64,000 nt of DNA from Natribacillus halophilus (lineage in GTDB: Bacteria; Bacillota; Bacilli; Bacillales; Marinococcaceae), in the NCBI RefSeq assembly GCF_900100185.1, contig NZ_FNEN01000002.1, forward strand, positions 146,319 to 210,318, in the 5' to 3' direction. Numbering within the stretch: the stretch's first letter is position 1; every line of letters starts with the position of its first letter. The notes under the pieces are model-generated. The model saw nothing but the letters and a program-made list of their open reading frames with translations, made no database searches and was not told where the DNA came from. This document shows positions 1 to 64,000 of the stretch, piece after piece. The position numbers and the translations under genes were made by a program.

Positions 1-360
1 GAGGGATCAGATGGCCGATGTGATACCTCAAAAGCCAATGGAGACGAGCTGAGAGGGATCAGACTCGCGTTACTATTGGAGATGACACCTCTCGGAACTG
101 CTCCAACCGTTTTCGGGTGTCACTGGGGCGGCCAAGTGATACCACTGGGTACTACTCCGATCATTTTTGAGGTGTCAATTGGAGGTAGAATAGAGTTCGA
201 GCACACAAAATGGTGCATTGCTACAATGGATCAAAAGGAGTGCGCCTTTCATTGCACCTCTGATCAGCATTATTTACCATTCCGAGGTGCATTGTGCCCC
301 CTTCATTGCACCCCCCCGAGCAGCATTATTTACCATTCCGAGGTGCATTGAACCCGAGTG
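1..360. repeat. Degenerate tandem repeats, period about 52-56 bp
   Basis: There is no credible gene here. GAGGGATCAG recurs at positions 1 and 53 (period 52). A block containing GACACCTC, CTGCTCC and GGTGTCAC near 84-124 is echoed about 54 bp later. A block with CATTGCACC, CAGCATTATTTACCATTCC and GAGGTGCATTG occurs twice, at about 250-294 and 304-350. Many sub-blocks carry short complementary ends such as GACACC/GGTGTC. The 91-codon frame at 76-351 only traverses these repeats and is not called as a gene. The array probably continues to the left of the window. Confidence 0.7.
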
Positions 361-415
361 ACACCTCTCATCACCGACCCCGCCCACTTTTGGGGTATCA
401 CCGATCACAATGCTC

Positions 416-1384
416 TCATCCCCATCGCCTGATCAACCTTTCCAAATCCAGGGCCTTACGCTCATGACCGTTCCTTCCGATCATATCACCAGCCATAGCC
501 AGGGAATTCCAAATCGCTTCTTCCGTTGCTTCAACGGTCGCTTCAAATAAAGGTGTGATCGACGCTTCCCTGACAAATTCAAAGCGCTGCAATGGTTGCT
601 CGCAGTGATGCGGGATGCTATGGGCTGTCGAAAAAGCGATCGCAATATCCCCACTGCCATACGCAGCATATGAACCGGTGCGGGCGAGCCCAAATGTTGT
701 TCTTCGCGCGACCCGTTTGAGTTGTCGTTCATTCAACGGCGCATCCGTGCCGACAATCATCATAATCGAACCATCCGGTTCCTCCCCTTTTGATTCATCT
801 CCGCCAAGCAAATCCTCTTTCTGCCCGAAATTGCTTAGCACCAAAACGCCAACGGTATAATCTCCCACGACACGGGAACTCGTGCCGATGCCGCCTTTAT
901 AACCGAAGCAAGACATCCCCGTGCCTGCACCCACGGAACCTTCCGCTACATCAGTCCCTGCCGATTCAATCGCATCAATCGCATCGTCCGCGCGCACACG
1001 CAGACCGCGAATGTCATTTAAATACCCGTCGTTGCATTCTCCGACAATGGTATTCACCGTTCCTGTCTCCACCCCAATATCTTCGTTCCGGGAAAATAAA
1101 TGCTGCAACACGCCTTCCGTGACCGCCGGCACGGAGAACGTGTTCGTGAGCATAATAGGGCTTTCAATGACGCCGAGCTCTTCCAACTGCACAAGCCCGG
1201 TCGTTTTTCCAAAGCCATTAATGACGTGAGCGGCTCCGATCACTTTTTCCTGAAACAGATTCCCACCGTGGGGAAGGATAGCGGTTACTCCTGTTCTCAC
1301 AGACGAGCCCTCAATCAATGTTTTATGCCCTACCTTGACTCCCGGAACGTCGGTCAGCGCGTTTGCTTTCGTCACGATCCCCAC
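416..1384 (-). CDS. P1 family peptidase (DmpA-like aminopeptidase, S58)
   Basis: A 322-residue protein of the DmpA/BapA N-terminal-nucleophile family, which releases N-terminal residues from small peptides and amides and matures by cutting itself. The expected self-cleavage site is visible as Gly205-Ser206 just before VGTDAPL, and the family glycine-rich stretch GAGTGM...KGGIGTSSR lies at about 152-171. The call starts at a GTG at 1384, 6 bp after the rnr stop; another GTG at 1375 is possible. It is probably co-transcribed with rnr. No signal peptide is visible, so it is likely cytoplasmic. The family is clear, the natural substrate is not. In several relatives this position after rnr holds smpB, so the gene looks like a local insertion. 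Confidence 0.85.
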   Translation of the reverse strand: MGIVTKANALTDVPGVKVGHKTLIEGSSVRTGVTAILPHGGNLFQEKVIGAAHVINGFGKTTGLVQLEELGVIESPIMLTNTFSVPAVTEGVLQHLFSRNEDIGVETGTVNTIVGECNDGYLNDIRGLRVRADDAIDAIESAGTDVAEGSVGAGTGMSCFGYKGGIGTSSRVVGDYTVGVLVLSNFGQKEDLLGGDESKGEEPDGSIMMIVGTDAPLNERQLKRVARRTTFGLARTGSYAAYGSGDIAIAFSTAHSIPHHCEQPLQRFEFVREASITPLFEATVEATEEAIWNSLAMAGDMIGRNGHERKALDLERLIRRWG

Positions 1385-1390
1385 ATCCTA

Positions 1391-3673
1391 TCACTTGCTC
1401 TTCTTTTTCTTCTTCCCTTTTTTGCCGCCGGCTTTGCCTTTATCCTTATTCTTCGGACTTTGGTGATCCTTTGGTCGTCCGCGCTCGCCTTGAATGACCT
1501 TGGGCCCTTCCGCCTGTTTGCGGCGCTTACGCTCCGGCATGCCGACGATCTCAAAGTCTATCGTCGGTTCATCCATGTTCACATCGAGGACGCGGACATC
1601 GACGGGGTCGCCGATGCGGAACATGTTCGCCGTGCGTTCGCCGATGAGCGCGTATTGGCGTTCATCGTAATGATAATAATCATCGGTCAGGTGACTCACG
1701 TGTACGAGGCCTTCGATCGTATTTTCCAGGCGGATGAACAAGCCGAAGTTCGCCGCCCCGCTGACAAAGGCCGGAAATTCTTCGCCGATTTTATCTTTCA
1801 TGTACTCCGCTTTCTTTAAATCATCGACATCGCGTTCGGCATCCACCGAGCGCCGTTCCATGTCCGATGAATGTTTGGCGATATCCGGAAGCCGCCCCTG
1901 CCAGTGGTCCCTCGTCTTTTTGCCGGTTTGGTTTTGCAACACGTATGTGCGAATGAGCCGGTGCACGATCAAATCCGGATAGCGGCGGATCGGCGAAGTG
2001 AAGTGGGTATAAAAATCAGCGGCCAGCCCGAAATGGCCCACGTTCGTCGGATCATATTTGGCCTGCTGCATGGAGCGTAACATCACGGTATTAATGACCG
2101 TTTCTTCCGCTTCACCCTTAACAGCCTGTAAAATCTCCTGCAGTGCACCGGGGTGAATGTCCTCGCCCCGTCCTTTCATAACGTAGCCGAAGCTCGTGAT
2201 AAACTCCAGAAAACTTTGCAGTTTCTCCTCATCGGGGTCTTCGTGGATCCGAAAGATAAAAGGGAGGTTTTGCCAATGAAAATGTTCAGCGATCGTTTCA
2301 TTGGCCGCCAGCATGAATTCTTCAATTAAGCGTTCCGCCACGGAGCGTTCCATAATCTGAACATCCGTGGGATGCCCTTCCTCGTCCATAACGACCTTCG
2401 CTTCCGTGAAATCAAAATCAATCGCCCCGCGGGCAAAGCGTTTCTCGCGCAAGATCGCGGCCAGTGCTTCCATGTCTTCGAACAGCGGAACGAGCGTGCG
2501 ATATTTTTCTCTCGTTTCCTCGTTATGATCAGCGAGAATTTCTTTTACTTCCGTGTAGGTCATGCGTGCAGATGTGCGAATCACGCTGTCAAAAATGTCA
2601 TGATCCACCACATCCCCCTCGGGACTGATCTCCATTTCACAGGAAAGGGTGAGTCGGTCCACTTGCGGATTAAGGGAACAGATCCCATTGGAAAGCCGGT
2701 GGGGGATCATCGGGATCACCCGGTCGACGAGATATGAACTCGTTCCGCGATCTTCGGCTTCAACATCAATGGGCGAACCTTCGTCCACGTAATAACTGAC
2801 ATCGGCAATGTGTACACCGAGATGATAGTTGCCGTTATCGAGGCGTTTGACCGTTACGGCATCATCAAGATCCTTGGCATCGGCGCCATCGATGGTAACG
2901 ATCGTCTCGTCACGAAGATCGCGACGGCGTTCGATTTCCTCCGGCTTGATTTCCTCGGGAACTGCCGCTGCCTGTGATTGCACTTCTTCAGGAAATTCTC
3001 CCGGCAACTCATGCTTATGGATAATCGAAAGAATGTCCGTTCCCGGATCATTTTTATGGCCGAGAATGGTAACGACAACCCCCTCGGCGCCTAAACGTCC
3101 TTCCGGGTATTTCGTAATCTCCACGACCACCTTATGGCCTTCCGCGGCTCCATGCTCCTGACCCTTCGGGATGAATACATCATCATACAGCCGCTTATCG
3201 TCCGGGGCAACAAATCCGTAGCGTTCATAATCCAGAAAGGTTCCGACGACTCGGCTTGTCCCCCGCTCAAGAATACGGACGACGGCTCCTTCCGCACGAT
3301 CACCCGAGTTACCGCCTGAGCGTGATTGAATGCGGACGAAAACGGTGTCACGATTCATCGCCCCGGCCAGGTCACCCGGAGCTACATAAACATCATCTTC
3401 ATCGGGATTTTCCGGTAAAATAAAAGCAAAGCCTTTACGGTGGGCCTGTACTTTACCTTTTAAAAGGTTCATTTTCTCGGGGATCCCATAGCGATTGTTA
3501 CGCGTACGAATCAATTGGCCATTTTCTTCCAGATGGTTCAGCGTTTTCATTAATACCTTTCGATCAGCGGCTGAATCCATGTCAAGGGCCGCCTGCAGTT
3601 CATGAACGCTTACCGGTTTTTTTGCTTCGTCTCGAATATGTGTGAGGACGGATTCAATCGTATCTTCGTTCAT
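1391..3673 (-). CDS. rnr: Ribonuclease R
   Basis: A 760-residue processive 3'-5' exoribonuclease that degrades structured RNA. Domains in order: winged-helix N-terminus (about 1-70), cold-shock domains (about 70-200), RNB catalytic domain with the acidic metal-binding motif [12 protein letters not shown] (about 262-273), a C-terminal S1 domain with GLFIRL...EGLVHVSHL (about 630-715), and a lysine-rich tail. The chosen ATG at 3673 has GGGAG eight bases upstream; an in-frame TTG five codons earlier overlaps that ribosome site. It follows est by 5 bp, matching the secG-est-rnr order of B. subtilis. Confidence 0.97.
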
Positions 3674-3678
3674 TGTTT

Positions 3679-4428
3679 TCACTCCCAATCTAACCCCTCT
3701 AAAAAAGCAAGGATATGCTCATAGACTTTTTCCTTTTCTTTCCACAATGTAATCACGTGAGGCGCATCGTCGTACATTTGCAAATGCTTTTGCTCCGAGG
3801 AGACCTTTTCGTAGATAACCTGCGCGCTATCCGGATTGATTCTCTCATCCTGTCCGGCCTGGACGATGTCAACCGGAGCTTCAATTTCATGCAAATGGTC
3901 ACGAATATCAGCGATCAATCCCTGAATGTCAGACAAAACGTTCAGCGGTTGCTCCTTAAACGTATCCATTTCTTTTTGAATCGTATCTTCATCTTTTTTC
4001 TCATATTGCTTGTATTCTTTTGCATACTGAAGGAGCCCGTTATATAAACGCTGGTCCTCTTCATTCGCTATCGCGGGCGCGCACATCGGCGCTATCCCTT
4101 TGACTCTGAAAGTATAGCCGACCTTTAATGTGAACAAACCCCCAAGAGAGAGGCCGCAGACAGCCATTTGCTCAAAACCTCGCTCCCGTAAATGATGGTA
4201 CGCATCCTCAACGGCACCCCACCAGTCCTCGGGTCCAGTCTCCAGCAATTCTTCCGGAGGCACCCCATGTCCGGGAAACAAGGGCGCGTGGGCCGTATAG
4301 CCGTTTCTTTGCAAAAACCGCCCGAGCATACGAACATCCGCTGTAGAGCCGGTAAAGCCATGTAACAGCAGAACAGCCCGGCCATTATCCCCCTCGAACG
4401 TAAATGGTTTCGGCGGTACAATTTTCAA
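3679..4428 (-). CDS. est: Carboxylesterase (Est30/YvaK type)
   Basis: A 249-residue alpha/beta hydrolase that cleaves short-chain carboxyl esters; the physiological substrate is unknown for the family. The oxyanion segment LLHGFTG lies at about 21-27, and the nucleophile Ser94 in GLSLGG matches Ser94 of the Geobacillus Est30 group. The DER...NPDSA and DAPHV segments supply the acid and histidine. The start is a TTG at 4428: GGAGG lies eight bases upstream and translation from it gives the conserved N-terminus [15 protein letters not shown] nine bases earlier overlaps the ribosome site and is rejected. Confidence 0.93.
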
Positions 4429-4483
4429 CGATTTCACCTCCGTTATTTATGACATTTCCTATTACGATTCCCATTTTTGACCT

Positions 4484-4515
4484 TAAAAAAACAACGAGGA
4501 GCACTCTCCCCGTTG
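4484..4515 (-). terminator. Intrinsic terminator of secG
   Basis: On the minus strand CAACGGGG and CTCGTTG form a stem with one mismatch around an AGAGTGCT loop, followed by seven T residues (4485-4491). It begins at the secG stop codon and separates secG from est. Confidence 0.85.
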
Positions 4516-4517
4516 CT

Positions 4518-4751
4518 TTACTGTAAAAAATATGCCAATAAAATGGTGCAAACGAAAAATAACACCGCTAGCACGACCGTCGTTTTAGCCAAAAACGATT
4601 CAACGCCGCGGGCTTTTTGTTTGCCCATCAACTGTTCCGCTCCACCGGAAATCGAACCTGATAAACCGGCACTTTTCCCCGGTTGCAACAAGACAACCGT
4701 GATAAGCGTCACGCTGACAATAATTAATAAAATCGTAACAATGGTCGCCAA
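4518..4751 (-). CDS. secG: Preprotein translocase subunit SecG
   Basis: A 77-residue membrane subunit of the SecYEG channel that assists SecA-driven export. Two transmembrane helices (about 2-22 and 54-75) flank the conserved loop [21 protein letters not shown]. The length equals that of the B. subtilis protein. Translation starts at a TTG (4751), with AGGTG about seven bases upstream. The gene has its own promoter-like sequence and a terminator. Confidence 0.95.
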
Positions 4752-4787
4752 GAATCTTCACCTCACGCGCATCTGTGTCTACGTTAT

Positions 4788-4816
4788 AATGTACCATACT
4801 GCAGGTAAGTAGACAA
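4788..4816 (-). promoter_or_regulatory. Candidate sigma-A promoter of secG
   Basis: On the minus strand TTGTCT (4811-4816), 17 bp, then TACATT (4788-4793), ending 36 bp before the secG TTG. No terminator is visible after eno, so read-through from the glycolytic operon is also possible. Confidence 0.5.
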
Positions 4817-4825
4817 TGCTACGCC

Positions 4826-7657
<2,832 letters not shown>

Positions 7658-7661
<4 letters not shown>

Positions 7662-8416
7662 CGGGAAGCGGCCTCCAACAAGGAAAGAAAAGACTCTACT
7701 TTAATGCTGGCACCACCGACAAGCGCGCCATCGATGTCTTCGTCAGCCAGGTAATCGGCGATATTATCCGGCTTGACACTGCCGCCGTATTGGATACGGA
7801 CGGCTTCCGCCGAGGACTCTCCGTATTGTTCGCGGATATAGGAACGTATCGTTTTGCACATTTCCCCGGCTTCTTCCGGGTTCGATGACTTTCCCGTGCC
7901 GATAGCCCAGACAGGTTCATAGGCAATGACGATTCCATCTACTTGCTGGGCTGAAACGCCTTCCAGCGCTTTTTGCAATTGCCCGCGTACGACCTCGACC
8001 GCGCGGCCGGCTTCTCGTTCTTCCAGTGATTCGCCGACACAAACGATAGGGGTCATCCCATGCTTCAACGCGGCATGAAGCTTAAGATTCACCCGTTCAT
8101 CGCTGTCATTGAACAGCTCGCGCCGCTCCGAATGACCGATAATCACGAGCTGGATCCCGATCGACGTTAAGGCCGGAGCGCTTATTTCGCCGGTAAAGGC
8201 GCCGCTCGCTTCTTCATGTACATTTTGTGCGCCGATCATTAATTCCGTGTCTTCAGCTCTTTTTTTCATGTCCTTCAAGGATACCGCCTGCGCGCAAACG
8301 GCACTTTCCACGTTCTCTTTAGGGGGGATGCGATCCTTGACCGCGTCAATAAACGCCAAAGCATCCGCATCCTCCACATTCATTTTCCAATTGCCTGCGA
8401 TAAATGGGGTTCGCAT
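7658..8416 (-). CDS. tpiA: Triose-phosphate isomerase
   Basis: A 252-residue TIM barrel that interconverts dihydroxyacetone phosphate and glyceraldehyde 3-phosphate. Catalytic residues are in place: Lys11 in GNWKMN, His95 in IIGHSERR and Glu167 in [12 protein letters not shown]. The phosphate-gripping YGGSVKPDN is near 210. It lies 15 bp after pgk and overlaps gpmI by 4 bp. Confidence 0.98.
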
Positions 8417-8431
8417 CTTCTGCCACCTTTC

Positions 8432-9619
8432 TTATTCGGATTGATCATCGATCGCCACGACGCCGGGGAGGACCTTCCCTTCCATAAATTCCAGCGATGC
8501 GCCACCGCCGGTGGAGATGTGGTTCATTTGCGCAGCAAAGCCAAATTGTTCAACAGCTGCCGCGGAATCCCCGCCGCCGATAATCGTATAGGCCTGTGCA
8601 TCAGCAAGCGCTTTGGCCACGCCTTTCGTGCCATCGGCAAATGCCTCCATTTCAAAAACGCCCATCGGCCCGTTCCAAATCACGAGTGCAGCCGTGCCGA
8701 TCTCTTTTTGATAAGCTTCCACCGTTTTCGGTCCGATATCAAGAGCTTCCCAATCGGCAGGAATGTCTTCGATGTTCACGATGTTCGTCGCTGCGTCCTC
8801 TCTGAAATCATCCGCTACCTTCACATCTACCGGAAGGAGGAGTTTAACAAGATTGCGGTCGGCTTTTTCCATAAAATGTTTCGCTTGTTCGATTTTATCT
8901 TCTTCAAGCAGAGATTGTCCGATTTCAAGTCCCTGGGCTTTGATAAACGTATAGGCCAAGCCACCGCCGAGCAACAGCGTATCGACTTTATCGAGGAGGT
9001 AATCGATGACATCGATTTTGTCTTTCACTTTCGCGCCGCCGATGATGGCCGTAAACGGACGGTTGGGTTCGTTTAATGCCGAATCGAGCACGTCCAGTTC
9101 TTTTTCGAGCAACTTTCCTGCAGCGGAAGGCAGATGGTGGGCGATACCTTCGGTCGAAGCATGGGCGCGATGGGCGGCCCCGAAAGCGTCATTGACGTAA
9201 ACGTCGGCAAGCTCGGCCATCTGTTCGGCGAGCTCGGCGTCGTTCTTTTCCTCGCCTGCTTCAAAGCGTACATTTTCCAGTAAAAGAAGATCGCCGGCAG
9301 CCAATTCAGCAAACGTTTGTTTAACGTTTGCACCGACGACCTCATCAACCTTGTGTACCTTTTTTTCCAACAGCTCTTCCAGTCTGCGGGCGACCGGGTC
9401 CAGACGCAACTCTTCCACGGTCTCCCCTTTTGGGCGTCCCAGGTGACTGGCGAGAATGATTTTCGCCCCTTTTTCCTGTAAAAACCGAATGGTGGGAAGA
9501 GCTGCGCGAATGCGGGTGTCATCGGTCACTTCCCCGTCTTGCATGGGTACGTTAAAATCAACCCGGCAAAAGACACTTTTCCCGGTCCATTCGAGGTCCG
9601 CGATGGTTCTTTTTTTCAC
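8432..9619 (-). CDS. pgk: Phosphoglycerate kinase
   Basis: A 395-residue kinase that makes ATP from 1,3-bisphosphoglycerate. The N-terminal substrate domain shows CRVDFNVPM and SHLGRPKG. The C-terminal nucleotide domain shows [18 protein letters not shown] and [10 protein letters not shown]. The start is a GTG at 9619, with AAGGAAGG eight bases upstream; from it the protein matches the B. subtilis N-terminus and length (394). A GTG three codons earlier overlaps the ribosome site and is rejected. Confidence 0.96.
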
Positions 9620-9688
9620 TTTGGGCACCTTCCTTCTATGTAGGATGGGAGCAAACCCGATTCCAGTCTGCCCCCATTGCTCTCTCCA

Positions 9689-10696
9689 TTATAAACCTTT
9701 TCGGGCGATGTGCGCGACTAAATCGACGACACGGGTTGAATATCCGAATTCATTATCATACCAGGCGACGACTTTTACCATGTTGTCTTCAATCACTGTT
9801 GTTGAGAGAGCATCAATGGTTGCCGAGTTGGTGTCACCGTTATAGTCACTGGAAACGAGCGGTTCTTCACTATAGCCGAGTACGCCTTGCATGTTCGTTT
9901 CCGCTAGTTTTTTCATGGAAGCATTCACTTCGTCAGCCGTCACATCGCGGTCCAGTTCTGCAACGAAATCAACGAGAGAGACGTTTGGTGTCGGCACACG
10001 GATCGCGTTCCCGTTCAGTTTGCCATCCAGTTCAGGGAGAACGAGGGCGACGGCTTTGGCGGCACCGGTTGAGGTCGGAATAATGTTTTGCGCGGCGGCC
10101 CGGGCGCGGCGATAATCTTTATGCGGCAAATCCAGGATTTGCTGGTCATTGGTATACGAATGGACTGTAGTCATAAACCCGCGGCGCACGCCGAATTCAT
10201 CGTTCAAGGCTTTCGCGAGGGGGGCCAGGCAATTCGTCGTACAGGAAGCGTTCGAGACGACATGGTGCTCCTCGGGGGAGTAATCTTCATCGTTGACTCC
10301 GATCGCGAACGTCTGGTCCACACCTTTACCGGGAGCCGAGACGACGACTTTTTTCGCGCCGCCATCCAGGTGTTTGGCGGCGTCATCACGCTGGGTAAAC
10401 CGACCGGTAGATTCCACGACGATGTCAACGCCGTACTCGTTCCAGCCGATCTTGGCCGGGTCTTTTTCCGATAATACATGAATTTTTTTGTCAGCGACAA
10501 TAAGGTCATTTCCGTCAACTTTTACTTCGTCCGGAAAAGTTCCGTGTACGCTGTCATACTTCAGCAAATGGGCAAGCATGTCCGCGTCTGTAAGGTCATT
10601 GATGGCGACCACGTCGATATCGTTATTTTCCAGGGCTGACCGAAAAACCAAGCGTCCGATTCTACCAAATCCATTAATTCCTACTTTTGTTGCCAC
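9689..10696 (-). CDS. gap: Glyceraldehyde-3-phosphate dehydrogenase, glycolytic
   Basis: A 335-residue NAD-dependent dehydrogenase. The nucleotide fold is GINGFGRIGRL, the active-site cysteine is Cys152 in SNASCTTNC, and the catalytic histidine lies in TTVHSYTNDQ. The first gene after cggR is expected to be the glycolytic GapA type. The start codon is GTG at 10696, with GGGAGG eight bases upstream. Transcription should be released from CggR repression by fructose-1,6-bisphosphate. Confidence 0.97.
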   Translation of the reverse strand: MATKVGINGFGRIGRLVFRSALENNDIDVVAINDLTDADMLAHLLKYDSVHGTFPDEVKVDGNDLIVADKKIHVLSEKDPAKIGWNEYGVDIVVESTGRFTQRDDAAKHLDGGAKKVVVSAPGKGVDQTFAIGVNDEDYSPEEHHVVSNASCTTNCLAPLAKALNDEFGVRRGFMTTVHSYTNDQQILDLPHKDYRRARAAAQNIIPTSTGAAKAVALVLPELDGKLNGNAIRVPTPNVSLVDFVAELDRDVTADEVNASMKKLAETNMQGVLGYSEEPLVSSDYNGDTNSATIDALSTTVIEDNMVKVVAWYDNEFGYSTRVVDLVAHIARKGL

Positions 10697-10713
10697 AGTT
10701 AATTCCTCCCATT

Positions 10714-11748
10714 TTAAAATTCATTGGATTGTGTGCCCATGATAGCCGTTGCGGCCCCCTCGTCGGTAATCAATAGGTCACTGGGCCGATACGTCATGTA
10801 AGCAACGATGGCTTCAGCTTTGGACATGCCTCCGGCGAGGGTGACGACCATCTGGTCACGACCGAGTTCATCGAGTTGCAAACCAATCGTTTTTTCCTTT
10901 TGCACGACCTTTCCTTCGCTGTCAAAATAATACCCGAATGCTTCCGCGATCGCCTCCTGCTCTTTTAAGCGTCGAAGCTTAGACTCATCGGCACTTCGCC
11001 TCGTCGCCATCGTTTGGGCCTCCCCGACACTGTGGATGACCATGCGCGGCGAGCGGATCAAGGCCAGGAGTTCCCTGATGCCAGGTTCCTGTATCACCGA
11101 ATCATACGCGTGATCGCTCAGTTGGTCAGGTACATGCAACAGCCGGTATTGCGCATGGGCCCCGCGCGCCAACTCCGCGCAGATCGTATTGGATTGCAGG
11201 TCGACATCTTCTCCGAGCCCTCCGCGCGCAGGCACGAACGTAACATTTTGCAAGTTGGGGTGCGGATAAACGGATGTCGCCAGGGTGGCGAGTGTCGTCC
11301 CGCCGGCCACCGCGACCACATCGTTCGGTTCAAGCGTATCAATCATCTCGCTGACACATGCCTGACTCATTTCCTTTTTCACCCATGAGCGCACATCGCT
11401 GTCTCCGCTCGTTACAATCACCCGCGAAATGCCGAGGGTTGCCTGCAAATCTTTCTCGAGTTGAGAACGCCCGGAAATGTTTTGCATCGCCGGTCTCAAC
11501 TGCTCGAGAAGTGCCAACCCTTCATCGGTAAGCTCCATCCCTCCGGATTCCACGCTCAGGAGATTCTGCTCCTTGAAAAGGTCAACCTCGCTGCGGAGAA
11601 CACGTTCGGAAATCTGCAGTGCGGAAGCAATCGTTCGTCTGCCAACCGGTGCGCTTAACCGTATGAACTGCAGAATATCATAGCGTCGGTGTAGGTTTTT
11701 CAAAATGTCCGGCTGTAATTTCTTTTGCCACTCAAGGACATCCAGCAT
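10714..11748 (-). CDS. cggR: Central glycolytic genes regulator CggR
   Basis: A 344-residue SorC/DeoR-type repressor. The N-terminal helix-turn-helix includes GRRTIASALQISERVLRSEV, and the C-terminal domain that senses fructose-1,6-bisphosphate includes VAVAGGTTLATLA. It heads the glycolytic operon and should autoregulate. The ATG at 11748 aligns with the B. subtilis N-terminus (WQKKLQPDI). The in-frame TTG 17 codons upstream falls inside the operator and is rejected. Confidence 0.95.
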   Translation of the reverse strand: MLDVLEWQKKLQPDILKNLHRRYDILQFIRLSAPVGRRTIASALQISERVLRSEVDLFKEQNLLSVESGGMELTDEGLALLEQLRPAMQNISGRSQLEKDLQATLGISRVIVTSGDSDVRSWVKKEMSQACVSEMIDTLEPNDVVAVAGGTTLATLATSVYPHPNLQNVTFVPARGGLGEDVDLQSNTICAELARGAHAQYRLLHVPDQLSDHAYDSVIQEPGIRELLALIRSPRMVIHSVGEAQTMATRRSADESKLRRLKEQEAIAEAFGYYFDSEGKVVQKEKTIGLQLDELGRDQMVVTLAGGMSKAEAIVAYMTYRPSDLLITDEGAATAIMGTQSNEF

Positions 11749-11774
11749 GAAATGAATCACTTCTTTTTTAGTGG

Positions 11775-11810
11775 GATCATTTTTGTCCCTATGAGTCAAT
11801 TTTGATCCCG
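11775..11810 (-). promoter_or_regulatory. CggR operator (two tandem half-operators)
   Basis: On the minus strand: CGGGAT-N6-TGAC-N4-AGGGAC-N6-GATC. This has the exact spacing of the B. subtilis CggR operator (CGGGAC-N6-TGTC-N4-CGGGAC-N6-TGTC). It lies between the -10 box and the cggR start, so bound repressor would block elongation or clearance. Confidence 0.88.
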
Positions 11811-11822
11811 TTTTCTAATTTT

Positions 11823-11851
11823 ATTATAGCTGATTCTTAATATGATTGCAA
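11823..11851 (-). promoter_or_regulatory. Sigma-A promoter of the cggR-gap operon
   Basis: On the minus strand TTGCAA (11846-11851), 17 bp, then a perfect TATAAT (11823-11828). It lies directly upstream of the CggR operator. Confidence 0.85.
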
Positions 11852-11965
11852 TATATTTAATGTGACCTTTTAGGTGTTTGCTCATTCCGGTGGGAGATTT
11901 AGCTCGGGGAGGATTGGGTTATTTTTTCGTGCCTTGTACTTCTGATAGGGAGTTTATTCCATTTC

Positions 11966-11982
11966 GGGGGGGGGGGGGGGGG
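11966..11982. repeat. Homopolymeric tract of 17 G
   Basis: Seventeen consecutive G residues on the plus strand, in the gap between the rpoN terminator and the cggR promoter. Sequencing error in length is possible for a run of this size. Confidence 0.9.
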
Positions 11983-12004
11983 TGATCCCGCTGCCCCCGC
12001 CAAC

Positions 12005-12030
12005 AAAAAACCGCCCGAATCAACGGGCGG
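12005..12030 (-). terminator. Intrinsic terminator of rpoN
   Basis: On the minus strand CCGCCCG-TTGATT-CGGGCGG forms a perfect 7-bp stem followed by six T residues. It directly follows the rpoN stop codon. Confidence 0.92.
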
Positions 12031-12031
12031 C

Positions 12032-13363
12032 TCACACGAAACGTTTGCGTTTTGAGGAGGAGGGAATGCTTTGTTCATCCCGATACTTGGCGACGGCGCG
12101 CCGGGAAATTTTCACGCCTTCTTCATCCTGGAAACGGTCGGCGATCTTCTGGTCGGACATCGGTTTTTGTTTATTCTCTTGCTCAATCCAACGGCGGATC
12201 GACTGTTTGAGCACAGCAGCGGAAATTTCTTCTCCGCCATCTCCGGCAAGCCCTTTGCTGAAAAACGCTTTCAATTCATAGCAACCGCGGGGCGTTTGCA
12301 CATATTTTTGGTTCGTCGTACGCGAAACCGTCGATTCATGAACATCCGCCCGCTCGGCAATATGTCTGAGTGTCATCGGGCGGAGCTCGCCATTTTCCAG
12401 AAAATCTTTCTGGTACTCGACGATCGCTTCGGTTACGGCCCGAATCGTCTGTTGGCGTTGGTCGATGCTTTTCAATAACCATACGAGTTGTTTGTACTTC
12501 GAATGGGCGTAATCAAACGCTTCCTTATCGTTGTTTTGCTGGAGCAGATTTCGATATTGACGATTGAGACGAATACGCGGTAACGAATCGTCGTTCAATA
12601 TAACTTTCCATTCGCCGTCGTCTTTTTCAATATAAACATCCGGCGCGATATACTCTGACTTGCTTTGGCCAAATCCTTGTGCAGGGCGGGGGTTCAGCGT
12701 TTGAATGAAATCCTGGGCCGCCTGTATTTCTTCGAGCGTAACTTGCAGTTCTTCCGCCAGCCATTTCCATTTTTTCTCCGCGAACGGTTGCAAATAATGG
12801 CTGACAATCGTTTCTGCCAGCGGATATTTTTCAGGCATCGCTTGCATTTGCACAAGCAAACATTCGGCTAAAGACCGCGCCCCTACGCCAATGGGGTCGA
12901 ATTGCTGCAGCAGATTGCATAACTCGTGATAACGTTCGCTCGTAATATCGAGTTCTCCGACGGCTTCTTGTTCACTTAAGAGCAAATAGCCATTTTCATC
13001 GAGATTATGAATGAAATATTCAAGCTGCTCCTTCGTCTTCTGTTCATATTCCAGCATACGAAGCTGGGCAGTAAGATGTACGGTTAATCCCGTGCGAATA
13101 TCACCCAGACGGTCAATAAAAGGATCATTTCCCTGTTCACCGCTCTGTTCTTCCCGGTCTTGCCACAGCACCGGGCTTTCCGGCACGGCCATCTCCGCGG
13201 TGGAATGACTGACTTCCAGCAAAGGGTTTTCCAACGCCTGCTCCTCGATATATTCCGATAATTCTGTAGTCGAGTACTGTAACAGCGAGATAGCTTGTCG
13301 CAATTGCTGTGTCATGACAAGCTTCATCGTTTGTTGTTGGACAAGTCCCATTTCAAGATTCAT
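12032..13363 (-). CDS. rpoN: RNA polymerase sigma-54 factor
   Basis: A 443-residue sigma-54 (SigL). The glutamine-rich activator-interacting region (1-50, containing QQQTMKLVMTQQLRQAI) is followed by the core-binding domain (about 95-290) and the DNA-binding domain. The C-terminal RpoN box reads SRRAVAKYRDE, close to the consensus ARRTVAKYR. No sigma-54-dependent promoter or activator gene is visible in the window. A cre-like site just upstream suggests CcpA control, as known for B. subtilis sigL. Confidence 0.96.
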   Translation of the reverse strand: MNLEMGLVQQQTMKLVMTQQLRQAISLLQYSTTELSEYIEEQALENPLLEVSHSTAEMAVPESPVLWQDREEQSGEQGNDPFIDRLGDIRTGLTVHLTAQLRMLEYEQKTKEQLEYFIHNLDENGYLLLSEQEAVGELDITSERYHELCNLLQQFDPIGVGARSLAECLLVQMQAMPEKYPLAETIVSHYLQPFAEKKWKWLAEELQVTLEEIQAAQDFIQTLNPRPAQGFGQSKSEYIAPDVYIEKDDGEWKVILNDDSLPRIRLNRQYRNLLQQNNDKEAFDYAHSKYKQLVWLLKSIDQRQQTIRAVTEAIVEYQKDFLENGELRPMTLRHIAERADVHESTVSRTTNQKYVQTPRGCYELKAFFSKGLAGDGGEEISAAVLKQSIRRWIEQENKQKPMSDQKIADRFQDEEGVKISRRAVAKYRDEQSIPSSSKRKRFV

Positions 13364-13384
13364 GATCGCGCCCCCCCTTTTATT

Positions 13385-13398
13385 TGTAAGCGCTTTCT
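13385..13398. promoter_or_regulatory. cre site (CcpA) upstream of rpoN
   Basis: TGTAAGCGCTTTCT matches 13 of 14 positions of the cre consensus TGWNANCGNTNWCA. It lies 22 bp upstream of the rpoN start, so CcpA with HPr-Ser-P or Crh-Ser-P could act as a roadblock. Confidence 0.7.
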
Positions 13399-13417
13399 AA
13401 AAAGGCATTCTTTTTCA

Positions 13418-13669
13418 TTACTGTTCCATCCAGGAAAAAGTAAGCCGGACCGAGTGTTCGGACTTCTTTTGCACATACTCGCTATTCATCGTGACTCGGG
13501 AAGGCATATGCGTTTGAACACGCATGCCATCATCTTTAAAAAATTCAAAAGATCCCGAGTTTCGCAATGCCGCTGCTAACCTCTCAAGCTCCGCAGCCGC
13601 CTCTTGAATCTCCTGTTCCTCCTCGCGTTTATACAATTCCGTCTGCTCTAAGCGCTCCTGGCCAAACAT
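13418..13669 (-). CDS. Small amphi-Trp domain-like protein
   Basis: An 83-residue acidic protein. A helical segment (about 8-35: charged, with AAAELERLAAALRN) is followed by alternating hydrophobic strands ending in LTFSW. This helix-then-strands layout with a terminal Trp resembles the amphi-Trp domain; the function is unknown. The ATG at 13669 has GGAGG five bases upstream; the longer frame that begins at 13807 runs through the clpP promoter and is rejected. It sits upstream of rpoN in the same direction, divergent from clpP. Confidence 0.6.
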   Translation of the reverse strand: MFGQERLEQTELYKREEEQEIQEAAAELERLAAALRNSGSFEFFKDDGMRVQTHMPSRVTMNSEYVQKKSEHSVRLTFSWMEQ

Positions 13670-13788
13670 GGAATCCCTCCAGCGAGTTTTGCTTATCTTT
13701 ATTATATCGTATTTTACAATAAGAAGCCAGAAGTTTGAAGTTCCCATAAAAAGGTAAATATAAGTAGTGGGCATGAGGGTAAAAAATA

Positions 13789-13818
13789 TTTGACCTTTAT
13801 TGACCAATGATGTAACAT
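13789..13818 (+). promoter_or_regulatory. clpP promoter with overlapping CtsR operator
   Basis: TTTGACC-TTT-ATTGACC (13789-13805) is, on the other strand, GGTCAAT-AAA-GGTCAAA, a near-perfect CtsR heptad repeat with the standard 3-bp spacer. The first heptad supplies a -35 TTGACC (13790-13795), 17 bp before TAACAT (13813-13818). CtsR binding would cover the promoter and be relieved by heat or protein stress. Confidence 0.87.
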
Positions 13819-13885
13819 GTTAATCAGTAACCAACATGCAGGCATTTGCATGTGATTGCACTACAAACGAAGGAGGATTAGATTT

Positions 13886-14482
13886 ATGCATCTAATACCA
13901 ACAGTTATTGAACAAACGAACCGCGGAGAACGAGCCTATGACATTTATTCGCGCCTGCTGAAAGATCGCATCGTCATGCTCGGCTCAGGTATCGATGATA
14001 ACGTAGCGAACACGATTGTCGCGCAATTGCTTTTCCTGCAGGCGGAGGATCCGGACAAGGATATTTCCCTTTATATTAACAGCCCGGGAGGTTCGATTTC
14101 CGCCGGGATGGCGATCTATGATACGATGCAATATATCACCCCGAGAGTATCGACGATCTGCATCGGCATGGCTGCATCCATGGGCGCCTTCCTTCTCAAT
14201 GCAGGCGAATACGGCCAACGTTTTGCCTTGCCGAACAGTGAAATTATGATTCACCAACCGATGGGCGGCACCCAGGGGCAGGCATCTGATATTGATATTC
14301 ATGCCCGCCGCATTTTACAGATGCGTGAACGATTGAACAATATCCTGTCTGAACGCACCGGCCAACCGCTGGAAGTGATTCAACGGGATACAGATCGTGA
14401 TAATTTCATGCTCGCGCAAGAAGCCAAAGATTACGGTCTCATCGACAGCATCTTTGAAAAAAATGAAGACATCGCAAAATAA
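13886..14482 (+). CDS. clpP: ATP-dependent Clp protease proteolytic subunit
   Basis: A 198-residue serine protease that forms the tetradecameric barrel fed by ClpC, ClpX and ClpE. The triad is exactly placed: Ser98 (AASMGAF), His123 (MIHQPMGG) and Asp172 (TDRDNFM). The ATG at 13886 follows GGAGG and gives the conserved [11 protein letters not shown] start; a codon 30 bp upstream lacks a ribosome site. It is monocistronic, with a CtsR-type promoter and a strong terminator. ClpP with ClpC would normally degrade ComK, which is also encoded in this window. Confidence 0.98.
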
Positions 14483-14500
14483 ATAGGGTCTTGAAAATCA

Positions 14501-14543
14501 CGAGCGTGAACAGCCACTTCAGAGCTGTTCACGCTCGCTTTTT
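14501..14543 (+). terminator. Intrinsic terminator of clpP
   Basis: CGAGCGTGAACAGC and GCTGTTCACGCTCG form a perfect 14-bp stem around a 9-base loop, followed by CTTTTT, 18 bp after the clpP stop. Confidence 0.93.
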
Positions 14544-14570
14544 AACATTGAAGCCAGTGGTGATTATAGA

Positions 14571-14896
14571 GTTGACGACCTAACTCCTTCCGGCTTAATA
14601 CGTTACGGCGCCATCATCTTTGGTTGACGACCTAACCCCTTCCGACTTAATACGTTAGGGCGCCATCATCTTTGGTTGACGACCTAACCCCTTCCGACTT
14701 AATACGTTACGGCACCATCATCATTGGGTGACGACCTAACCCCTTCCGCCTTAATACATTAGGGCGCCATCATCATTGGGTGACGACCTAACCCCTTACG
14801 GCTTAATACGTTAGGGCGCCATCATCTTTGGTTGACGACCTAACCCCTTCCGACTTAATACATTAAGGCGCCATCATCATTGGGTGACGACCTAAC
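14571..14896. repeat. Tandem array, six 52-bp units plus a partial seventh
   Basis: Units begin at 14571, 14623, 14675, 14727, 14779 and 14831, with a truncated unit at 14883. Each starts G(T/G)TGACGACCTAAC and ends GCGCCATCATC(T/A)TTG. Within a unit CCTAAC and GTTAGG are complementary around a 17-base loop; several units carry one stem mismatch. No frame is kept open across the units, since 52 is not a multiple of three, and there are no unique spacers, so this is not a CRISPR array. It fills most of the 478-bp gap between clpP and crh. Confidence 0.93.
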
Positions 14897-14920
14897 GCTT
14901 CTCGAGCAAACGCAACGACC

Positions 14921-14964
14921 GTAGAAGAACCCCACGCCTCTTCACAGGCATGGGGTTCTTCTAC
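14921..14964 (-). terminator. Long hairpin at the crh 3' end
   Basis: GTAGAAGAACCCCA and TGGGGTTCTTCTAC pair perfectly over 14 bp. They enclose a second GCCT/AGGC stem after one mismatch. The crh stop codon lies within the outer arm. There is no clear T-run, so it may act as an mRNA-stabilising or bidirectional terminator-like structure. Confidence 0.65.
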
Positions 14965-15215
14965 TCTTTGCTCACGTAATCGACAAGCGCTTCCACCGCT
15001 TCTGCTTCATCGCCACCTTCCGCGGTCACGCGAATCACGGTCCCGGAACGGATCGCCAGGCTCATAACCCCCATAATGCTTTTGGCATCAGCTTCCTGGT
15101 TCCCCTTGGCCACCTTCACATCCGCGTGGTAACGATTGGCTTCCTGAACGAATAAAGCCGCCGGTCGTGCCTGTAAACCTGATTGTAACGTCACTTCCAC
15201 TTCCCGTTCGACCAT
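14961..15215 (-). CDS. crh: HPr-like catabolite repression protein Crh
   Basis: An 84-residue HPr paralogue. The active-site histidine of HPr is replaced by Gln15 (SGLQARPAA), so it cannot pass phosphate in the PTS. The regulatory Ser46 (AKSIMG) is kept and would be phosphorylated by HprK (encoded at 31184-32119) to act as CcpA co-repressor. The ATG at 15215 has AAGGGAG upstream and matches the B. subtilis start MVQQKVEV; an ATG six codons earlier overlaps the whiA stop. It is the last gene of the yvcI-rapZ-yvcK-whiA-crh group. Confidence 0.95.
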   Translation of the reverse strand: MVEREVEVTLQSGLQARPAALFVQEANRYHADVKVAKGNQEADAKSIMGVMSLAIRSGTVIRVTAEGGDEAEAVEALVDYVSKE

Positions 15216-15229
15216 CACCACTCTCCCTT

Positions 15230-16192
15230 TCATGATTGGGGCAACTGCAACGATTCTCGATTTCGAATTTGCTCGGCCAGTTCATCAATTTTTCGCAATC
15301 GATGGTTGACCCCTGATTTACTAACCTTTTCGCCTTCGACCATTTCCCCGAGCTCCTTAAGCGTCACTTCCTGATGTTGCACACGGAGTCTGGCCATTTC
15401 CTGAACCTTGGCAGGCAGCTTATCGAGACCGATTTCCTCGTCGACGAGTTCAATATTTTCCACTTGCCGCAAGGCTGCTCCGACGGTTTTATTCAAATTG
15501 GCCGTTTCACAATTGACGAGGCGATTAACGGAGTTGCGCATATCTTTCATAATGCGCACATCTTCAAAATAGAGCAAGGCTTGATGGGCGCCAATGATGT
15601 TCAGGAACTCGGTTATTTTCTCGCTTTCTTTAATGTAGACGATGAACCCTTTTCTCCTCTCCAGCACACGCGCGTCCAGATTAAAAGCTGCCAGCAACGA
15701 CAACAGGGAACGATTGTGCTCTTCATCAAGGGAAAAGAGTTCCAAATGGTAAGACGATGTATCCGGATGATTCACCGAGCCGCCCGCAAGGAATGCCCCC
15801 CGCAAATAAGCCCGTTTACAACAGTGATCGGTGATGATTTGCTCAGGAATCGCGCGAGTAAGCGTCCGTCCGTTTGCCTTAATATCTGTATCGCGTAAAA
15901 TCTCCTCCACTTGCTGATACAGGCGTACGATGTAAATATTATTTTTCCGTAACCGCATTTTTTTACGGACGACAAGTTCGGCTTTCATGTGTTCATAACG
16001 CTGTTTCAGAAGTGTGTAGATTCTTCTGGCAATCGCTGCATTCTCGGTTGTAATATCCAGGGTCGTGCGTTCATCCGAAACCGTCAGGGCACCGTTCATC
16101 TGGATGAGCGCGACCAGCTCTGCTTTTATACAGCCTTCATCGGCACTGACCTGGGTAAGTTCTTTTTTTGTCATCGCCGCGAACGAAGTCAA
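15230..16192 (-). CDS. whiA: DNA-binding protein WhiA
   Basis: A 320-residue protein with a LAGLIDADG-like N-terminal fold ([18 protein letters not shown] at about 131-148) and a C-terminal helix-turn-helix ([12 protein letters not shown]). In B. subtilis it affects cell division and chromosome segregation rather than sporulation genes. The start is a TTG at 16192 overlapping the yvcK stop as TTGA, and it gives an N-terminus like MSFASETKKELT of the B. subtilis protein; the next ATG is six codons in. Confidence 0.95.
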
Positions 16193-17151
16193 GAGTCATC
16201 ACCACCTTCATTTCCGAGAATCATCCCGGCAATTTTCTCGGCATCATGACGCAACAAAAGATCGTCGGTACGAATGAAATGATCTTTAACGACGTTCAGA
16301 CCAAGCGCCTGCAATGACGCATCATCACAGATCACAGCTTCGGCATCCTCCTCCGCATAGCGCTCGATTAACGCCGCCGGAAGTTCCGTGTCATTCACGA
16401 AAATATCCTCGATCAGCGACTCCCCGACATGCGCGTGCAGCGCCTTAATATGGTCGGAAGCCGTAAAACCGTCCGTTTCTCCGCTTTGGGTCATAACGTT
16501 GCAAATGTATATTTTGTCGGCCTTAGCCTGTGCTATTTCCCTGGCAATGTCCGGGACGAGTAAATTCGGCAACACACTTGTATATAAACTGCCCGGCCCC
16601 ATAATGATTTTGTCTGCCTGTTGGATCGCCTGGATACTTGCAGGCAAAGCTTCGGGAAACGCAGGTTCAATGGACATTTGCTCAATGGCCTTCCCGGCGT
16701 TCGGAATATTCGATTCCCCGTGTACGACGCTGCCATCCACCATTTTCGCGACGAGTTCAATACTCTCATTCGAGGCCGGCAACACATTCCCGCGTACGTT
16801 GAGCACCGCGCTTAATTCACTGATGCCGCGGGCAAAATCTCCGGTGATCGATGTCATACCCGCTAACAGCAAATTGCCGAGTGAATGGCCGGACAACCCT
16901 TCGCCATTCTCGAATCGGTGCTGGAATAATCGTTCGATTAACGGCTCAACTTCAGCGAGGGCAACGAGCACGTTCCGAACATCGCCGGGTGGTGGCATAT
17001 TCAGTTCTTTGCGCAATCGACCGGAACTCCCGCCATCGTCGGCGACCGTCACAATCGCCGACAGATCTACAGGGTATGTTTTCAGTCCCCGCAATATGAC
17101 GGACAACCCGGTTCCGCCTCCTATGACGACCACTTTTGGTAAATTAGACAC
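16189..17151 (-). CDS. yvcK: Gluconeogenesis factor YvcK (CofD-like)
   Basis: A 320-residue member of the YvcK/CofD family. The nucleotide-sugar-binding N-terminus [18 protein letters not shown] is followed by [14 protein letters not shown] and [11 protein letters not shown]. In B. subtilis YvcK binds UDP-sugars and is needed for cell-wall synthesis on gluconeogenic carbon. The start is a GTG at 17151 with GGGGAG about ten bases upstream. It is translationally coupled to whiA. Confidence 0.95.
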
Positions 17152-17166
17152 TGGTTTGTTTCTCCC

Positions 17167-18024
17167 CTATTCTTTCTGTTCACGATGGCTCTTATAAACT
17201 TGATAATCGTTGCCATAAACATTAGCAAGATGTTCAACAAGCGTCACGGATCGATGATTTCCACCTGTACATCCAATCGCGATAATCACCTGGCTTTTCC
17301 CCTCTTGCTTATACAGCGGCAACACAAAGGTAAGCATATCTTCCAGTTTAATGAGAAATTCCTTCGTGTCCGCCCATTTCATCACGTAATCAGCTACTTC
17401 CGTATCCATTCCCGTTAACGGGCGCATGCGTTCAATATAATGGGGGTTGGGCAAAAAACGGACATCAAAAACGAGATCGGCATCAATGGGAACCCCGTGT
17501 TTAAAACCGAAAGACATAAAATGCACGTTAAAAACCAGTTCTTCCGGCGCGGTGAATAAGCGATTGATTTCCGCTCGCAACTCGCGGGGGGCGAGCTTTG
17601 TCGTATCGATATGATAACGCGCCCGCCCCTTGATTTCATCCAATATCTCACGCTCCTGTTTAATCCCTTCCAAAAGGGAACCGCCGGGCGCAAGGGGGTG
17701 CGCGCGCCTCGTTTCCTTGTAACGCTGTACCAACACGCCATCTTCGGCGTCAAGAAATAAAATATGGGTGTGCAGATTCGGTTTATCTCCGAGAATGCTT
17801 ACCGCCGAAAATACCTGATCAAAGAATTCCCGCCCCCGCAAATCCATGACGAGGGCCACGCGGTTCATCGTACCGCCTTCCACCAGATCCAACAGTTTCG
17901 GAATCAATGCCGGCGGTAAATTATCGATACAAAAATAACCGAGATCTTCAAGGCTTTGCACCGTTACTGACTTGCCCGCTCCCGACATTCCGGTAATGAC
18001 AACGATTTGGATATCCTCTTTCAC
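17167..18024 (-). CDS. rapZ: RNase adapter / nucleotide-binding protein RapZ (YvcJ)
   Basis: A 285-residue P-loop protein. Walker A is GMSGAGKS (12-19); the C-terminal domain shows [17 protein letters not shown] and AHPLAPGG. YvcJ of B. subtilis hydrolyses GTP and affects competence gene expression, and RapZ of E. coli is an sRNA-decay adaptor. The start is a GTG at 18024. It is 15 bp upstream of yvcK in the same transcription unit. Confidence 0.94.
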
Positions 18025-18042
18025 ACCAACATCTCTCCGTTT

Positions 18043-18501
18043 TCACACCGTCTCAAGTTTGGCATCGAGCAACTCAAAATCAGGTGTATAATAAAATGTG
18101 CTAAACAGCATTCCTTTATTTTCTAACAGATGTTGAAATAGGTCTCGATCTCCCGCGGCCATCGGTTGGGAACGGACCTCCGCTCTTTTTTTCCAGAATA
18201 ACTTGCCTTCCGGCGAACACTCCAACGCTTGCCCTTTATGGCCATCAGCATAAAAGGAAAAAAGCATCCATTCGGAAACGGTCGTATATCTTTCCTTAAT
18301 GACAATCGTTGAAACCGCTCGTAAGACTGGATTCAGAAGTTGTATTCCCGTCTCTTCCCTAAACTCTCTTCGCACTGTATTCAGTGGGGTCTCTCCGTAC
18401 TCCATCTTCCCCCCTGGTGCGACCATCCAGTTCCTGCTCGGTTTCTGCAGGAGTAAAACATGATCCTTATATGTTAACACGCAGTTGGCCACACGCTGCA
18501 T
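18043..18501 (-). CDS. yvcI: Nudix hydrolase (YvcI family)
   Basis: A 152-residue Nudix pyrophosphohydrolase. The full signature G-x5-E-x7-REUxEExGU is present (GKMEYGE...REFREETGI, about 30-52). The ATG at 18501 lies eight bases after AGG of GTGAGGTG and matches the B. subtilis start QRVTNCVL; the upstream in-frame extension to 18699 crosses a repeat element and is rejected. It heads the group leading to crh. The substrate is not predictable from sequence. Confidence 0.88.
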   Translation of the reverse strand: MQRVANCVLTYKDHVLLLQKPSRNWMVAPGGKMEYGETPLNTVRREFREETGIQLLNPVLRAVSTIVIKERYTTVSEWMLFSFYADGHKGQALECSPEGKLFWKKRAEVRSQPMAAGDRDLFQHLLENKGMLFSTFYYTPDFELLDAKLETV

Positions 18502-18585
18502 GTTCATCACCTCACAGCTCATTATAACCCGAAAGAGCCCGTCCCCACAAATGAAGCCGTTCGGCGTGAGTGACCAATATTCGAC

Positions 18586-18804
18586 AAAGAAAACTTGGCT
18601 TTCGCCAAGCATGGCGAAAGCCTTAGTTGCACTTATGCAAGATAAGAAAGTTTTATACTTTTGTATGAAAACAACCATTATTGGAGCAGCGCAAACCAAT
18701 CAGTATAACCAACATATGTCACGATTATACTTTTTGCGCTAAATCAGTTGTTTTCATGGTAGATGGTGGCTACCGGCAGCGTAGCCACATTGTTTCTTAT
18801 CTGC
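18586..18804 (+). repeat. Dispersed hairpin element, long copy (copy A)
   Basis: This is the longest copy of a repeat seen seven times. It starts AAAGAAAACTTGGC and ends TTATCTGC. The left part pairs GGCTTTCGCCA with TGGCGAAAGCC. The middle pairs ATGAAAACAAC (about 18664) with GTTGTTTTCAT (about 18748), with an inner AGCGCAAA/TTTGCGCT pair. The right part pairs GTGGCTAC with GTAGCCAC. It ends 1 bp before the T-tract of the trxB terminator. It fills most of the 451-bp gap between yvcI and trxB, and no protein frame is supported. Confidence 0.88.
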
Positions 18805-18805
18805 C

Positions 18806-18834
18806 AAAAAAATACGCAAGGTGAGTCACCTTGC
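18806..18834 (-). terminator. Intrinsic terminator downstream of trxB
   Basis: On the minus strand CGCAAGGTG-ACT-CACCTTGCG is a perfect 9-bp stem followed by TATTTTTTT. It lies 119 bp after the trxB stop. Confidence 0.88.
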
Positions 18835-18952
18835 GCTTCCAAAAATATATAAAAGGGGGGTCAATTAACTTGATTCCATCATAACGCTTTAATGTTGCAC
18901 TGTGGTTACAATAACATTAAATGTAAATAACGAATGCTGGCCCCCGGACCTG

Positions 18953-19942
<990 letters not shown>

Positions 19943-19977
19943 TTATAATGCTCATGCTTCAGCGTCTATTGATCTGC

Positions 19978-21006
19978 TCAGTCCAAGCCAAATGATAAAT
20001 CATGCATCCGCTCGCATTGCACTTCTTCACGCTCAAGATCGCGCCTTTTCCATTTTTGTAAAAGGATATCTGCGCCATGGTGGCCATAGTCGCGGGCGAG
20101 CTTCCAGGCGTTTTTGCTTTTATTAGCATACCCACAATGAAAGGCGGCCACTCCATATCTGTAGAAGAAGGCGCCTCCTTTATCGGGCGTCCCATGCCTT
20201 TGTAAAAAAAGGAAAGCTAAAAAAGCCTGCTCATATTCACCGAGGCGGCATAGGGTCGCCGCCCATTTGTGCATATGGGCTTTGTTCAACGGCGCCAACT
20301 GCCTGAGCTGCTTTTTCCAGCGTTCTGCCTTCCGTCTGTCCTGCTGATCTTCGAGAAGTAACGTCAGCTGGCACACAGCCGGTACATACGTGGTTTCTTC
20401 CAGCAATGCCTGTAGGCAGTCGATCGCTTCATCGCTGCGCCCCTGAAGATGGAGGGCTCGTGCGTATTGGTTGTATAAAGCGTCATGATCGGGGTATTCC
20501 TTAAGCAATTCTCCCAACAGTTTTTCCGCTTTTTGGTAATGTTTTTCCGCGATTAAGCGACCGACACGCTCGTAACGCAGAACGAATTCATCATCAGTGG
20601 TGAAAAAATCGTCATCTTCCTCGAGGTTTATTACCTCAAGCAATTCTTTCGTATCTTCTATAAACTCGCCTTCAGGAGAACCGGATAAATAATGAAGGGC
20701 TGCCTCCCGCGCTTTATCAAAAAGACCGAGACACGCGTAATTATTCGCGAGAAAATAATAACAATCATACAAATGTTCATCAACATGATCCAGGACGTGG
20801 AGCAATATCTCGTTGGAGCGCTCGTACTGGGCCATATCAGACAGTACGGCCGCAAGTTGACAATGAAAAACCCCTTCCAGGGGTCTTAATTCAATCGCCC
20901 GTTTTAAATAACGAATCGAGCGACGCCAGTCTTTATTTTGGTAAGAAGAAACACCCTGTTTAAAAAAATACTCCGGGTTTTGAATAAAAGGTATCACTTG
21001 CCCCAT
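19978..21006 (-). CDS. TPR-repeat protein (YvcD-like)
   Basis: A 342-residue protein of repeated helix pairs. TPR-like segments are seen at about 14-45 (FFKQGVSSYQNKDWRRSIRYL), 46-80, 83-115, 150-215 and 245-300. No signal peptide or membrane segment is visible, so it is probably a cytoplasmic scaffold. The position between trxB and his matches yvcD of B. subtilis. Partners are unknown. Confidence 0.8.
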   Translation of the reverse strand: MGQVIPFIQNPEYFFKQGVSSYQNKDWRRSIRYLKRAIELRPLEGVFHCQLAAVLSDMAQYERSNEILLHVLDHVDEHLYDCYYFLANNYACLGLFDKAREAALHYLSGSPEGEFIEDTKELLEVINLEEDDDFFTTDDEFVLRYERVGRLIAEKHYQKAEKLLGELLKEYPDHDALYNQYARALHLQGRSDEAIDCLQALLEETTYVPAVCQLTLLLEDQQDRRKAERWKKQLRQLAPLNKAHMHKWAATLCRLGEYEQAFLAFLFLQRHGTPDKGGAFFYRYGVAAFHCGYANKSKNAWKLARDYGHHGADILLQKWKRRDLEREEVQCERMHDLSFGLD

Positions 21007-21041
21007 GAATCACACGCCCTCCAGGTGAACATATCTTATCG

Positions 21042-21070
21042 AGTATAACATAAAATATGACGCTCCCCAA
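21042..21070 (-). promoter_or_regulatory. Candidate promoter of the TPR protein gene
   Basis: On the minus strand TTGGGG (21065-21070), 17 bp, TATACT (21042-21047), about 36 bp upstream of the start at 21006. The -35 match is weak. No terminator for the his operon was found in this gap. Confidence 0.4.
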
Positions 21071-21137
21071 AAATTAGTGTGCGCCATTTTATGAGTCGTA
21101 TGCGAGGGCAGGATCAGGGCAAGCAGCGGCCATGCGT

Positions 21138-21764
21138 TTATTCGCCATGCCGCTCCCTTAACGTATCCAACACACGATCCACGCTCATGTTCTGCTCTTC
21201 CAACAATACGAAGAGGTGGAAAATGAAATCAGCACTTTCCCAGGACAATTCCTTCGTGTCCCGGTTCTTTGCCGCGATAATAATCTCGGAAGCTTCTTCG
21301 CCGATTTTTTTTAAAATCTTGTCTACGCCTTCGGAAAACAAATACGTCGTGTAAGAATCGGCAGGCCGTTCGTGATTTCTCGCCGCGATCGTTGCCGCCA
21401 ACGTTCGCAAAATTTCAAAGTCGTCGTTTGCGTCAGCCGGTTTTTCGGTGAGCAGACTTTCCGTAAAACAGCTGTAGGTCCCGCGGTGGCACGCCGGTCC
21501 TTCCGGATGAACGAGCACGAGGAGCGCGTCCCGGTCGCAATCGTAGCGAATATCGCTCACTTTTTGCACATTTCCGGACGTCTCCCCCTTATGCCAAAGC
21601 GCCTGGCGGGAGCGGCTGTAAAACCAGGTTTCTTTCGTATCGATCGTTTTTTGTAGGGACTCCCAGTTCATATACGCCACCGTCAGCACTTCTTTACTAT
21701 TCGCATCCTGCACAACGGCCGTCAGCAGTCCGTCGGCATCAAAAAAAAGTTCTTCCATGTTCAC
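21138..21764 (-). CDS. hisI: Bifunctional phosphoribosyl-AMP cyclohydrolase / phosphoribosyl-ATP pyrophosphatase
   Basis: A 208-residue fusion that carries out histidine steps 2 and 3. The N-terminal cyclohydrolase (about 1-110) shows [19 protein letters not shown] and zinc-ligand cysteines in DCDRD and [11 protein letters not shown]. The C-terminal pyrophosphatase (about 118-208) shows [16 protein letters not shown]. The GTG at 21764 overlaps the hisF stop; an ATG two codons in is an alternative. It is the last gene of the his operon. Confidence 0.96.
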
Positions 21765-22519
21765 CGCACGTTCACCCCTTGTTTTCTCAGCTCCTCTTTC
21801 ACTTCCGAGACAGCTGTTTCCTTATAATGAAAAACAGAAGCTGCCAAGGCCGCGTCCGCGCCAGCTTCCAGAAATACATCGGCAAAATCCTGAAGGCTTC
21901 CCGCTCCTCCGGAAGCAATGACGGGCACACTTACCGCCGCGTTTACCGCCCGTGTCAGCGCTAAATCATATCCCGTTTTTGCCCCGTCCTGGTCCATGCT
22001 CGTGAGCAGGATTTCACCTGCGCCTCTCTGCACAACTTCTTCGGCCCAATCGGTCACTTCGAGATCCGTTTCACGACGGCCGCCATGGGTATACACACGC
22101 CACGACTGCAACGCCTCGTCCCATTTGGCATCAATAGCCACAACGATGCATTGGGAACCAAAAAAATCAGACCCTTCGGAGATTAACGCCGGGTCCTTCA
22201 CAGCCGCGGTATTCAGCGAGACTTTATCGGCACCCGCGCGCAGAATCTGACGCATGTCAGCCACGCTGTTAATCCCGCCGCCAACGGTAAACGGAATCGC
22301 GAGTGTGCCGGCTACTTCCCGGACGACATCCACCATCGTTTTCCGGCCTTCGTGGGATGCCGATATATCGAGAAAAACGAGCTCATCGGCCCCTTCCCGA
22401 TCGTAATAGTCCGCGAGCTCAACCGGGTCACCCGCATCTCGCAACTCCACAAATTGTACCCCTTTGACGACGCGCCCTTCCTGCACGTCCAAACACGGAA
22501 CCAACCGTTTCGTTAACAT
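21761..22519 (-). CDS. hisF: Imidazole glycerol phosphate synthase, cyclase subunit
   Basis: A 252-residue TIM barrel that, with HisH, converts PRFAR and ammonia to imidazole glycerol phosphate and AICAR. Catalytic aspartates lie in [13 protein letters not shown] (Asp11) and VVAIDAKWD (about 130). Phosphate-binding GGG and ASGGAG motifs are present. Confidence 0.97.
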
Positions 22520-23253
22520 GATCCCTTCACCTCTTTTAAAGCCTCTGCCAAATCAAGCCTACCGGTATATAACGCTTTCCCGACAATCGCGCCGACTACG
22601 CCTTCCTCCCGGTAGCGCACCAGCGTACGTACATCCTCGAGACCGGTGACACCGCCGGAAGCGATCACCTTTGTCCCGCTCGTCCGTGCCAGGGCGGCAA
22701 CAGCTTCTACGTTCGGTCCCTGCAACATGCCGTCTTTTTCGATATCCGTAAAAATAAATGTATCCGCTCCGGCGGCTTTCATCTCGGCGGCAAGCGTTTC
22801 TGCCTGTACACCGGATGACTCCAGCCAGCCGTTCACGGCCACTTGTCCATCACGCGCATCGAGCCCGATCACGATCCTGCCCGGGTACCGAGCGAGCATT
22901 TCCCTCGTAAAATCAGGGTTATGCACCGCGACTGATCCCAGAATAACCCGGTCCACACCGCCGGAAAGATAACGTTCGACATCCTGTTCCGTACGAATGC
23001 CACCGCCCACCTGAATCCGTACGCCTGTTTCTGCGCTAATACGAAAAATTTCTTCATCGTTGACGGGTCGCTTTTCACGGGCGCCGTCCAAATCGACCAC
23101 GTGAATCCAATCGGCCCCGTCTGCCACAAAGCTTGCCGCCATCTCGGCCGGCGAATCTCCGTACACCGTTTCCCGGTTATAATCCCCCTGCCGCAAACGG
23201 ACACATTTGCCATCGCGAATGTCGATGGCCGGAAATAAATTAAAGGCTGTCAC
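22513..23253 (-). CDS. hisA: ProFAR isomerase HisA
   Basis: A 246-residue TIM barrel that isomerises ProFAR to PRFAR (histidine step 4). Catalytic acids lie in [13 protein letters not shown] (Asp10) and [10 protein letters not shown] (about 128-135). The start is a GTG at 23253. It overlaps hisH by 14 bp and hisF by 7 bp, as expected for a tightly coupled operon. Confidence 0.96.
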
Positions 23254-23893
23254 TCATCTGTACCTGCCTTTCTTTCACGTACGCAACATAGTTGTTCAGC
23301 ATTTGCATCCCGAGGTTACTGCTTTTTTCCGGGTGAAACTGGGTGCCGAAAACATGGTTGCGGCCGACGACCGCCGGTACATCGCCGTCATAATCGGCGG
23401 TTGCCACGACGACCTCTGCCGTATCAACGTGCACGACATACGAGTGCACAAAATAAACATGCCCTTCTGCCGTGTCTTCCAGGAGCGGATGGGCAGGCTG
23501 CCGGTACTGAAGCAGATTCCAGCCCATATGAGGCACCTTGTAACGGATGCCGGCTCTCGTTTGCCCGCTAAAACGCCGGACTTTTCCGGGTAAAAAATCA
23601 AGCCCTTTCGTAAAGCCATTCTCTTCGCTTTCGGAAAATAGCAGCTGCATGCCGAGGCAAATGCCGAGCAAAGGCTTTCCATCCTTCACCGCCTGCTTTA
23701 ACATGTCATCCAGGTTTTTTTCCCGGAGAATCGTCATGGCATCGTTAAAGGAACCGACACCCGGTAAAATCAGGCCGTCTGTTGCCGCCAACTTTTCCAC
23801 GTCTTCGGTAAGCACATAAGGCGTGTTTAGGCGCTCGAGAGCCTTGCTTACGCTATATAAATTGCCCATACCATAGTCTACAATGCCGATCAT
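23240..23893 (-). CDS. hisH: Imidazole glycerol phosphate synthase, glutamine amidotransferase subunit
   Basis: A 217-residue class I amidotransferase that supplies ammonia to HisF. The nucleophile is Cys79 in [10 protein letters not shown], the His-Glu pair lies in [10 protein letters not shown], and the oxyanion strand is [11 protein letters not shown]. Confidence 0.97.
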
Positions 23894-24487
23894 CTATAGC
23901 ATCCCCTTCGTCGACGGAACCCCCTGCACACGCGGGTCGATGTCAACCGCTTCCGATAAGGCTCGTGCCAACGCCTTAAAAATCGCTTCGATAATGTGGT
24001 GCGTATTCCACCCATAATGGACGATCACATGCAGGTTCATCCGGGCTTCGACAGCAAGCTTTCCGAGAAACTCGCGCACAAGCTCCGTGTCAAACGTACC
24101 GACCTTCGCCGCTCCAATATCCCCTCGAAACTCAAGGTGGGGGCGGTTGCTCAGGTCGATGACCACTTGGGCGAGAGCATCGTCCATGGGGATGAGCGCC
24201 TGTCCGTAACGTCGGATCCCCGTCTTATCGCCAATAGCCTCCTGTACAGCCTGACCGAGACAAATACCTATATCTTCCGTTGTATGATGGTCATCCACCT
24301 CTACATCACCCGTCGCCTGCACGCGCACGTCAAAACGACCATGATTTGTGAAAAGATCGAGCATGTGGCTCAAAAAAGGGACCGCCGTATGGATCTCTCC
24401 TTGCCCGGAACCGTCCACATTCATCTCGAGTTCAATATCTGTTTCTCCGGTTTGGCGTCGTATCGTTGCTTTTCGTTCTGCACTCAT
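23894..24487 (-). CDS. hisB: Imidazoleglycerol-phosphate dehydratase
   Basis: A 197-residue manganese enzyme for histidine step 6. Metal motifs are [10 protein letters not shown] and [15 protein letters not shown]. It is the single-domain form without the phosphatase domain found in enterobacterial HisB, so histidinol-phosphate phosphatase must be encoded elsewhere. It abuts hisH and overlaps hisD by 4 bp. Confidence 0.97.
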
Positions 24488-25767
24488 GACTTGGGACCGC
24501 CTCTTTTCCTGCGAATGTCTACAGCACGCGCGTGGGCTTCAAAGCCTTCAAGCCGCGCCAGCGTCGCGATATTTTCATGGTTTTCTGCAAGCGCTTCTGC
24601 GCTGTAATGAATGATGCTCGCTTTTTTGAGAAAATCATCGACCGAGAGTGGGCTGGAAAAGCGGGCCGTCCCATTCGTCGGGAGCACGTGGTTCGGCCCT
24701 GCAAAATAATCGCCCACCGATTCGGCGCTGTTTTCCCCGAGGAAAATGGCGCCGGCATGCTTTATTTTACCGAGATAGGCAAACGGCTGCTCACAGAGTA
24801 CTTCCACATGTTCCGGCGCCAATTCATTAACCACCGCAACCGCTTCGCTAAGATCAGCCGTCAAATAAATGGCCCCGTAATCCGCAAGCGCCTGGCGGGC
24901 AATGGCTGCCCGCGGCAAATCTTCCAATTGCCGCTCCACTTCGGCCGATACTTTTTTCGCGAGTGTCTTCGAAGGAGTGACCACGATCGCCGTCGCCCGC
25001 TCCTCGTGTTCCGCTTGCGACAATAAATCGGCGGCAACGTAGTCCGGACGCGCCGAGTCATCCGCGATAATCACAATTTCACTCGGCCCCGCTATCATAT
25101 CGATGTCCACTTGCCCGAAAACGGCCCGCTTCGCTAACGCGACGTAATCATTTCCGGGACCGACGATTTTATCGACAGCCGGCACGGATTCGGTTCCGTA
25201 CGCAAGGGCCGCGATCGCTTGCGCACCCCCGGCTTTCAGAATTGTCTCCACCCCGAGCTCCGAGGCCGCAACTACGACGGCCGGGTGAAGGCGTCCGGTT
25301 TCGTCCGGCGGGGAGGTCATCACAATACGGCCGACATGGGCGACTTGCGCCGGAATAACGTCCATCAGAATCGTGGAAGGATAGGCCGCTTTCCCGCCGG
25401 GAACGTAAACACCGACGGCATCGAGGGGCGTCACTTGCTGCCCGAGGATGGTGCCGTCGGATTTCGTCGTCATCCACGACTGGGGACGTTGGCGTTCATG
25501 GAAGTCGCGAATATTGGCGATGGCCTGCTGAAGTGCCTCCACGGCCTCATCTTCCAGAGATTCATATGCCTCGACACGCTCCGTTTCCGTCACAAACAGG
25601 GCATCGGTCTCAGCGCCATCCAATTTTTTTGTGTACGCGCGCAATGCCTCATCCCCATCGTGTCGAACGGTGGCAAGGATGTCATCGACAACGGCCTGAA
25701 TCTTTTCATTGCCGCTGTCAGGATCCCGGCGCAAGCTCACGTTTTCATTAACCTGTATGATCTTCAT
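24484..25767 (-). CDS. hisD: Histidinol dehydrogenase
   Basis: A 427-residue zinc- and NAD-dependent enzyme that oxidises histidinol twice to histidine. Visible motifs are [45 protein letters not shown] and [13 protein letters not shown]. The ATG at 25767 is preceded by GGAGGGGAGG with good spacing; an in-frame start at 25791 overlaps that site and is rejected. It overlaps the 3' end of hisG. Confidence 0.96.
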
Positions 25768-26410
25768 GCCGAGACCTCCCCTCCTCAACAATCACAGACA
25801 GTCGCTGGACAATTTCATCGATCTGCCTATCTTTCATACGATAACTGACCGGATTGACAATCAATCGCGAGGTGACATGATCGATCGTCTCCAACTCTGC
25901 CAGCCCATTTTCTTTCAATGTTTTCCCGGTGGAGACGATATCCACGATACGTTCAGCCAGCCCGATCAAAGGCGCGAGTTCAATCGATCCGCTCAACCGG
26001 ATCACTTCCACTTGCTCCCCTTGTTCCTTAAAATACTGCGTGGCAATGTTCGGGTATTTCGTCGCAATTTTCGGGGCTATCCGCCCCTTTCTACGATGGG
26101 GCAGCCCCGCGACGGCCAGGTGACAGGCACTGATGGCCAGGTCAAGCACTTCATAGACGTCACGCCGCTCTTCCATCAAGACATCCTTGCCCGCGACACC
26201 GATATCTGCCACCCCGTGCTCTACATATGTGGGGACGTCCATCGGTTTGGCGAGAAAAAACTTCATATTTGCTTCCGGGGCCTCAACGATCAATTTACGT
26301 CCCGCTGAAAAATCCTCTTGTAAAGGATAACCAGCCTGACGGAGAAGATGAGCGGCTTCTTCAAAAATCCTTCCTTTCGGCATTGCGAACGTTATCCAAT
26401 CTTCACTCAT
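25748..26410 (-). CDS. hisG: ATP phosphoribosyltransferase, catalytic subunit (short form)
   Basis: A 220-residue enzyme that commits ATP and PRPP to histidine synthesis. [10 protein letters not shown] opens the protein, and the PRPP loop lies near [14 protein letters not shown]. It lacks the C-terminal ACT-like regulatory domain of long HisG, which fits the presence of hisZ. The ATG at 26410 has GGGGAG eight bases upstream; a longer frame into hisZ is rejected. Confidence 0.96.
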
Positions 26411-27578
26411 CGTCTGTCTCCCCTGCAAAAGAAATGACTTCCTTATATTTTTCGGCAAAAGCGGCCACATCCGGAACGCCCGCTCGATTTTGCATGATGA
26501 TCGCTTCTCCGTTTTGGCGACGCTTGTTTGCTTCTTGCACGGCCTCTCGTTGTCGTTCCTTGCTGAAAAGGATGAGTGTCGAGTGCCTTACCAGGGTTTC
26601 CCCCTCGAAATGATTCAATGCTTCAAGCAACCAGTCCAGACGGATGCCGAAGCCGGTCGCGCTTGCCGGACGTCCAAATTTGCCGAGCAATTCATCGTAA
26701 CGTCCGCCACTCGCGAGCGGGAAGCCGAGCGAATCGCCATACCCTTCAAAAACGACGCCAGTATAATAATCAATGTGCAACACGAGGTTGAGATCCACTT
26801 GCAACGATTCACTCACACCCAGATCTTCGAGTATTTCCCAAAGGTCTTCAATTTCAGCTAACGCTTCATGGGCTTCCCGGTTATCGGTGATTTTTTTGGC
26901 TTCCGGGAGGACTTCAGGCCCTCCGCGTAATCGTTGTAAGTGTTTCAGACGGTTTTTAGCCTCCGCCGAGAGCTGCAGTTGATCAACATATTGCCGGTAA
27001 CTGACATAATTTTTCTCATAAAGATAGCGTCTTAACACATTGGCGGTTTCCTGCGAGACATTTTCCTTGAATAAAGCGTTCATATATTTGACGTGCCCAA
27101 CGGCTAATCGAAAAGCGGACAATCCTGCCGCGCGGAGCGTGGACGTCAAAAGGGCGATCACTTCGCCGTCGGCATTCATCGATGCATCGCCCACGAGTTC
27201 CACGCCGAATTGCTCAAATTCCGCGCGTACGCCCCCCTCTTTCTGCTGGGAACGATATAACGCATTGCAATAGGACAAACGAAGCGGCAAAGGCTCATTT
27301 TTCATGCTGGAACTGACGACACGCGCGATCGGAGCAGTCATATCCGGCCGCAATACGAGCGTTTGCCCTTCACGATCCAGTAACTTGAAAAGTTGCTGAT
27401 CGTGAATCGCGGAGGCTTCTCCCACCGTTTCATAATATTCCAATGACGGGGTTTGAATCGCTCGGTATCCCCAGCGCCCCGTTTCCTGTTCTATATTGTG
27501 GCGAATCTCCGAAGCGCGGTCATAAAGCGCGGGTAACGTGTCAACCATTCCTAAAGGCTTTTCAAACATCAATGGCAT
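26403..27578 (-). CDS. hisZ: ATP phosphoribosyltransferase regulatory subunit
   Basis: A 391-residue histidyl-tRNA synthetase paralogue required by short-form HisG for activity and histidine feedback. Motif 2-like and histidine-A-like segments are [12 protein letters not shown] and [15 protein letters not shown]. It lacks the anticodon-binding domain. The ATG at 27578 has TTGGAGG eight bases upstream. It is the first gene of the his operon. Confidence 0.95.
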
Positions 27579-27607
27579 GCGGACGGCCTCCAACCAAATC
27601 CTTTAGT

Positions 27608-27669
27608 CTGATAATGCAGTAAAATGTTTCAGTCATTATTAGTTTAACGCCGCACACGCTTAACGTCAA
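27608..27669 (-). promoter_or_regulatory. his operon promoter and nearby inverted repeat
   Basis: On the minus strand TTGACG (27664-27669), 17 bp, TAAACT (27641-27646). The -35 box overlaps the stop codon of the upstream gene. Starting within the -10 box is an inverted repeat, CTAATAATG and CATTATCAG (27634-27642 and 27608-27616, one mismatch), which could be an operator or a leader hairpin. No T-box or attenuator peptide is seen in the short leader. Confidence 0.75.
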
Positions 27670-28178
27670 CGATTCGGGTTCTTCTCCATGTCACGCCGCA
27701 TGCCCTGACTGGCAGCAGGTCTTACCTCATTGTTTCTGATCACAAACGTGGCAATCACGCCGACAAGCCCAAATGTTAATATGGAAAACACGAGGAGGAC
27801 GACGTATTTATCACTATACTTCCTGAATAATTCGAAGAGCGCATACAAAACAAATCCAACTGTGACAAACGATAATAGTATGGACAATATAGCGAACGGC
27901 GGGAAAAACACCTCCATCAACATAAGCGGAATTTGCCCTGCGGCTAATCCGATCAGCAACCACGGCAGAACATTCCGAAAACCGGCCGGAACGCGGTCCC
28001 ACACGACCATGCCAAGCGTATAATATTGAGCGATCGGAATAAAAGCGAGCCAGGCATTTTCGACCTCATTTCTTTTGCCAAGCTGAAAAAGCCCGAACGC
28101 AAACAATAGATAAAGCGTGATTCCTGCCACAAAAAGTAATAGCAGCATAAAAAGCAAAAGTAAAATGATAGCCTCCAT
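27666..28178 (-). CDS. Polytopic membrane protein, unknown
   Basis: A 170-residue protein with about four hydrophobic helices (roughly 4-30, 60-80, 85-110 and 118-140). A charged tail ends in MRRDMEKNPNR. The ATG at 28178 has AAGGAGG seven bases upstream and overlaps the stop of the preceding acyltransferase gene by one base, suggesting co-translation. I do not recognise the family. It is not part of the B. subtilis hprK group, so it looks like an addition. Confidence 0.75.
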   Translation of the reverse strand: MEAIILLLLFMLLLLFVAGITLYLLFAFGLFQLGKRNEVENAWLAFIPIAQYYTLGMVVWDRVPAGFRNVLPWLLIGLAAGQIPLMLMEVFFPPFAILSILLSFVTVGFVLYALFELFRKYSDKYVVLLVFSILTFGLVGVIATFVIRNNEVRPAASQGMRRDMEKNPNR

Positions 28179-28690
28179 CAAATCTCCTCCTTGTGATTTT
28201 CACGTGATCCTTCCCGGATCACTTGCATCGGGTTCCCCCCGACAAAAGCCCCGGGCGGGACATCTTTATGTACAAGCGTCATCGCGGACACGACGGCCCC
28301 GTCACCGATCGTCACACCGGGGAGAATCAACGACTGCGCGCCGATCATAACGTTATCCCCGATATGGATCTCGCCGAGGCGATATTCCTCGATTAAGTAT
28401 TCATGCGTAAGCAAAGTCGTCTGGAACCCGATCACGCAATTGTTGCCGACCGCTATTTTCTCCGGAAACATTAAATCCGGGGTCACTTTCAGGGCAAAAG
28501 CCGTTTTCGCCCCGACATCCATGCGCAAAAACACACGATACATCCAATTCTTCACACTTAAAAACGGCGTTACGCGCGCGATTTCTATAACGATAAAATT
28601 TTTTACGACTTTAAAAAAGGAAACCGTTTTATATAGGTGCCAAAGGGAATTGTTTTTGGACACGGGGTAACGCTCGGTCGGACGTTTCAT
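28178..28690 (-). CDS. yvoF: Hexapeptide-repeat acyltransferase (YvoF-like)
   Basis: A 170-residue left-handed beta-helix protein. Imperfect [LIV]-G-x4 turns run from about 75 to 150 (IAVGNNCVIG, IHIGDNVMIGAQ, VTIGDGAVVSAMTLV), as in O-acetyltransferases of the maltose/nodulation type. The acceptor is unknown. It overlaps ppaX by 4 bp and keeps the B. subtilis order hprK-lgt-yvoD-ppaX-yvoF. Confidence 0.85.
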   Translation of the reverse strand: MKRPTERYPVSKNNSLWHLYKTVSFFKVVKNFIVIEIARVTPFLSVKNWMYRVFLRMDVGAKTAFALKVTPDLMFPEKIAVGNNCVIGFQTTLLTHEYLIEEYRLGEIHIGDNVMIGAQSLILPGVTIGDGAVVSAMTLVHKDVPPGAFVGGNPMQVIREGSRENHKEEI

Positions 28691-29337
28691 CGCGAGGACA
28701 CTCCCAGAATCTTAAGCAGGTCACGCATATCATCGAGAATGATATCAGGGTCGTGTTGTTTCAAGGGGTCGATACCCTTTAACGCCCACCCAACAGCGGC
28801 CGTTTTCGTTCCCGCGTTTTTTCCTCCTTCGATGTCGTGCACGTTATCTCCGACCATAAGGGACTCCCCAGGGGTAGCGTCCAATGCTTGCATCGCTTTT
28901 TCCAGCGGTTCGGGATGAGGTTTGGAATGGTCTACATCATCAAGGGTAATCACCGTTTTAAAAAAAGGCTTTAATCCCATTAATTCCATCCCTTTCCACG
29001 TTGTTTGGCTCCGTTTCGTCGTCACGATCGCCAGCTTAAATTTCGCCTGATCCAGCTGCTCCACCGCTTCCCGTACACCGCTATATTCTTTGATCAGTTC
29101 ATCGTGATGGGCATGATTATGGGCGCGATACATGTCGATCATCTCATCGGCCCGGTTCGCATCCAGGTTTTTAAACGTATCATCCAGCGGCGGGCCGATG
29201 AAATCGAGCATATCCTCGCGGGCAAATCGCCCGGGGAAATAGTGCTCGAGCGTATGGGTAAATGACGCGATGATCAAATCATTCGTATCAATCAACGTCC
29301 CATCAAGATCAAAAAGAACCGTATTCACGTTGTCCAT
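28687..29337 (-). CDS. ppaX: Pyrophosphatase PpaX (HAD family)
   Basis: A 216-residue haloacid-dehalogenase-type hydrolase, the same length as B. subtilis PpaX, which clears the pyrophosphate released when HprK dephosphorylates HPr-Ser-P. Motif I is FDLDGTLIDT, motif II TTKRS, motif IV GDNVHDIEGG. The ATG at 29337 follows GGGGGAG and lies inside the yvoD 3' end; a longer frame is rejected. Confidence 0.93.
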   Translation of the reverse strand: MDNVNTVLFDLDGTLIDTNDLIIASFTHTLEHYFPGRFAREDMLDFIGPPLDDTFKNLDANRADEMIDMYRAHNHAHHDELIKEYSGVREAVEQLDQAKFKLAIVTTKRSQTTWKGMELMGLKPFFKTVITLDDVDHSKPHPEPLEKAMQALDATPGESLMVGDNVHDIEGGKNAGTKTAAVGWALKGIDPLKQHDPDIILDDMRDLLKILGVSSR

Positions 29338-30283
29338 CAATGCTCTCCCCCTTATCATACTGTTCTTGTTTTTCCAAACGGTTCCAGAAATATGCAATCG
29401 CCATCGTTAACAAGACAGCCGTCACGACCCGGATGATGAGTAACGGCACTACCGGGATCCCCAGCGGGATAAAAATAAGCGTATCTTCGATAATTCCATG
29501 GCAAGCGACCAAAAAGATAAACACGAGATACAAGTCTTTTTTCTTCACGCCATTCTCCCGGGCTTCCTGGATCATGACGCCCGCGCCGAAAGCGAGCCCG
29601 AAAATCACTCCGGAAGCCAGGGTCGTCGACGTATTCGGCTGAATACCGAGCATACGTGTAAACGGAAGCATTTTCCTGGAAAACCATTCGAGTAGATGCA
29701 AATCTTTCATCACTTGAATGAACATCATGATCGGGAAGACAAATGCCGCGATTTGCAGCACACCGAGCGCTGCACTCGAGGTCGCTTCCACAATCATATC
29801 AAAAGCGCCGCTCACCTCAGGCGTTCCCGTTCCACTTACAAATCCATATTGTGCGGGCTCGCTCCCTCCCTGCCAAATCCAGTTAATGAGAAAAGCGGAA
29901 ACGATGGCCAGACCAACACGAACGGCTAAAACGACCGACATACGTATACCGAGTTTCACAGCCACCGCCGATTCCACGAATAAATTATGGGAAAACGAGA
30001 GCATAACCGCGAGGATGAACACTTCCTTGACCGTAAATTCAAAGCTTAAAATCGAACCGATGGCCGCGTACAAGTTTAACGCGTTGCCGAGCACGAGCGG
30101 GATCGCCGCTTCCCCGGGCAATCCGATCCAGGACATAAACGGAGCCAGTTGGGCCGATAGCCAATCCAGCGCCGGCGTGAACGAGAGAATAGTCACGGCA
30201 AAGGTGATGGGAAAGATGATCTTTGCCAGTGTCCACGTGGTTGACAGGCCTGATTTCAGGCCTTTCTTCAACGTTTGTATCAT
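29309..30283 (-). CDS. yvoD: Nucleoside-recognition-domain membrane protein (YvoD)
   Basis: A 324-residue integral membrane protein with about eight hydrophobic segments and two gate-like domains (about 45-130 and 190-300), similar to SpmA/SpmB and nucleoside-transporter gates. Visible motifs are PLVLGNALNLYAAIGS and SGVIFGLAFGAGVMIQEA. The function is unknown. It sits between lgt and ppaX as in B. subtilis and overlaps ppaX by 29 bp. Confidence 0.85.
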   Translation of the reverse strand: MIQTLKKGLKSGLSTTWTLAKIIFPITFAVTILSFTPALDWLSAQLAPFMSWIGLPGEAAIPLVLGNALNLYAAIGSILSFEFTVKEVFILAVMLSFSHNLFVESAVAVKLGIRMSVVLAVRVGLAIVSAFLINWIWQGGSEPAQYGFVSGTGTPEVSGAFDMIVEATSSAALGVLQIAAFVFPIMMFIQVMKDLHLLEWFSRKMLPFTRMLGIQPNTSTTLASGVIFGLAFGAGVMIQEARENGVKKKDLYLVFIFLVACHGIIEDTLIFIPLGIPVVPLLIIRVVTAVLLTMAIAYFWNRLEKQEQYDKGESIDGQREYGSF

Positions 30284-30302
30284 AGTTTCTCCTACTCCAC
30301 GA

Positions 30303-31157
30303 TTATTTTTTCTTCTTCTTTTTTCGATTTTTTCTCGTTAGTTTCTCATCCTTATCCTTATAACGCTTTACCACCCTTTTTTTTCGCCGAAAAATCATTA
30401 AAATGATGGCTCCGACGATGAGAATGACGGAAATGAGCTGGGCGACTTGCAACACATCCGCGATCATTAAGCTGTCCGTGCGCAACCCTTCGATGAAGTA
30501 ACGGCCGAAGGAATACCATATGATATAGATCAAAAACAGATTGCCACGGCGTAAATTCACACGGCGGAGAATGAGCAATAATATAAAGCCGAGCACATTC
30601 CAGATAGATTCATAGAGAAAGGTCGGATGATGATAGGCCCCCTCGATGAACATCTGGTCGATGATCCAATCCGGCAACATGAGATTTTCCATAAAAGCGC
30701 GGGAAATCTCGCCCCCATAAGCCTCCTGGTTAATGAAATTACCCCAGCGTCCGATCGCTTGCCCGAGAATGATACTCGGCGCTGCGATATCGGCCAACTT
30801 CCAGAAGGAGTATCCGCGCACCCGGGCAAACACCACCGCTGTGAGGACAGCCCCGATCAATCCGCCATGAATGGCCAGACCGCCTTCCCAAATGGCGATG
30901 ATTTGCGCCGGGTTTTCCATATAATAATCAAACTGAAATAATACATAATAAAGACGGGCACTAATGAGGGCAATCGGAATTGCCCAAATGAGCAAGTCGG
31001 CAAATATATCGGACGGATACCCGTGTTTTTTGGCTTCTCTGGTCGCTATTACATATCCTATGGCCGCCCCTAAAACGATAATGACACCATACCAATAAAT
31101 GGATAGGGGGCCAAGCTCAAACGCGATGGGATCGAGCGGTTGTGCCTGCAAAAGCAT
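30303..31157 (-). CDS. lgt: Prolipoprotein diacylglyceryl transferase
   Basis: A 284-residue membrane enzyme that attaches diacylglycerol to the lipobox cysteine of prolipoproteins (CccB and the lipoprotein at 50951 are candidates in this window). Seven hydrophobic helices are seen. The conserved motif [14 protein letters not shown] contains the essential histidine, and [14 protein letters not shown] follows. The C-terminus is a lysine-rich cytoplasmic tail. The ATG at 31157 has GAGGAGG eight bases upstream. Confidence 0.96.
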
Positions 31158-31183
31158 CCGGTGGTCCTCCTCTTTCACGTACG

Positions 31184-32119
31184 TTAAAATTCATCGCGAT
31201 CATAATCTTCGATCACATCCATTAACTTGTCCGAAAATTCCTGGGCCGCGTTGATGCCCATGCGTTTCAAACGGAAGTTCATAGCCGCCACTTCCACGAT
31301 GACCGCGAGGTTGCGTCCCGGACGTACCGGAATCGTGTATTTGGGGATGTCCGTTTCAATAATTCGCATCGTGTCTTCATCCACCCCGAGTCGGTCATAA
31401 GCCTTATCCTCATCCCAAAGCTCCAGGTGAACATTGAGGGTAATTCTTTTAAACGGTCGCACTGCGCCGGCGCCGAACAAAGTCATCACGTCGATAATGC
31501 CGAGACCGCGAATCTCGAGCAGGTGTTTGATCAGTTCCGGCGGCCGCCCCATGAGTGTATTCGCGTGCTGTTGGCTGATTTCAACCGAATCATCGGCGAC
31601 GAGGCGATGCCCCCTGCGCACGAGGTCCAGGGCCGTTTCACTTTTTCCGACCCCACTGGCTCCGGTTAAAAGTACACCAATCCCATAAATATCCACAAGC
31701 ACGCCATGCACCGCAGTCGTTTCCGCGAGCTGGGCATCCAGGAAATCCGTAAGCTGGCTGCTGATCCGTGTCGTCGTATCACGGGCGCGCAAGAGCGGCA
31801 CACCGGACCTTTCCGCACTCTCTAATAATTCCGGAGGCGCCTCCAGGTCTCTGGAAATGATTACACCGGGGGTATTGCTGGTGCATAATTTCGCCAGCCG
31901 TTCCTCTTTCACTTCCGTATCCAAGCGTTCCAGGAACGTAAGTTCCGAGCGGCCGAGCAATTGCAGGCGTCGGCGCGGATAATAAGTAAAAAAACCAGCC
32001 ATCTCCAACCCCGGGCGCGATATATCACTCGTCGTGATCGGGCGGTAAATCCCTTCCTCGCCGCTTAACAGTTCCAAAGAGAAACGATCGATTAAATCTC
32101 GCGTTGTGACCTTTGACAT
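31184..32119 (-). CDS. hprK: HPr kinase/phosphorylase
   Basis: A 311-residue bifunctional enzyme that phosphorylates and dephosphorylates Ser46 of HPr and Crh in response to glycolytic intermediates, and so sets CcpA activity. Walker A is [14 protein letters not shown] (about 154-167), and the HPrK signature is [19 protein letters not shown] (about 202-220). It works with crh at 14961-15215. Confidence 0.97.
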
Positions 32120-32167
32120 CTGGCTCCCTCCGAGAACACTTCCGTTTATAGATTATGCACGTTTTTC

Positions 32168-32176
32168 ATTGTAGCA
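32168..32176 (-). promoter_or_regulatory. Extended -10 promoter of hprK
   Basis: TGCTACAAT on the minus strand is an extended -10 (TGn plus TACAAT), 49 bp upstream of the hprK start. No convincing -35 box is seen. Confidence 0.5.
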
Positions 32177-32214
32177 TGTTTTCGGTCGCGAATGGTATGG
32201 TTGGAGCCCTGAAT

Positions 32215-32245
32215 AAAGAAAACTTGGCTTATCGCCAAGATCTGC
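32215..32245 (+). repeat. Dispersed hairpin element, minimal copy (copy B)
   Basis: AAAGAAAACTTGGC...GCCAAG joined directly to ATCTGC: both ends of the dispersed element remain, with the centre deleted. It ends 3 bp before the T-tract side of the yvlBCD terminator. Confidence 0.75.
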
Positions 32246-32248
32246 AAA

Positions 32249-32277
32249 CAAAAACAGCGCCCCGCAAGCGAGGCGCT
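32249..32277 (-). terminator. Intrinsic terminator of the yvlBCD group
   Basis: On the minus strand AGCGCC-T-CGC-TT-GCG-G-GGCGCT, a stem of 9 pairs with one mismatch, followed by GTTTTTG. It follows the yvlD stop by 4 bp. Confidence 0.88.
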
Positions 32278-32281
32278 TCCA

Positions 32282-32632
32282 TCAAGCACGAACAGGCTTG
32301 AGCACGACACTGATGAGCGCATTAAGAATCGCGATGACAACGGCTGCCAATATCGCCGTTCCAAATCCGTCAATGACAAACGCGCCGCCCATCACCCACG
32401 CGATTAACATGAGCAAAGCCGCATTAATGACGAAGATAAAGATGCCCAGCGTGAGGATCGTCACCGGAAGCGTTAAAGCAACGAGGATCGGCCGCACGAT
32501 CGCGTTGACGACCGCGAGCAGGAGCCCGGCAATCAGCGCTGCCCAAAGATTTTCCAGTTCAAAACCGGTGAAAATCAACCCGGTGAGGCTCAATACCAGG
32601 GTATTGATTAAAATATTCACTAAACAGCCCAT
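32282..32632 (-). CDS. yvlD: Phage holin family / YvlD membrane protein
   Basis: A 116-residue protein made of four hydrophobic helices (about 3-22, 27-47, 55-80 and 88-112). NAIVRPILVALTLPVTILTLG is typical of the YvlD/DUF360 group, which carries a holin-like name but is chromosomal and not linked to phage here. It overlaps yvlC by one base (TAATG). Confidence 0.88.
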   Translation of the reverse strand: MGCLVNILINTLVLSLTGLIFTGFELENLWAALIAGLLLAVVNAIVRPILVALTLPVTILTLGIFIFVINAALLMLIAWVMGGAFVIDGFGTAILAAVVIAILNALISVVLKPVRA

Positions 32633-32829
32633 TATGATTTGAAATCTCCTTCACTTGGCACCAACATGGTAAGCACGAGATAAACGAGAACCGTGACCCC
32701 CATGCTGATAAAAAGGCTGATCACTGCGATTGTCCTTATAATGATCGGATCGATGTTGAAATGTTTTCCAATCCCCCCGCATACACCGGTGATGATACGG
32801 TTACGGCTGGAACGTACCAGTTTTTTCAT
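32632..32829 (-). CDS. yvlC: PspC-domain membrane protein (YvlC)
   Basis: A 65-residue PspC-type protein. The conserved opening is KKLVRSSRNRIITGVCGGIGKHFNIDP, written here in two parts: KKLVRSSRNRIITG (2-15) and VCGGIGKHFNIDP (16-28). It is followed by one or two membrane segments. PspC proteins take part in envelope-stress sensing. The ATG at 32829 is chosen by homology and GGGAG; a start ten codons earlier is possible. Confidence 0.88.
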   Translation of the reverse strand: MKKLVRSSRNRIITGVCGGIGKHFNIDPIIIRTIAVISLFISMGVTVLVYLVLTMLVPSEGDFKS

Positions 32830-32861
32830 TTTTATCGACTCTCCCTTGCTCAGGCGCACAT

Positions 32862-34028
32862 TTATCGATCATGGGTTTTCAAGGATATCGATCCCGTTTT
32901 CGTACTGGCATCCACGCGCAATACGGCTGATTCTTCCGGATTGGATACCAGGCTTAAAGTTTTTTGGATAAAATCACGGTTTTCATCGAGCACTTCAACA
33001 TTGGGTAATTTCCAGTGGTAATTGCCGACGTTCGTTTTTAATTTTCCTTCCGTGCGAATGCCCTCGGGAACGACGAGGAAAACGGAACCGGTCGTCGCCG
33101 CCAGGGAGACATGCCCGCTTTCTTTCCCTTCGTACCGGCAATTGACGGAGCCATTCACGGATTCGGCATCAATATCCTGCAAGCGGCCGTTGATATCGAT
33201 CGTTCCGTGCACCGTCCGCAGGTCGGCACGTTCACTGGCGCCGCCATCAATATCAATCGGTCCGTTAACGGTTTCGGCTTCAAGGACATCGGCATGGACG
33301 TCTTCAATATCGATGCTTCCGTTTACGGCTTTTGCCGTCAACGATGTGCCGCTTAAACCAGTCATATGCAAATGCCCGTTAAAGGTGTACAACGACAGTT
33401 TATCAAAGCGCTCTCGCGGCACATAAACAGTGGCTTCAAGTTTGATCTTTTTCGATTTCGTGTAAAAATGAAGTTTATCTTCAACCGACTCGAACACCGC
33501 ATCTTCGAGGAAAATACGACGGGCGTCTTCTTCATTTTCCGCCTTGTAGACTTTGGCATTGCATTCGATTTTACCATCTGCTTCATCCCACGGCCGGATA
33601 TCAATCGACCCATTTTCGAGGGACAAATCAAAGGTTCGTTCCTTCATGTTCGTGTGTTGAAAAATATGATTGATCTCCTGCGCGGAACCGAAGTTGAAAT
33701 CAAGATCGAGTTCCCTGATTTTATGAACGGTGGAGTCGACAAATTCCGAGAACCAGCGAGCGCCCTCGGATAAAGGCGAGCCTTTGGCACCCTCCTCATC
33801 GCGCCTTCTGGATTCATCGTGATGACGGTTGCTTTCTTCCCAATCGATCTTCGTGCTTAAATCCGTACTGGAAGACGTCGGCTCTTCAGCACTTTTGCGC
33901 GTGGCTGCTGAACTCGTCGTTTTCTTTTCATTTTCCGGTGACAATGCCCTGATCAGTTTGCTGCCGTCTTCCGGGCTGATTTTTCCCTCTTCAACCATTT
34001 GCAAAATCATTTTTCGTTCTTCCATCAT
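32862..34028 (-). CDS. yvlB: YvlB/LiaX-like DUF4097 protein
   Basis: A 388-residue protein with an N-terminal YvlB helical domain (ERKMILQMVEEGKISPEDGSKLI split at about 4-26), a charged serine-rich linker (34-85), and a C-terminal DUF4097 beta-helix of repeating strands (about 120-385: GSIDIRPW, NGSIDIEDV, HGTIDINGR, GSVNCRYEG, TGSISLKTH). LiaX of enterococci shares this layout and senses cationic antimicrobial attack. No signal peptide is seen. Confidence 0.9.
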   Translation of the reverse strand: MMEERKMILQMVEEGKISPEDGSKLIRALSPENEKKTTSSAATRKSAEEPTSSSTDLSTKIDWEESNRHHDESRRRDEEGAKGSPLSEGARWFSEFVDSTVHKIRELDLDFNFGSAQEINHIFQHTNMKERTFDLSLENGSIDIRPWDEADGKIECNAKVYKAENEEDARRIFLEDAVFESVEDKLHFYTKSKKIKLEATVYVPRERFDKLSLYTFNGHLHMTGLSGTSLTAKAVNGSIDIEDVHADVLEAETVNGPIDIDGGASERADLRTVHGTIDINGRLQDIDAESVNGSVNCRYEGKESGHVSLAATTGSVFLVVPEGIRTEGKLKTNVGNYHWKLPNVEVLDENRDFIQKTLSLVSNPEESAVLRVDASTKTGSISLKTHDR

Positions 34029-34093
34029 GATTTTTCCCCCATTTTCATATTCTTCTTCCTTAATGACGAAACATGGGCAGGTCTGGTATTCGT

Positions 34094-36964
34094 TTAATTC
34101 ACGGCGATTTCATCCTTTTCCAATGCTTTCATCCGTTCGTTTTCCCGCTCCAGAATCGGTTTTAGATAACGGGCCGTGTGCGACTGTTCATCCCCGGCGA
34201 CGTCTTCAGGCGTGCCCGTCGCCATGATTTCACCTCCCCCATCGCCACCTTCAGGTCCGAGATCGATGATATGGTCGACCGTTTTAATGACATCAAGGTT
34301 ATGCTCAATGACGATGACTGTATCTCCATTATCCACGAGACGTTGCAGCACTTGCAAGAGGCGGCGAATATCATCCATGTGAAGACCGGTCGTCGGTTCA
34401 TCGAGTATATAGAGGGAACGCCCACTCGTGCGACGGTGCAGCTGCGATGCCAGTTTCACCCGTTGCGCTTCACCGCCGGAGAGCGTTGTAGCCTGTTGTC
34501 CGAGTTTAATATACCCGAGGCCGACATCTTTTAACGTCTGGATTTTCCGGTGAATTCTCGGGATGTTTTCAAAAAACACCAGCGCTTCATCCACGGTCAT
34601 TTCCAGCACTTCGGCAATGTCTTTGCCTTTATAACGGATATCCAATGTTTCGCGGTTATACCGTTTGCCGCCGCATTCCTCGCACTCGACATAGACGTCG
34701 GGCAAGAAATGCATCTCTATCTTAATAATGCCATCTCCGCGGCACATTTCGCAACGTCCGCCTTTCACATTGAAGCTGAAACGTCCTTTTTTGTAGCCCC
34801 GGACCTTCGCTTCGTTCGTCATGGCGAAGACTTCGCGAATATAATCAAATACACCCGTGTAGGTGGCCGGATTTGAGCGCGGGGTGCGGCCAATCGGCGA
34901 TTGATCAATGTTGACGACATAGTCAAGTTCACTGATTCCCTTGATTTCCCGGTGTTTAGCAGGCTTTTCCCTGGCGCGATGCAATTTCTGGGAAAGGGAC
35001 TTGCGCAGGATGTCATTGATGAGTGTGCTTTTTCCCGAGCCGGAAACCCCGGTCACGACATTGAAGACGCCGAGGGGGATATCAATGTCGACGTTTTTCA
35101 AATTGTTGGCATCAGCCCCTTTAATCATTAGTTTACGTTCGTTCGGCACGCGACGACTTCGCGGCAACGGTATAAATTTTTGTCCCGACAGGTACTGGCC
35201 CGTTAAGGATTCATCCTGATCGATAATATCCTGCGGTGTACCCTGGGCGCTAATATAGCCGCCTTCCACGCCGGCCCCCGGGCCAATATCAACAATGTGA
35301 TCAGCGGCCAGCATCGTGTCTTCATCATGCTCGACGACGATGACGGTATTCCCGAGATCACGCATATTTTCAAGCGTCCGAATAAGACGGAGATTATCCC
35401 GTTGGTGCAAACCGATGGAAGGTTCATCGAGTATATAGAGAACCCCCATCAATGCTGAGCCGATCTGCGTGGCCAGGCGGATCCGCTGGGCTTCCCCGCC
35501 GGATAGGGTTCCGGCTGTACGACTGAGCGTCAAGTAAGCAATGCCGACATTGCTGAGGAAACCGAGGCGATTCTGGATTTCCTGGATAATGAGACGTGCG
35601 ATATGCATCTCCTTGGGAGACAAATCAAGGGAATCCATATAGGCATGCACATCGTTGATAGCCATATCCGTTACCTCGCCGATATGCTTGCCGTTGAGTA
35701 AAACGGCGAGGGCTTCATCCTTCAGGCGATGACCATGACACGTAGGGCACGCTTTTCTGAGCATGTAATGTTCCATTTGTTCGCGAATATAATCCGACGA
35801 TGTAGAGTGGTAACGCCTGGAAACGTTTTTCAACACGCCTTCAAAATAGATTTTCCGCTCTTTCACGACGCCGAATTCATTCTCATGGCGAAAATGGATA
35901 CGCTCTTTTCTGTTGCCATGTAACAAAAGGTCTCGGTCCTTCTTGCTCAACTGCTCAAACGGTACGTCCATATCGATCCCAAAATGGTCACAGGCAGCTG
36001 CAAGCAGTTGCGGATAGTAGTTTGAACTCGTCGGCCTCCAGGGAAACAGCGCGTGTTCCCGTAAGGTGAGCGAAGGGTCCGGAACCGCCAATTCTTCATC
36101 GGCTTCCAGTTTGGAGCCAATGCCGTCACAGCTTGGACAAGCGCCGGAAGGATTGTTAAATGAAAATAACCGCGGCTCCAACTCGCCGATGGAAAATCCA
36201 CAATATGGACAAGCATGATGCTGATTAAACAACACTTCTTCTCCGTCAATCACGTCGATCAACAAGCGACCACCCGATTGTTCCAGACCCGTTTCAAGGG
36301 AGCCGGACAGTCGTGCTTCAACCCCTTCTTTTATAATAACCCGATCGATGACGACTTCAATCGTATGTTTTTTATTTTTCTCCAATAAAATGTCTTCGGA
36401 CAGATCCATAATGTTTCCGTCCACGCGGACACGCACGAATCCTTTCTTCTTTAAATCTTCAAGGATATTCACGTGTGTCCCCTTGCGCTCGGTCACGATG
36501 GGCGCGAGGATTTGCATGCGCGTGCGGTCGGGATAAGCCAGCAATTGATCGATCATTTGCTGGACACTTTGCGAAGTAATGGGAATATCATGATTGGGAC
36601 AATAAGGTGCCCCGACGCGCGCGAATAATAACCGCAAATAATCATAAATCTCTGTGACCGTCCCCACCGTAGAACGCGGGTTTTGGCTCGTCGTTTTCTG
36701 ATCGATGGAAATCGCCGGTGACAGCCCCTCGATGGCATCGACGTCCGGCTTATCCATTTGCCCCAGAAATTGCCGGGCATAGGAGGAAAGGGATTCCACA
36801 TACCGCCGTTGGCCCTCGGCATAGATGGTGTCAAACGCCAGTGACGACTTGCCGGATCCCGACAGCCCGGTGAAAACGATCAAGTTGTTACGGGGGATGG
36901 TCACATCGACATCTTTTAAATTATGGGAGCGCGCCCCTTGCACGCTAATATTTTCCATAGCCAT
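34094..36964 (-). CDS. uvrA: Excinuclease ABC subunit A
   Basis: A 956-residue damage-recognition ATPase of nucleotide excision repair. Two ABC modules carry Walker [10 protein letters not shown] (about 31) and GVSGSGKST (about 640), with signature motifs TLSGGEAQR and [13 protein letters not shown]. Zinc-finger cysteines are in CPYCGF...CPSC and CEMCRGDG...CEECGG. The ATG at 36964 gives the B. subtilis-like start MAMENI and length (957); a GTG four codons earlier overlaps the ribosome site. It lies 44 bp after uvrB, expressed with it. Confidence 0.97.
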
Positions 36965-37008
36965 AGTTACGGTCACTCCATTCTAGAGGTTGGAGGTTAG
37001 AGGTTAGA

Positions 37009-38991
37009 TTATGACGTTTTCTTACCCCTTAGTTCGATCAGGGTATCACGAAGTTCCGCGGCTCGTTCAAAATCAAGCAATTTCGCCGCATCTTTCATCT
37101 CATCCTCGACTTGACTGATCAAACGTTCTTTTTCATCTTTTGTCATGGCCTTGTCTTTCGGCTTGGCGTAGCTCTCCTCATCTTCAGCGACGACGGTGGC
37201 ACGGATTGCCTGTGGTACAGCCTTTTCAATCGTTTTCGGTGTGATGCCGTGTTTTTCATTGTAGGCTTCCTGAATCTCGCGCCGCCTTCTCGTTTCATTA
37301 ATCGCGACTTCCATGGAACGCGTTTCCTTGTCCGCGAACATGATTACTTCTCCGTTTGCATTGCGGGCTGCGCGCCCCATCGTCTGGATCAATGATCGTT
37401 CCGCCCGCAAAAATCCTTCCTTGTCCGCGTCCAAAATCGCCACGAGCGAGACTTCCGGAATGTCCAGCCCTTCACGCAAAAGGTTGATGCCGACGATACA
37501 GTCGAATTCGCCAAGGCGGAGCTGGCGAACGATTTCCATCCGCTCCAGCGTTTTAATATCCGAATGTAAATATTTTACTTTTATACCGACGCCCTTCAAG
37601 TAATCCGTTAAATCCTCGGCCATTTTCTTCGTGAGGGTTGTAACCAACACGCGTTCATTCCTCGTTTGCCGTTCATTAATTTCACCGATTAAATCGTCAA
37701 TCTGCCCTTCAATCGGCCGCACGTTCACATGTGGGTCAAGCAAACCGGTCGGACGAATAATCTGCTCGACCACCTCGGGGGCGTTTTCTTCTTCGTATGG
37801 GCCAGGTGTGGCGGAAACATAGACGGCTTGTGAAAAGCGGTTTTCAAACTCGTCGAATTTCAACGGCCGGTTATCCATCGCGGACGGCAGACGAAAGCCA
37901 TGATCGACCAACACCTGTTTACGGGCGCGATCCCCATTGTACATCCCTCTCACTTGCGGTAACGTCGCGTGAGACTCATCGACAATCAGCAAAAAATCCT
38001 CAGGAAAGAAGTCCAGAAGTGTATACGGCGCCTCGCCCGGTTGCCGGAACGTCAAATGCCGGGAATAGTTTTCGATACCCGAACAAAAACCCATTTCCTG
38101 CATCATTTCGATGTCATAGCGTGTGCGTTGCTCAAGCCGCTGCGCTTCCAGCAACTTATCCTGACTCTTCAGTTCTTCCAGGCGCTCCGCTAATTCTTTT
38201 TCGATATTGACAATCGCCTTTTTCATTTTCTCTTCACGTGTCACGAAGTGAGAAGCCGGGAAAATAGCGACATGCTGGCGCTCACCGAGCACTTCCCCGG
38301 TCAGTGCATCCACTTCGGTGATACGATCGATCTCATCGCCGAAAAACTCCACGCGAATACAATGCTCGTCACGGGAAGCGGGGAATATCTCGACGACGTC
38401 GCCGCGAACGCGAAAAGTTCCCCGCGTGAAATTAATGTCGTTACGATCATATTGCACATCGACGAGGTTATTTAAAAGTTCGTCTCTCCCTTTTTCCATC
38501 CCCGTTCGCAGGGAAACGACCAAATCACGATATTCTTCCGGTGAACCGAGGCCGTAAATGCAGGAGACGCTGGCGATAATGATCACATCTTCCCGTTCGA
38601 ATAACGCACTCGTTGCGGAGTGCCGGAGCTTATCGATTTCATCATTGATGCTTGCATCCTTTTCTATAAATGTATCGGATTGGGGAACGTAAGCTTCCGG
38701 TTGATAGTAGTCATAATAACTGACGAAGTACTCAACCGCATTGTTCGGAAACAAAGATTTAAACTCGCTGTATAACTGGCCGGCGAGCGTTTTATTGTGA
38801 GCGATGACCAACGTCGGTTTTTGGACCTGTTCAATAACGTTCGACACCGTGAACGTTTTCCCCGTTCCGGTTGCTCCCAACAACACTTGATGCCGCTGCC
38901 CCGCTGAAACGCCTTCCACGATTTTTTCAATGGCTTCGGGTTGATCCCCTTCGGGCTCATAGGCGGACTCTAGTTCAAATGTATGTGGCAA
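37009..38991 (-). CDS. uvrB: Excinuclease ABC subunit B
   Basis: A 660-residue helicase-like subunit that verifies damage and recruits UvrC. Walker A is GATGTGKT (about 39-46), the beta-hairpin motif is [10 protein letters not shown], helicase motif VI is QTMGRAARN, and the C-terminal UVR domain is about 620-655. The start is a TTG at 38991 with AAAGGAGG seven bases upstream; an out-of-frame ATG lies between them. Predicted LexA control is described at 39092-39128. Confidence 0.97.
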
Positions 38992-39029
38992 GGCTCATCC
39001 TCCTTTGCTGCCTTCACACTTTTTCTTTA

Positions 39030-39085
39030 GCAGATAAGTGCAACTAAGGCTTTCGCCATGCTTGGCGATAAGCCAAGTTTTCTTT
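39030..39085 (-). repeat. Dispersed hairpin element (copy C) in the uvrB leader
   Basis: The 56-bp core copy, read on the minus strand from AAAGAAAACTTGGC to TTATCTGC, contains GGCTTATCGCCA-AGCA-TGGCGAAAGCC. It lies between the predicted uvrB -10 box and the uvrB start codon, so it should be transcribed as part of the mRNA leader. Confidence 0.85.
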
Positions 39086-39091
39086 ATCACT

Positions 39092-39128
39092 ATTATAACA
39101 TAGAAGGCAAAAATCGAACGTTTATTTG
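39092..39128 (-). promoter_or_regulatory. uvrB promoter with LexA-like box
   Basis: On the minus strand a perfect TATAAT (39092-39097) lies 17 bp from a LexA/DinR-like box, CAAATAAACGTTCG (39115-39128; consensus CGAAC-N4-GTTCG, 8 of 10 positions). The box replaces the -35 region, as expected for an SOS-repressed promoter. uvrBA is LexA-controlled in B. subtilis. Confidence 0.65.
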
Positions 39129-39160
39129 CTCATTCCCTCGGAAGGGTGGCATGAACATAT

Positions 39161-40315
39161 TCATCCTGTTCGCCCATGTGTCTCATTTTGATGCAAAAAT
39201 AACACGCCTAACTCATGATGCTGATCGTCATAGAGTGCCGCTTTTTCCACGCGGCGTTCCCCATTGTGATCCATCACTTCAACACGTCCATAGGCTGGGT
39301 TTAGCTGCAACCGTTGATAAAAATCCCATTCCGTATTCACGGGCTCCCCGTGCACCTTCATTATGGTCTCCCCGGGCATAAGATTCATTTTCTCGGCGGG
39401 AGACCCTGGCAAAATGCCGAGAATGACCAACCCCTCATCCCTGGGGATAAAATAAAAGGGTTTTTTGCGATCACTGCTGTACTCATAGATCTGCAGGAGA
39501 CACCTTCCCAGGATCGCCATGAGCACCGCCGGAAGCCACATCCATTCGGGCAGAAAAAATAATGCCACGACAAAAGCGACAACAAGAACACCGAGCCCGA
39601 ACACTCTCGTGCCGACGCCCTGTAATTTCCTCACCAGGCGTTGTCCGACAACCGATTGCTGAAAACCGACCAGGAAAGGGAGCAATAAGATGGATACATC
39701 ATCGCTGATGGGCATAAACGGCCACCAGCCTCCTGTCGCAAATGTGTCCCCGGGAACGAGTACGCATACGGGGACGAGCCACATTCTGTCCAGACGCTGA
39801 CCGCCGATCCATTTCCCTCTTTTACTGAGTAATCTGAGCGGCGAAAACGACTGACGCTTTGCCTGTAAACGAACGAGCAAGCCTTCAACCATCAGGAACG
39901 CCGCGATGAGAAGCAAAACCGGCAACGGATCGACAGCCATCTCTCCTCCCCCGGGCCATAAGTGAGAAAGAATCAATGCCAGCCCAAGCGCATATGCCGG
40001 GGAAGCGAAACGGGCACCTCCGATTATGATCAGCAAAAGATAAACGACCGTCAGCAGCAAACTAAATGCCAGGTTAAGAACGACGCCGACAGCGACGGCA
40101 ACAACAGATAAAATGAGACCTGCCAATACCCCCGGCAATAAACGGTGAAAGATTTCATCCCTTATGTTACCCAGTGCCGTATGAAACATCGTGCGTTCTC
40201 TGTTTACGCGCCGATAACCGACCCATAACATCGCCAATATGCCTATATACGTCAGCGGATGAATGAAAAAACTGCCAATACCCATCCATAGGTCAGCAAA
40301 CCAATTGTCCATCAT
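39161..40315 (-). CDS. minJ: PDZ-domain membrane protein, MinJ-like
   Basis: A 384-residue protein with about eight membrane segments in the first 270 residues and a C-terminal PDZ-like domain (about 295-375: LVILGILPGSPAEKMNLMPGETIMKVHG in pieces). In B. subtilis MinJ bridges DivIVA and MinD and places the Min system at poles and septa. The position between ctpB and uvrB supports the call. ATG at 40315 follows AAAGGAG; a second ATG is next to it. Sequence identity outside the PDZ cannot be judged by eye. Confidence 0.82.
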   Translation of the reverse strand: MMDNWFADLWMGIGSFFIHPLTYIGILAMLWVGYRRVNRERTMFHTALGNIRDEIFHRLLPGVLAGLILSVVAVAVGVVLNLAFSLLLTVVYLLLIIIGGARFASPAYALGLALILSHLWPGGGEMAVDPLPVLLLIAAFLMVEGLLVRLQAKRQSFSPLRLLSKRGKWIGGQRLDRMWLVPVCVLVPGDTFATGGWWPFMPISDDVSILLLPFLVGFQQSVVGQRLVRKLQGVGTRVFGLGVLVVAFVVALFFLPEWMWLPAVLMAILGRCLLQIYEYSSDRKKPFYFIPRDEGLVILGILPGSPAEKMNLMPGETIMKVHGEPVNTEWDFYQRLQLNPAYGRVEVMDHNGERRVEKAALYDDQHHELGVLFLHQNETHGRTG

Positions 40316-40413
40316 TTGTTCTCCTTTAGCTGCCAAAAAATGAAATACACCCACGGGATGCGGATGTATTTCGACACATAACCTTAAACTTCCTGCTTTT
40401 TGCGGAAAATGCC

Positions 40414-41871
40414 TTAAGATGTTTCCTCGACCAAATGATCGATCGCGGTATTGAGCTGACGATCATTGTCATCATCACGGATTTCATCAACAACCTCACT
40501 ATGAAGCGTTTGTGCGGTTTCTTCATCGATGTCCCCGCTCTCTTCCAAATCATGCGACTGCTGGAAATCCATGACTGCTTCTTCTGTCTGCTCATCAAAG
40601 TATCCGTCTGTCCTGCCCGGATCATACCCTATCCCTTCCAATATATTTTGCGCGCTGCCGACTTGCTCATTATTGTCATCGAAGGTAAGGGTTTCATCCA
40701 CGGCGAGCGCCGCCGTATAGAAGTAATCCGGCTGGCTTTCTTCAATCGTCGGCTCCACACCGTCTTCATGAATATTATTGCCATCTGAGGTGAGCCACCT
40801 GGACATGGATAAATTCATTTCACTGCCATCATCGAATTGAAAACCTTGTTGGACCGTTCCCTTTCCAAACGTCGTCTCTCCAATCAATTCATAACCACCG
40901 GCTTCCTGCAACGCAGCTGCCAAAATCTCCGAGGCAGAGGCACTACCCTGGTTAATCAGTGCAGCCATCGGATAATCTTTCTCTTCCGAGAGCGTTGAAG
41001 GCGTCTCTATAATTTCCCCATTCGGTTGTTCGATTTGTACGATATTCTCCCCTTCAGGGAGCAACAGACTCCCGATATCCTGCACGCTGTTCAGATAACC
41101 GCCCGGATTATCACGGACATCGATGAGTAATCCGTCAATGCCTTCGGATTCCAATGCATTCAACTCTTCTTCAAATTCCTGGGCTGTATCTGTTGAAAAT
41201 GAAATGATCTCGAGCAATCCGATCGTCTCACCATCCCGTTCAATCGTCTGGCTTTCTACCGACTCCACCGGGATGGCTTCCCGTTCGACTTCAACTTCAA
41301 ACGTTTCGGAAGCCGAAGGCCTTCCAATACTTAAAACAACGGTGCTCCCTTCCTCACCGCGAATATCCATAACAGCCTCATTCAGGGATTGATCTTCCGT
41401 TGATTCTCCATCTATCTCCAGGATTTGGTCATCAGGCATCAAGCCCGCTTCTTCAGCCGGAGATCCCTGAATCGGCGATACGATCGTCACATGGTTGTTG
41501 ACCATGTTGACTTCAGCGCCAATGCCTTCGAATTCACTGTCCAGGGATTCTTCGAACTGACCCGCCGTTTCCTGATCCATATACACGGAATAAGGGTCGT
41601 CCAATTCCTCAAGCATTCCTTCTATGGCACCTTCGAAAAGAGCACTTTCATCAACATCATCTACGTATTGTTCGGAAATGAGGTCATAAGCCTGGTGAAC
41701 TTTCTCCCAACCCTCGTCCGAAGAGGCCTCACCGCTTACCTCACTCGTCTGCGGGGATGCAGTCGAGTCTTGTCCCTCTTCACCGATAGAGACGCCCGCG
41801 ATCACACCGCCTGATCCGGCAATAATGATGGCACTCGTTAAGATGACTAGCCATTTTACACTTGCATTCAT
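40414..41871 (-). CDS. ctpB: S41 carboxy-terminal processing protease
   Basis: A 485-residue secreted or membrane-anchored protease. The N-terminal signal anchor (about 6-26) is followed by a PDZ domain (about 110-185: GSPAEEAGLMPDDQIL), the S41 core with nucleophile serine in GSASASEI and general-base lysine in FGKGTVQ, and a C-terminal peptidoglycan-binding domain (about 410-465: DGYFDEQTEEAV). In B. subtilis CtpB cleaves SpoIVFA in sporulation. The protein is strikingly acidic. The ATG at 41871 lies five bases after GAGGTGG; a GTG three codons earlier overlaps it. Confidence 0.94.
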   Translation of the reverse strand: MNASVKWLVILTSAIIIAGSGGVIAGVSIGEEGQDSTASPQTSEVSGEASSDEGWEKVHQAYDLISEQYVDDVDESALFEGAIEGMLEELDDPYSVYMDQETAGQFEESLDSEFEGIGAEVNMVNNHVTIVSPIQGSPAEEAGLMPDDQILEIDGESTEDQSLNEAVMDIRGEEGSTVVLSIGRPSASETFEVEVEREAIPVESVESQTIERDGETIGLLEIISFSTDTAQEFEEELNALESEGIDGLLIDVRDNPGGYLNSVQDIGSLLLPEGENIVQIEQPNGEIIETPSTLSEEKDYPMAALINQGSASASEILAAALQEAGGYELIGETTFGKGTVQQGFQFDDGSEMNLSMSRWLTSDGNNIHEDGVEPTIEESQPDYFYTAALAVDETLTFDDNNEQVGSAQNILEGIGYDPGRTDGYFDEQTEEAVMDFQQSHDLEESGDIDEETAQTLHSEVVDEIRDDDNDRQLNTAIDHLVEETS

Positions 41872-42024
41872 ATCGTCCACCTCGATCTATGCTTATAACT
41901 CAATACGCCTTAGCGCCCCTTCCATCCTCATGCGAGCTTATGAAAATTCTGTATATCTTATGCTGGCATCCTTGCTGGCATCCTTTTCCCCATTTAAACA
42001 CATTTTCATAAGCAAGACAAAAAT

Positions 42025-42080
42025 AAAGAAAACTTGGCTTATCGCCAAGCCTGGCGAAAGTCTTAGTTGCACTTATCTGC
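42025..42080 (+). repeat. Dispersed hairpin element (copy D)
   Basis: A 56-bp core copy, AAAGAAAACTTGGC to TTATCTGC, ending 3 bp from the terminator of the M23 gene. The rest of this gap (41872-42024) holds a tandem pair of TGCTGGCATCCT and nothing else I can name. Confidence 0.85.
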
Positions 42081-42082
42081 TA

Positions 42083-42120
42083 AAGAAAACGAGCAGGGGA
42101 ATATCTCCCCCACTCGTTTT
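42083..42120 (-). terminator. Intrinsic terminator of the M23 peptidase gene
   Basis: On the minus strand AAAACGAG and CTCGTTTT flank an inner GGGGA/TCCCC stem. A T-rich stretch follows, 4 bp after the stop codon. Confidence 0.85.
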
Positions 42121-42123
42121 ATC

Positions 42124-43554
42124 CTATTCGAGATAACCCATTGGGTTGACTGAATTTACGCCTGAGCCTTCCCAACCCCCTACATGCACCTCGAAATGTA
42201 AATGTGGACCGGTGGAACGACCCGTGTTCCCCATGATGCCAACGGGTTCCGAACGGCTGACGGTATCGCCCACCGATACATCGATCGAGGAAAGGTGGGC
42301 GTACAGTGTCGTTATCGTTTCACCGTTGATCTGATGAGTCACCATCACCGTATTCCCAAAGCCATTCATGTATCCGGTGTAGCTCACTTCACCTGCTTCC
42401 GCAGCTTCGATCGGCACATTCGATCGACCGGCTTCGGGAATGTCAATGCCATTGTGCATCCGACCATTACGCATCCCATACGAAGATGAAAGATCGCCGG
42501 TTGCCGGCCAGGCCAGTGTCCCGTTTCCGCCTCCGCTCGCATTGTCATCACCGGCACTGGCCGTTGCAACACTTGTTGATTCAGAGGAGCCGGACGTATC
42601 TTCGCTACTTTCTGCACTGCCACTATCCCCTGAATCCCCGGAACTATCGGAGTCACCGGAGTCACTTTCCTCTTCTTCGGTTGCTGCCTCTTCCTCTTCA
42701 GCGGCTTCTTCCTCTTCAGCGACCTCTTCCTCTTCAGCGGCTTCTTCTTCTGCCCGTGCCCTTTCACGTTCGCGTTCTTCTTCGCGCTCGATTTCATTCT
42801 GTTTGGCTACTTCCTGTTGTTCCAGTATTTCTTCTTCGTTTTCGATTTCTTCAAGGTCAGCGAGCAACTGCTGTTCTTCTTCATCGAGACCGTCCATGAC
42901 GACTTCTTTTTCTTCCCTTTGTTCATCTAAACTCGCGTTCAATGCTTCCAGTTCGTCCACATGAGATTCCAAGTTTGCTAGATTTTCCTCAACGGCCTGT
43001 TTGTTTTCTTCAAGCGACTCATGATCGGCGATATGTTCATCAAGAATCTCCTGATCTTGTTCGGCAATCGTCGACAGGGCATTCACCCGCTCGATAAAAT
43101 CACCAAAACTTTGCGCTCCGAGCAAGACTTCTATGTATTCAACCGTCCCGCCTCCGCTTTGATACAATGTTACCGCTCGTTCTTTCAACAATTCATCGCG
43201 TTCTTCTATACGATCTTCGGTCTCGGCGATGTCTGTTTCCAGTCGTTCGATATCTTCCTCCACGTCTGCAATATTCGCTTCCTTATCAGCAATTTCACCG
43301 ACGGTGGCGGATATTTCCTCGTCCAGTTCCCGGATCTCATCATCGATTTGAGCGATCGCTTCCTCTACATCTTCTAATTCATCGTCTGTTTCTTCGGCTT
43401 CATTTTCAGCCTCTTCCTGCGATTCCCTGATGTCCTCCAGTTCTTCTTCCAAATCATTGACGGTTTCTGCCTGTCCAATGTAAGAAACGTGGAACCAACT
43501 TGAGAAGCCGATAAGACAAGCGGCTGCGGTCATTATTGTTTTTTTCGCGACCAT
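42124..43554 (-). CDS. Coiled-coil M23 peptidoglycan hydrolase (EnvC/CwlO-like)
   Basis: A 476-residue exported protein: signal peptide (about 1-29), long glutamate-rich coiled coil (about 30-255), glutamate/alanine then serine/aspartate low-complexity linker (about 256-335), and an M23/LytM metallopeptidase domain (about 350-476). The zinc ligands are intact: HNGID and HLHFEV. Its place directly beside ftsX suggests it is the hydrolase or activator gated by FtsEX, the role of CwlO, PcsB and EnvC; unlike CwlO its catalytic domain is M23 rather than NlpC/P60. Confidence 0.9.
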   Translation of the reverse strand: MVAKKTIMTAAACLIGFSSWFHVSYIGQAETVNDLEEELEDIRESQEEAENEAEETDDELEDVEEAIAQIDDEIRELDEEISATVGEIADKEANIADVEEDIERLETDIAETEDRIEERDELLKERAVTLYQSGGGTVEYIEVLLGAQSFGDFIERVNALSTIAEQDQEILDEHIADHESLEENKQAVEENLANLESHVDELEALNASLDEQREEKEVVMDGLDEEEQQLLADLEEIENEEEILEQQEVAKQNEIEREEERERERARAEEEAAEEEEVAEEEEAAEEEEAATEEEESDSGDSDSSGDSGDSGSAESSEDTSGSSESTSVATASAGDDNASGGGNGTLAWPATGDLSSSYGMRNGRMHNGIDIPEAGRSNVPIEAAEAGEVSYTGYMNGFGNTVMVTHQINGETITTLYAHLSSIDVSVGDTVSRSEPVGIMGNTGRSTGPHLHFEVHVGGWEGSGVNSVNPMGYLE

Positions 43555-43572
43555 TGTTATCTCCCCTCCCTA

Positions 43573-44460
43573 TTATACTTTTAAAAATTTGCGCACGGAC
43601 ATCTGGCTTCCCCACACGCCAACGACGATGCTGATACCGAGCAAGATGAGCGCCAGCTGCCAAACGAGCGGGAATGGCTCGACCATCGTAATAAAAGGAA
43701 TTTGTACATCGAGAAAACGATACAGATAAAAATATCCGATCATAAGTGATGCCACCGGGATTAATGCCCCAATCACACCGAGCAGCAGCCCTTCTATGAA
43801 AAAGGGAAACCGGACAAAACTATTTTTAGCTCCCACGAGTTTCATAATTTCTATTTCGTCTTTGCGCGATATAATCGTAAGTTTAATCGTGTTCGAAATC
43901 AGGAAAATAGATGAAAACAACAGGCCGATAATCAGAGCCGCTCCGATGACACGCAGATAATTTGTAACCGTAAACAATTGCGTAAGAATAGATTCCCCAT
44001 ACTCAACCGTTTCGATGGCCGTGTAATCATTCACGGCCGTCGCGAGTGCCTCGGTGTGCTCCGGCGTACTGGCTTCAATGACCAAAGCATCATTCAACGG
44101 ATTCTCATCGCGGATGCTTTCGTAAACGGCGCCTTCGGAACCAAGGCTGTCGATAAATTGATCGAGCCCCTCGTCCCGGTCAAGGTAAGAGACGTTTTCA
44201 ACGGCATTGGCAGCCGCGATATCCTGCATCACTTCTTCCTGTTCTTCAGCATCTGTATCCGACTCCAGGAAAGCACGAATCTCAACATCGTCTTCAACCG
44301 CAGACACGAGATTATTCATGTTCAAAATCACTAGAGCGAAAACACCGACGACGAAAAGCATGATCGTAACGGCACTAATGGCCGCAAAGCTCATCCATCC
44401 GTTTCTTCCGATGTTCTTAATGCCTTCTCTTACATGCCTCGCGAGCGTGTTACGCTTCAT
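43573..44460 (-). CDS. ftsX: Cell division ABC transporter permease FtsX
   Basis: A 295-residue membrane protein with four transmembrane helices (about 20-45, 170-195, 220-250 and 260-285) and a large extracellular loop (about 50-165) that contacts peptidoglycan hydrolases. The ATG at 44460 (MKRNTLARHVREG) lies inside the ftsE 3' end and has a G-rich site nine bases upstream; a longer frame is rejected. Confidence 0.95.
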   Translation of the reverse strand: MKRNTLARHVREGIKNIGRNGWMSFAAISAVTIMLFVVGVFALVILNMNNLVSAVEDDVEIRAFLESDTDAEEQEEVMQDIAAANAVENVSYLDRDEGLDQFIDSLGSEGAVYESIRDENPLNDALVIEASTPEHTEALATAVNDYTAIETVEYGESILTQLFTVTNYLRVIGAALIIGLLFSSIFLISNTIKLTIISRKDEIEIMKLVGAKNSFVRFPFFIEGLLLGVIGALIPVASLMIGYFYLYRFLDVQIPFITMVEPFPLVWQLALILLGISIVVGVWGSQMSVRKFLKV

Positions 44461-45145
44461 AGCTGTAAGCCCCCCGCCATTCATCCCGGAGGACGTTGCC
44501 GTCATCGATGGCGATTACACGCTTTTTTAAATGATTGACGATATGGCTGTTGTGCGTTGCCATAACAACGGTTGTGCCCCGATGATTAATGTCTTCCAGA
44601 GTCCCCATGATGCTCCAGGCGGTTTCCGGATCCAGATTCCCCGTCGGTTCATCAGCAATCAGAATCGCCGGCCTGTTCACCACCGCCCTGGCCATAGCCA
44701 CTCGCTGTTGTTCTCCGCCGGACAACTCCCGCGGTTTATGACGGGTTTTGTTCTTGAGCTTCACAAGATCCAACACTTCCATCACGCGCGGCTTTATGCG
44801 ATCGGGAGGTTCTTCGGTTACTTCAAGGGCAAACGCGATATTTTCAAAGACAGATAGTTTTGGAAACAATTTAAAGTCCTGAAAAACGACACCGATTTTA
44901 CGCCGCAAGTAAGGAATTTGTTTTTTGGTGAGATCACCAAGGTTTGTCCCATTCACATGAATCGTTCCTTCCGTCGGGACAACCTCTCGGATAATCAATT
45001 TGATGATACTCGTCTTGCCGGCCCCGCTCGGTCCGACCACATAGACAAATTCCTCTTTATCGATATGTATATTTATGTCTTTTAACGCTTGTACCCCGTT
45101 TGGGTACGTTTTCCCCACCTTTTTCATCTCGATCAAAACGCTCAC
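44450..45145 (-). CDS. ftsE: Cell division ATP-binding protein FtsE
   Basis: A 231-residue ABC ATPase that drives FtsX. Walker A is GPSGAGKTS, the signature LSGGEQQRVAMARA, Walker B ILIADEPTGNLD. The frame begins with GTG at 45145; a TTG three codons in would give a start closer to B. subtilis (MIEMKEV). Ribosome-site evidence is weak for both, which may connect with the structured leader at 45168-45200. Confidence 0.95.
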   Translation of the reverse strand: MSVLIEMKKVGKTYPNGVQALKDINIHIDKEEFVYVVGPSGAGKTSIIKLIIREVVPTEGTIHVNGTNLGDLTKKQIPYLRRKIGVVFQDFKLFPKLSVFENIAFALEVTEEPPDRIKPRVMEVLDLVKLKNKTRHKPRELSGGEQQRVAMARAVVNRPAILIADEPTGNLDPETAWSIMGTLEDINHRGTTVVMATHNSHIVNHLKKRVIAIDDGNVLRDEWRGAYSYEA

Positions 45146-45167
45146 ATCCAGAAAAAAGCTTTCATTC

Positions 45168-45200
45168 CGTCGATTTGCGACAGCACATATCGACGCAAAT
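45168..45200 (-). promoter_or_regulatory. Interleaved inverted repeats in the ftsE leader
   Basis: ATTTGCG pairs with CGCAAAT and CGTCGAT pairs with ATCGACG. On the minus strand the order is ATTTGCG, CGTCGAT, CGCAAAT, ATCGACG, so the pairs interleave and could form either of two hairpins or a pseudoknot, 23 bp before the ftsE start. Confidence 0.5.
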
Positions 45201-45249
45201 CCTTAAACCTTATTATATCATCTTTATCTTTATGAAAAAGGTGTCTATC

Positions 45250-45278
45250 ATTACAGTTTGATTGCAAAAATCTTACAA
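45250..45278 (-). promoter_or_regulatory. Candidate ftsE promoter
   Basis: On the minus strand TTGTAA (45273-45278), 17 bp, TGTAAT (45250-45255). A second TATAAT occurs closer to the gene but without a good -35 box. Confidence 0.5.
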
Positions 45279-45311
45279 CTAAATAACTAGTCATAGGGCA
45301 TTCGTCTACAT

Positions 45312-45343
45312 AAAAACGCCTTGCCCTTTGTCGGCAAGACGTT
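45312..45343 (-). terminator. Intrinsic terminator of cccB
   Basis: On the minus strand AACGTCTTGCC and GGCAAGGCGTT form a stem with one mismatch around a GACAAAG loop, followed by TTTTTA. It separates cccB from ftsE. Confidence 0.88.
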
Positions 45344-45355
45344 ATCACAAGTCGT

Positions 45356-45718
45356 TTAACCAGCTTCTTCTTCTACGTATTGCGCCACGGCATCGGCTTC
45401 TTCACCAGTGACGAGATCCGCGGGCATCGAACCTGGTCCTTCTTCAATCGCGGTCATGACTTCATCCTCGCTATATCCATCAAGCGCCGGTCCTGTACCA
45501 CCCTCAAAGTCTTCACCGTGGCATTCCAGGCAGTTGTCTTCATAAAGCTCCAAGCCTTCACCGGCATCCACGGTTTCACCGTTATCTTCTTCCTCAGCCC
45601 CATTATCGGCTCCGTTTCCATTGTCGCCGCCGACGGGCTCTTGCTCTTCGCCGGCTTCACCACCGCATCCACCGATGATAAAGGCAGCAGTGCCCAAGAC
45701 GATCAAAGCTTTTTTCAT
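45356..45718 (-). CDS. cccB: Cytochrome c-551 lipoprotein
   Basis: A 120-residue small membrane-tethered c-type cytochrome for respiratory electron transfer on the outer face of the membrane. The signal sequence ends in the lipobox IGGC at residue 18. A low-complexity acidic linker (about 20-52) precedes the haem motif CLECH, and the axial methionine is in GSMPADL. ATG at 45718 is nine bases after GGAGG; an ATG three codons upstream abuts it. It lies between prfB and ftsE as in B. subtilis. Confidence 0.93.
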   Translation of the reverse strand: MKKALIVLGTAAFIIGGCGGEAGEEQEPVGGDNGNGADNGAEEEDNGETVDAGEGLELYEDNCLECHGEDFEGGTGPALDGYSEDEVMTAIEEGPGSMPADLVTGEEADAVAQYVEEEAG

Positions 45719-45901
45719 GATGTACATCCTCCTCCCTGTCGATGTTACGTGTACAAAGCTACACACACGAATATTGTACACGTTTTTTAATCCATTTTTA
45801 AACCACGGACCGCGTCAGTTGTGTTCCACCCCGGTCGACTTCGGTTAAAATGGCTTGTTTTACTATTCCCTGTTCTTCCGTATTTATGAATGCCTATTTC
45901 A

Positions 45902-45985
45902 GCAGGTAAGAAAGTATAACTTTCTTATCCTGCATAAGTGCAACTAAGGCTTTCGCCAGGCTTGGCGATAAGCCAAGTTTTCTTT
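45902..45985 (-). repeat. Dispersed hairpin element (copy E)
   Basis: An 84-bp copy, read on the minus strand. After the 56-bp core it carries an extra arm with GATAAGAAAGTTATACTTTCTTA, in which GATAAGAAAGT and ACTTTCTTA are complementary. It starts 7 bp after the prfB stop, where no conventional terminator is seen, so its first hairpin may serve that role. Confidence 0.85.
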
Positions 45986-45991
45986 ATCGTG

Positions 45992-47093
45992 TCACTTCAT
46001 GGTGGAGCGTAAGTAGGCATCGATAAATACATCGATGGCACCATCCATCACTGCGCCCGTGTTGCCGACTTCGTAGTTGGTGCGGTGGTCTTTGACCATG
46101 TTATAGGGATGAAAAACGTAAGAACGGATCTGGTTGCCCCAGCCTATCTCACCCTGTTCTCCCCGCAGTTCATCCAGTTCTCGCTGTTGGCGTTCAAGTT
46201 CTTGTTGATAAAGACGGGCCCTGAGCATTTTCATCGCCTGCTCGCGGTTTCTTATTTGGGAGCGTTCGTTTTGACATTGTACAATCGTTTTCGTCGGGAT
46301 ATGGGTAATCCGCACCGCGGAGTCCGTCGTGTTCACATGTTGACCGCCGGCCCCACTCGCACGGTAAGTGTCCACTTTCAGATCTTCGTCCGCCACTTCG
46401 ATGTTTACATCGTCATCCATTTCCGGCATCACTTCACAAGACGCAAATGATGTGTGCCGCCGCCCTGACGAATCAAAGGGCGAAATGCGCACGAGCCTGT
46501 GTATCCCTTTTTCCGCTTTTAAATGACCATACGCATCCTGTCCCTTAATGAGGAGTGTGACCCTTTTCAGCCCCGCTTCATCTCCGGGTAAATAATCAAG
46601 CGTCTCTACACTAAAGCCCCGTTTTTCAGCCCAGCGGGTATACATGCGGAGCAACATGTCCGCCCAATCCTGTGACTCGGTGCCCCCGGCACCGGGATGC
46701 AATTCGAGGATCGCGTTCTTTTGGTCATGGGGATCGGAAAGCAACATTCTTAGTTCAAATTGATTTATTTGCTCCGAGAGGTCGCGAATGCCGTTTTCCA
46801 AATCCGTTCGCAAATCCTCATCTGTTTCTTCCTGTAAAAGTTCCCAGGAAACGTTTAAGTTATCAAGGTTTTCTTCCAGATCGCGAAACGTATGGACCGT
46901 TTCCTTGAGTGTATTGGTTTCATCGATGACTTTCTTCGACGCTTCCTGATCGTCCCAAAAGCCGGGAGCGGTCATCTGTTCTTCCAGTTCCCTGATGCGA
47001 TTTTCCTTCGTTTCGAGGTCAAAGAGACCCCCTAAAATCGTCAAGGCGATTCGCCATCGTTGTTAATTCCGTTTTAATATCAGCACTATCCAT
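45992..47093 (-). CDS. prfB: Peptide chain release factor 2 with programmed +1 frameshift
   Basis: RF2, 366 residues once the frameshift is applied; it releases peptides at UGA and UAA. The gene starts at ATG 47093. After 24 codons it reads AGG GGG TCT CTT TGA C: an internal Shine-Dalgarno-like AGGGGG, the slippery CTT, and an in-frame UGA at 47019-47021. Slipping by +1 skips base 47021 and continues in the frame from 47020 to 45992. The GGQ motif (GAGGQHVN) and the SPF recognition motif ([12 protein letters not shown]) are present. This autoregulates RF2 level. It follows secA by 12 bp. Confidence 0.96.
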
Positions 47094-47105
47094 CTTTCTC
47101 ACCTC

Positions 47106-49631
47106 TTATGCTGCCCCATGGCAATGCTTGTATTTTTTGCCGCTCCCGCACGGGCACGGTTCATTTCTTCCGGCCTCTTTGGTTTTCCGGGCCGGTTGCT
47201 GTTTTTTCGATTTTTCTTTGTCGTTATTGCCATGTACAGCTTTTGACTTGCTTTCATCAGCGACGGCTTCACGTTGCATGTTATTGTTAATGCGCGCTTT
47301 GATCACGTATCTGGCTACTTCTTCTTCTATGCTCGCGACCATGTCCTCGAACATGTTATAGCCTTCGAATCGGTATTCGCGGAGCGGGTCGTTTTGGGCA
47401 TACGCGCGTAAATGAATACCCTGGCGGAGTTGTTCCATCTGGTCAATGTGATTCATCCATTTGCGGTCAACCGCGCGCAGCATAACGACTTTTTCGAACT
47501 CGCGCATTCTTTCTTCGCCGATCTCCGCTTCTTTCGCTTTATAATTCGCCTCCATTTTCCCGTAAACCAGTTCGTCGATTTCATCCGGCTCCAGGCCGTA
47601 GAGGTCATTTTGCGTCACGTCTCCGTTATAGAGAACCGTCCTGTTCAATTCCGAAATCAAGCCTTCGATATCCCAGTCTTCCGGAACTTCTTCTTCGGGT
47701 GTAAAACGGGCGACCGTACGTTTGATGACGCTTCCCATCATCTCCAGGACATTCTCTCGTAAATCATCGGATTCCAGTACATCCATCCGTTGTTCATAAA
47801 TAATATCCCGCTGTTCCCGCATGACATCGTCATACTGCAGGATTTGTTTTCGGGCATCAAAATTATGCCCTTCTACCCTTTTTTGGGCTTGCTCGACAGC
47901 ACGGCTAACCATACGGCTTTCCAGCGGCGTATCTTCTTCCATGCCTAATTTATTGAGCATGTTTTGCATGTTCTCCGAACCGAAACGACGCATGAGCACA
48001 TCTTCCATGGACAGGTAAAACTGGGAAACACCCGGGTCACCTTGACGTCCGGAACGGCCCCGTAACTGGTTATCGATCCGGCGGCTTTCATGGCGCTCCG
48101 TTCCGATGACAAAAAGACCGCCGAGGTCGGGAACACCTTCGCCCAATTTAATATCCGTTCCGCGACCGGCCATATTTGTAGCGATCGTAACGCCATTCTT
48201 TTGACCGGCTTCTTTAATAATTTCCGCTTCATTGGCGTGGTTTTTGGCGTTTAGAACATGATGGGGGACCCGTCTTTTCCTCAACAATTTGGACACATGT
48301 TCAGACGTATCGACGCTGGCAGTCCCGACGAGGATCGGTTGTCCCCGCTGATGAATCTCCTGGATATCATCGGCGACGGCTTTGAATTTGGCATCCATCG
48401 TCTTATAAATGAGATCGGACCGATCTTCCCTGACAATCGGTTCGTTCGTCGGGATACCGATCACATTCATGTTGTAGATGTTTTGAAATTCTTCTTCTTC
48501 CGTCTTGGCCGTCCCGGTCATGCCCGCGAGTTTTTGATACATGCGGAAGTAATTTTGGAACGTAATCGAGGCGAGCGTCATGCTTTCCTTTTGAATCGGG
48601 AGTTGTTCTTTGGCCTCGATCGCCTGGTGAAGGCCATCCCCATAGCGACGTCCTTTCATGAGGCGGCCGGTGAACTGGTCAACGATCACGACTTCCCCGT
48701 CTTCCACCACATAATCATCGTCACGATTCATGGCGCGATGGGCCTTGAGCGACTGGTTAATATTATGGGTGAGCTGTACATTCCCCTGATCGAATAAATT
48801 ATCCGTGTTGAAGTAGTTTTCTGCTTTATTCACGCCTTCTTCTGTCAGACGGACATTCTTCGATTTTTCCTCGAAAGTGTAATCATCTTCTTCTCTTAGC
48901 ATTCGTACGAAAGCGTCTGCCTGCATATACATCTCCGTCGATTGCTCGACCGATCCGGAAATAATAAGAGGGGTTCGCGCTTCGTCGATGAGAATGGAGT
49001 CCACCTCGTCAACGATGGCATAATGAAGGGGCCGCTGCACCATTCGTTCTTTATACAGAACCATGTTGTCACGCAAATAGTCAAAACCAAATTCGTTGTT
49101 CGTGCCATACATGACATCACAGGCATAGGCTTCCCGTTTTTCATCCTTTGACATGCCTTTCTCGTTAAGACCGACGGTAAGGCCGAGAAAACGGTACAAA
49201 GTGCCCATATCTTCACTGTCACGACGAGCAAGATAATCATTTACGGTAACGATATGGACACCACGGCCTGTTAAGGCGTTCAAATACACCGGCATCGTCG
49301 CCACGAGTGTCTTCCCTTCCCCCGTCTTCATTTCCGCCGTATCACCGTTGTGGAGGACAATACCCCCCATCAACTGAACCTGGTAAGGGGTGAGGCCGAG
49401 TACCCGCGTGGAAGCTTCCCGCACGACCGCGAAGGCTTCCGGAAGAAGACTTTCCAGATCTTCGCCGCCATTGTAACGCGCTTTGAAATTTTCGGTTTTA
49501 CCCGCCAAGTCTGTGTCGGAAAGCAATTTCATCTCATCGGCATAGCCTTCAATTTCATCTACGGTTTTTTGCATTTTTTTCGTTTGCCGTTGGTCGGTAT
49601 CACCAATGACCTTTTTTATTAAACCGATCAT
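47106..49631 (-). CDS. secA: Protein translocase ATPase SecA
   Basis: An 841-residue motor that drives preproteins through SecYEG. Walker A is MKTGEGKT (about 100-107), the DEAD-type box is [13 protein letters not shown], the preprotein cross-linking domain is about 225-365, and the C-terminal zinc site that binds lipids and SecB-like partners reads [14 protein letters not shown]. The length matches B. subtilis SecA (841). It is transcribed ahead of prfB. Confidence 0.98.
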
Positions 49632-49757
49632 TGTATTATCATCGTCCTCTCAATTACGAATGACTTATATCATTTAATCGCGTTAAGCAGTATCTTTGCA
49701 TACACTTTGGTTTTTATTTTATCAACTTGTCTTCCTTCTTACAAATCCTGAACCTCT

Positions 49758-49840
49758 AAAGAAAACTTGGCTTATCGCCAAGCCTGGCGAAAGCCTTAGT
49801 TGCACTTATGCATGATAAGAAAGTTATACTTCTTATCTGC
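49758..49840 (+). repeat. Dispersed hairpin element (copy F)
   Basis: An 83-bp copy, AAAGAAAACTTGGC to TTATCTGC. It includes the core hairpin and the second arm pair GATAAGAAAGT/ACTTCTTATC. It ends 3 bp before the T-tract of the hpf terminator. The rest of the 273-bp gap (49632-49757) holds no gene. Confidence 0.87.
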
Positions 49841-49843
49841 CCC

Positions 49844-49881
49844 AAAAAAAAAAGCTCCCCACCGCAAGCAGTGGGTAAGCT
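49844..49881 (-). terminator. Intrinsic terminator of hpf
   Basis: On the minus strand AGCT-TA-CCCAC and GTGGG-G-AGCT pair around TGCTTGCG, followed by ten T residues. Confidence 0.9.
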
Positions 49882-49904
49882 CTTCGAAGACCTTTGTATA
49901 TTTT

Positions 49905-50471
49905 TTATGCTTCCGGTTCGATCAGGCCGTAGCGCCCGTCTTTTCTGCGATAAACCACATTCGTATCTCCATTCACGGCATTGGAGAAGACGAAAAAGGA
50001 ATGTCCGAGCATATCCATTTGCAGAACGGCTTCTTCCGCGTCCATCGGCTTAAGGTTGAAACGTTTGGTGCGCACAAGTTCAACGCCGGTATGATCGTCT
50101 TCTTCCGACCAGCCATTCTCCAGTTGCGTCACACCCATTTCACTTTTAAATACATCTTTAGTGCCGCTTTGCCTGAATTTGCGGTTCACTTTCGTTTTAT
50201 GCTTACGGATTTGTCGTTCCAGCTTCTCTACGACGAGATCAATGGCGGCATACATATCCGCGTGATCCTCTTCGGCACGCAGAAGAAGTCGAGACATGGG
50301 GATCGTAACCTCAATGCTATGTTGAGTATTTTGAACGTGCATTTTCACGTGAACATCAGCGACCGGAGGAGTATCAAAATACCGCTCCACCTTGCCCACC
50401 TTTTTCTCCACATAGTCTCGTAATGATGGTGTTACCTCCATGTTTTCTCCACGGATATTGTAATTCATCAT
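49905..50471 (-). CDS. hpf: Long-form ribosome hibernation promoting factor
   Basis: A 188-residue HPF. The N-terminal domain (about 1-100, [16 protein letters not shown]) sits in the decoding centre, and the C-terminal domain (about 130-188, ending [10 protein letters not shown]) dimerises ribosomes into 100S particles. In B. subtilis (YvyD) expression depends on sigma-B and sigma-H; no confident box for either is found here. Two adjacent ATG codons follow AAAGGAGG and the first is used. It sits upstream of secA in the conserved order. Confidence 0.96.
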
Positions 50472-50950
50472 CCAAACTCCTCCTTTCAGATGTATACTTC
50501 TCTATTCCTCTTTTTCATTCCTGCTAAAACGACAAAATTGTGTAGAAAATGTGTGGACGATTAATCGTGAAAATAACCCCGTCTTACCATGCACGAAACA
50601 GAAGCGGAACATAAGTGAATTTTACTTTATTTCATCAATCTCTCTGTTTCTCTCGGGAACATCTTTCCGCCATCCAACTTTCCATTGCCTTCTATGTGCA
50701 AAATTTGTCAAATCAATGTGCATACCTTAAAAATCGCCAGTTGGCATTAAACGAAAAATATGATTCACTACTTTTACCGGAATCACCGTATTTTTTATAT
50801 TAATTCCTGCGAATTGAGTCTTCGTTCCACCCCCTTTCTCCATATCGCCACGTTTTGAATCCCCTTAGTTAGAAACGGTGATTCCTGTACTTACAGCAAA
50901 TGTGGTACAATGTTGACACGTATGATGCTGAGGAGGAAGCGGTTGTTCAA
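50472..50950. other. Gene-free divergent region between hpf and the lipoprotein gene
   Basis: 479 bp with no supported gene. It must hold the leftward hpf and rightward lipoprotein promoters. The only clear structure is a perfect 12-bp palindrome, ACGATTAATCGT, at 50557-50568, about 90 bp upstream of hpf. A possible TACAAT -10 for the rightward gene lies at 50906-50911 without a good -35. Confidence 0.6.
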
Positions 50951-51856
50951 ATGAAAAATATAATCGGCTTCTTAACATTGAGTATAGCGTTAATATTAAC
51001 CGCCTGCAATAATGATGATGATTCGAGCGAAGAAAAAATACCCGCTGAAAACGATAAGTTCGGGGAACAGCATGACAAGACTTCCGAAAACGGCGACGAC
51101 ATCATAAACATCCTCGAGCAATCCGTCGGAGCGATGAGCGACATTGACAGCTTCGCGGTCGATATGAATACGGCACAGGAAGTCAACGTTAATGACGAGT
51201 CTTTTACCACTGAAACCGAGGCGAATACAGAAGTGACGCTTGAGCCGTTTGCCTATTATGAAGAGGCCGCCGTCGTCGATGATGAAGGCACGGAAACGAT
51301 GAATACAGAGGTTTATTTTACCGATGATGGTTTTTATACTTACGAAGCATTTTTGGATGAATGGATGATATTACCCGAAGAAGTGGAAGCAGATATCAGG
51401 ACATTGCATACGCATCAACGAAACCCTGAGCGACAATTGGAATTGCTGATGGCACAGGTGGATGTTGACAACATGTCCGCCGAAGACCATGGCGATCACT
51501 ACGCAGTCACGGTTAGCGGAGACGAAGAGGGTTTGCTGGAAGTGGCCGCGATGATGATCGACAACCTTGATGGCGGCATGGGTATGGTGGTCGAGGACAT
51601 TATGTCCCTGGTTGATGTCAATGAAATCAACTATGAGATTCTTATTGATAAGGAAACGCATTACTTTCAGGAATTCAATGCCCAGATAGATATGGATGTA
51701 ACAGTAGAAGAAGGACAAAGCGCCGCTTCACAACAAGTCATCACGACAACGTACGACGCTTTCAACGACATCGACGAGATCACCATCCCCGAAAACATAC
51801 GCGAAAACGCTGAAGAAGTTGATTTTGAACAGGAGTTGGACGGAGAAAACGAGTGA
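50951..51856 (+). CDS. DUF6612-like acidic lipoprotein
   Basis: A 301-residue predicted lipoprotein. The signal peptide ends in LTAC with lipid-anchor Cys19, followed by an acidic spacer. The body opens with ILEQSVGAMSDIDSFAVDM, the helix typical of DUF6612/LppX-like lipoproteins that may carry lipids. The C-terminus ends in a tail of acidic residues. ATG at 50951 is the only reasonable start, but GGAGG lies 14 bases upstream, which is long. It is one of three plus-strand genes in the window, inserted between hpf and the flagellar block; function unknown. Confidence 0.8.
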   Translation: MKNIIGFLTLSIALILTACNNDDDSSEEKIPAENDKFGEQHDKTSENGDDIINILEQSVGAMSDIDSFAVDMNTAQEVNVNDESFTTETEANTEVTLEPFAYYEEAAVVDDEGTETMNTEVYFTDDGFYTYEAFLDEWMILPEEVEADIRTLHTHQRNPERQLELLMAQVDVDNMSAEDHGDHYAVTVSGDEEGLLEVAAMMIDNLDGGMGMVVEDIMSLVDVNEINYEILIDKETHYFQEFNAQIDMDVTVEEGQSAASQQVITTTYDAFNDIDEITIPENIRENAEEVDFEQELDGENE

Positions 51857-51918
51857 AGGAATGCGTCTAGGTCTGATATGGCATGGATCATGCCCCGGGG
51901 CAGGGTGGATCGGCCTGA

Positions 51919-52249
51919 GAGGGACAAAAATCACGTTTCATACCCCGAATTAAGGGTGGTGCGCTCTCTGAGGGACGAAAAACGCCTTTTCATACCCCAA
52001 GCGAAGGGCTGTACCCTCCCTGAGGGACAAGACGCGCTTTTTCATACCCCAAATCAAGGGTGGCGCGCTCTCTGAGGGACGAATAGCGCTTTTTCATACC
52101 CCAAACCAAAGACGGTGCCCTCCCTGAGGGACAAGACGCGCTTTTTCATACCCCAAACCAAAGACGGTGCCCTCCCTGAGGGACAAGACGCGCTTTTTCA
52201 TACCCCAAATCGAGGACGGCGCCCTCTCTGAGGGACGAAAAACGCTAGT
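51919..52249. repeat. Second tandem array, six units of 51-52 bp
   Basis: GAGGGAC begins units at 51919, 51970, 52022, 52074, 52126 and 52178, with a partial unit at 52230. Each unit has CATACCCCAAA in its middle and ends GTGCCCTC(C/T)CT or GCGCGCTCTCT. GTGCCCTC and the following GAGGGAC form a tight hairpin with a 3-base loop across each unit boundary. Short frames through it repeat peptides out of phase and are not genes. It fills most of the 527-bp gap between 51857 and 52383. Confidence 0.92.
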
Positions 52250-52320
52250 TTGACCCGACGTTATTCTCTCCATGTTTTTGAGGCCATTGACGGAACAAAA
52301 TGCCAAACTATGGCGTCGGG
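52246..52320. repeat. Interleaved inverted repeats next to the second array
   Basis: TAGTTTG (52246-52252) is complementary to CAAACTA (52304-52310), and CCCGACG (52254-52260) to CGTCGGG (52314-52320). The order is A, B, A', B', so the pairs cross. The spacing of about 58-60 bp is close to the neighbouring array period. Confidence 0.6.
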
Positions 52321-52383
52321 ACTATTATCATACTTTATCGATGTTTCCATGCTAATAGGTGTAATCCACCCCCGCCGCTCCCG

Positions 52384-52758
52384 CTAAGTCTCCGAAAGCG
52401 TCGCCTCTACAATCGTCCGCCACCGTTGAAAAGCCGGGAGAGTTTCTTTCGTTATATACGCGATTTTTTCGATGGGGTCTGTGAGAGAGGGAATATCCTG
52501 ACCGATATAGATGTGCTGTTGAAACTGCTCCCATTCCTGGGCGCGCTCCTCTTCCTGGCCAAAGATAATCCGCATCGTCATATTTTCTTCGCCGAAGCGC
52601 TCAAACCCTGCGATCGTTTCGCTTAAGAGGCCATCCCCTTGTTCTTCATGCCCATCCCGGTAAAATTGCACAACCAGCGCTAAGGCCTCAACAACTTGAT
52701 CGAGCCAATCCTTATACTGTCGTAAAAAGTGCTGTTGTTTTATCGTCAAAGCTTCCAA
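52384..52758 (-). CDS. Unknown acidic protein at the end of the flagellar block
   Basis: A 124-residue, mostly helical, acidic protein with no membrane segment. A hydrophobic helix lies near 21-35 (VVEALALVVQFYRDG), and another amphipathic stretch is LTDPIEKIAYITKETLPAF. The start is a TTG at 52758 with AAAGGAG nine bases upstream. It follows fliT but is separated from it by a terminator and a repeat element. I do not recognise the family; size and composition would suit an export chaperone, but nothing proves it. Confidence 0.65.
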   Translation of the reverse strand: MEALTIKQQHFLRQYKDWLDQVVEALALVVQFYRDGHEEQGDGLLSETIAGFERFGEENMTMRIIFGQEEERAQEWEQFQQHIYIGQDIPSLTDPIEKIAYITKETLPAFQRWRTIVEATLSET

Positions 52759-52810
52759 ACCAAATCGCTCCTTTCATCTACTACCAGATTATCATAAAGT
52801 CTTAGTTGCT

Positions 52811-52933
52811 AAAGAAAACTTGGCTTATCGCCAAGCCTGGCGAAATGTCACGATTATACTTTTTGCGCTAAATCAGTTGTTTTCATGGTAGATGGTGGCT
52901 ACGGGCAGCGTAGCCACATTGTTTCTTATCTGC
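52811..52933 (+). repeat. Dispersed hairpin element (copy G)
   Basis: It starts AAAGAAAACTTGGC, then jumps from GGCGAAA into the same right half as copy A (TGTCACGATTATAC... GTGGCTAC...GTAGCCAC...TTATCTGC) with one mismatch seen. The left half of the long hairpin is missing. A fragment, AAGTCTTAGTTGC, precedes it, as if one copy had landed in another. It ends just before the fliT terminator T-tract. Confidence 0.87.
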
Positions 52934-52961
52934 TAAAAAAATACAACCACCACAGGTTGCA
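52934..52961 (-). terminator. Intrinsic terminator of fliT
   Basis: On the minus strand GCAACC-TGTGGT-GGTTGT, followed by ATTTTTTT, 4 bp after the fliT stop. Confidence 0.82.
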
Positions 52962-52964
52962 TTT

Positions 52965-53324
52965 CTAGTGTTTCTTATCGACATAAAAACCTTCTGTTGC
53001 CGGCAATACATAAGTGCTCGCATATTGAGTTTCCACGCGCACGTGCCTACGGGCTTGTTTCAGATCACGGCCAATGCGGGCTTTTACTTTCTGCAATTTT
53101 TCTTCGATCTGTTCATTCATGCCTGCGATTTCCGTGGCTCGGCTCAAAGTTTCATCCGTAGCGGAAGGCGATTTGAAAGTAGCTAACAACAGAGCTCTTT
53201 TTTCCAGTAAAAAATCAATAATGTCCAGATAATCCTCCCGGGCTTGTTCGTCCGGGGGCAGAGGTTGCTGCAGGTGGTCCGACAATTCCTTTGTCACTTT
53301 ATAAAGAACAGCAAGCCCGGCCAT
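52965..53324 (-). CDS. fliT: Flagellar export chaperone FliT-like
   Basis: A 119-residue helical protein directly after fliS. Position, size, and helix pattern (about 10-50, 60-100) fit FliT, the chaperone of the filament cap FliD; primary sequence is weakly conserved in this family. ATG shares one base with the fliS stop (TGATG), implying coupled translation. Confidence 0.78.
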   Translation of the reverse strand: MAGLAVLYKVTKELSDHLQQPLPPDEQAREDYLDIIDFLLEKRALLLATFKSPSATDETLSRATEIAGMNEQIEEKLQKVKARIGRDLKQARRHVRVETQYASTYVLPATEGFYVDKKH

Positions 53325-53728
53325 CAGCCACCGACACCCGGGGTATGCCTTTCTTTACGATCGATGCGAATGACTTCTTTCCATGTATCACGAAATTCGG
53401 TCATGATCGTTTCCGCATCTTCCAGTGCACCTGCATCATTGTGAATATTTGCCCGCACAAGCGCATCATGGACAAAGTCGTACAGTTGAATCATTTGCTC
53501 CGTCGTTTCATTCTCTCTACGAAGGGTCACCATCAACTCACGGACGATCATTTGCGCCTTTGTGATGTTGATATTTTTCTTTTCATGATCACCCGTCTCA
53601 ATGGCCCTAGCGGAGACCCGCATGAATTTCAGGCAACCGTTGAAGAGCATTAAGGTGAGTTCTCCGGGTGAAGCTGTTTGTAAGGCATTTTGTTGATAAG
53701 CGTTCTGTTGTTTGCCGACATAGTTCAT
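53324..53728 (-). CDS. fliS: Flagellin export chaperone FliS
   Basis: A 134-residue four-helix protein that holds flagellin for export. The typical opening is YQQNALQTASPGELTLMLFNGCLKF, seen here split at residues 11-35. The conserved helix with IQLYDFVHDALVRAN is near 80-95. It lies between fliD and fliT. Confidence 0.95.
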   Translation of the reverse strand: MNYVGKQQNAYQQNALQTASPGELTLMLFNGCLKFMRVSARAIETGDHEKKNINITKAQMIVRELMVTLRRENETTEQMIQLYDFVHDALVRANIHNDAGALEDAETIMTEFRDTWKEVIRIDRKERHTPGVGG

Positions 53729-53748
53729 CTAACCACTCTCCCGCTGCA

Positions 53749-55515
53749 TCATTGTCCATCACCAAACATGAAATTATAGAACATTTGGCTTTGGTTGTTC
53801 GCCTCGGCAACGGCTTGTTCCATCGCCGTAAACTGACGCCAATAACGGTCTTCGATTTGTTCAAGACGACGATCAAAATTCTCAATCCTGTCATCCAGCT
53901 GATCGATCTCGCGGCCCAGCACAAACTGGTGATTCTGGTGACGCCCAAGAGAGCCTCCCGCTTGCCGGGAAATCTCATCTTCCATGTCATTAACCGTCGC
54001 GCGCAAATTTCTGGCGATGCCGTTTTCTGTCCCTGTCTGGGAAAAAAAGTTAAACGCACCTTCGGGGTCTTCTTCAACCACCGATCGCAATTGTGATTCA
54101 TCCACTTCCAGCCTGCCCCGCTCCAGGTAATCATTCGACGTAGTTATCCCTAAATCACTCAAATGCTGAATATCGGACCCTTCCACATTGACCGTTTCAT
54201 ACAGATTCGAGCGCATCTGACTCATAAAATTTCCCAATTGACGATCATGGCTCAACAAGCCACTTTGCGCCTGTTCCTCCCAAAGTCCAATTTCATGCTC
54301 TGTCATGTCGCGGCGCTGCTCATCGGTAAGCGGAGGATACTCACGGTTTCGCGTTTCTTCAAGTTGTCCGTGAACCTCTGCCAACAGGCCATTATACTCC
54401 TCAACAAATTCCGTGATGTTCTCCACGATGGTATCTGTGTCAACAGACGATGATACGCTAACATCCTGGGCAAATTCGTCATGAAGGGTCATCGTTAAAT
54501 GGCCGAGGGAAAAAGTATTGGATTGACGTTCGGTTTTCAGGCCATTTACGGTAAATTGAGCGTTCTGCGCGCCTTGCTCTTCCTCGTTGCCCAGCTGAAG
54601 AAATTCGGTGAAAAAGCTTCCTTCATCGAAAATTATTTCATTGCCGCCATCAGGATTAAACACACCCGTTTCCGTCCGGGAAACCGACACCTGATCGGCA
54701 TGTTCATCGTAAAAAGCTTGAATGCCAAGGGCACTGTTGTTAAATTCATTGAGAACATTTTCCAAATGATCGTCTCCTGTGATAAACCCTTCGTGGCGAA
54801 CGGTTCCCCCGTCTTCCCCGAAAGTCTCGGCACCGGTGAACATGAAGCGTCCTTCGGTATCGTTATCGACATATTGCACCTCGACGCGAGAGGCGTTCGC
54901 GACCGGTCCCGCGAAGGTCAGCGTTTGTTCATCAGGCTCGAGCAATACCTCTCCCTCTAACGGTTCTCCGTCAGTGACCACGTTATGGGACTCGCCATCG
55001 ACGCGGACGATCATGGGGTGTTCGCTGTTTACCCCTATGTCTTCCCCGAAAGTAAAGGTTGTTTCATTCCCGTCTCCGCGCAGAAGCTCGGTCTGGACCG
55101 TTCCTATCTCCCAATTTAATGATTCCGCTTCTCCCAACGGCCGCGAGGGATCGAAATCCGCATGATCTTCGCCGATTTCTCCATCACTACGCGTGACAGC
55201 CGCGCTTGCCAACTGCTCAACATCGGAAACGGTATATTGTAAATTCTCCGTACCGGAAGATGATGTCACAGAAACGAGGTCACTATTCGACGATGTCCCG
55301 GTACGGGACAGAAAATTACTGGGCGTCAAAAGGCGATCAAAGACGGATTGTTCGAAGGCGTTCACTTTGGTATTCAGTTCCCGATATGCGTCCACTTGCC
55401 AATTTTTAAAGGTTTGTTCCTGGACATATTTGTCCTGAGGCGCTCTTTCGGCACGCATCAAATCGGCCACCATTTGATCGATATCCATGCCTGAAGCCAT
55501 ACCCGCTATTCTCAT
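53749..55515 (-). CDS. fliD: Flagellar filament cap protein FliD
   Basis: A 588-residue hook-associated protein 2 that caps the filament and folds incoming flagellin. The N-terminal FliD domain begins RIAGMASGMDIDQMVADLM, followed by the variable acidic D2/D3 region and the C-terminal coiled coil (about 530-588: DQLDDRIENFDRRLEQIEDRY). The family is conserved at both ends. It belongs to a sigma-D-type operon with flaG, fliS and fliT. Confidence 0.95.
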   Translation of the reverse strand: MRIAGMASGMDIDQMVADLMRAERAPQDKYVQEQTFKNWQVDAYRELNTKVNAFEQSVFDRLLTPSNFLSRTGTSSNSDLVSVTSSSGTENLQYTVSDVEQLASAAVTRSDGEIGEDHADFDPSRPLGEAESLNWEIGTVQTELLRGDGNETTFTFGEDIGVNSEHPMIVRVDGESHNVVTDGEPLEGEVLLEPDEQTLTFAGPVANASRVEVQYVDNDTEGRFMFTGAETFGEDGGTVRHEGFITGDDHLENVLNEFNNSALGIQAFYDEHADQVSVSRTETGVFNPDGGNEIIFDEGSFFTEFLQLGNEEEQGAQNAQFTVNGLKTERQSNTFSLGHLTMTLHDEFAQDVSVSSSVDTDTIVENITEFVEEYNGLLAEVHGQLEETRNREYPPLTDEQRRDMTEHEIGLWEEQAQSGLLSHDRQLGNFMSQMRSNLYETVNVEGSDIQHLSDLGITTSNDYLERGRLEVDESQLRSVVEEDPEGAFNFFSQTGTENGIARNLRATVNDMEDEISRQAGGSLGRHQNHQFVLGREIDQLDDRIENFDRRLEQIEDRYWRQFTAMEQAVAEANNQSQMFYNFMFGDGQ

Positions 55516-55569
55516 GCCACATCCTCCATTATAAAATCCTGTGCGTGTATGCTTGCTTTTACTTATTAT

Positions 55570-55908
55570 TTAAAGTTGTTCATCAACGATGAGCCCGACC
55601 TGTTTCAAAATAGCTGCGGTCATGTCGAGCAGTTTTTCCGGCGGCACTTCACGCAAAACATCCTCGGAGAAGCGGTCGATAACATGAACGTGAATGCGGC
55701 CCAAATCTTCGTGAATGTTAAACCGCAGTGATGTCGGTGTTGTTTCGAGCAAACCGTTCATTTCTTCCACATAAGCATCGATTTGCCCACGGTCAGGCAC
55801 ATCCCGCTTCTTATCTTGCAATTGCGCGTGTTCATTTGCCAATGCCTTAAAACGCTGCAGATGAAAAGTGGCTTCCGCTCCTGTAGACGGAATTTGACTC
55901 GAATGCAT
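55570..55908 (-). CDS. flaG: FlaG family flagellar protein
   Basis: A 112-residue small soluble protein. The conserved core is LRFNIHEDLGRIHVHVIDR followed by VLREVPPEKLLDM (about 60-98). FlaG affects filament length in some bacteria. ATG at 55908 has GGGAGG eight bases upstream; a GTG two codons earlier overlaps the site. It is 54 bp upstream of fliD. Confidence 0.9.
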   Translation of the reverse strand: MHSSQIPSTGAEATFHLQRFKALANEHAQLQDKKRDVPDRGQIDAYVEEMNGLLETTPTSLRFNIHEDLGRIHVHVIDRFSEDVLREVPPEKLLDMTAAILKQVGLIVDEQL

Positions 55909-55929
55909 CCCCACTCCCTCCCTCTCGTT

Positions 55930-56295
55930 TTAACCGTTCGACTCGAGAGCAATGACCGCATCCAGACGTTCACGTAAACGTCGTAATGAAGGCAGCAAAA
56001 TAAGTTCCATCATCTCTCGCGCCCGCCGGTACTGTTCCAGTTTAACCGCCACTGTTGCTTCTTCGAGTCCGCGCTTCACACGAGTGAAGCGCGCTTTTAT
56101 GTTCCCTTGGTCACGGTAGCTTCCTACTGCCAACCCGATCCCCTCTAACTGCTCATAACATATCACCGCATGATCGAGAGATTGCAATATTTGCTCCTTG
56201 TCCCCTGTTTCCAGTAAACGCAAACTTTCCGCCACCCCGTCCATTAATTCATCACTGGCACAAAGCACTCTTCTTAAAACACCGCCATTGGTCAT
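55930..56295 (-). CDS. Unknown protein at the head of the flaG-fliD operon
   Basis: A 121-residue helical protein with many Arg and Glu residues, no signal peptide and no Cys pair. Recognisable segments are LLETGDKEQILQSLDHAVICYEQLEG (about 27-52) and ARFTRVKRGLEEATVAVKLEQYRRAREM. It begins directly behind a sigma-D-type promoter and ends 21 bp before flaG, so it is probably flagellar or motility-related. I do not recognise the family. Confidence 0.75.
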   Translation of the reverse strand: MTNGGVLRRVLCASDELMDGVAESLRLLETGDKEQILQSLDHAVICYEQLEGIGLAVGSYRDQGNIKARFTRVKRGLEEATVAVKLEQYRRAREMMELILLPSLRRLRERLDAVIALESNG

Positions 56296-56335
56296 GGCTT
56301 TTCAACTCCGCGTTTATATTGTCATCCTACTTCTT

Positions 56336-56362
56336 TTATCGGTCAGACGCGGGCAATGTTTA
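56336..56362 (-). promoter_or_regulatory. Sigma-D promoter of the flaG-fliD-fliS-fliT operon
   Basis: On the minus strand TAAA (56359-56362), 15 bp, ACCGATAA (56336-56343), matching the sigma-D consensus TAAA-N15-GCCGATAA at all but one base. It lies 41 bp upstream of the first gene. Confidence 0.85.
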
Positions 56363-56391
56363 ACTGATACTATTATCTTTTATTTCAATAT

Positions 56392-56451
56392 TTTTGGTAT
56401 AATGGCTTCAAAAGTGACCTTTTATCTATTATAATTGTATTAATACCAAAA
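56392..56451 (+). promoter_or_regulatory. comK promoter region with inverted repeat
   Basis: TTTTGGTAT (56392-56400) and ATACCAAAA (56443-56451) are perfect 9-bp inverted repeats. Each borders a TATAAT (56398-56403 and 56430-56435). Between them lies AAAAGTGACCTTTT (56410-56423), like a ComK AT-box but with six rather than five central bases. The region could carry autoregulation by ComK or control by another protein. Confidence 0.55.
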
Positions 56452-56467
56452 TAAGGAGAATAGACAT

Positions 56468-56923
56468 ATGACCCAAACAATACGAGCGACGTATCGGGTA
56501 AATGCAGAAACGATGGCCATTTTATCTGCGGAAAATGGTTCATATATTTATGAACGGGAACAGGAGATTTTTCAATGTCAGGAACGCCCACTGCAAATTA
56601 TTCGCAAATCGTGCCTGGACGGAGGGGCATCGTTCGCGGGGAGAATAGATGCAGTGCGGCATAAAACAAAACTATCAAAAAAACTGCCCATCCCCATAAA
56701 TGTGTCTGAAAATTGGTATGCTTTCCCGACAGCCGGCCTGCGGGACTACGATTGTTACTGGATCTTTTATCATCATATTGATAAAATTGAAGCGACCAAC
56801 CGTAAATGCTGTAACATTTATTTTCACGACCAACAATGGCTTCCCGTCAAAAAAAGCCTGTACACGCTGCGGACACAAATGCAACGGACAGGCTGGGTGA
56901 TGTCCCTGTTTCTCACCAGTTAA
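56468..56923 (+). CDS. comK: Competence transcription factor ComK (short form)
   Basis: A 151-residue minor-groove DNA-binding activator of DNA-uptake genes. ComK signatures are visible: PLQIIRKSCLDGGASFAGR (about 41-59), the KLPIPIN block (about 73-79), YAFPTAG (about 85-91) and YWIFYHHIDKIEAT (about 97-110). It stops shortly after the RTGWV segment and lacks the roughly 35-residue C-terminus of B. subtilis ComK, including the FMLYPK motif that binds the adaptor MecA. ATG at 56468 follows AAGGAG. It is convergent with the next gene and lies inside flagellar genes. Confidence 0.85.
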   Translation: MTQTIRATYRVNAETMAILSAENGSYIYEREQEIFQCQERPLQIIRKSCLDGGASFAGRIDAVRHKTKLSKKLPIPINVSENWYAFPTAGLRDYDCYWIFYHHIDKIEATNRKCCNIYFHDQQWLPVKKSLYTLRTQMQRTGWVMSLFLTS

Positions 56924-56924
56924 G

Positions 56925-57653
56925 CTAACCACCGCGCAGCCACTCCAGTTCGATGACTCGTTTTACGGCATGCGTGCGGTCGTTAGCCTCCAGTTTTTTC
57001 GTGAGTTGACTGACATGATTATTGACGGTTGATACCGATAAATAATCATCTTCGGCAATTTTGCGATTGCTTTTGCCTTTTAGAATAGCATCGAGCACCC
57101 GGCATTCTGAAGCGGTTAAGCGCGCATACGCTTTCGCGTAATCCAGGTATAGAGCTTCCTTATCCTCCTCGTCAATGATAAAAGGATCCCTTCCATCGTC
57201 ATCGGATTTCGTTTGGACGACTTCCACCATCTCCGCTTGTATCTGCGGGTCCACATAGGTCTTATACCCCTGTGCAGCCGAGAATTGTTGTACCATTTGC
57301 CCTGAGGACCGGGTGACTGAAAGGAAAATGTCCACTTCAGATTTAACCGCTTTCTCAAGCAAGCGGGAAACCTGCGGAGAAAGCTCTGCACATAAACGAT
57401 AAATATTGGCTAATGCATGCAAAAACCCGCTTTCCAGCAAACGGAAACTTTCATCCAGCGATAATACAATAACTTCCTCTCTATTCTCAGGCTGCTCGCG
57501 GGGTAAATGTTCATGGAATTCTGCCTGATAACCGCTCGTCTGTAAAGCTGTAAGCAAACATTCTTTCCTTCTGTTTTCGCCAAGCTGAAGCCATAAGATT
57601 GGCCCCTGCATCACGATTTTATCTCCCGAACGCATTCGGGTAGTGCTCACCAT
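56925..57653 (-). CDS. LuxR-type helix-turn-helix transcriptional regulator
   Basis: A 242-residue protein. The C-terminal LuxR/GerE domain (about 180-240) reads LTASECRVLDAILKGKSNRKIAEDD in part and SVSTVNNHVSQL. The N-terminal 170 residues form a mixed alpha/beta domain (IVLSLDESF at about 57) without the phospho-acceptor motif expected of a normal receiver, so it may be ligand-responsive or constitutive, like CsgD/VpsT relatives. ATG at 57653 is nine bases after GGAGG. Position between comK and flgL suggests a role in motility or competence choice. Confidence 0.82.
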   Translation of the reverse strand: MVSTTRMRSGDKIVMQGPILWLQLGENRRKECLLTALQTSGYQAEFHEHLPREQPENREEVIVLSLDESFRLLESGFLHALANIYRLCAELSPQVSRLLEKAVKSEVDIFLSVTRSSGQMVQQFSAAQGYKTYVDPQIQAEMVEVVQTKSDDDGRDPFIIDEEDKEALYLDYAKAYARLTASECRVLDAILKGKSNRKIAEDDYLSVSTVNNHVSQLTKKLEANDRTHAVKRVIELEWLRGG

Positions 57654-57682
57654 CAAAGGTTTCCTCCTTCATATGTACCAAT

Positions 57683-57702
57683 TAAATAAACGTTTGTTTA
57701 AT
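57683..57702. promoter_or_regulatory. 20-bp palindrome upstream of the LuxR-type gene
   Basis: TTAAATAAACGTTTGTTTAA is symmetric at 18 of 20 positions around a central ACGT. It lies 30 bp upstream of the regulator start codon, so it is a good candidate autoregulatory operator. Confidence 0.55.
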
Positions 57703-57830
57703 AAGTAGCTATCGCCGTTTCTCCCCCTTTCCATTCACAAATATTACCAATGATTGCACTAATCAGCAAGGGACTATAATCAATTAAAACAGAATGAGCA
57801 CTATTAAAAACATGACCTTATACCCAGAAA

Positions 57831-57856
57831 ATTAAGCAAACCATAGCGGCTTGCTA
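57831..57856 (-). terminator. Hairpin terminator at the flgL 3' end
   Basis: On the minus strand AGCAAGCC-GCTAT-GGTTTGCT (one G-T pair), followed by TAATTTTC. The stem begins at the flgL stop codon. The T-run is short. Confidence 0.65.
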
Positions 57857-58732
57857 ACTTAAAAAATCGATAAGACTCGGTTGGATAATGCGTGCCCCTG
57901 ATGCAAACGAGGCTTGATGTACGCTTTCCCGGGTAACGAGCTCCGTGATCACTTCCGCGATGTCTGCATCCTCATTGTCGGACATGATCCGTGTAGCGAT
58001 AACGTTCTGTTCGGCCAGGCGATCTTCGATCATGGCCACCCGGTTCATCCTTGCGCCGACTTCCGCCTCAGTGCGCAATGTTTCGTCCACGTGGCTGTCA
58101 ATGGTAGTTAAAAACGCATCAAGTTCTTCATCCGACGTCTCCGGATCCATCAGCTTATTCTCCAGTGCCCGCAAATCAGCAAACATATCTTCACCAAACA
58201 CTTGCCCGGCCTCCACATTGATCGGAACTTCAACACCAGCCATCAATTCAACCGTTACAGTATCCGTGTCCGTTGGGAACGTCTCTTCTGCTAAATTTAC
58301 CGGCGGATTCCTCGAATCCGTCCCATTAAAAATATATTTATTGTTCACTTGTGTATTCGCCAAGTCTTCGATATGGGTGATGAGTTGACCGACTTCCTCG
58401 GCCATGTTCATCCGCTGGGTTTCATCGTACGTATCATTGGAGGCTTGAACCGTCATCTCCCGAATGCGCTGCAGCGCCTGGTTCACTGTATCCAGAGCGC
58501 TATCTGTGCTTTCCAGCCAGGCATTCGCTTCTGATGTATTTCGCTGAAATTGTTCGATGCCACGAAGTTCCGTGTGATACTGCATCGCGCTTGTTGCCGC
58601 CACCGGATCTTGTGACGGGCGGTTGATCTTCTTTCCGGTAGAGAGCTGCTCCTGGAGGTTGGCGAGTTTGCCGTAATTGTTTTGTATGTTCGTTAACGTT
58701 TGGCTGGAAATCATCGATTGTGTGACGCGCAT
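57854..58732 (-). CDS. flgL: Flagellar hook-filament junction protein FlgL
   Basis: A 292-residue HAP3. The flagellin-like N-terminal coiled coil is MRVTQSMISSQTLTNI with GKLANLQEQLSTGKKINRPS, and the C-terminal helix ends HQASFASGARIIQPSLIDFLS. The central part is short and acidic. ATG at 58732 lies nine bases after GGAG; an ATG three codons upstream overlaps the site. Confidence 0.95.
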   Translation of the reverse strand: MRVTQSMISSQTLTNIQNNYGKLANLQEQLSTGKKINRPSQDPVAATSAMQYHTELRGIEQFQRNTSEANAWLESTDSALDTVNQALQRIREMTVQASNDTYDETQRMNMAEEVGQLITHIEDLANTQVNNKYIFNGTDSRNPPVNLAEETFPTDTDTVTVELMAGVEVPINVEAGQVFGEDMFADLRALENKLMDPETSDEELDAFLTTIDSHVDETLRTEAEVGARMNRVAMIEDRLAEQNVIATRIMSDNEDADIAEVITELVTRESVHQASFASGARIIQPSLIDFLS

Positions 58733-58750
58733 TTCTTTCATCTCCTCTTA

Positions 58751-60226
58751 TTAACGGCCGACAATGCCCATCTGATTGATAACCCGATCCAGCATTTCGT
58801 CAATGACTGTTATTTGCCGGGAAGCGGCATTATACGCATGTTGAAACTGAATCATATTCGTCATTTCCTCATCGAGAGACACACTGCTCACCGATTGCCG
58901 GTTCATTTCAATCGTATCGCGGCGAATCTCCGACGTTTCATCCATTCGCCGAGCCTCATTTACATTGACGGCCATTTCGCCGATGATACTCTGGTACTCT
59001 GCTTCCATACCTGAGGTATCTTTCACATTAGCAAGATCGAGAGCGTTGGAACCATCGCCGGCGTTTTCGCTCTGAGCGGCTGCGATCAAATCCGTATCAT
59101 TCATAATTGCGGGATTCACGCTCATCTCACCTTCATCATCCGCCAAAAAGAAATTCAATCCTGATTCGCCATACAAGTCCATACCCTCGTTGTGAATCTC
59201 ATTAAATTCCGTCATAAAACCATCCATCATGGCTTGCAAACGGTTGAGGACATGCGGGTAGCTGCCATTGCCTTCCCCGTCGCCATATGTATCTACAAGC
59301 GCACCCAGCTTTCCGCTATGTTCTCCCAGGATGTCAATGCCTTCTCCAAAAGTAAGCTCTGTCACCCGGCCTTCATCATCGTCCCTTTCTACAGAAAGCT
59401 CAAGGTGCCCTTGCCCTTCGTCTCCACCCTGCACAATGGCTATGCCGTCCTCCCCGCCGAGACGATTACCCTCTTCATCAAGCGCGTAGATGGTTACTCG
59501 CCCTTCTGCTATGGCATGGGCATTCGCGCCCGGGTCTTCCTGAACAACTTCGATTTTGACAGACTCGGACAATTCGTCAACGATTCGATCACGCTGGTCA
59601 TACAGATCATTCGGCACTTGCCCTCGAGCCTCTATACCGGCGATATCTTGATTTAAAGCATCAACTTGCCGAAGCAGGCCATTAACGACATCCACCGTCG
59701 TGTCAATCTCCTCGCCCCATCCACTTTGTGCCGTTTCCAACGAATGAATCATGTGATTGTATGTATCGGCAAGCGCTGCTGCACGCTGCACGGTGACCTC
59801 CCGCGCGCTGGGGTCATCAGCATTGGCGGACAGATCCTGCAACGAACCCCAGAGCTCATCCATCACCTCTGCCAATTGTCCCGATTCCGACTGTTCATTC
59901 ATTATGTCTTCCATGCGTTCCAACGTTTCAAGCTTTTTATCCCAGTAACCGGCATTCATATTCTCTTCTCGATATTGGGCGTCGAGAAAATGTTCACGGA
60001 TACGCTGAATCGATTCGGCTTCCACGCCTGTTCCTACTTGCCCGGGGATGGAGGGGGCATTTTTACCCGGTGCCGGATATGCCTGTGAAGCGTTAAAATT
60101 CACACGTTGACGCGTATAACCTTCTGTGTTGGCATTGGCAATATTATGACCTGTCGTTCTTAATGCTGATTGCTGGGCCATCAACCCTTTATAGGCTGTT
60201 TGTAAACCGTGAAATGTAGAGGTCAT
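58751..60226 (-). CDS. flgK: Flagellar hook-associated protein FlgK
   Basis: A 491-residue HAP1 that joins hook and filament. The rod/hook N-terminal motif is GHNIANANTEGYTRQRVNF (about 26-44), and the C-terminal helix contains LDEEMTNMIQFQHAYNAASRQI. The central region is very acidic. ATG at 60226 has AAAGGGG nine bases upstream; a TTG two codons earlier overlaps it. Confidence 0.96.
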   Translation of the reverse strand: MTSTFHGLQTAYKGLMAQQSALRTTGHNIANANTEGYTRQRVNFNASQAYPAPGKNAPSIPGQVGTGVEAESIQRIREHFLDAQYREENMNAGYWDKKLETLERMEDIMNEQSESGQLAEVMDELWGSLQDLSANADDPSAREVTVQRAAALADTYNHMIHSLETAQSGWGEEIDTTVDVVNGLLRQVDALNQDIAGIEARGQVPNDLYDQRDRIVDELSESVKIEVVQEDPGANAHAIAEGRVTIYALDEEGNRLGGEDGIAIVQGGDEGQGHLELSVERDDDEGRVTELTFGEGIDILGEHSGKLGALVDTYGDGEGNGSYPHVLNRLQAMMDGFMTEFNEIHNEGMDLYGESGLNFFLADDEGEMSVNPAIMNDTDLIAAAQSENAGDGSNALDLANVKDTSGMEAEYQSIIGEMAVNVNEARRMDETSEIRRDTIEMNRQSVSSVSLDEEMTNMIQFQHAYNAASRQITVIDEMLDRVINQMGIVGR

Positions 60227-60249
60227 TTTCAAAGGCCCCTTTCGGATTT

Positions 60250-60753
60250 TTAAGCTCTCGAATCGATGGCGGAATACCTTTCATATCCATTCGATACCTT
60301 GGCATCGGCCGCCGATGTATACGTGATGAAACCTTCTTCACGTTGAAGTGCGTCCAAAGTTGCCCGCACGATTACGAGACCGTCTTCCAGCAATTGTTGA
60401 TTGAGTTCATTTTTGGCCCGTAAATCATTGAGACGTGTTTGTAGATTTTCCCTCGCGCCCTCAATATCCCGCCGTTCTTGTTCCGGGAGGTAAGGCAACC
60501 ATTCCGCAATCGGTGCGTTCCGTTCCAGGTGGGGGCAATACCGTTCGATTAAGGCTGAAACGATACTCATACGTTCCGCCTCCAGTTGCCGAAGCACTCG
60601 CCTCTCCTCTTGTTCGAAACGGACGATCTCTTCAAGCGCCTGCCGGTCGGCCTTCCCGATGGCTGTCATCTTCTGTCCGGCAAGCGTCAACAAGTACTCG
60701 TGATGTTGACGAAGCCGCTCGATCACTTCTTTCAGTCCTGCAATCTCACTCAT
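60250..60753 (-). CDS. flgN: Flagellar export chaperone FlgN
   Basis: A 167-residue, almost entirely helical chaperone for FlgK and FlgL. The long N-terminal coiled coil (about 3-65: LKEVIERLRQHHEYLL, EEIVRFEQEERRVL) fits YvyG/FlgN. The start is one of two adjacent ATG codons behind GGGGG. It lies between flgM and flgK as in B. subtilis. Confidence 0.9.
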   Translation of the reverse strand: MSEIAGLKEVIERLRQHHEYLLTLAGQKMTAIGKADRQALEEIVRFEQEERRVLRQLEAERMSIVSALIERYCPHLERNAPIAEWLPYLPEQERRDIEGARENLQTRLNDLRAKNELNQQLLEDGLVIVRATLDALQREEGFITYTSAADAKVSNGYERYSAIDSRA

Positions 60754-60767
60754 CATTCATCCCCCGT

Positions 60768-61025
60768 TTATTCGCTCCAGTATTGATAAAACCGATGGGC
60801 GACCTCGCGTTCATCGACTCTATACTGGCCGGCATCAATGTCCTTCTGAAGGGCGTCAAGCTTCGCCTTGCGAGCGTCATCTATATGGCCAGTCTGCATC
60901 TCCTTTGCCGTTTGCGAAATCTCGACTTGATCCTGTTTGGCTTCCCTCGGCTTCTGTGCCTGTTTCAACTGCTCCGCAGATTGCTTGTATGGCTGGAATA
61001 TCTGGTTGGACGGGTGGATCTTCAT
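60768..61025 (-). CDS. flgM: Anti-sigma-D factor FlgM
   Basis: An 85-residue, largely disordered inhibitor of sigma-D. The conserved C-terminal half reads VEISQTAKEMQTG followed by ARKAKLDALQKDIDAGQYRVD (split around 38-73). It overlaps yvyF by 4 bp (ATGA), and ATG 61025 has GAGGAGG eight bases upstream. Control by a sigma-D promoter upstream of yvyF would give negative feedback. Confidence 0.94.
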   Translation of the reverse strand: MKIHPSNQIFQPYKQSAEQLKQAQKPREAKQDQVEISQTAKEMQTGHIDDARKAKLDALQKDIDAGQYRVDEREVAHRFYQYWSE

Positions 61026-61441
61026 CACAATGACCTCCTCTCATTCTTTTGTTCGCGCATAAAGCGGTCGTTATAATATGCGGTATTCGAATATGTCTCT
61101 TTTGTATTGTATACGTCGGCAATCTCTTCCTGCAATCGTTTTTCACAAATACTACATAGCCGGCCATTACGAGTCGATTGCCCGCAAAAATCACAAGGCG
61201 TGTGAAAATTGGGGAGATCGGTGGGTTGCAACCGTCCCTGCCGGATAAATTCGAGAATGTCCGCCTCTGAAACGCCGGTATCGATCACCGTTTCCATAAT
61301 CGTCGCGGCTCTATTAGCTTTTAAAAATTGGTATACCGTCTGGAATCGTCTTTCCCTGGCTTGATGACAATGCGTACATATGGAAAGTACCGTCTTCATA
61401 TATAACGCTCCACACTCTGAGCAGTTTGCTGGTTCTGCCAT
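61025..61441 (-). CDS. yvyF: Flagellar operon zinc-ribbon protein YvyF
   Basis: A 138-residue protein. Cysteine pairs CSEC...CTHC (8-23) and CDFC...CSIC (about 83-98) suggest two metal sites flanking a winged-helix-like centre (about 35-70: FLKANRAATIMETVIDTGVS in pieces). It is the first gene of the flgM-flgN-flgK-flgL group. The function is unknown in B. subtilis. The start follows TGGAGG. Confidence 0.93.
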   Translation of the reverse strand: MAEPANCSECGALYMKTVLSICTHCHQARERRFQTVYQFLKANRAATIMETVIDTGVSEADILEFIRQGRLQPTDLPNFHTPCDFCGQSTRNGRLCSICEKRLQEEIADVYNTKETYSNTAYYNDRFMREQKNERRSL

Positions 61442-61478
61442 CCATAAGCCTCCACGAACAAATTGTATTCATTACATT

Positions 61479-61505
61479 ATATCGGACAGTTTGCGGAAAT
61501 GTTTA
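61479..61505 (-). promoter_or_regulatory. Sigma-D promoter of the yvyF-flgM-flgN-flgK-flgL operon
   Basis: On the minus strand TAAA (61502-61505), 15 bp, TCCGATAT (61479-61486), one base away from GCCGATAT. It begins 38 bp upstream of yvyF, just behind the comFC stop. Confidence 0.85.
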
Positions 61506-61516
61506 ATCCGCTTTGC

Positions 61517-62215
61517 TCAACTTCGGGCTACCGTAAGTGCAGATACCTGCCCCGCGCCATGATGCAACAAGGGGATGGCCGCTTTCCGCAAGGTGGTGCC
61601 TGTCGTGTAGATATCGTCAATAAGCAATATGTGTTGACCGGTTAGACTTTTTACGTCTTCACGGACGGCAAAAGGACGAACATGTCCGCGCAAGCGACCA
61701 TGGCGGGAACGCTTGCTTTGTTTCGCTTCATCGACCCTTCTCATGAGTAAAGGTTTGTAAGCCACCGGAAGGTATTCGGCAAGGGCTGCTGCCTGATTAA
61801 AACCACGTTCCTGCAAGCGCTCTTCACTAAGCGGAATCGGCACCGGAATGCTTTTTTTAAAATACTTTCGATAGGTTTGCTTTAAGGAGTCCGCGAACAT
61901 TTTCGCGAGTTCAACATCCCCGCGATATTTATAGGCGCTGAGTACTTCCTGAAGATGTTCATCATACAAAAACAGGGAAACATTGCGCGTGAGCAAGCCG
62001 GACCAGTTTTTCGTTTTGGCCCAACGCTCACAATCGCCGCAACTTTCGGTGACCGGGAGCGGGCGACTACAGTGTACACACCAGGGAGCGGTCAACGGTC
62101 GTAATTTTTCCTGACACTCATCGCATAACATTGGCTTTTTCCATGAGAACAACGCTTCCCAACCGGCATTCGTGTTCAAGGGAGACAAACATTGCAGGCA
62201 ACGGTCATGCCTCAT
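61517..62215 (-). CDS. comFC: Competence protein ComFC, phosphoribosyltransferase-like
   Basis: A 232-residue cytoplasmic protein needed for internalising transforming DNA. Four zinc-type cysteine pairs lie in the first 65 residues (CLQC, CDEC, CVHC, CGDC), and a PRPP-binding loop LIDDIYTTGTTLR lies near the C-terminus (about 203-215). It overlaps comFA by 11 bp. The comFB gene that separates comFA and comFC in B. subtilis is absent. Confidence 0.93.
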   Translation of the reverse strand: MRHDRCLQCLSPLNTNAGWEALFSWKKPMLCDECQEKLRPLTAPWCVHCSRPLPVTESCGDCERWAKTKNWSGLLTRNVSLFLYDEHLQEVLSAYKYRGDVELAKMFADSLKQTYRKYFKKSIPVPIPLSEERLQERGFNQAAALAEYLPVAYKPLLMRRVDEAKQSKRSRHGRLRGHVRPFAVREDVKSLTGQHILLIDDIYTTGTTLRKAAIPLLHHGAGQVSALTVARS

Positions 62216-63746
62216 CTTGATGCTCCCCTCGATTCATCGCTAAAATTTGCTTTCGACAACGGTTCATGGCTTTCGTTTTGCCATAGTGGAAAAAAGTGAC
62301 GGTTCCATGGGGATCATCAGCGCTACGCCCAGCCCTGCCGGCTATTTGTACAAGCGCGGATTCAACGAACACGTCATCTTCCGCGCCAAGGACAACAACG
62401 TCGATCCCATAAATGGTGACCCCTCGCTCCAAAATGGTCGTTGTGATGAGCAGCGGCATCTCTCCATCCCGAAAACGTTTAACGATTTCTTTTCGCTCGG
62501 GGTCACTCGCGTGTACACTCACGATCGATGTTTCTTTTTTCTGTAAAATTTGGTGCAACTGCTTGGCCACCTGAACACTCGGGGCAAAAATGAGCGCCTG
62601 CCTTCCACTCGTGAGCTGTTCATCCACCCATGCGGAAAAAACAGGGCTCAAATGCTCACGCGCGAGCGCTTTTCGCCAGTTTCCAGCCCATTGAAATTCC
62701 GGAACGGGCAGGGGGTAACCGTGGAATCGACGACTCACTTTCACTACTGCCTTTTCTTTTTCACATTTTTTCCGCAAGCCTTCATCCGGTGTTGCCGTTA
62801 AATAAATGAGCACCGCCTGCTTTCGCGTCGCATTTTTGACGGCATACGCCAAGCTTTCGTCATAGCGATAAGGAAAAGCGTCCACTTCATCGATAATGGC
62901 TACATCAAAAGCATCCTGAAAACGCCGGGTTTGGTGCGTGGTGGCTACAACGAGTTGACCGTAAGCAAGGCGTTCCGGGCTGCCGCCGTATAAACTTGCC
63001 AGTGTCGTCGTCGGAAACGCTCGCCTTAAACGTGGCTCAAGCTCAAGGACGACGTCGGTTCTCGGCGTCGCTATGAGTACACGTTTGCCTTCCTCCAGCC
63101 CACGGGCAATGCCGGGAAATAACATTTCGGTTTTCCCGGCCCCACAAACCGCCCAAACTAAAAGTTTAGCGGCCTTATGTTGCATGATGGTCTCCGTAAT
63201 TCGGTCGGCTGCACGTCGTTGTAAAGGTGAAAGTTCTCCTTGCCAGGCTAATACGTCATGTCGCCTCTCTTGAGCGGAAAAGACCGGGCCTCCCCATCTG
63301 AAAAGCGGCGTGCATGTTGTCACGCGCCCCATCATGACACAGCGACGACAATACAAACAGGGGCCATTACACCACGCGCAATCATAACGGGCAAACCAAT
63401 CCTTTTTAGTATTCCCGCACCGTTGGCACTGGTGACGACTGCTTTTGCCGCGCTTAATCCCTGCTTGTAAATAAACGTAACCGCTGCGTATAAACGATTC
63501 GATTTGCGTATAAGGAAAAGGAAATTCATCGGGCAGCAACGCCCGTCCGGTCAATAATCCCTGCAGTTCGAGGTGAAGGTCGGAAAGAGGTTCGGAGGTT
63601 TCTTGAAGTGATGGCGGGGGTGGGGGATTTGTAAAGGTTGAAATCGGGGCCGGATCTGATTGGACGTTATCATGGTCTTTCACACATGCAAGCGGGAGCA
63701 TAAGGGGAGAGGGAACGTTACGGGGAGTAGCAATCACGACTTTCAT
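62205..63746 (-). CDS. comFA: Competence DNA translocation ATPase ComFA
   Basis: A 513-residue DEAD-box-type helicase or translocase that powers uptake of single-stranded DNA. A four-cysteine zinc finger (about 110-150: CQRC, CAWC, CLYCRRC) precedes the motor. Walker A is AVCGAGKTE (about 205), the DEAD-like box DEVDAF, and helicase motif VI QIAGRAGRS. ATG at 63746 has AAGGAG seven bases upstream. No ComK AT-box pair is evident upstream. Confidence 0.94.
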   Translation of the reverse strand: MKVVIATPRNVPSPLMLPLACVKDHDNVQSDPAPISTFTNPPPPPSLQETSEPLSDLHLELQGLLTGRALLPDEFPFPYTQIESFIRSGYVYLQAGIKRGKSSRHQCQRCGNTKKDWFARYDCAWCNGPCLYCRRCVMMGRVTTCTPLFRWGGPVFSAQERRHDVLAWQGELSPLQRRAADRITETIMQHKAAKLLVWAVCGAGKTEMLFPGIARGLEEGKRVLIATPRTDVVLELEPRLRRAFPTTTLASLYGGSPERLAYGQLVVATTHQTRRFQDAFDVAIIDEVDAFPYRYDESLAYAVKNATRKQAVLIYLTATPDEGLRKKCEKEKAVVKVSRRFHGYPLPVPEFQWAGNWRKALAREHLSPVFSAWVDEQLTSGRQALIFAPSVQVAKQLHQILQKKETSIVSVHASDPERKEIVKRFRDGEMPLLITTTILERGVTIYGIDVVVLGAEDDVFVESALVQIAGRAGRSADDPHGTVTFFHYGKTKAMNRCRKQILAMNRGEHQDEA

Positions 63747-63889
63747 TTGTCAGCTCCTTGATTGTATTTTTAGCGGACACAGCTGGGCCGCCGGTCAGCT
63801 CTGGCTTCGGAGCCGTCTTTTTGGCCGATGCCCGCGCTCACTTCGACCATTCCGCGGGCCTTTTCTCACACCTGCGGTCGATGCCTACG
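63747..63889 (-). other. Gap between the DegV gene and comFA with hairpins
   Basis: On the minus strand GCCCGCG and CGCGGGC pair around a 16-base loop, and GGCT-CCGA-AGCC forms a second small stem. Neither is followed by a strong T-run except for a short A/T stretch, so termination is uncertain. No promoter is called. Confidence 0.4.
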
Positions 63890-64000
63890 CTATTTCCTGT
63901 ACCAGGTAATACCGAGGGATTTTTCACCAAGATGGGTGCCGATCACCGGGCCGAATACCCCCAGATCGATGTCGAGACTCTCATGTTCTTCAGCGAGAGA
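63890..64000 (-). CDS. DegV/FakB family protein, 3' end only
   Basis: The last 36 codons of a gene that runs off the right edge. The translated end, GVFGPVIGTHLGEKSLGITWYRK in two parts (GVFGPVIGTHLGEK and SLGITWYRK), is the typical C-terminus of DegV/FakB fatty-acid-binding proteins, which present fatty acids to FakA kinase. A degV gene next to comFA is also the B. subtilis order. Confidence 0.85.
   Translation of the reverse strand, partial: SLAEEHESLDIDLGVFGPVIGTHLGEKSLGITWYRK

Follow-up and report, generated by a model that had tools for sequence, protein, structure and literature searches.

Genes for natural competence and for flagella lie side by side at one locus of Natribacillus halophilus, and the ComK protein encoded among the flagellar genes lacks the C-terminal tail of its B. 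subtilis counterpart. The locus raises the question of whether this ComK is a complete protein and, if so, what could control the DNA-uptake genes. An earlier note on the window (the whole stretch of DNA analysed, 64,000 nucleotides) had proposed that, with the MecA-binding motif FMLYPK gone, competence may be controlled at transcription instead. The ComK2-type identity of the protein, its branch, completeness and selection, the fixed slot of its gene, the losses of that gene and the sigma-H-like motifs reported here were all computed.

The window ComK is genuine and complete, a short version of a bacterial regulator of DNA uptake that is already known. It matches the Pfam ComK family PF06338 with an E value of 2.2e-34 (118.8 bits against a cut-off of 22.3), and its residues 8-147 cover profile positions 3-146 of 152. 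Because nearly the whole profile is matched, the conserved domain is complete and only the part beyond it is missing. A search of NCBIfam gave no match for this protein. The gene, the sole comK found in this genome, begins with an ATG codon, and the start at 56392 given in the earlier note takes in its promoter. A structure model built from 37 aligned sequences has a mean pLDDT of 92.6 and contains 10 strands and 3 helices, the last of which stops at residue 149. The gene is under purifying selection, with dN/dS values of 0.05-0.17 in 10 of 11 pairs and saturation in the remaining one.

Features of the window discussed in the text, with positions counted from its first nucleotide
Feature	Positions	Strand	Basis
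comK, 151 aa, short ComK2-type, complete core without C-terminal tail	56468-56923	+	Pfam, tree, model, dN/dS
LuxR-type HTH regulator, 243 aa, convergent with comK	56925-57656	-	Pfam GerE 6e-13, residues 179-232
121-aa ORF, family unknown, heading the divergent run	55930-56295	-	no Pfam match
comFC + comFA	61517-62215 + 62205-63746	-	ORFs, Pfam
clpP-like ORF	13856-14479	+	motif only
Lipoprotein-like ORF	50900-51856
TATAAT, likely -10 box of comK	56430-56435	+	in stretch conserved with four closest relatives
Second TATAAT of the earlier note	56398-56403	+	outside conserved stretch
9-bp inverted repeat, left arm, chance-level	56392-56400	+	shuffles, relatives
9-bp inverted repeat, right arm, chance-level	56443-56451	+	shuffles, relatives
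Sigma-D-like promoter of divergent flagellar operon, TAAA-N15-ACCGATAA	56336-56362	-	relatives' alignment

ComK matches were found in 24 of 29 Marinococcaceae genomes (one of these, G003, holds a broken copy); among genomes of the order outside this family, 31 of 32 had a match. Intact comK amounts to 25 copies across 23 genomes of the family. The ComK tree comprises 81 rows. Sequences identical over their last 60 residues were entered once, which removed one family copy and retained the other 24; the G003 remnant was left out. A short branch (97/89) holds 47 rows, the window protein and every one of the 24 family rows among them; the 34 rows on its other side consist of a long-tailed group of 24 (98/95) and 10 divergent sequences, in a tree whose end branches are long (median 0.59). 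The window protein carries 14 residues after the last conserved glutamine (Q137), compared with a median of 41 (22-62) in the 24 long-tailed relatives, 17 (13-34) in members of the family and 23 (14-47) in other members of the short branch. On average, tail length thus splits the two branches, though their ranges overlap.

In this branch of the ComK family a missing tail is the normal state: in an alignment of ComK from related genera, the check that the earlier note had proposed, short tails are typical of the short branch and not specific to the window. The note's estimate that the protein falls 35-40 residues short of B. subtilis ComK, which has 192 amino acids, is about right. The ComK2-type assignment refers to the position of the window protein among short-tailed copies in the tree, the named ComK2 proteins being likened to it by their descriptions. 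Short-branch ComK is the only type in Marinococcaceae, no long-branch ComK being found in the 29 genomes, and it is also the sole ComK in single representatives of five other families (G030, G033, G048, G053 and G056).

The boxes of sigma-H promoters are spaced by 11 or 12 bases. Regions upstream of competence genes were scored, out of 15, for RNAGGAWWW-N11/12-RNNGAATWW, from the published consensus RNAGGAWWW / RNNGAATWW (PMC8510167, accessible text). Sites scoring at least 14 lie upstream of comGA at 15 of 28 family loci (0.39 expected, shuffle maximum 4) and at 16 of 30 loci from other families, L213-L242 (0.60 expected, shuffle maximum 4). With a threshold of at least 13, the counts rise to 22 of 28 (3.85 expected) and 23 of 30 (5.62 expected). 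The family set leaves out G025, in which the gene is broken; in the other-family set one genome's match was left out, and the start of the match replaced a missing anchor motif at five loci. A single distance from the gene is shared by 20 of the 28 family comG sites. The site in the window genome, GAAGGAGAA-N11-GTCGAATAG, scores 13/15 with P 0.075, and alone is not significant. G004 has a score of 12/15 at the usual place, and no comG site was found in five g11 genomes or in G011, though comK is kept in them.

At comC, the window genome carries GCAGGAAAA-N11-GTCGAATAC, with a score of 14/15. Sites of at least 14 occur upstream of comC at 9 of 29 family loci (0.28 expected, shuffle maximum 2), and these are confined to genera g1 (that of the window genome), g4, g7 and g10, where 9 of 10 genomes have one; elsewhere the count is 0 of 19. 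The tenth genome of this clade, G025, scores 13/15 at the aligned place. In a quick tree built from the LuxR-type plus ComGA proteins, without bootstrap, a branch with SH-aLRT 100 separates these four genera from the rest, with long branches nearby.

The comEA gene served as a control and is ruled out as a sigma-H target: none of 27 upstream regions reaches 14, 3 reach 13 against 1.73 expected, and the window genome, with the start of the gene corrected, scores 11/15 (P 0.72). Another factor must therefore serve comEA. Of the two boxes of the motif, the -35 box looks like a ribosome-binding site. The other box and the spacing lack this likeness, and ribosome-binding sites are also included in the comEA control regions. 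The sigH gene was found in all 29 family genomes, in 28 of them over the cut-off.

Binding-site candidates for ComK itself were also sought at comG. K-boxes (P<=0.05) are at chance level, with 1 of 28 in the family and 3 of 30 in other families, in a scan that lacks a verified positive control. An A/T box with at most one mismatch lies just upstream of the sigma-H-type comG site at 17 of 36 loci with ComK versus 1 of 6 without it, which shows no clear tie to the presence of ComK, after 16 of the 58 loci had been left out for sigma-H sites scoring below 13. The window's clade keeps an A/T-rich dyad beside the comG -35 box.

Competence operons in S. aureus are reportedly under sigma-H control. 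In L. monocytogenes, sigma-H drives comG, comE and coiA (accessible text of PMC4754846). The literature searched, mostly without subscription journals, yielded no statement on sigma-H control of competence across Bacillales at large. What is new here is a sigma-H-like motif at comG across many genomes of the family and order, and at comC too in the clade of the window genome. The suggestion that competence is controlled at transcription is plausible, but by way of the sigma-H-like promoters of two operons located beyond the window, comG and comC.

Loss of comK is not accompanied by loss of the DNA-uptake genes. Counts that include genomes without intact comK give ComGA over the cut-off in 28 of 29 family genomes (partial in G025), ComGF matches in all 29 (27 over the cut-off), the ComC N-terminal domain over the cut-off in all 29, and a strong ComEA match in 27 of 29 (E 1e-31 or better, below the model's strict cut-off), the exceptions being G022, where the gene is cut by the ends of the record, and G025, where it is split. 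The comK gene is absent from all four g7 genomes, with no match between the LuxR-type gene that adjoins comK in relatives and the next matched gene, 117-200 bases away. In g4 it is broken (G003, pieces in different frames, where a sequencing error is possible). By these patterns, the window's clade has probably seen two or more losses of comK, while comG and comC were kept. Outside this clade, comK was not found in G018, which, like the rest of the family outside g1, g4, g7 and g10, has no comC site. The losses fit a regulator that could be dispensed with after both comG and comC had come under sigma-H, an order of events that we infer.

Our favoured reading, to which we give an even chance of being right, is that the window protein is a ComK2-type DNA-binding core that tunes sigma-H-driven competence promoters, more likely downwards, and that it is dispensable in its clade. 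It would be the DNA-binding core without the tail on which comG activation by B. subtilis ComK depends and which carries the MecA degron of that protein, and it would bind A/T-rich sites at competence promoters transcribed by sigma-H. There it would tune their output, with a decrease likelier than an increase, as for the tailless ComK2 proteins of B. cereus and S. aureus. Because sigma-H-like promoters would serve comG and, in this clade, comC, ComK would be dispensable; in sister genera its gene would have been broken or deleted with no loss of those for DNA uptake. We infer sigma-H use, ComK binding at the promoters and repression. A repressor is the more likely direction by analogy with three published cases, as described in the accessible parts of the papers: B. 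subtilis ComK shortened by its last 25 residues still binds DNA but fails to activate comG (PMC3128618), B. cereus ComK2, with 22 residues missing, reduced comG in the presence of overexpressed B. subtilis ComK (PMC3128618), and S. aureus ComK2 acts as a repressor of comG when oxygen is strongly limiting (PMC12491500).

A somewhat unlikely alternative is that the short ComK still activates competence without the tail, for instance by aiding sigma-H polymerase or via a site unlike the B. subtilis K-box. Such an activator would suit the sole ComK type of a family in which the gene is under purifying selection, and it could account for comEA, which has no sigma-H-like site. The A/T boxes at 17 of 36 sigma-H-type comG promoters with ComK, and the dyad kept beside the comG -35 box in the window's clade, are likewise what an activator might use. 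However, the B. subtilis protein without its last 25 residues binds without activating comG (accessible text of PMC3128618 and PMC3536758), genomes without comK still keep their com genes, and K-boxes are not enriched.

The neighbourhood of comK bears on a further alternative. To the left, the divergent 121-aa ORF heads a flaG-fliD-fliS run; to the right lie the LuxR-type gene, flgL, flgK, flgN and flgM, followed by comFC and comFA. FlaG, FlgM and ComFA/FC-type domains were identified by Pfam, and fliS, fliD, flgL, flgK and flgN were named by inspection and position. The description of a tailless ComK among flagellar genes is therefore borne out by Pfam, tail length and neighbours, and clpP and comFA/comFC are indeed seen in the same window, clpP as a clpP-like ORF recognised by motif only. 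In all 23 family genomes with an intact copy in the slot (the window plus 22 family neighbourhoods), comK lies beside the LuxR-type gene and points towards it, and flgL follows. The G003 slot contains a comK remnant, and among 35 neighbourhoods from other families the slot was seen once (G053). A tailless ComK was already known; the new points are that the short ComK is the family's only type and that it occupies one fixed slot.

Several other features of this region were observed. The stop codon of the LuxR-type gene adjoins that of comK, and the LuxR-type gene is present in all 29 family genomes, including those without comK, so its co-loss with comK was not seen. Its HTH is conserved and its N-terminal part is variable, without a Pfam match; a fold prediction from 4 sequences reached a pLDDT of 42.7 and was not used. 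The 121-aa ORF has homologues in relatives and opens the divergent flagellar run in the window's clade. The lipoprotein-like ORF lies between hpf and the flagellar run, at the same place in several relatives. Two g3 genomes (G012 and G019; loci L056 and L057) have an additional, ordinary ComK2-type gene outside the flagellar slot, and these second genes are closest in the tree to a copy from another family.

Upstream of comK, the TAAA-N15-ACCGATAA element fits the sigma-D flagellar promoter consensus, and the four closest relatives keep TAAA-N15-(A/G)CCGATAA on the other strand, about 100 bp upstream. This conserved, divergent sigma-D-like promoter and the slot fixed between flagellar operons in 23 of 23 genomes could suggest that ComK mainly regulates the adjacent flagellar or surface genes, its link to competence being secondary. 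We consider this improbable, as comK has been lost where the flagellar genes were kept, the same cluster includes comFC and comFA, and ComK family members of known role act on competence genes (accessible text of PMC3128618 and PMC12491500).

The promoter region of comK was also the basis of the proposal that loss of the MecA degron shifted control to an operator formed by a 9-bp inverted repeat. The repeat and the two TATAAT boxes do exist, the repeat next to the -10 boxes, and this much of the proposal stands. The operator role is rejected: an arm of at least 9 bp arose in 11% of 500 exact dinucleotide shuffles (P 0.11), and neither arm was found around the comK start in any of 22 relatives. 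K-boxes (P<=0.05) upstream of comK do not exceed chance in the family: they were found in 0 of 23 family regions, or in 2 of 23 when the region was widened past the longest-ORF start, and in 0 of 24 regions upstream of long-branch comK with either definition; the scan, which lacks a verified positive control, may be too strict.

The premise of that proposal fares no better. FMLYPK is indeed missing from the window ComK, but its absence is not distinctive, the exact motif occurring in none of the 81 tree rows, and hence in none of the 24 long-tailed relatives, 3 of which have a loose match. Full-length MecA is present in all 29 family genomes, including the window genome, which rules out loss of MecA as the cause of the missing degron. 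Because no long-tailed relative has the exact motif and MecA is kept throughout, the absence of FMLYPK says little. In the accessible text of two papers, the MecA signals listed are FMLYPK... in ComK and IILYPR in ComS (PMC8138137), and ComK of B. coagulans and 'many Bacillus species' is noted to lack a conserved MecA region (PMC3536758). With MecA kept, the motif missing from long-tailed ComK as well, and the repeat at chance level, a transfer of control to this repeat is very hard to credit.

Finally, a decaying or mis-assembled comK deserves almost no credence: a broken copy does occur in one relative (G003), but independent relatives share the same end of the gene, dN/dS is well under 1, and the model is complete and confident. 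The frameshift hiding a longer C-terminus that the earlier note had considered, like any truncation by the assembly, is excluded by the same evidence; the protein has an identical end point in four close relatives, and the stop of the convergent gene follows directly, which together leave no hidden longer tail.

The fold of the window ComK may offer a further clue to how such a core contacts DNA. A sequence search found no solved ComK structure. When the 1000 best chains from Foldseek were compared with the ComK model once more, the six top entries were all LytTR domains, with Z scores of 6.6-8.0, and the next entry among those chains scores 4.8. They are 3d6w (Z 8.0, rmsd 4.0, 99 aligned), ComE of S. 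pneumoniae (4cbv; 7.7, 3.8, 102), AgrA (3bs1; 7.2), 4xqn (6.9), 4g4k (6.8) and 4xqj (6.6), although the tool warns that Z scores up to about 8 can reflect a common arrangement. The best Foldseek match, again 3d6w, has an E value of 6.5e-3, and none reaches 0.001 or better.

Profile comparison aligns the C-terminal half of ComK (residues 95-131) with 26 LytTR domains of the same family. The scores are 23.1 for both branches, 23.0 for the short branch, 17.7 for the long branch alone and 20.9 for a larger set, compared with a maximum of 18.4 for 100 column-shuffled larger sets and 10.7-15.7 for two other families; the HHalign probability for the ComK-LytTR pair is only 1-10% (8% for the larger set). 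These comparisons are suggestive of a ComK that resembles LytTR domains more than any other solved fold. The resemblance is unreported in the literature searched: no such link was found in the accessible parts of papers containing both words, and the word LytTR is absent from PMC12491500. If true, it would provide a structural model for the contact between ComK and DNA.

A broader proposal, tentative and open to considerable doubt, joins these observations. In many Bacillales families, comG would be transcribed from a sigma-H promoter, as would comC in the window's clade, and ComK would be a LytTR-like DNA-binding domain, which would give the competence regulators ComK of Bacillus and ComE of pneumococcus a common fold. 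The B. subtilis circuit of ComK and K-boxes would then be a special case, and ComK2 the bare domain without the activation tail. The take-over of comC by sigma-H would have freed the tailless ComK for repeated loss. Control as in B. subtilis, by ComK, K-box and MecA, may not be the general rule in the order, and sigma-H may be a common driver, as has been reported in Listeria and Staphylococcus.

The window ComK can be compared with several known systems. It shares the PF06338 domain with B. subtilis ComK, which differs by its long tail with a MecA degron (PMC8138137) and by its K-boxes, neither of which was found for the window protein. Structurally, the LytTR domains of ComE and AgrA resemble the ComK model, with no family-level sequence match. 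The comG operons of Listeria monocytogenes and, reportedly, S. aureus share the AAGGA / GAAT boxes with comG of the family. The sigma-H targets of Listeria further include comEA and coiA (accessible text of PMC4754846), whereas here the motif is found at comC and not at comEA.

The closest likenesses are with the tailless proteins, as described in the accessible parts of two papers. B. cereus ComK2 (BC5250), like the window ComK, has the ComK core and a missing tail (22 residues there); B. cereus also has a long ComK1, whereas Marinococcaceae has no long-branch ComK, a comparison made by description (PMC3128618). S. aureus ComK2 is likewise short, without the extra C-terminal helix of ComK1, and its model contains 3 helices and 9 strands, compared with 3 helices and 10 strands in the window ComK; S. 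aureus also has ComK1, and the partner SA2107 is described there only from S. aureus (PMC12491500). Since a tailless protein is the sole ComK here, the need of the tail for competence becomes directly testable. As a complete member of a short ComK type that is already known, the window ComK does not represent a new kind of system, but it is useful as an experiment of nature.
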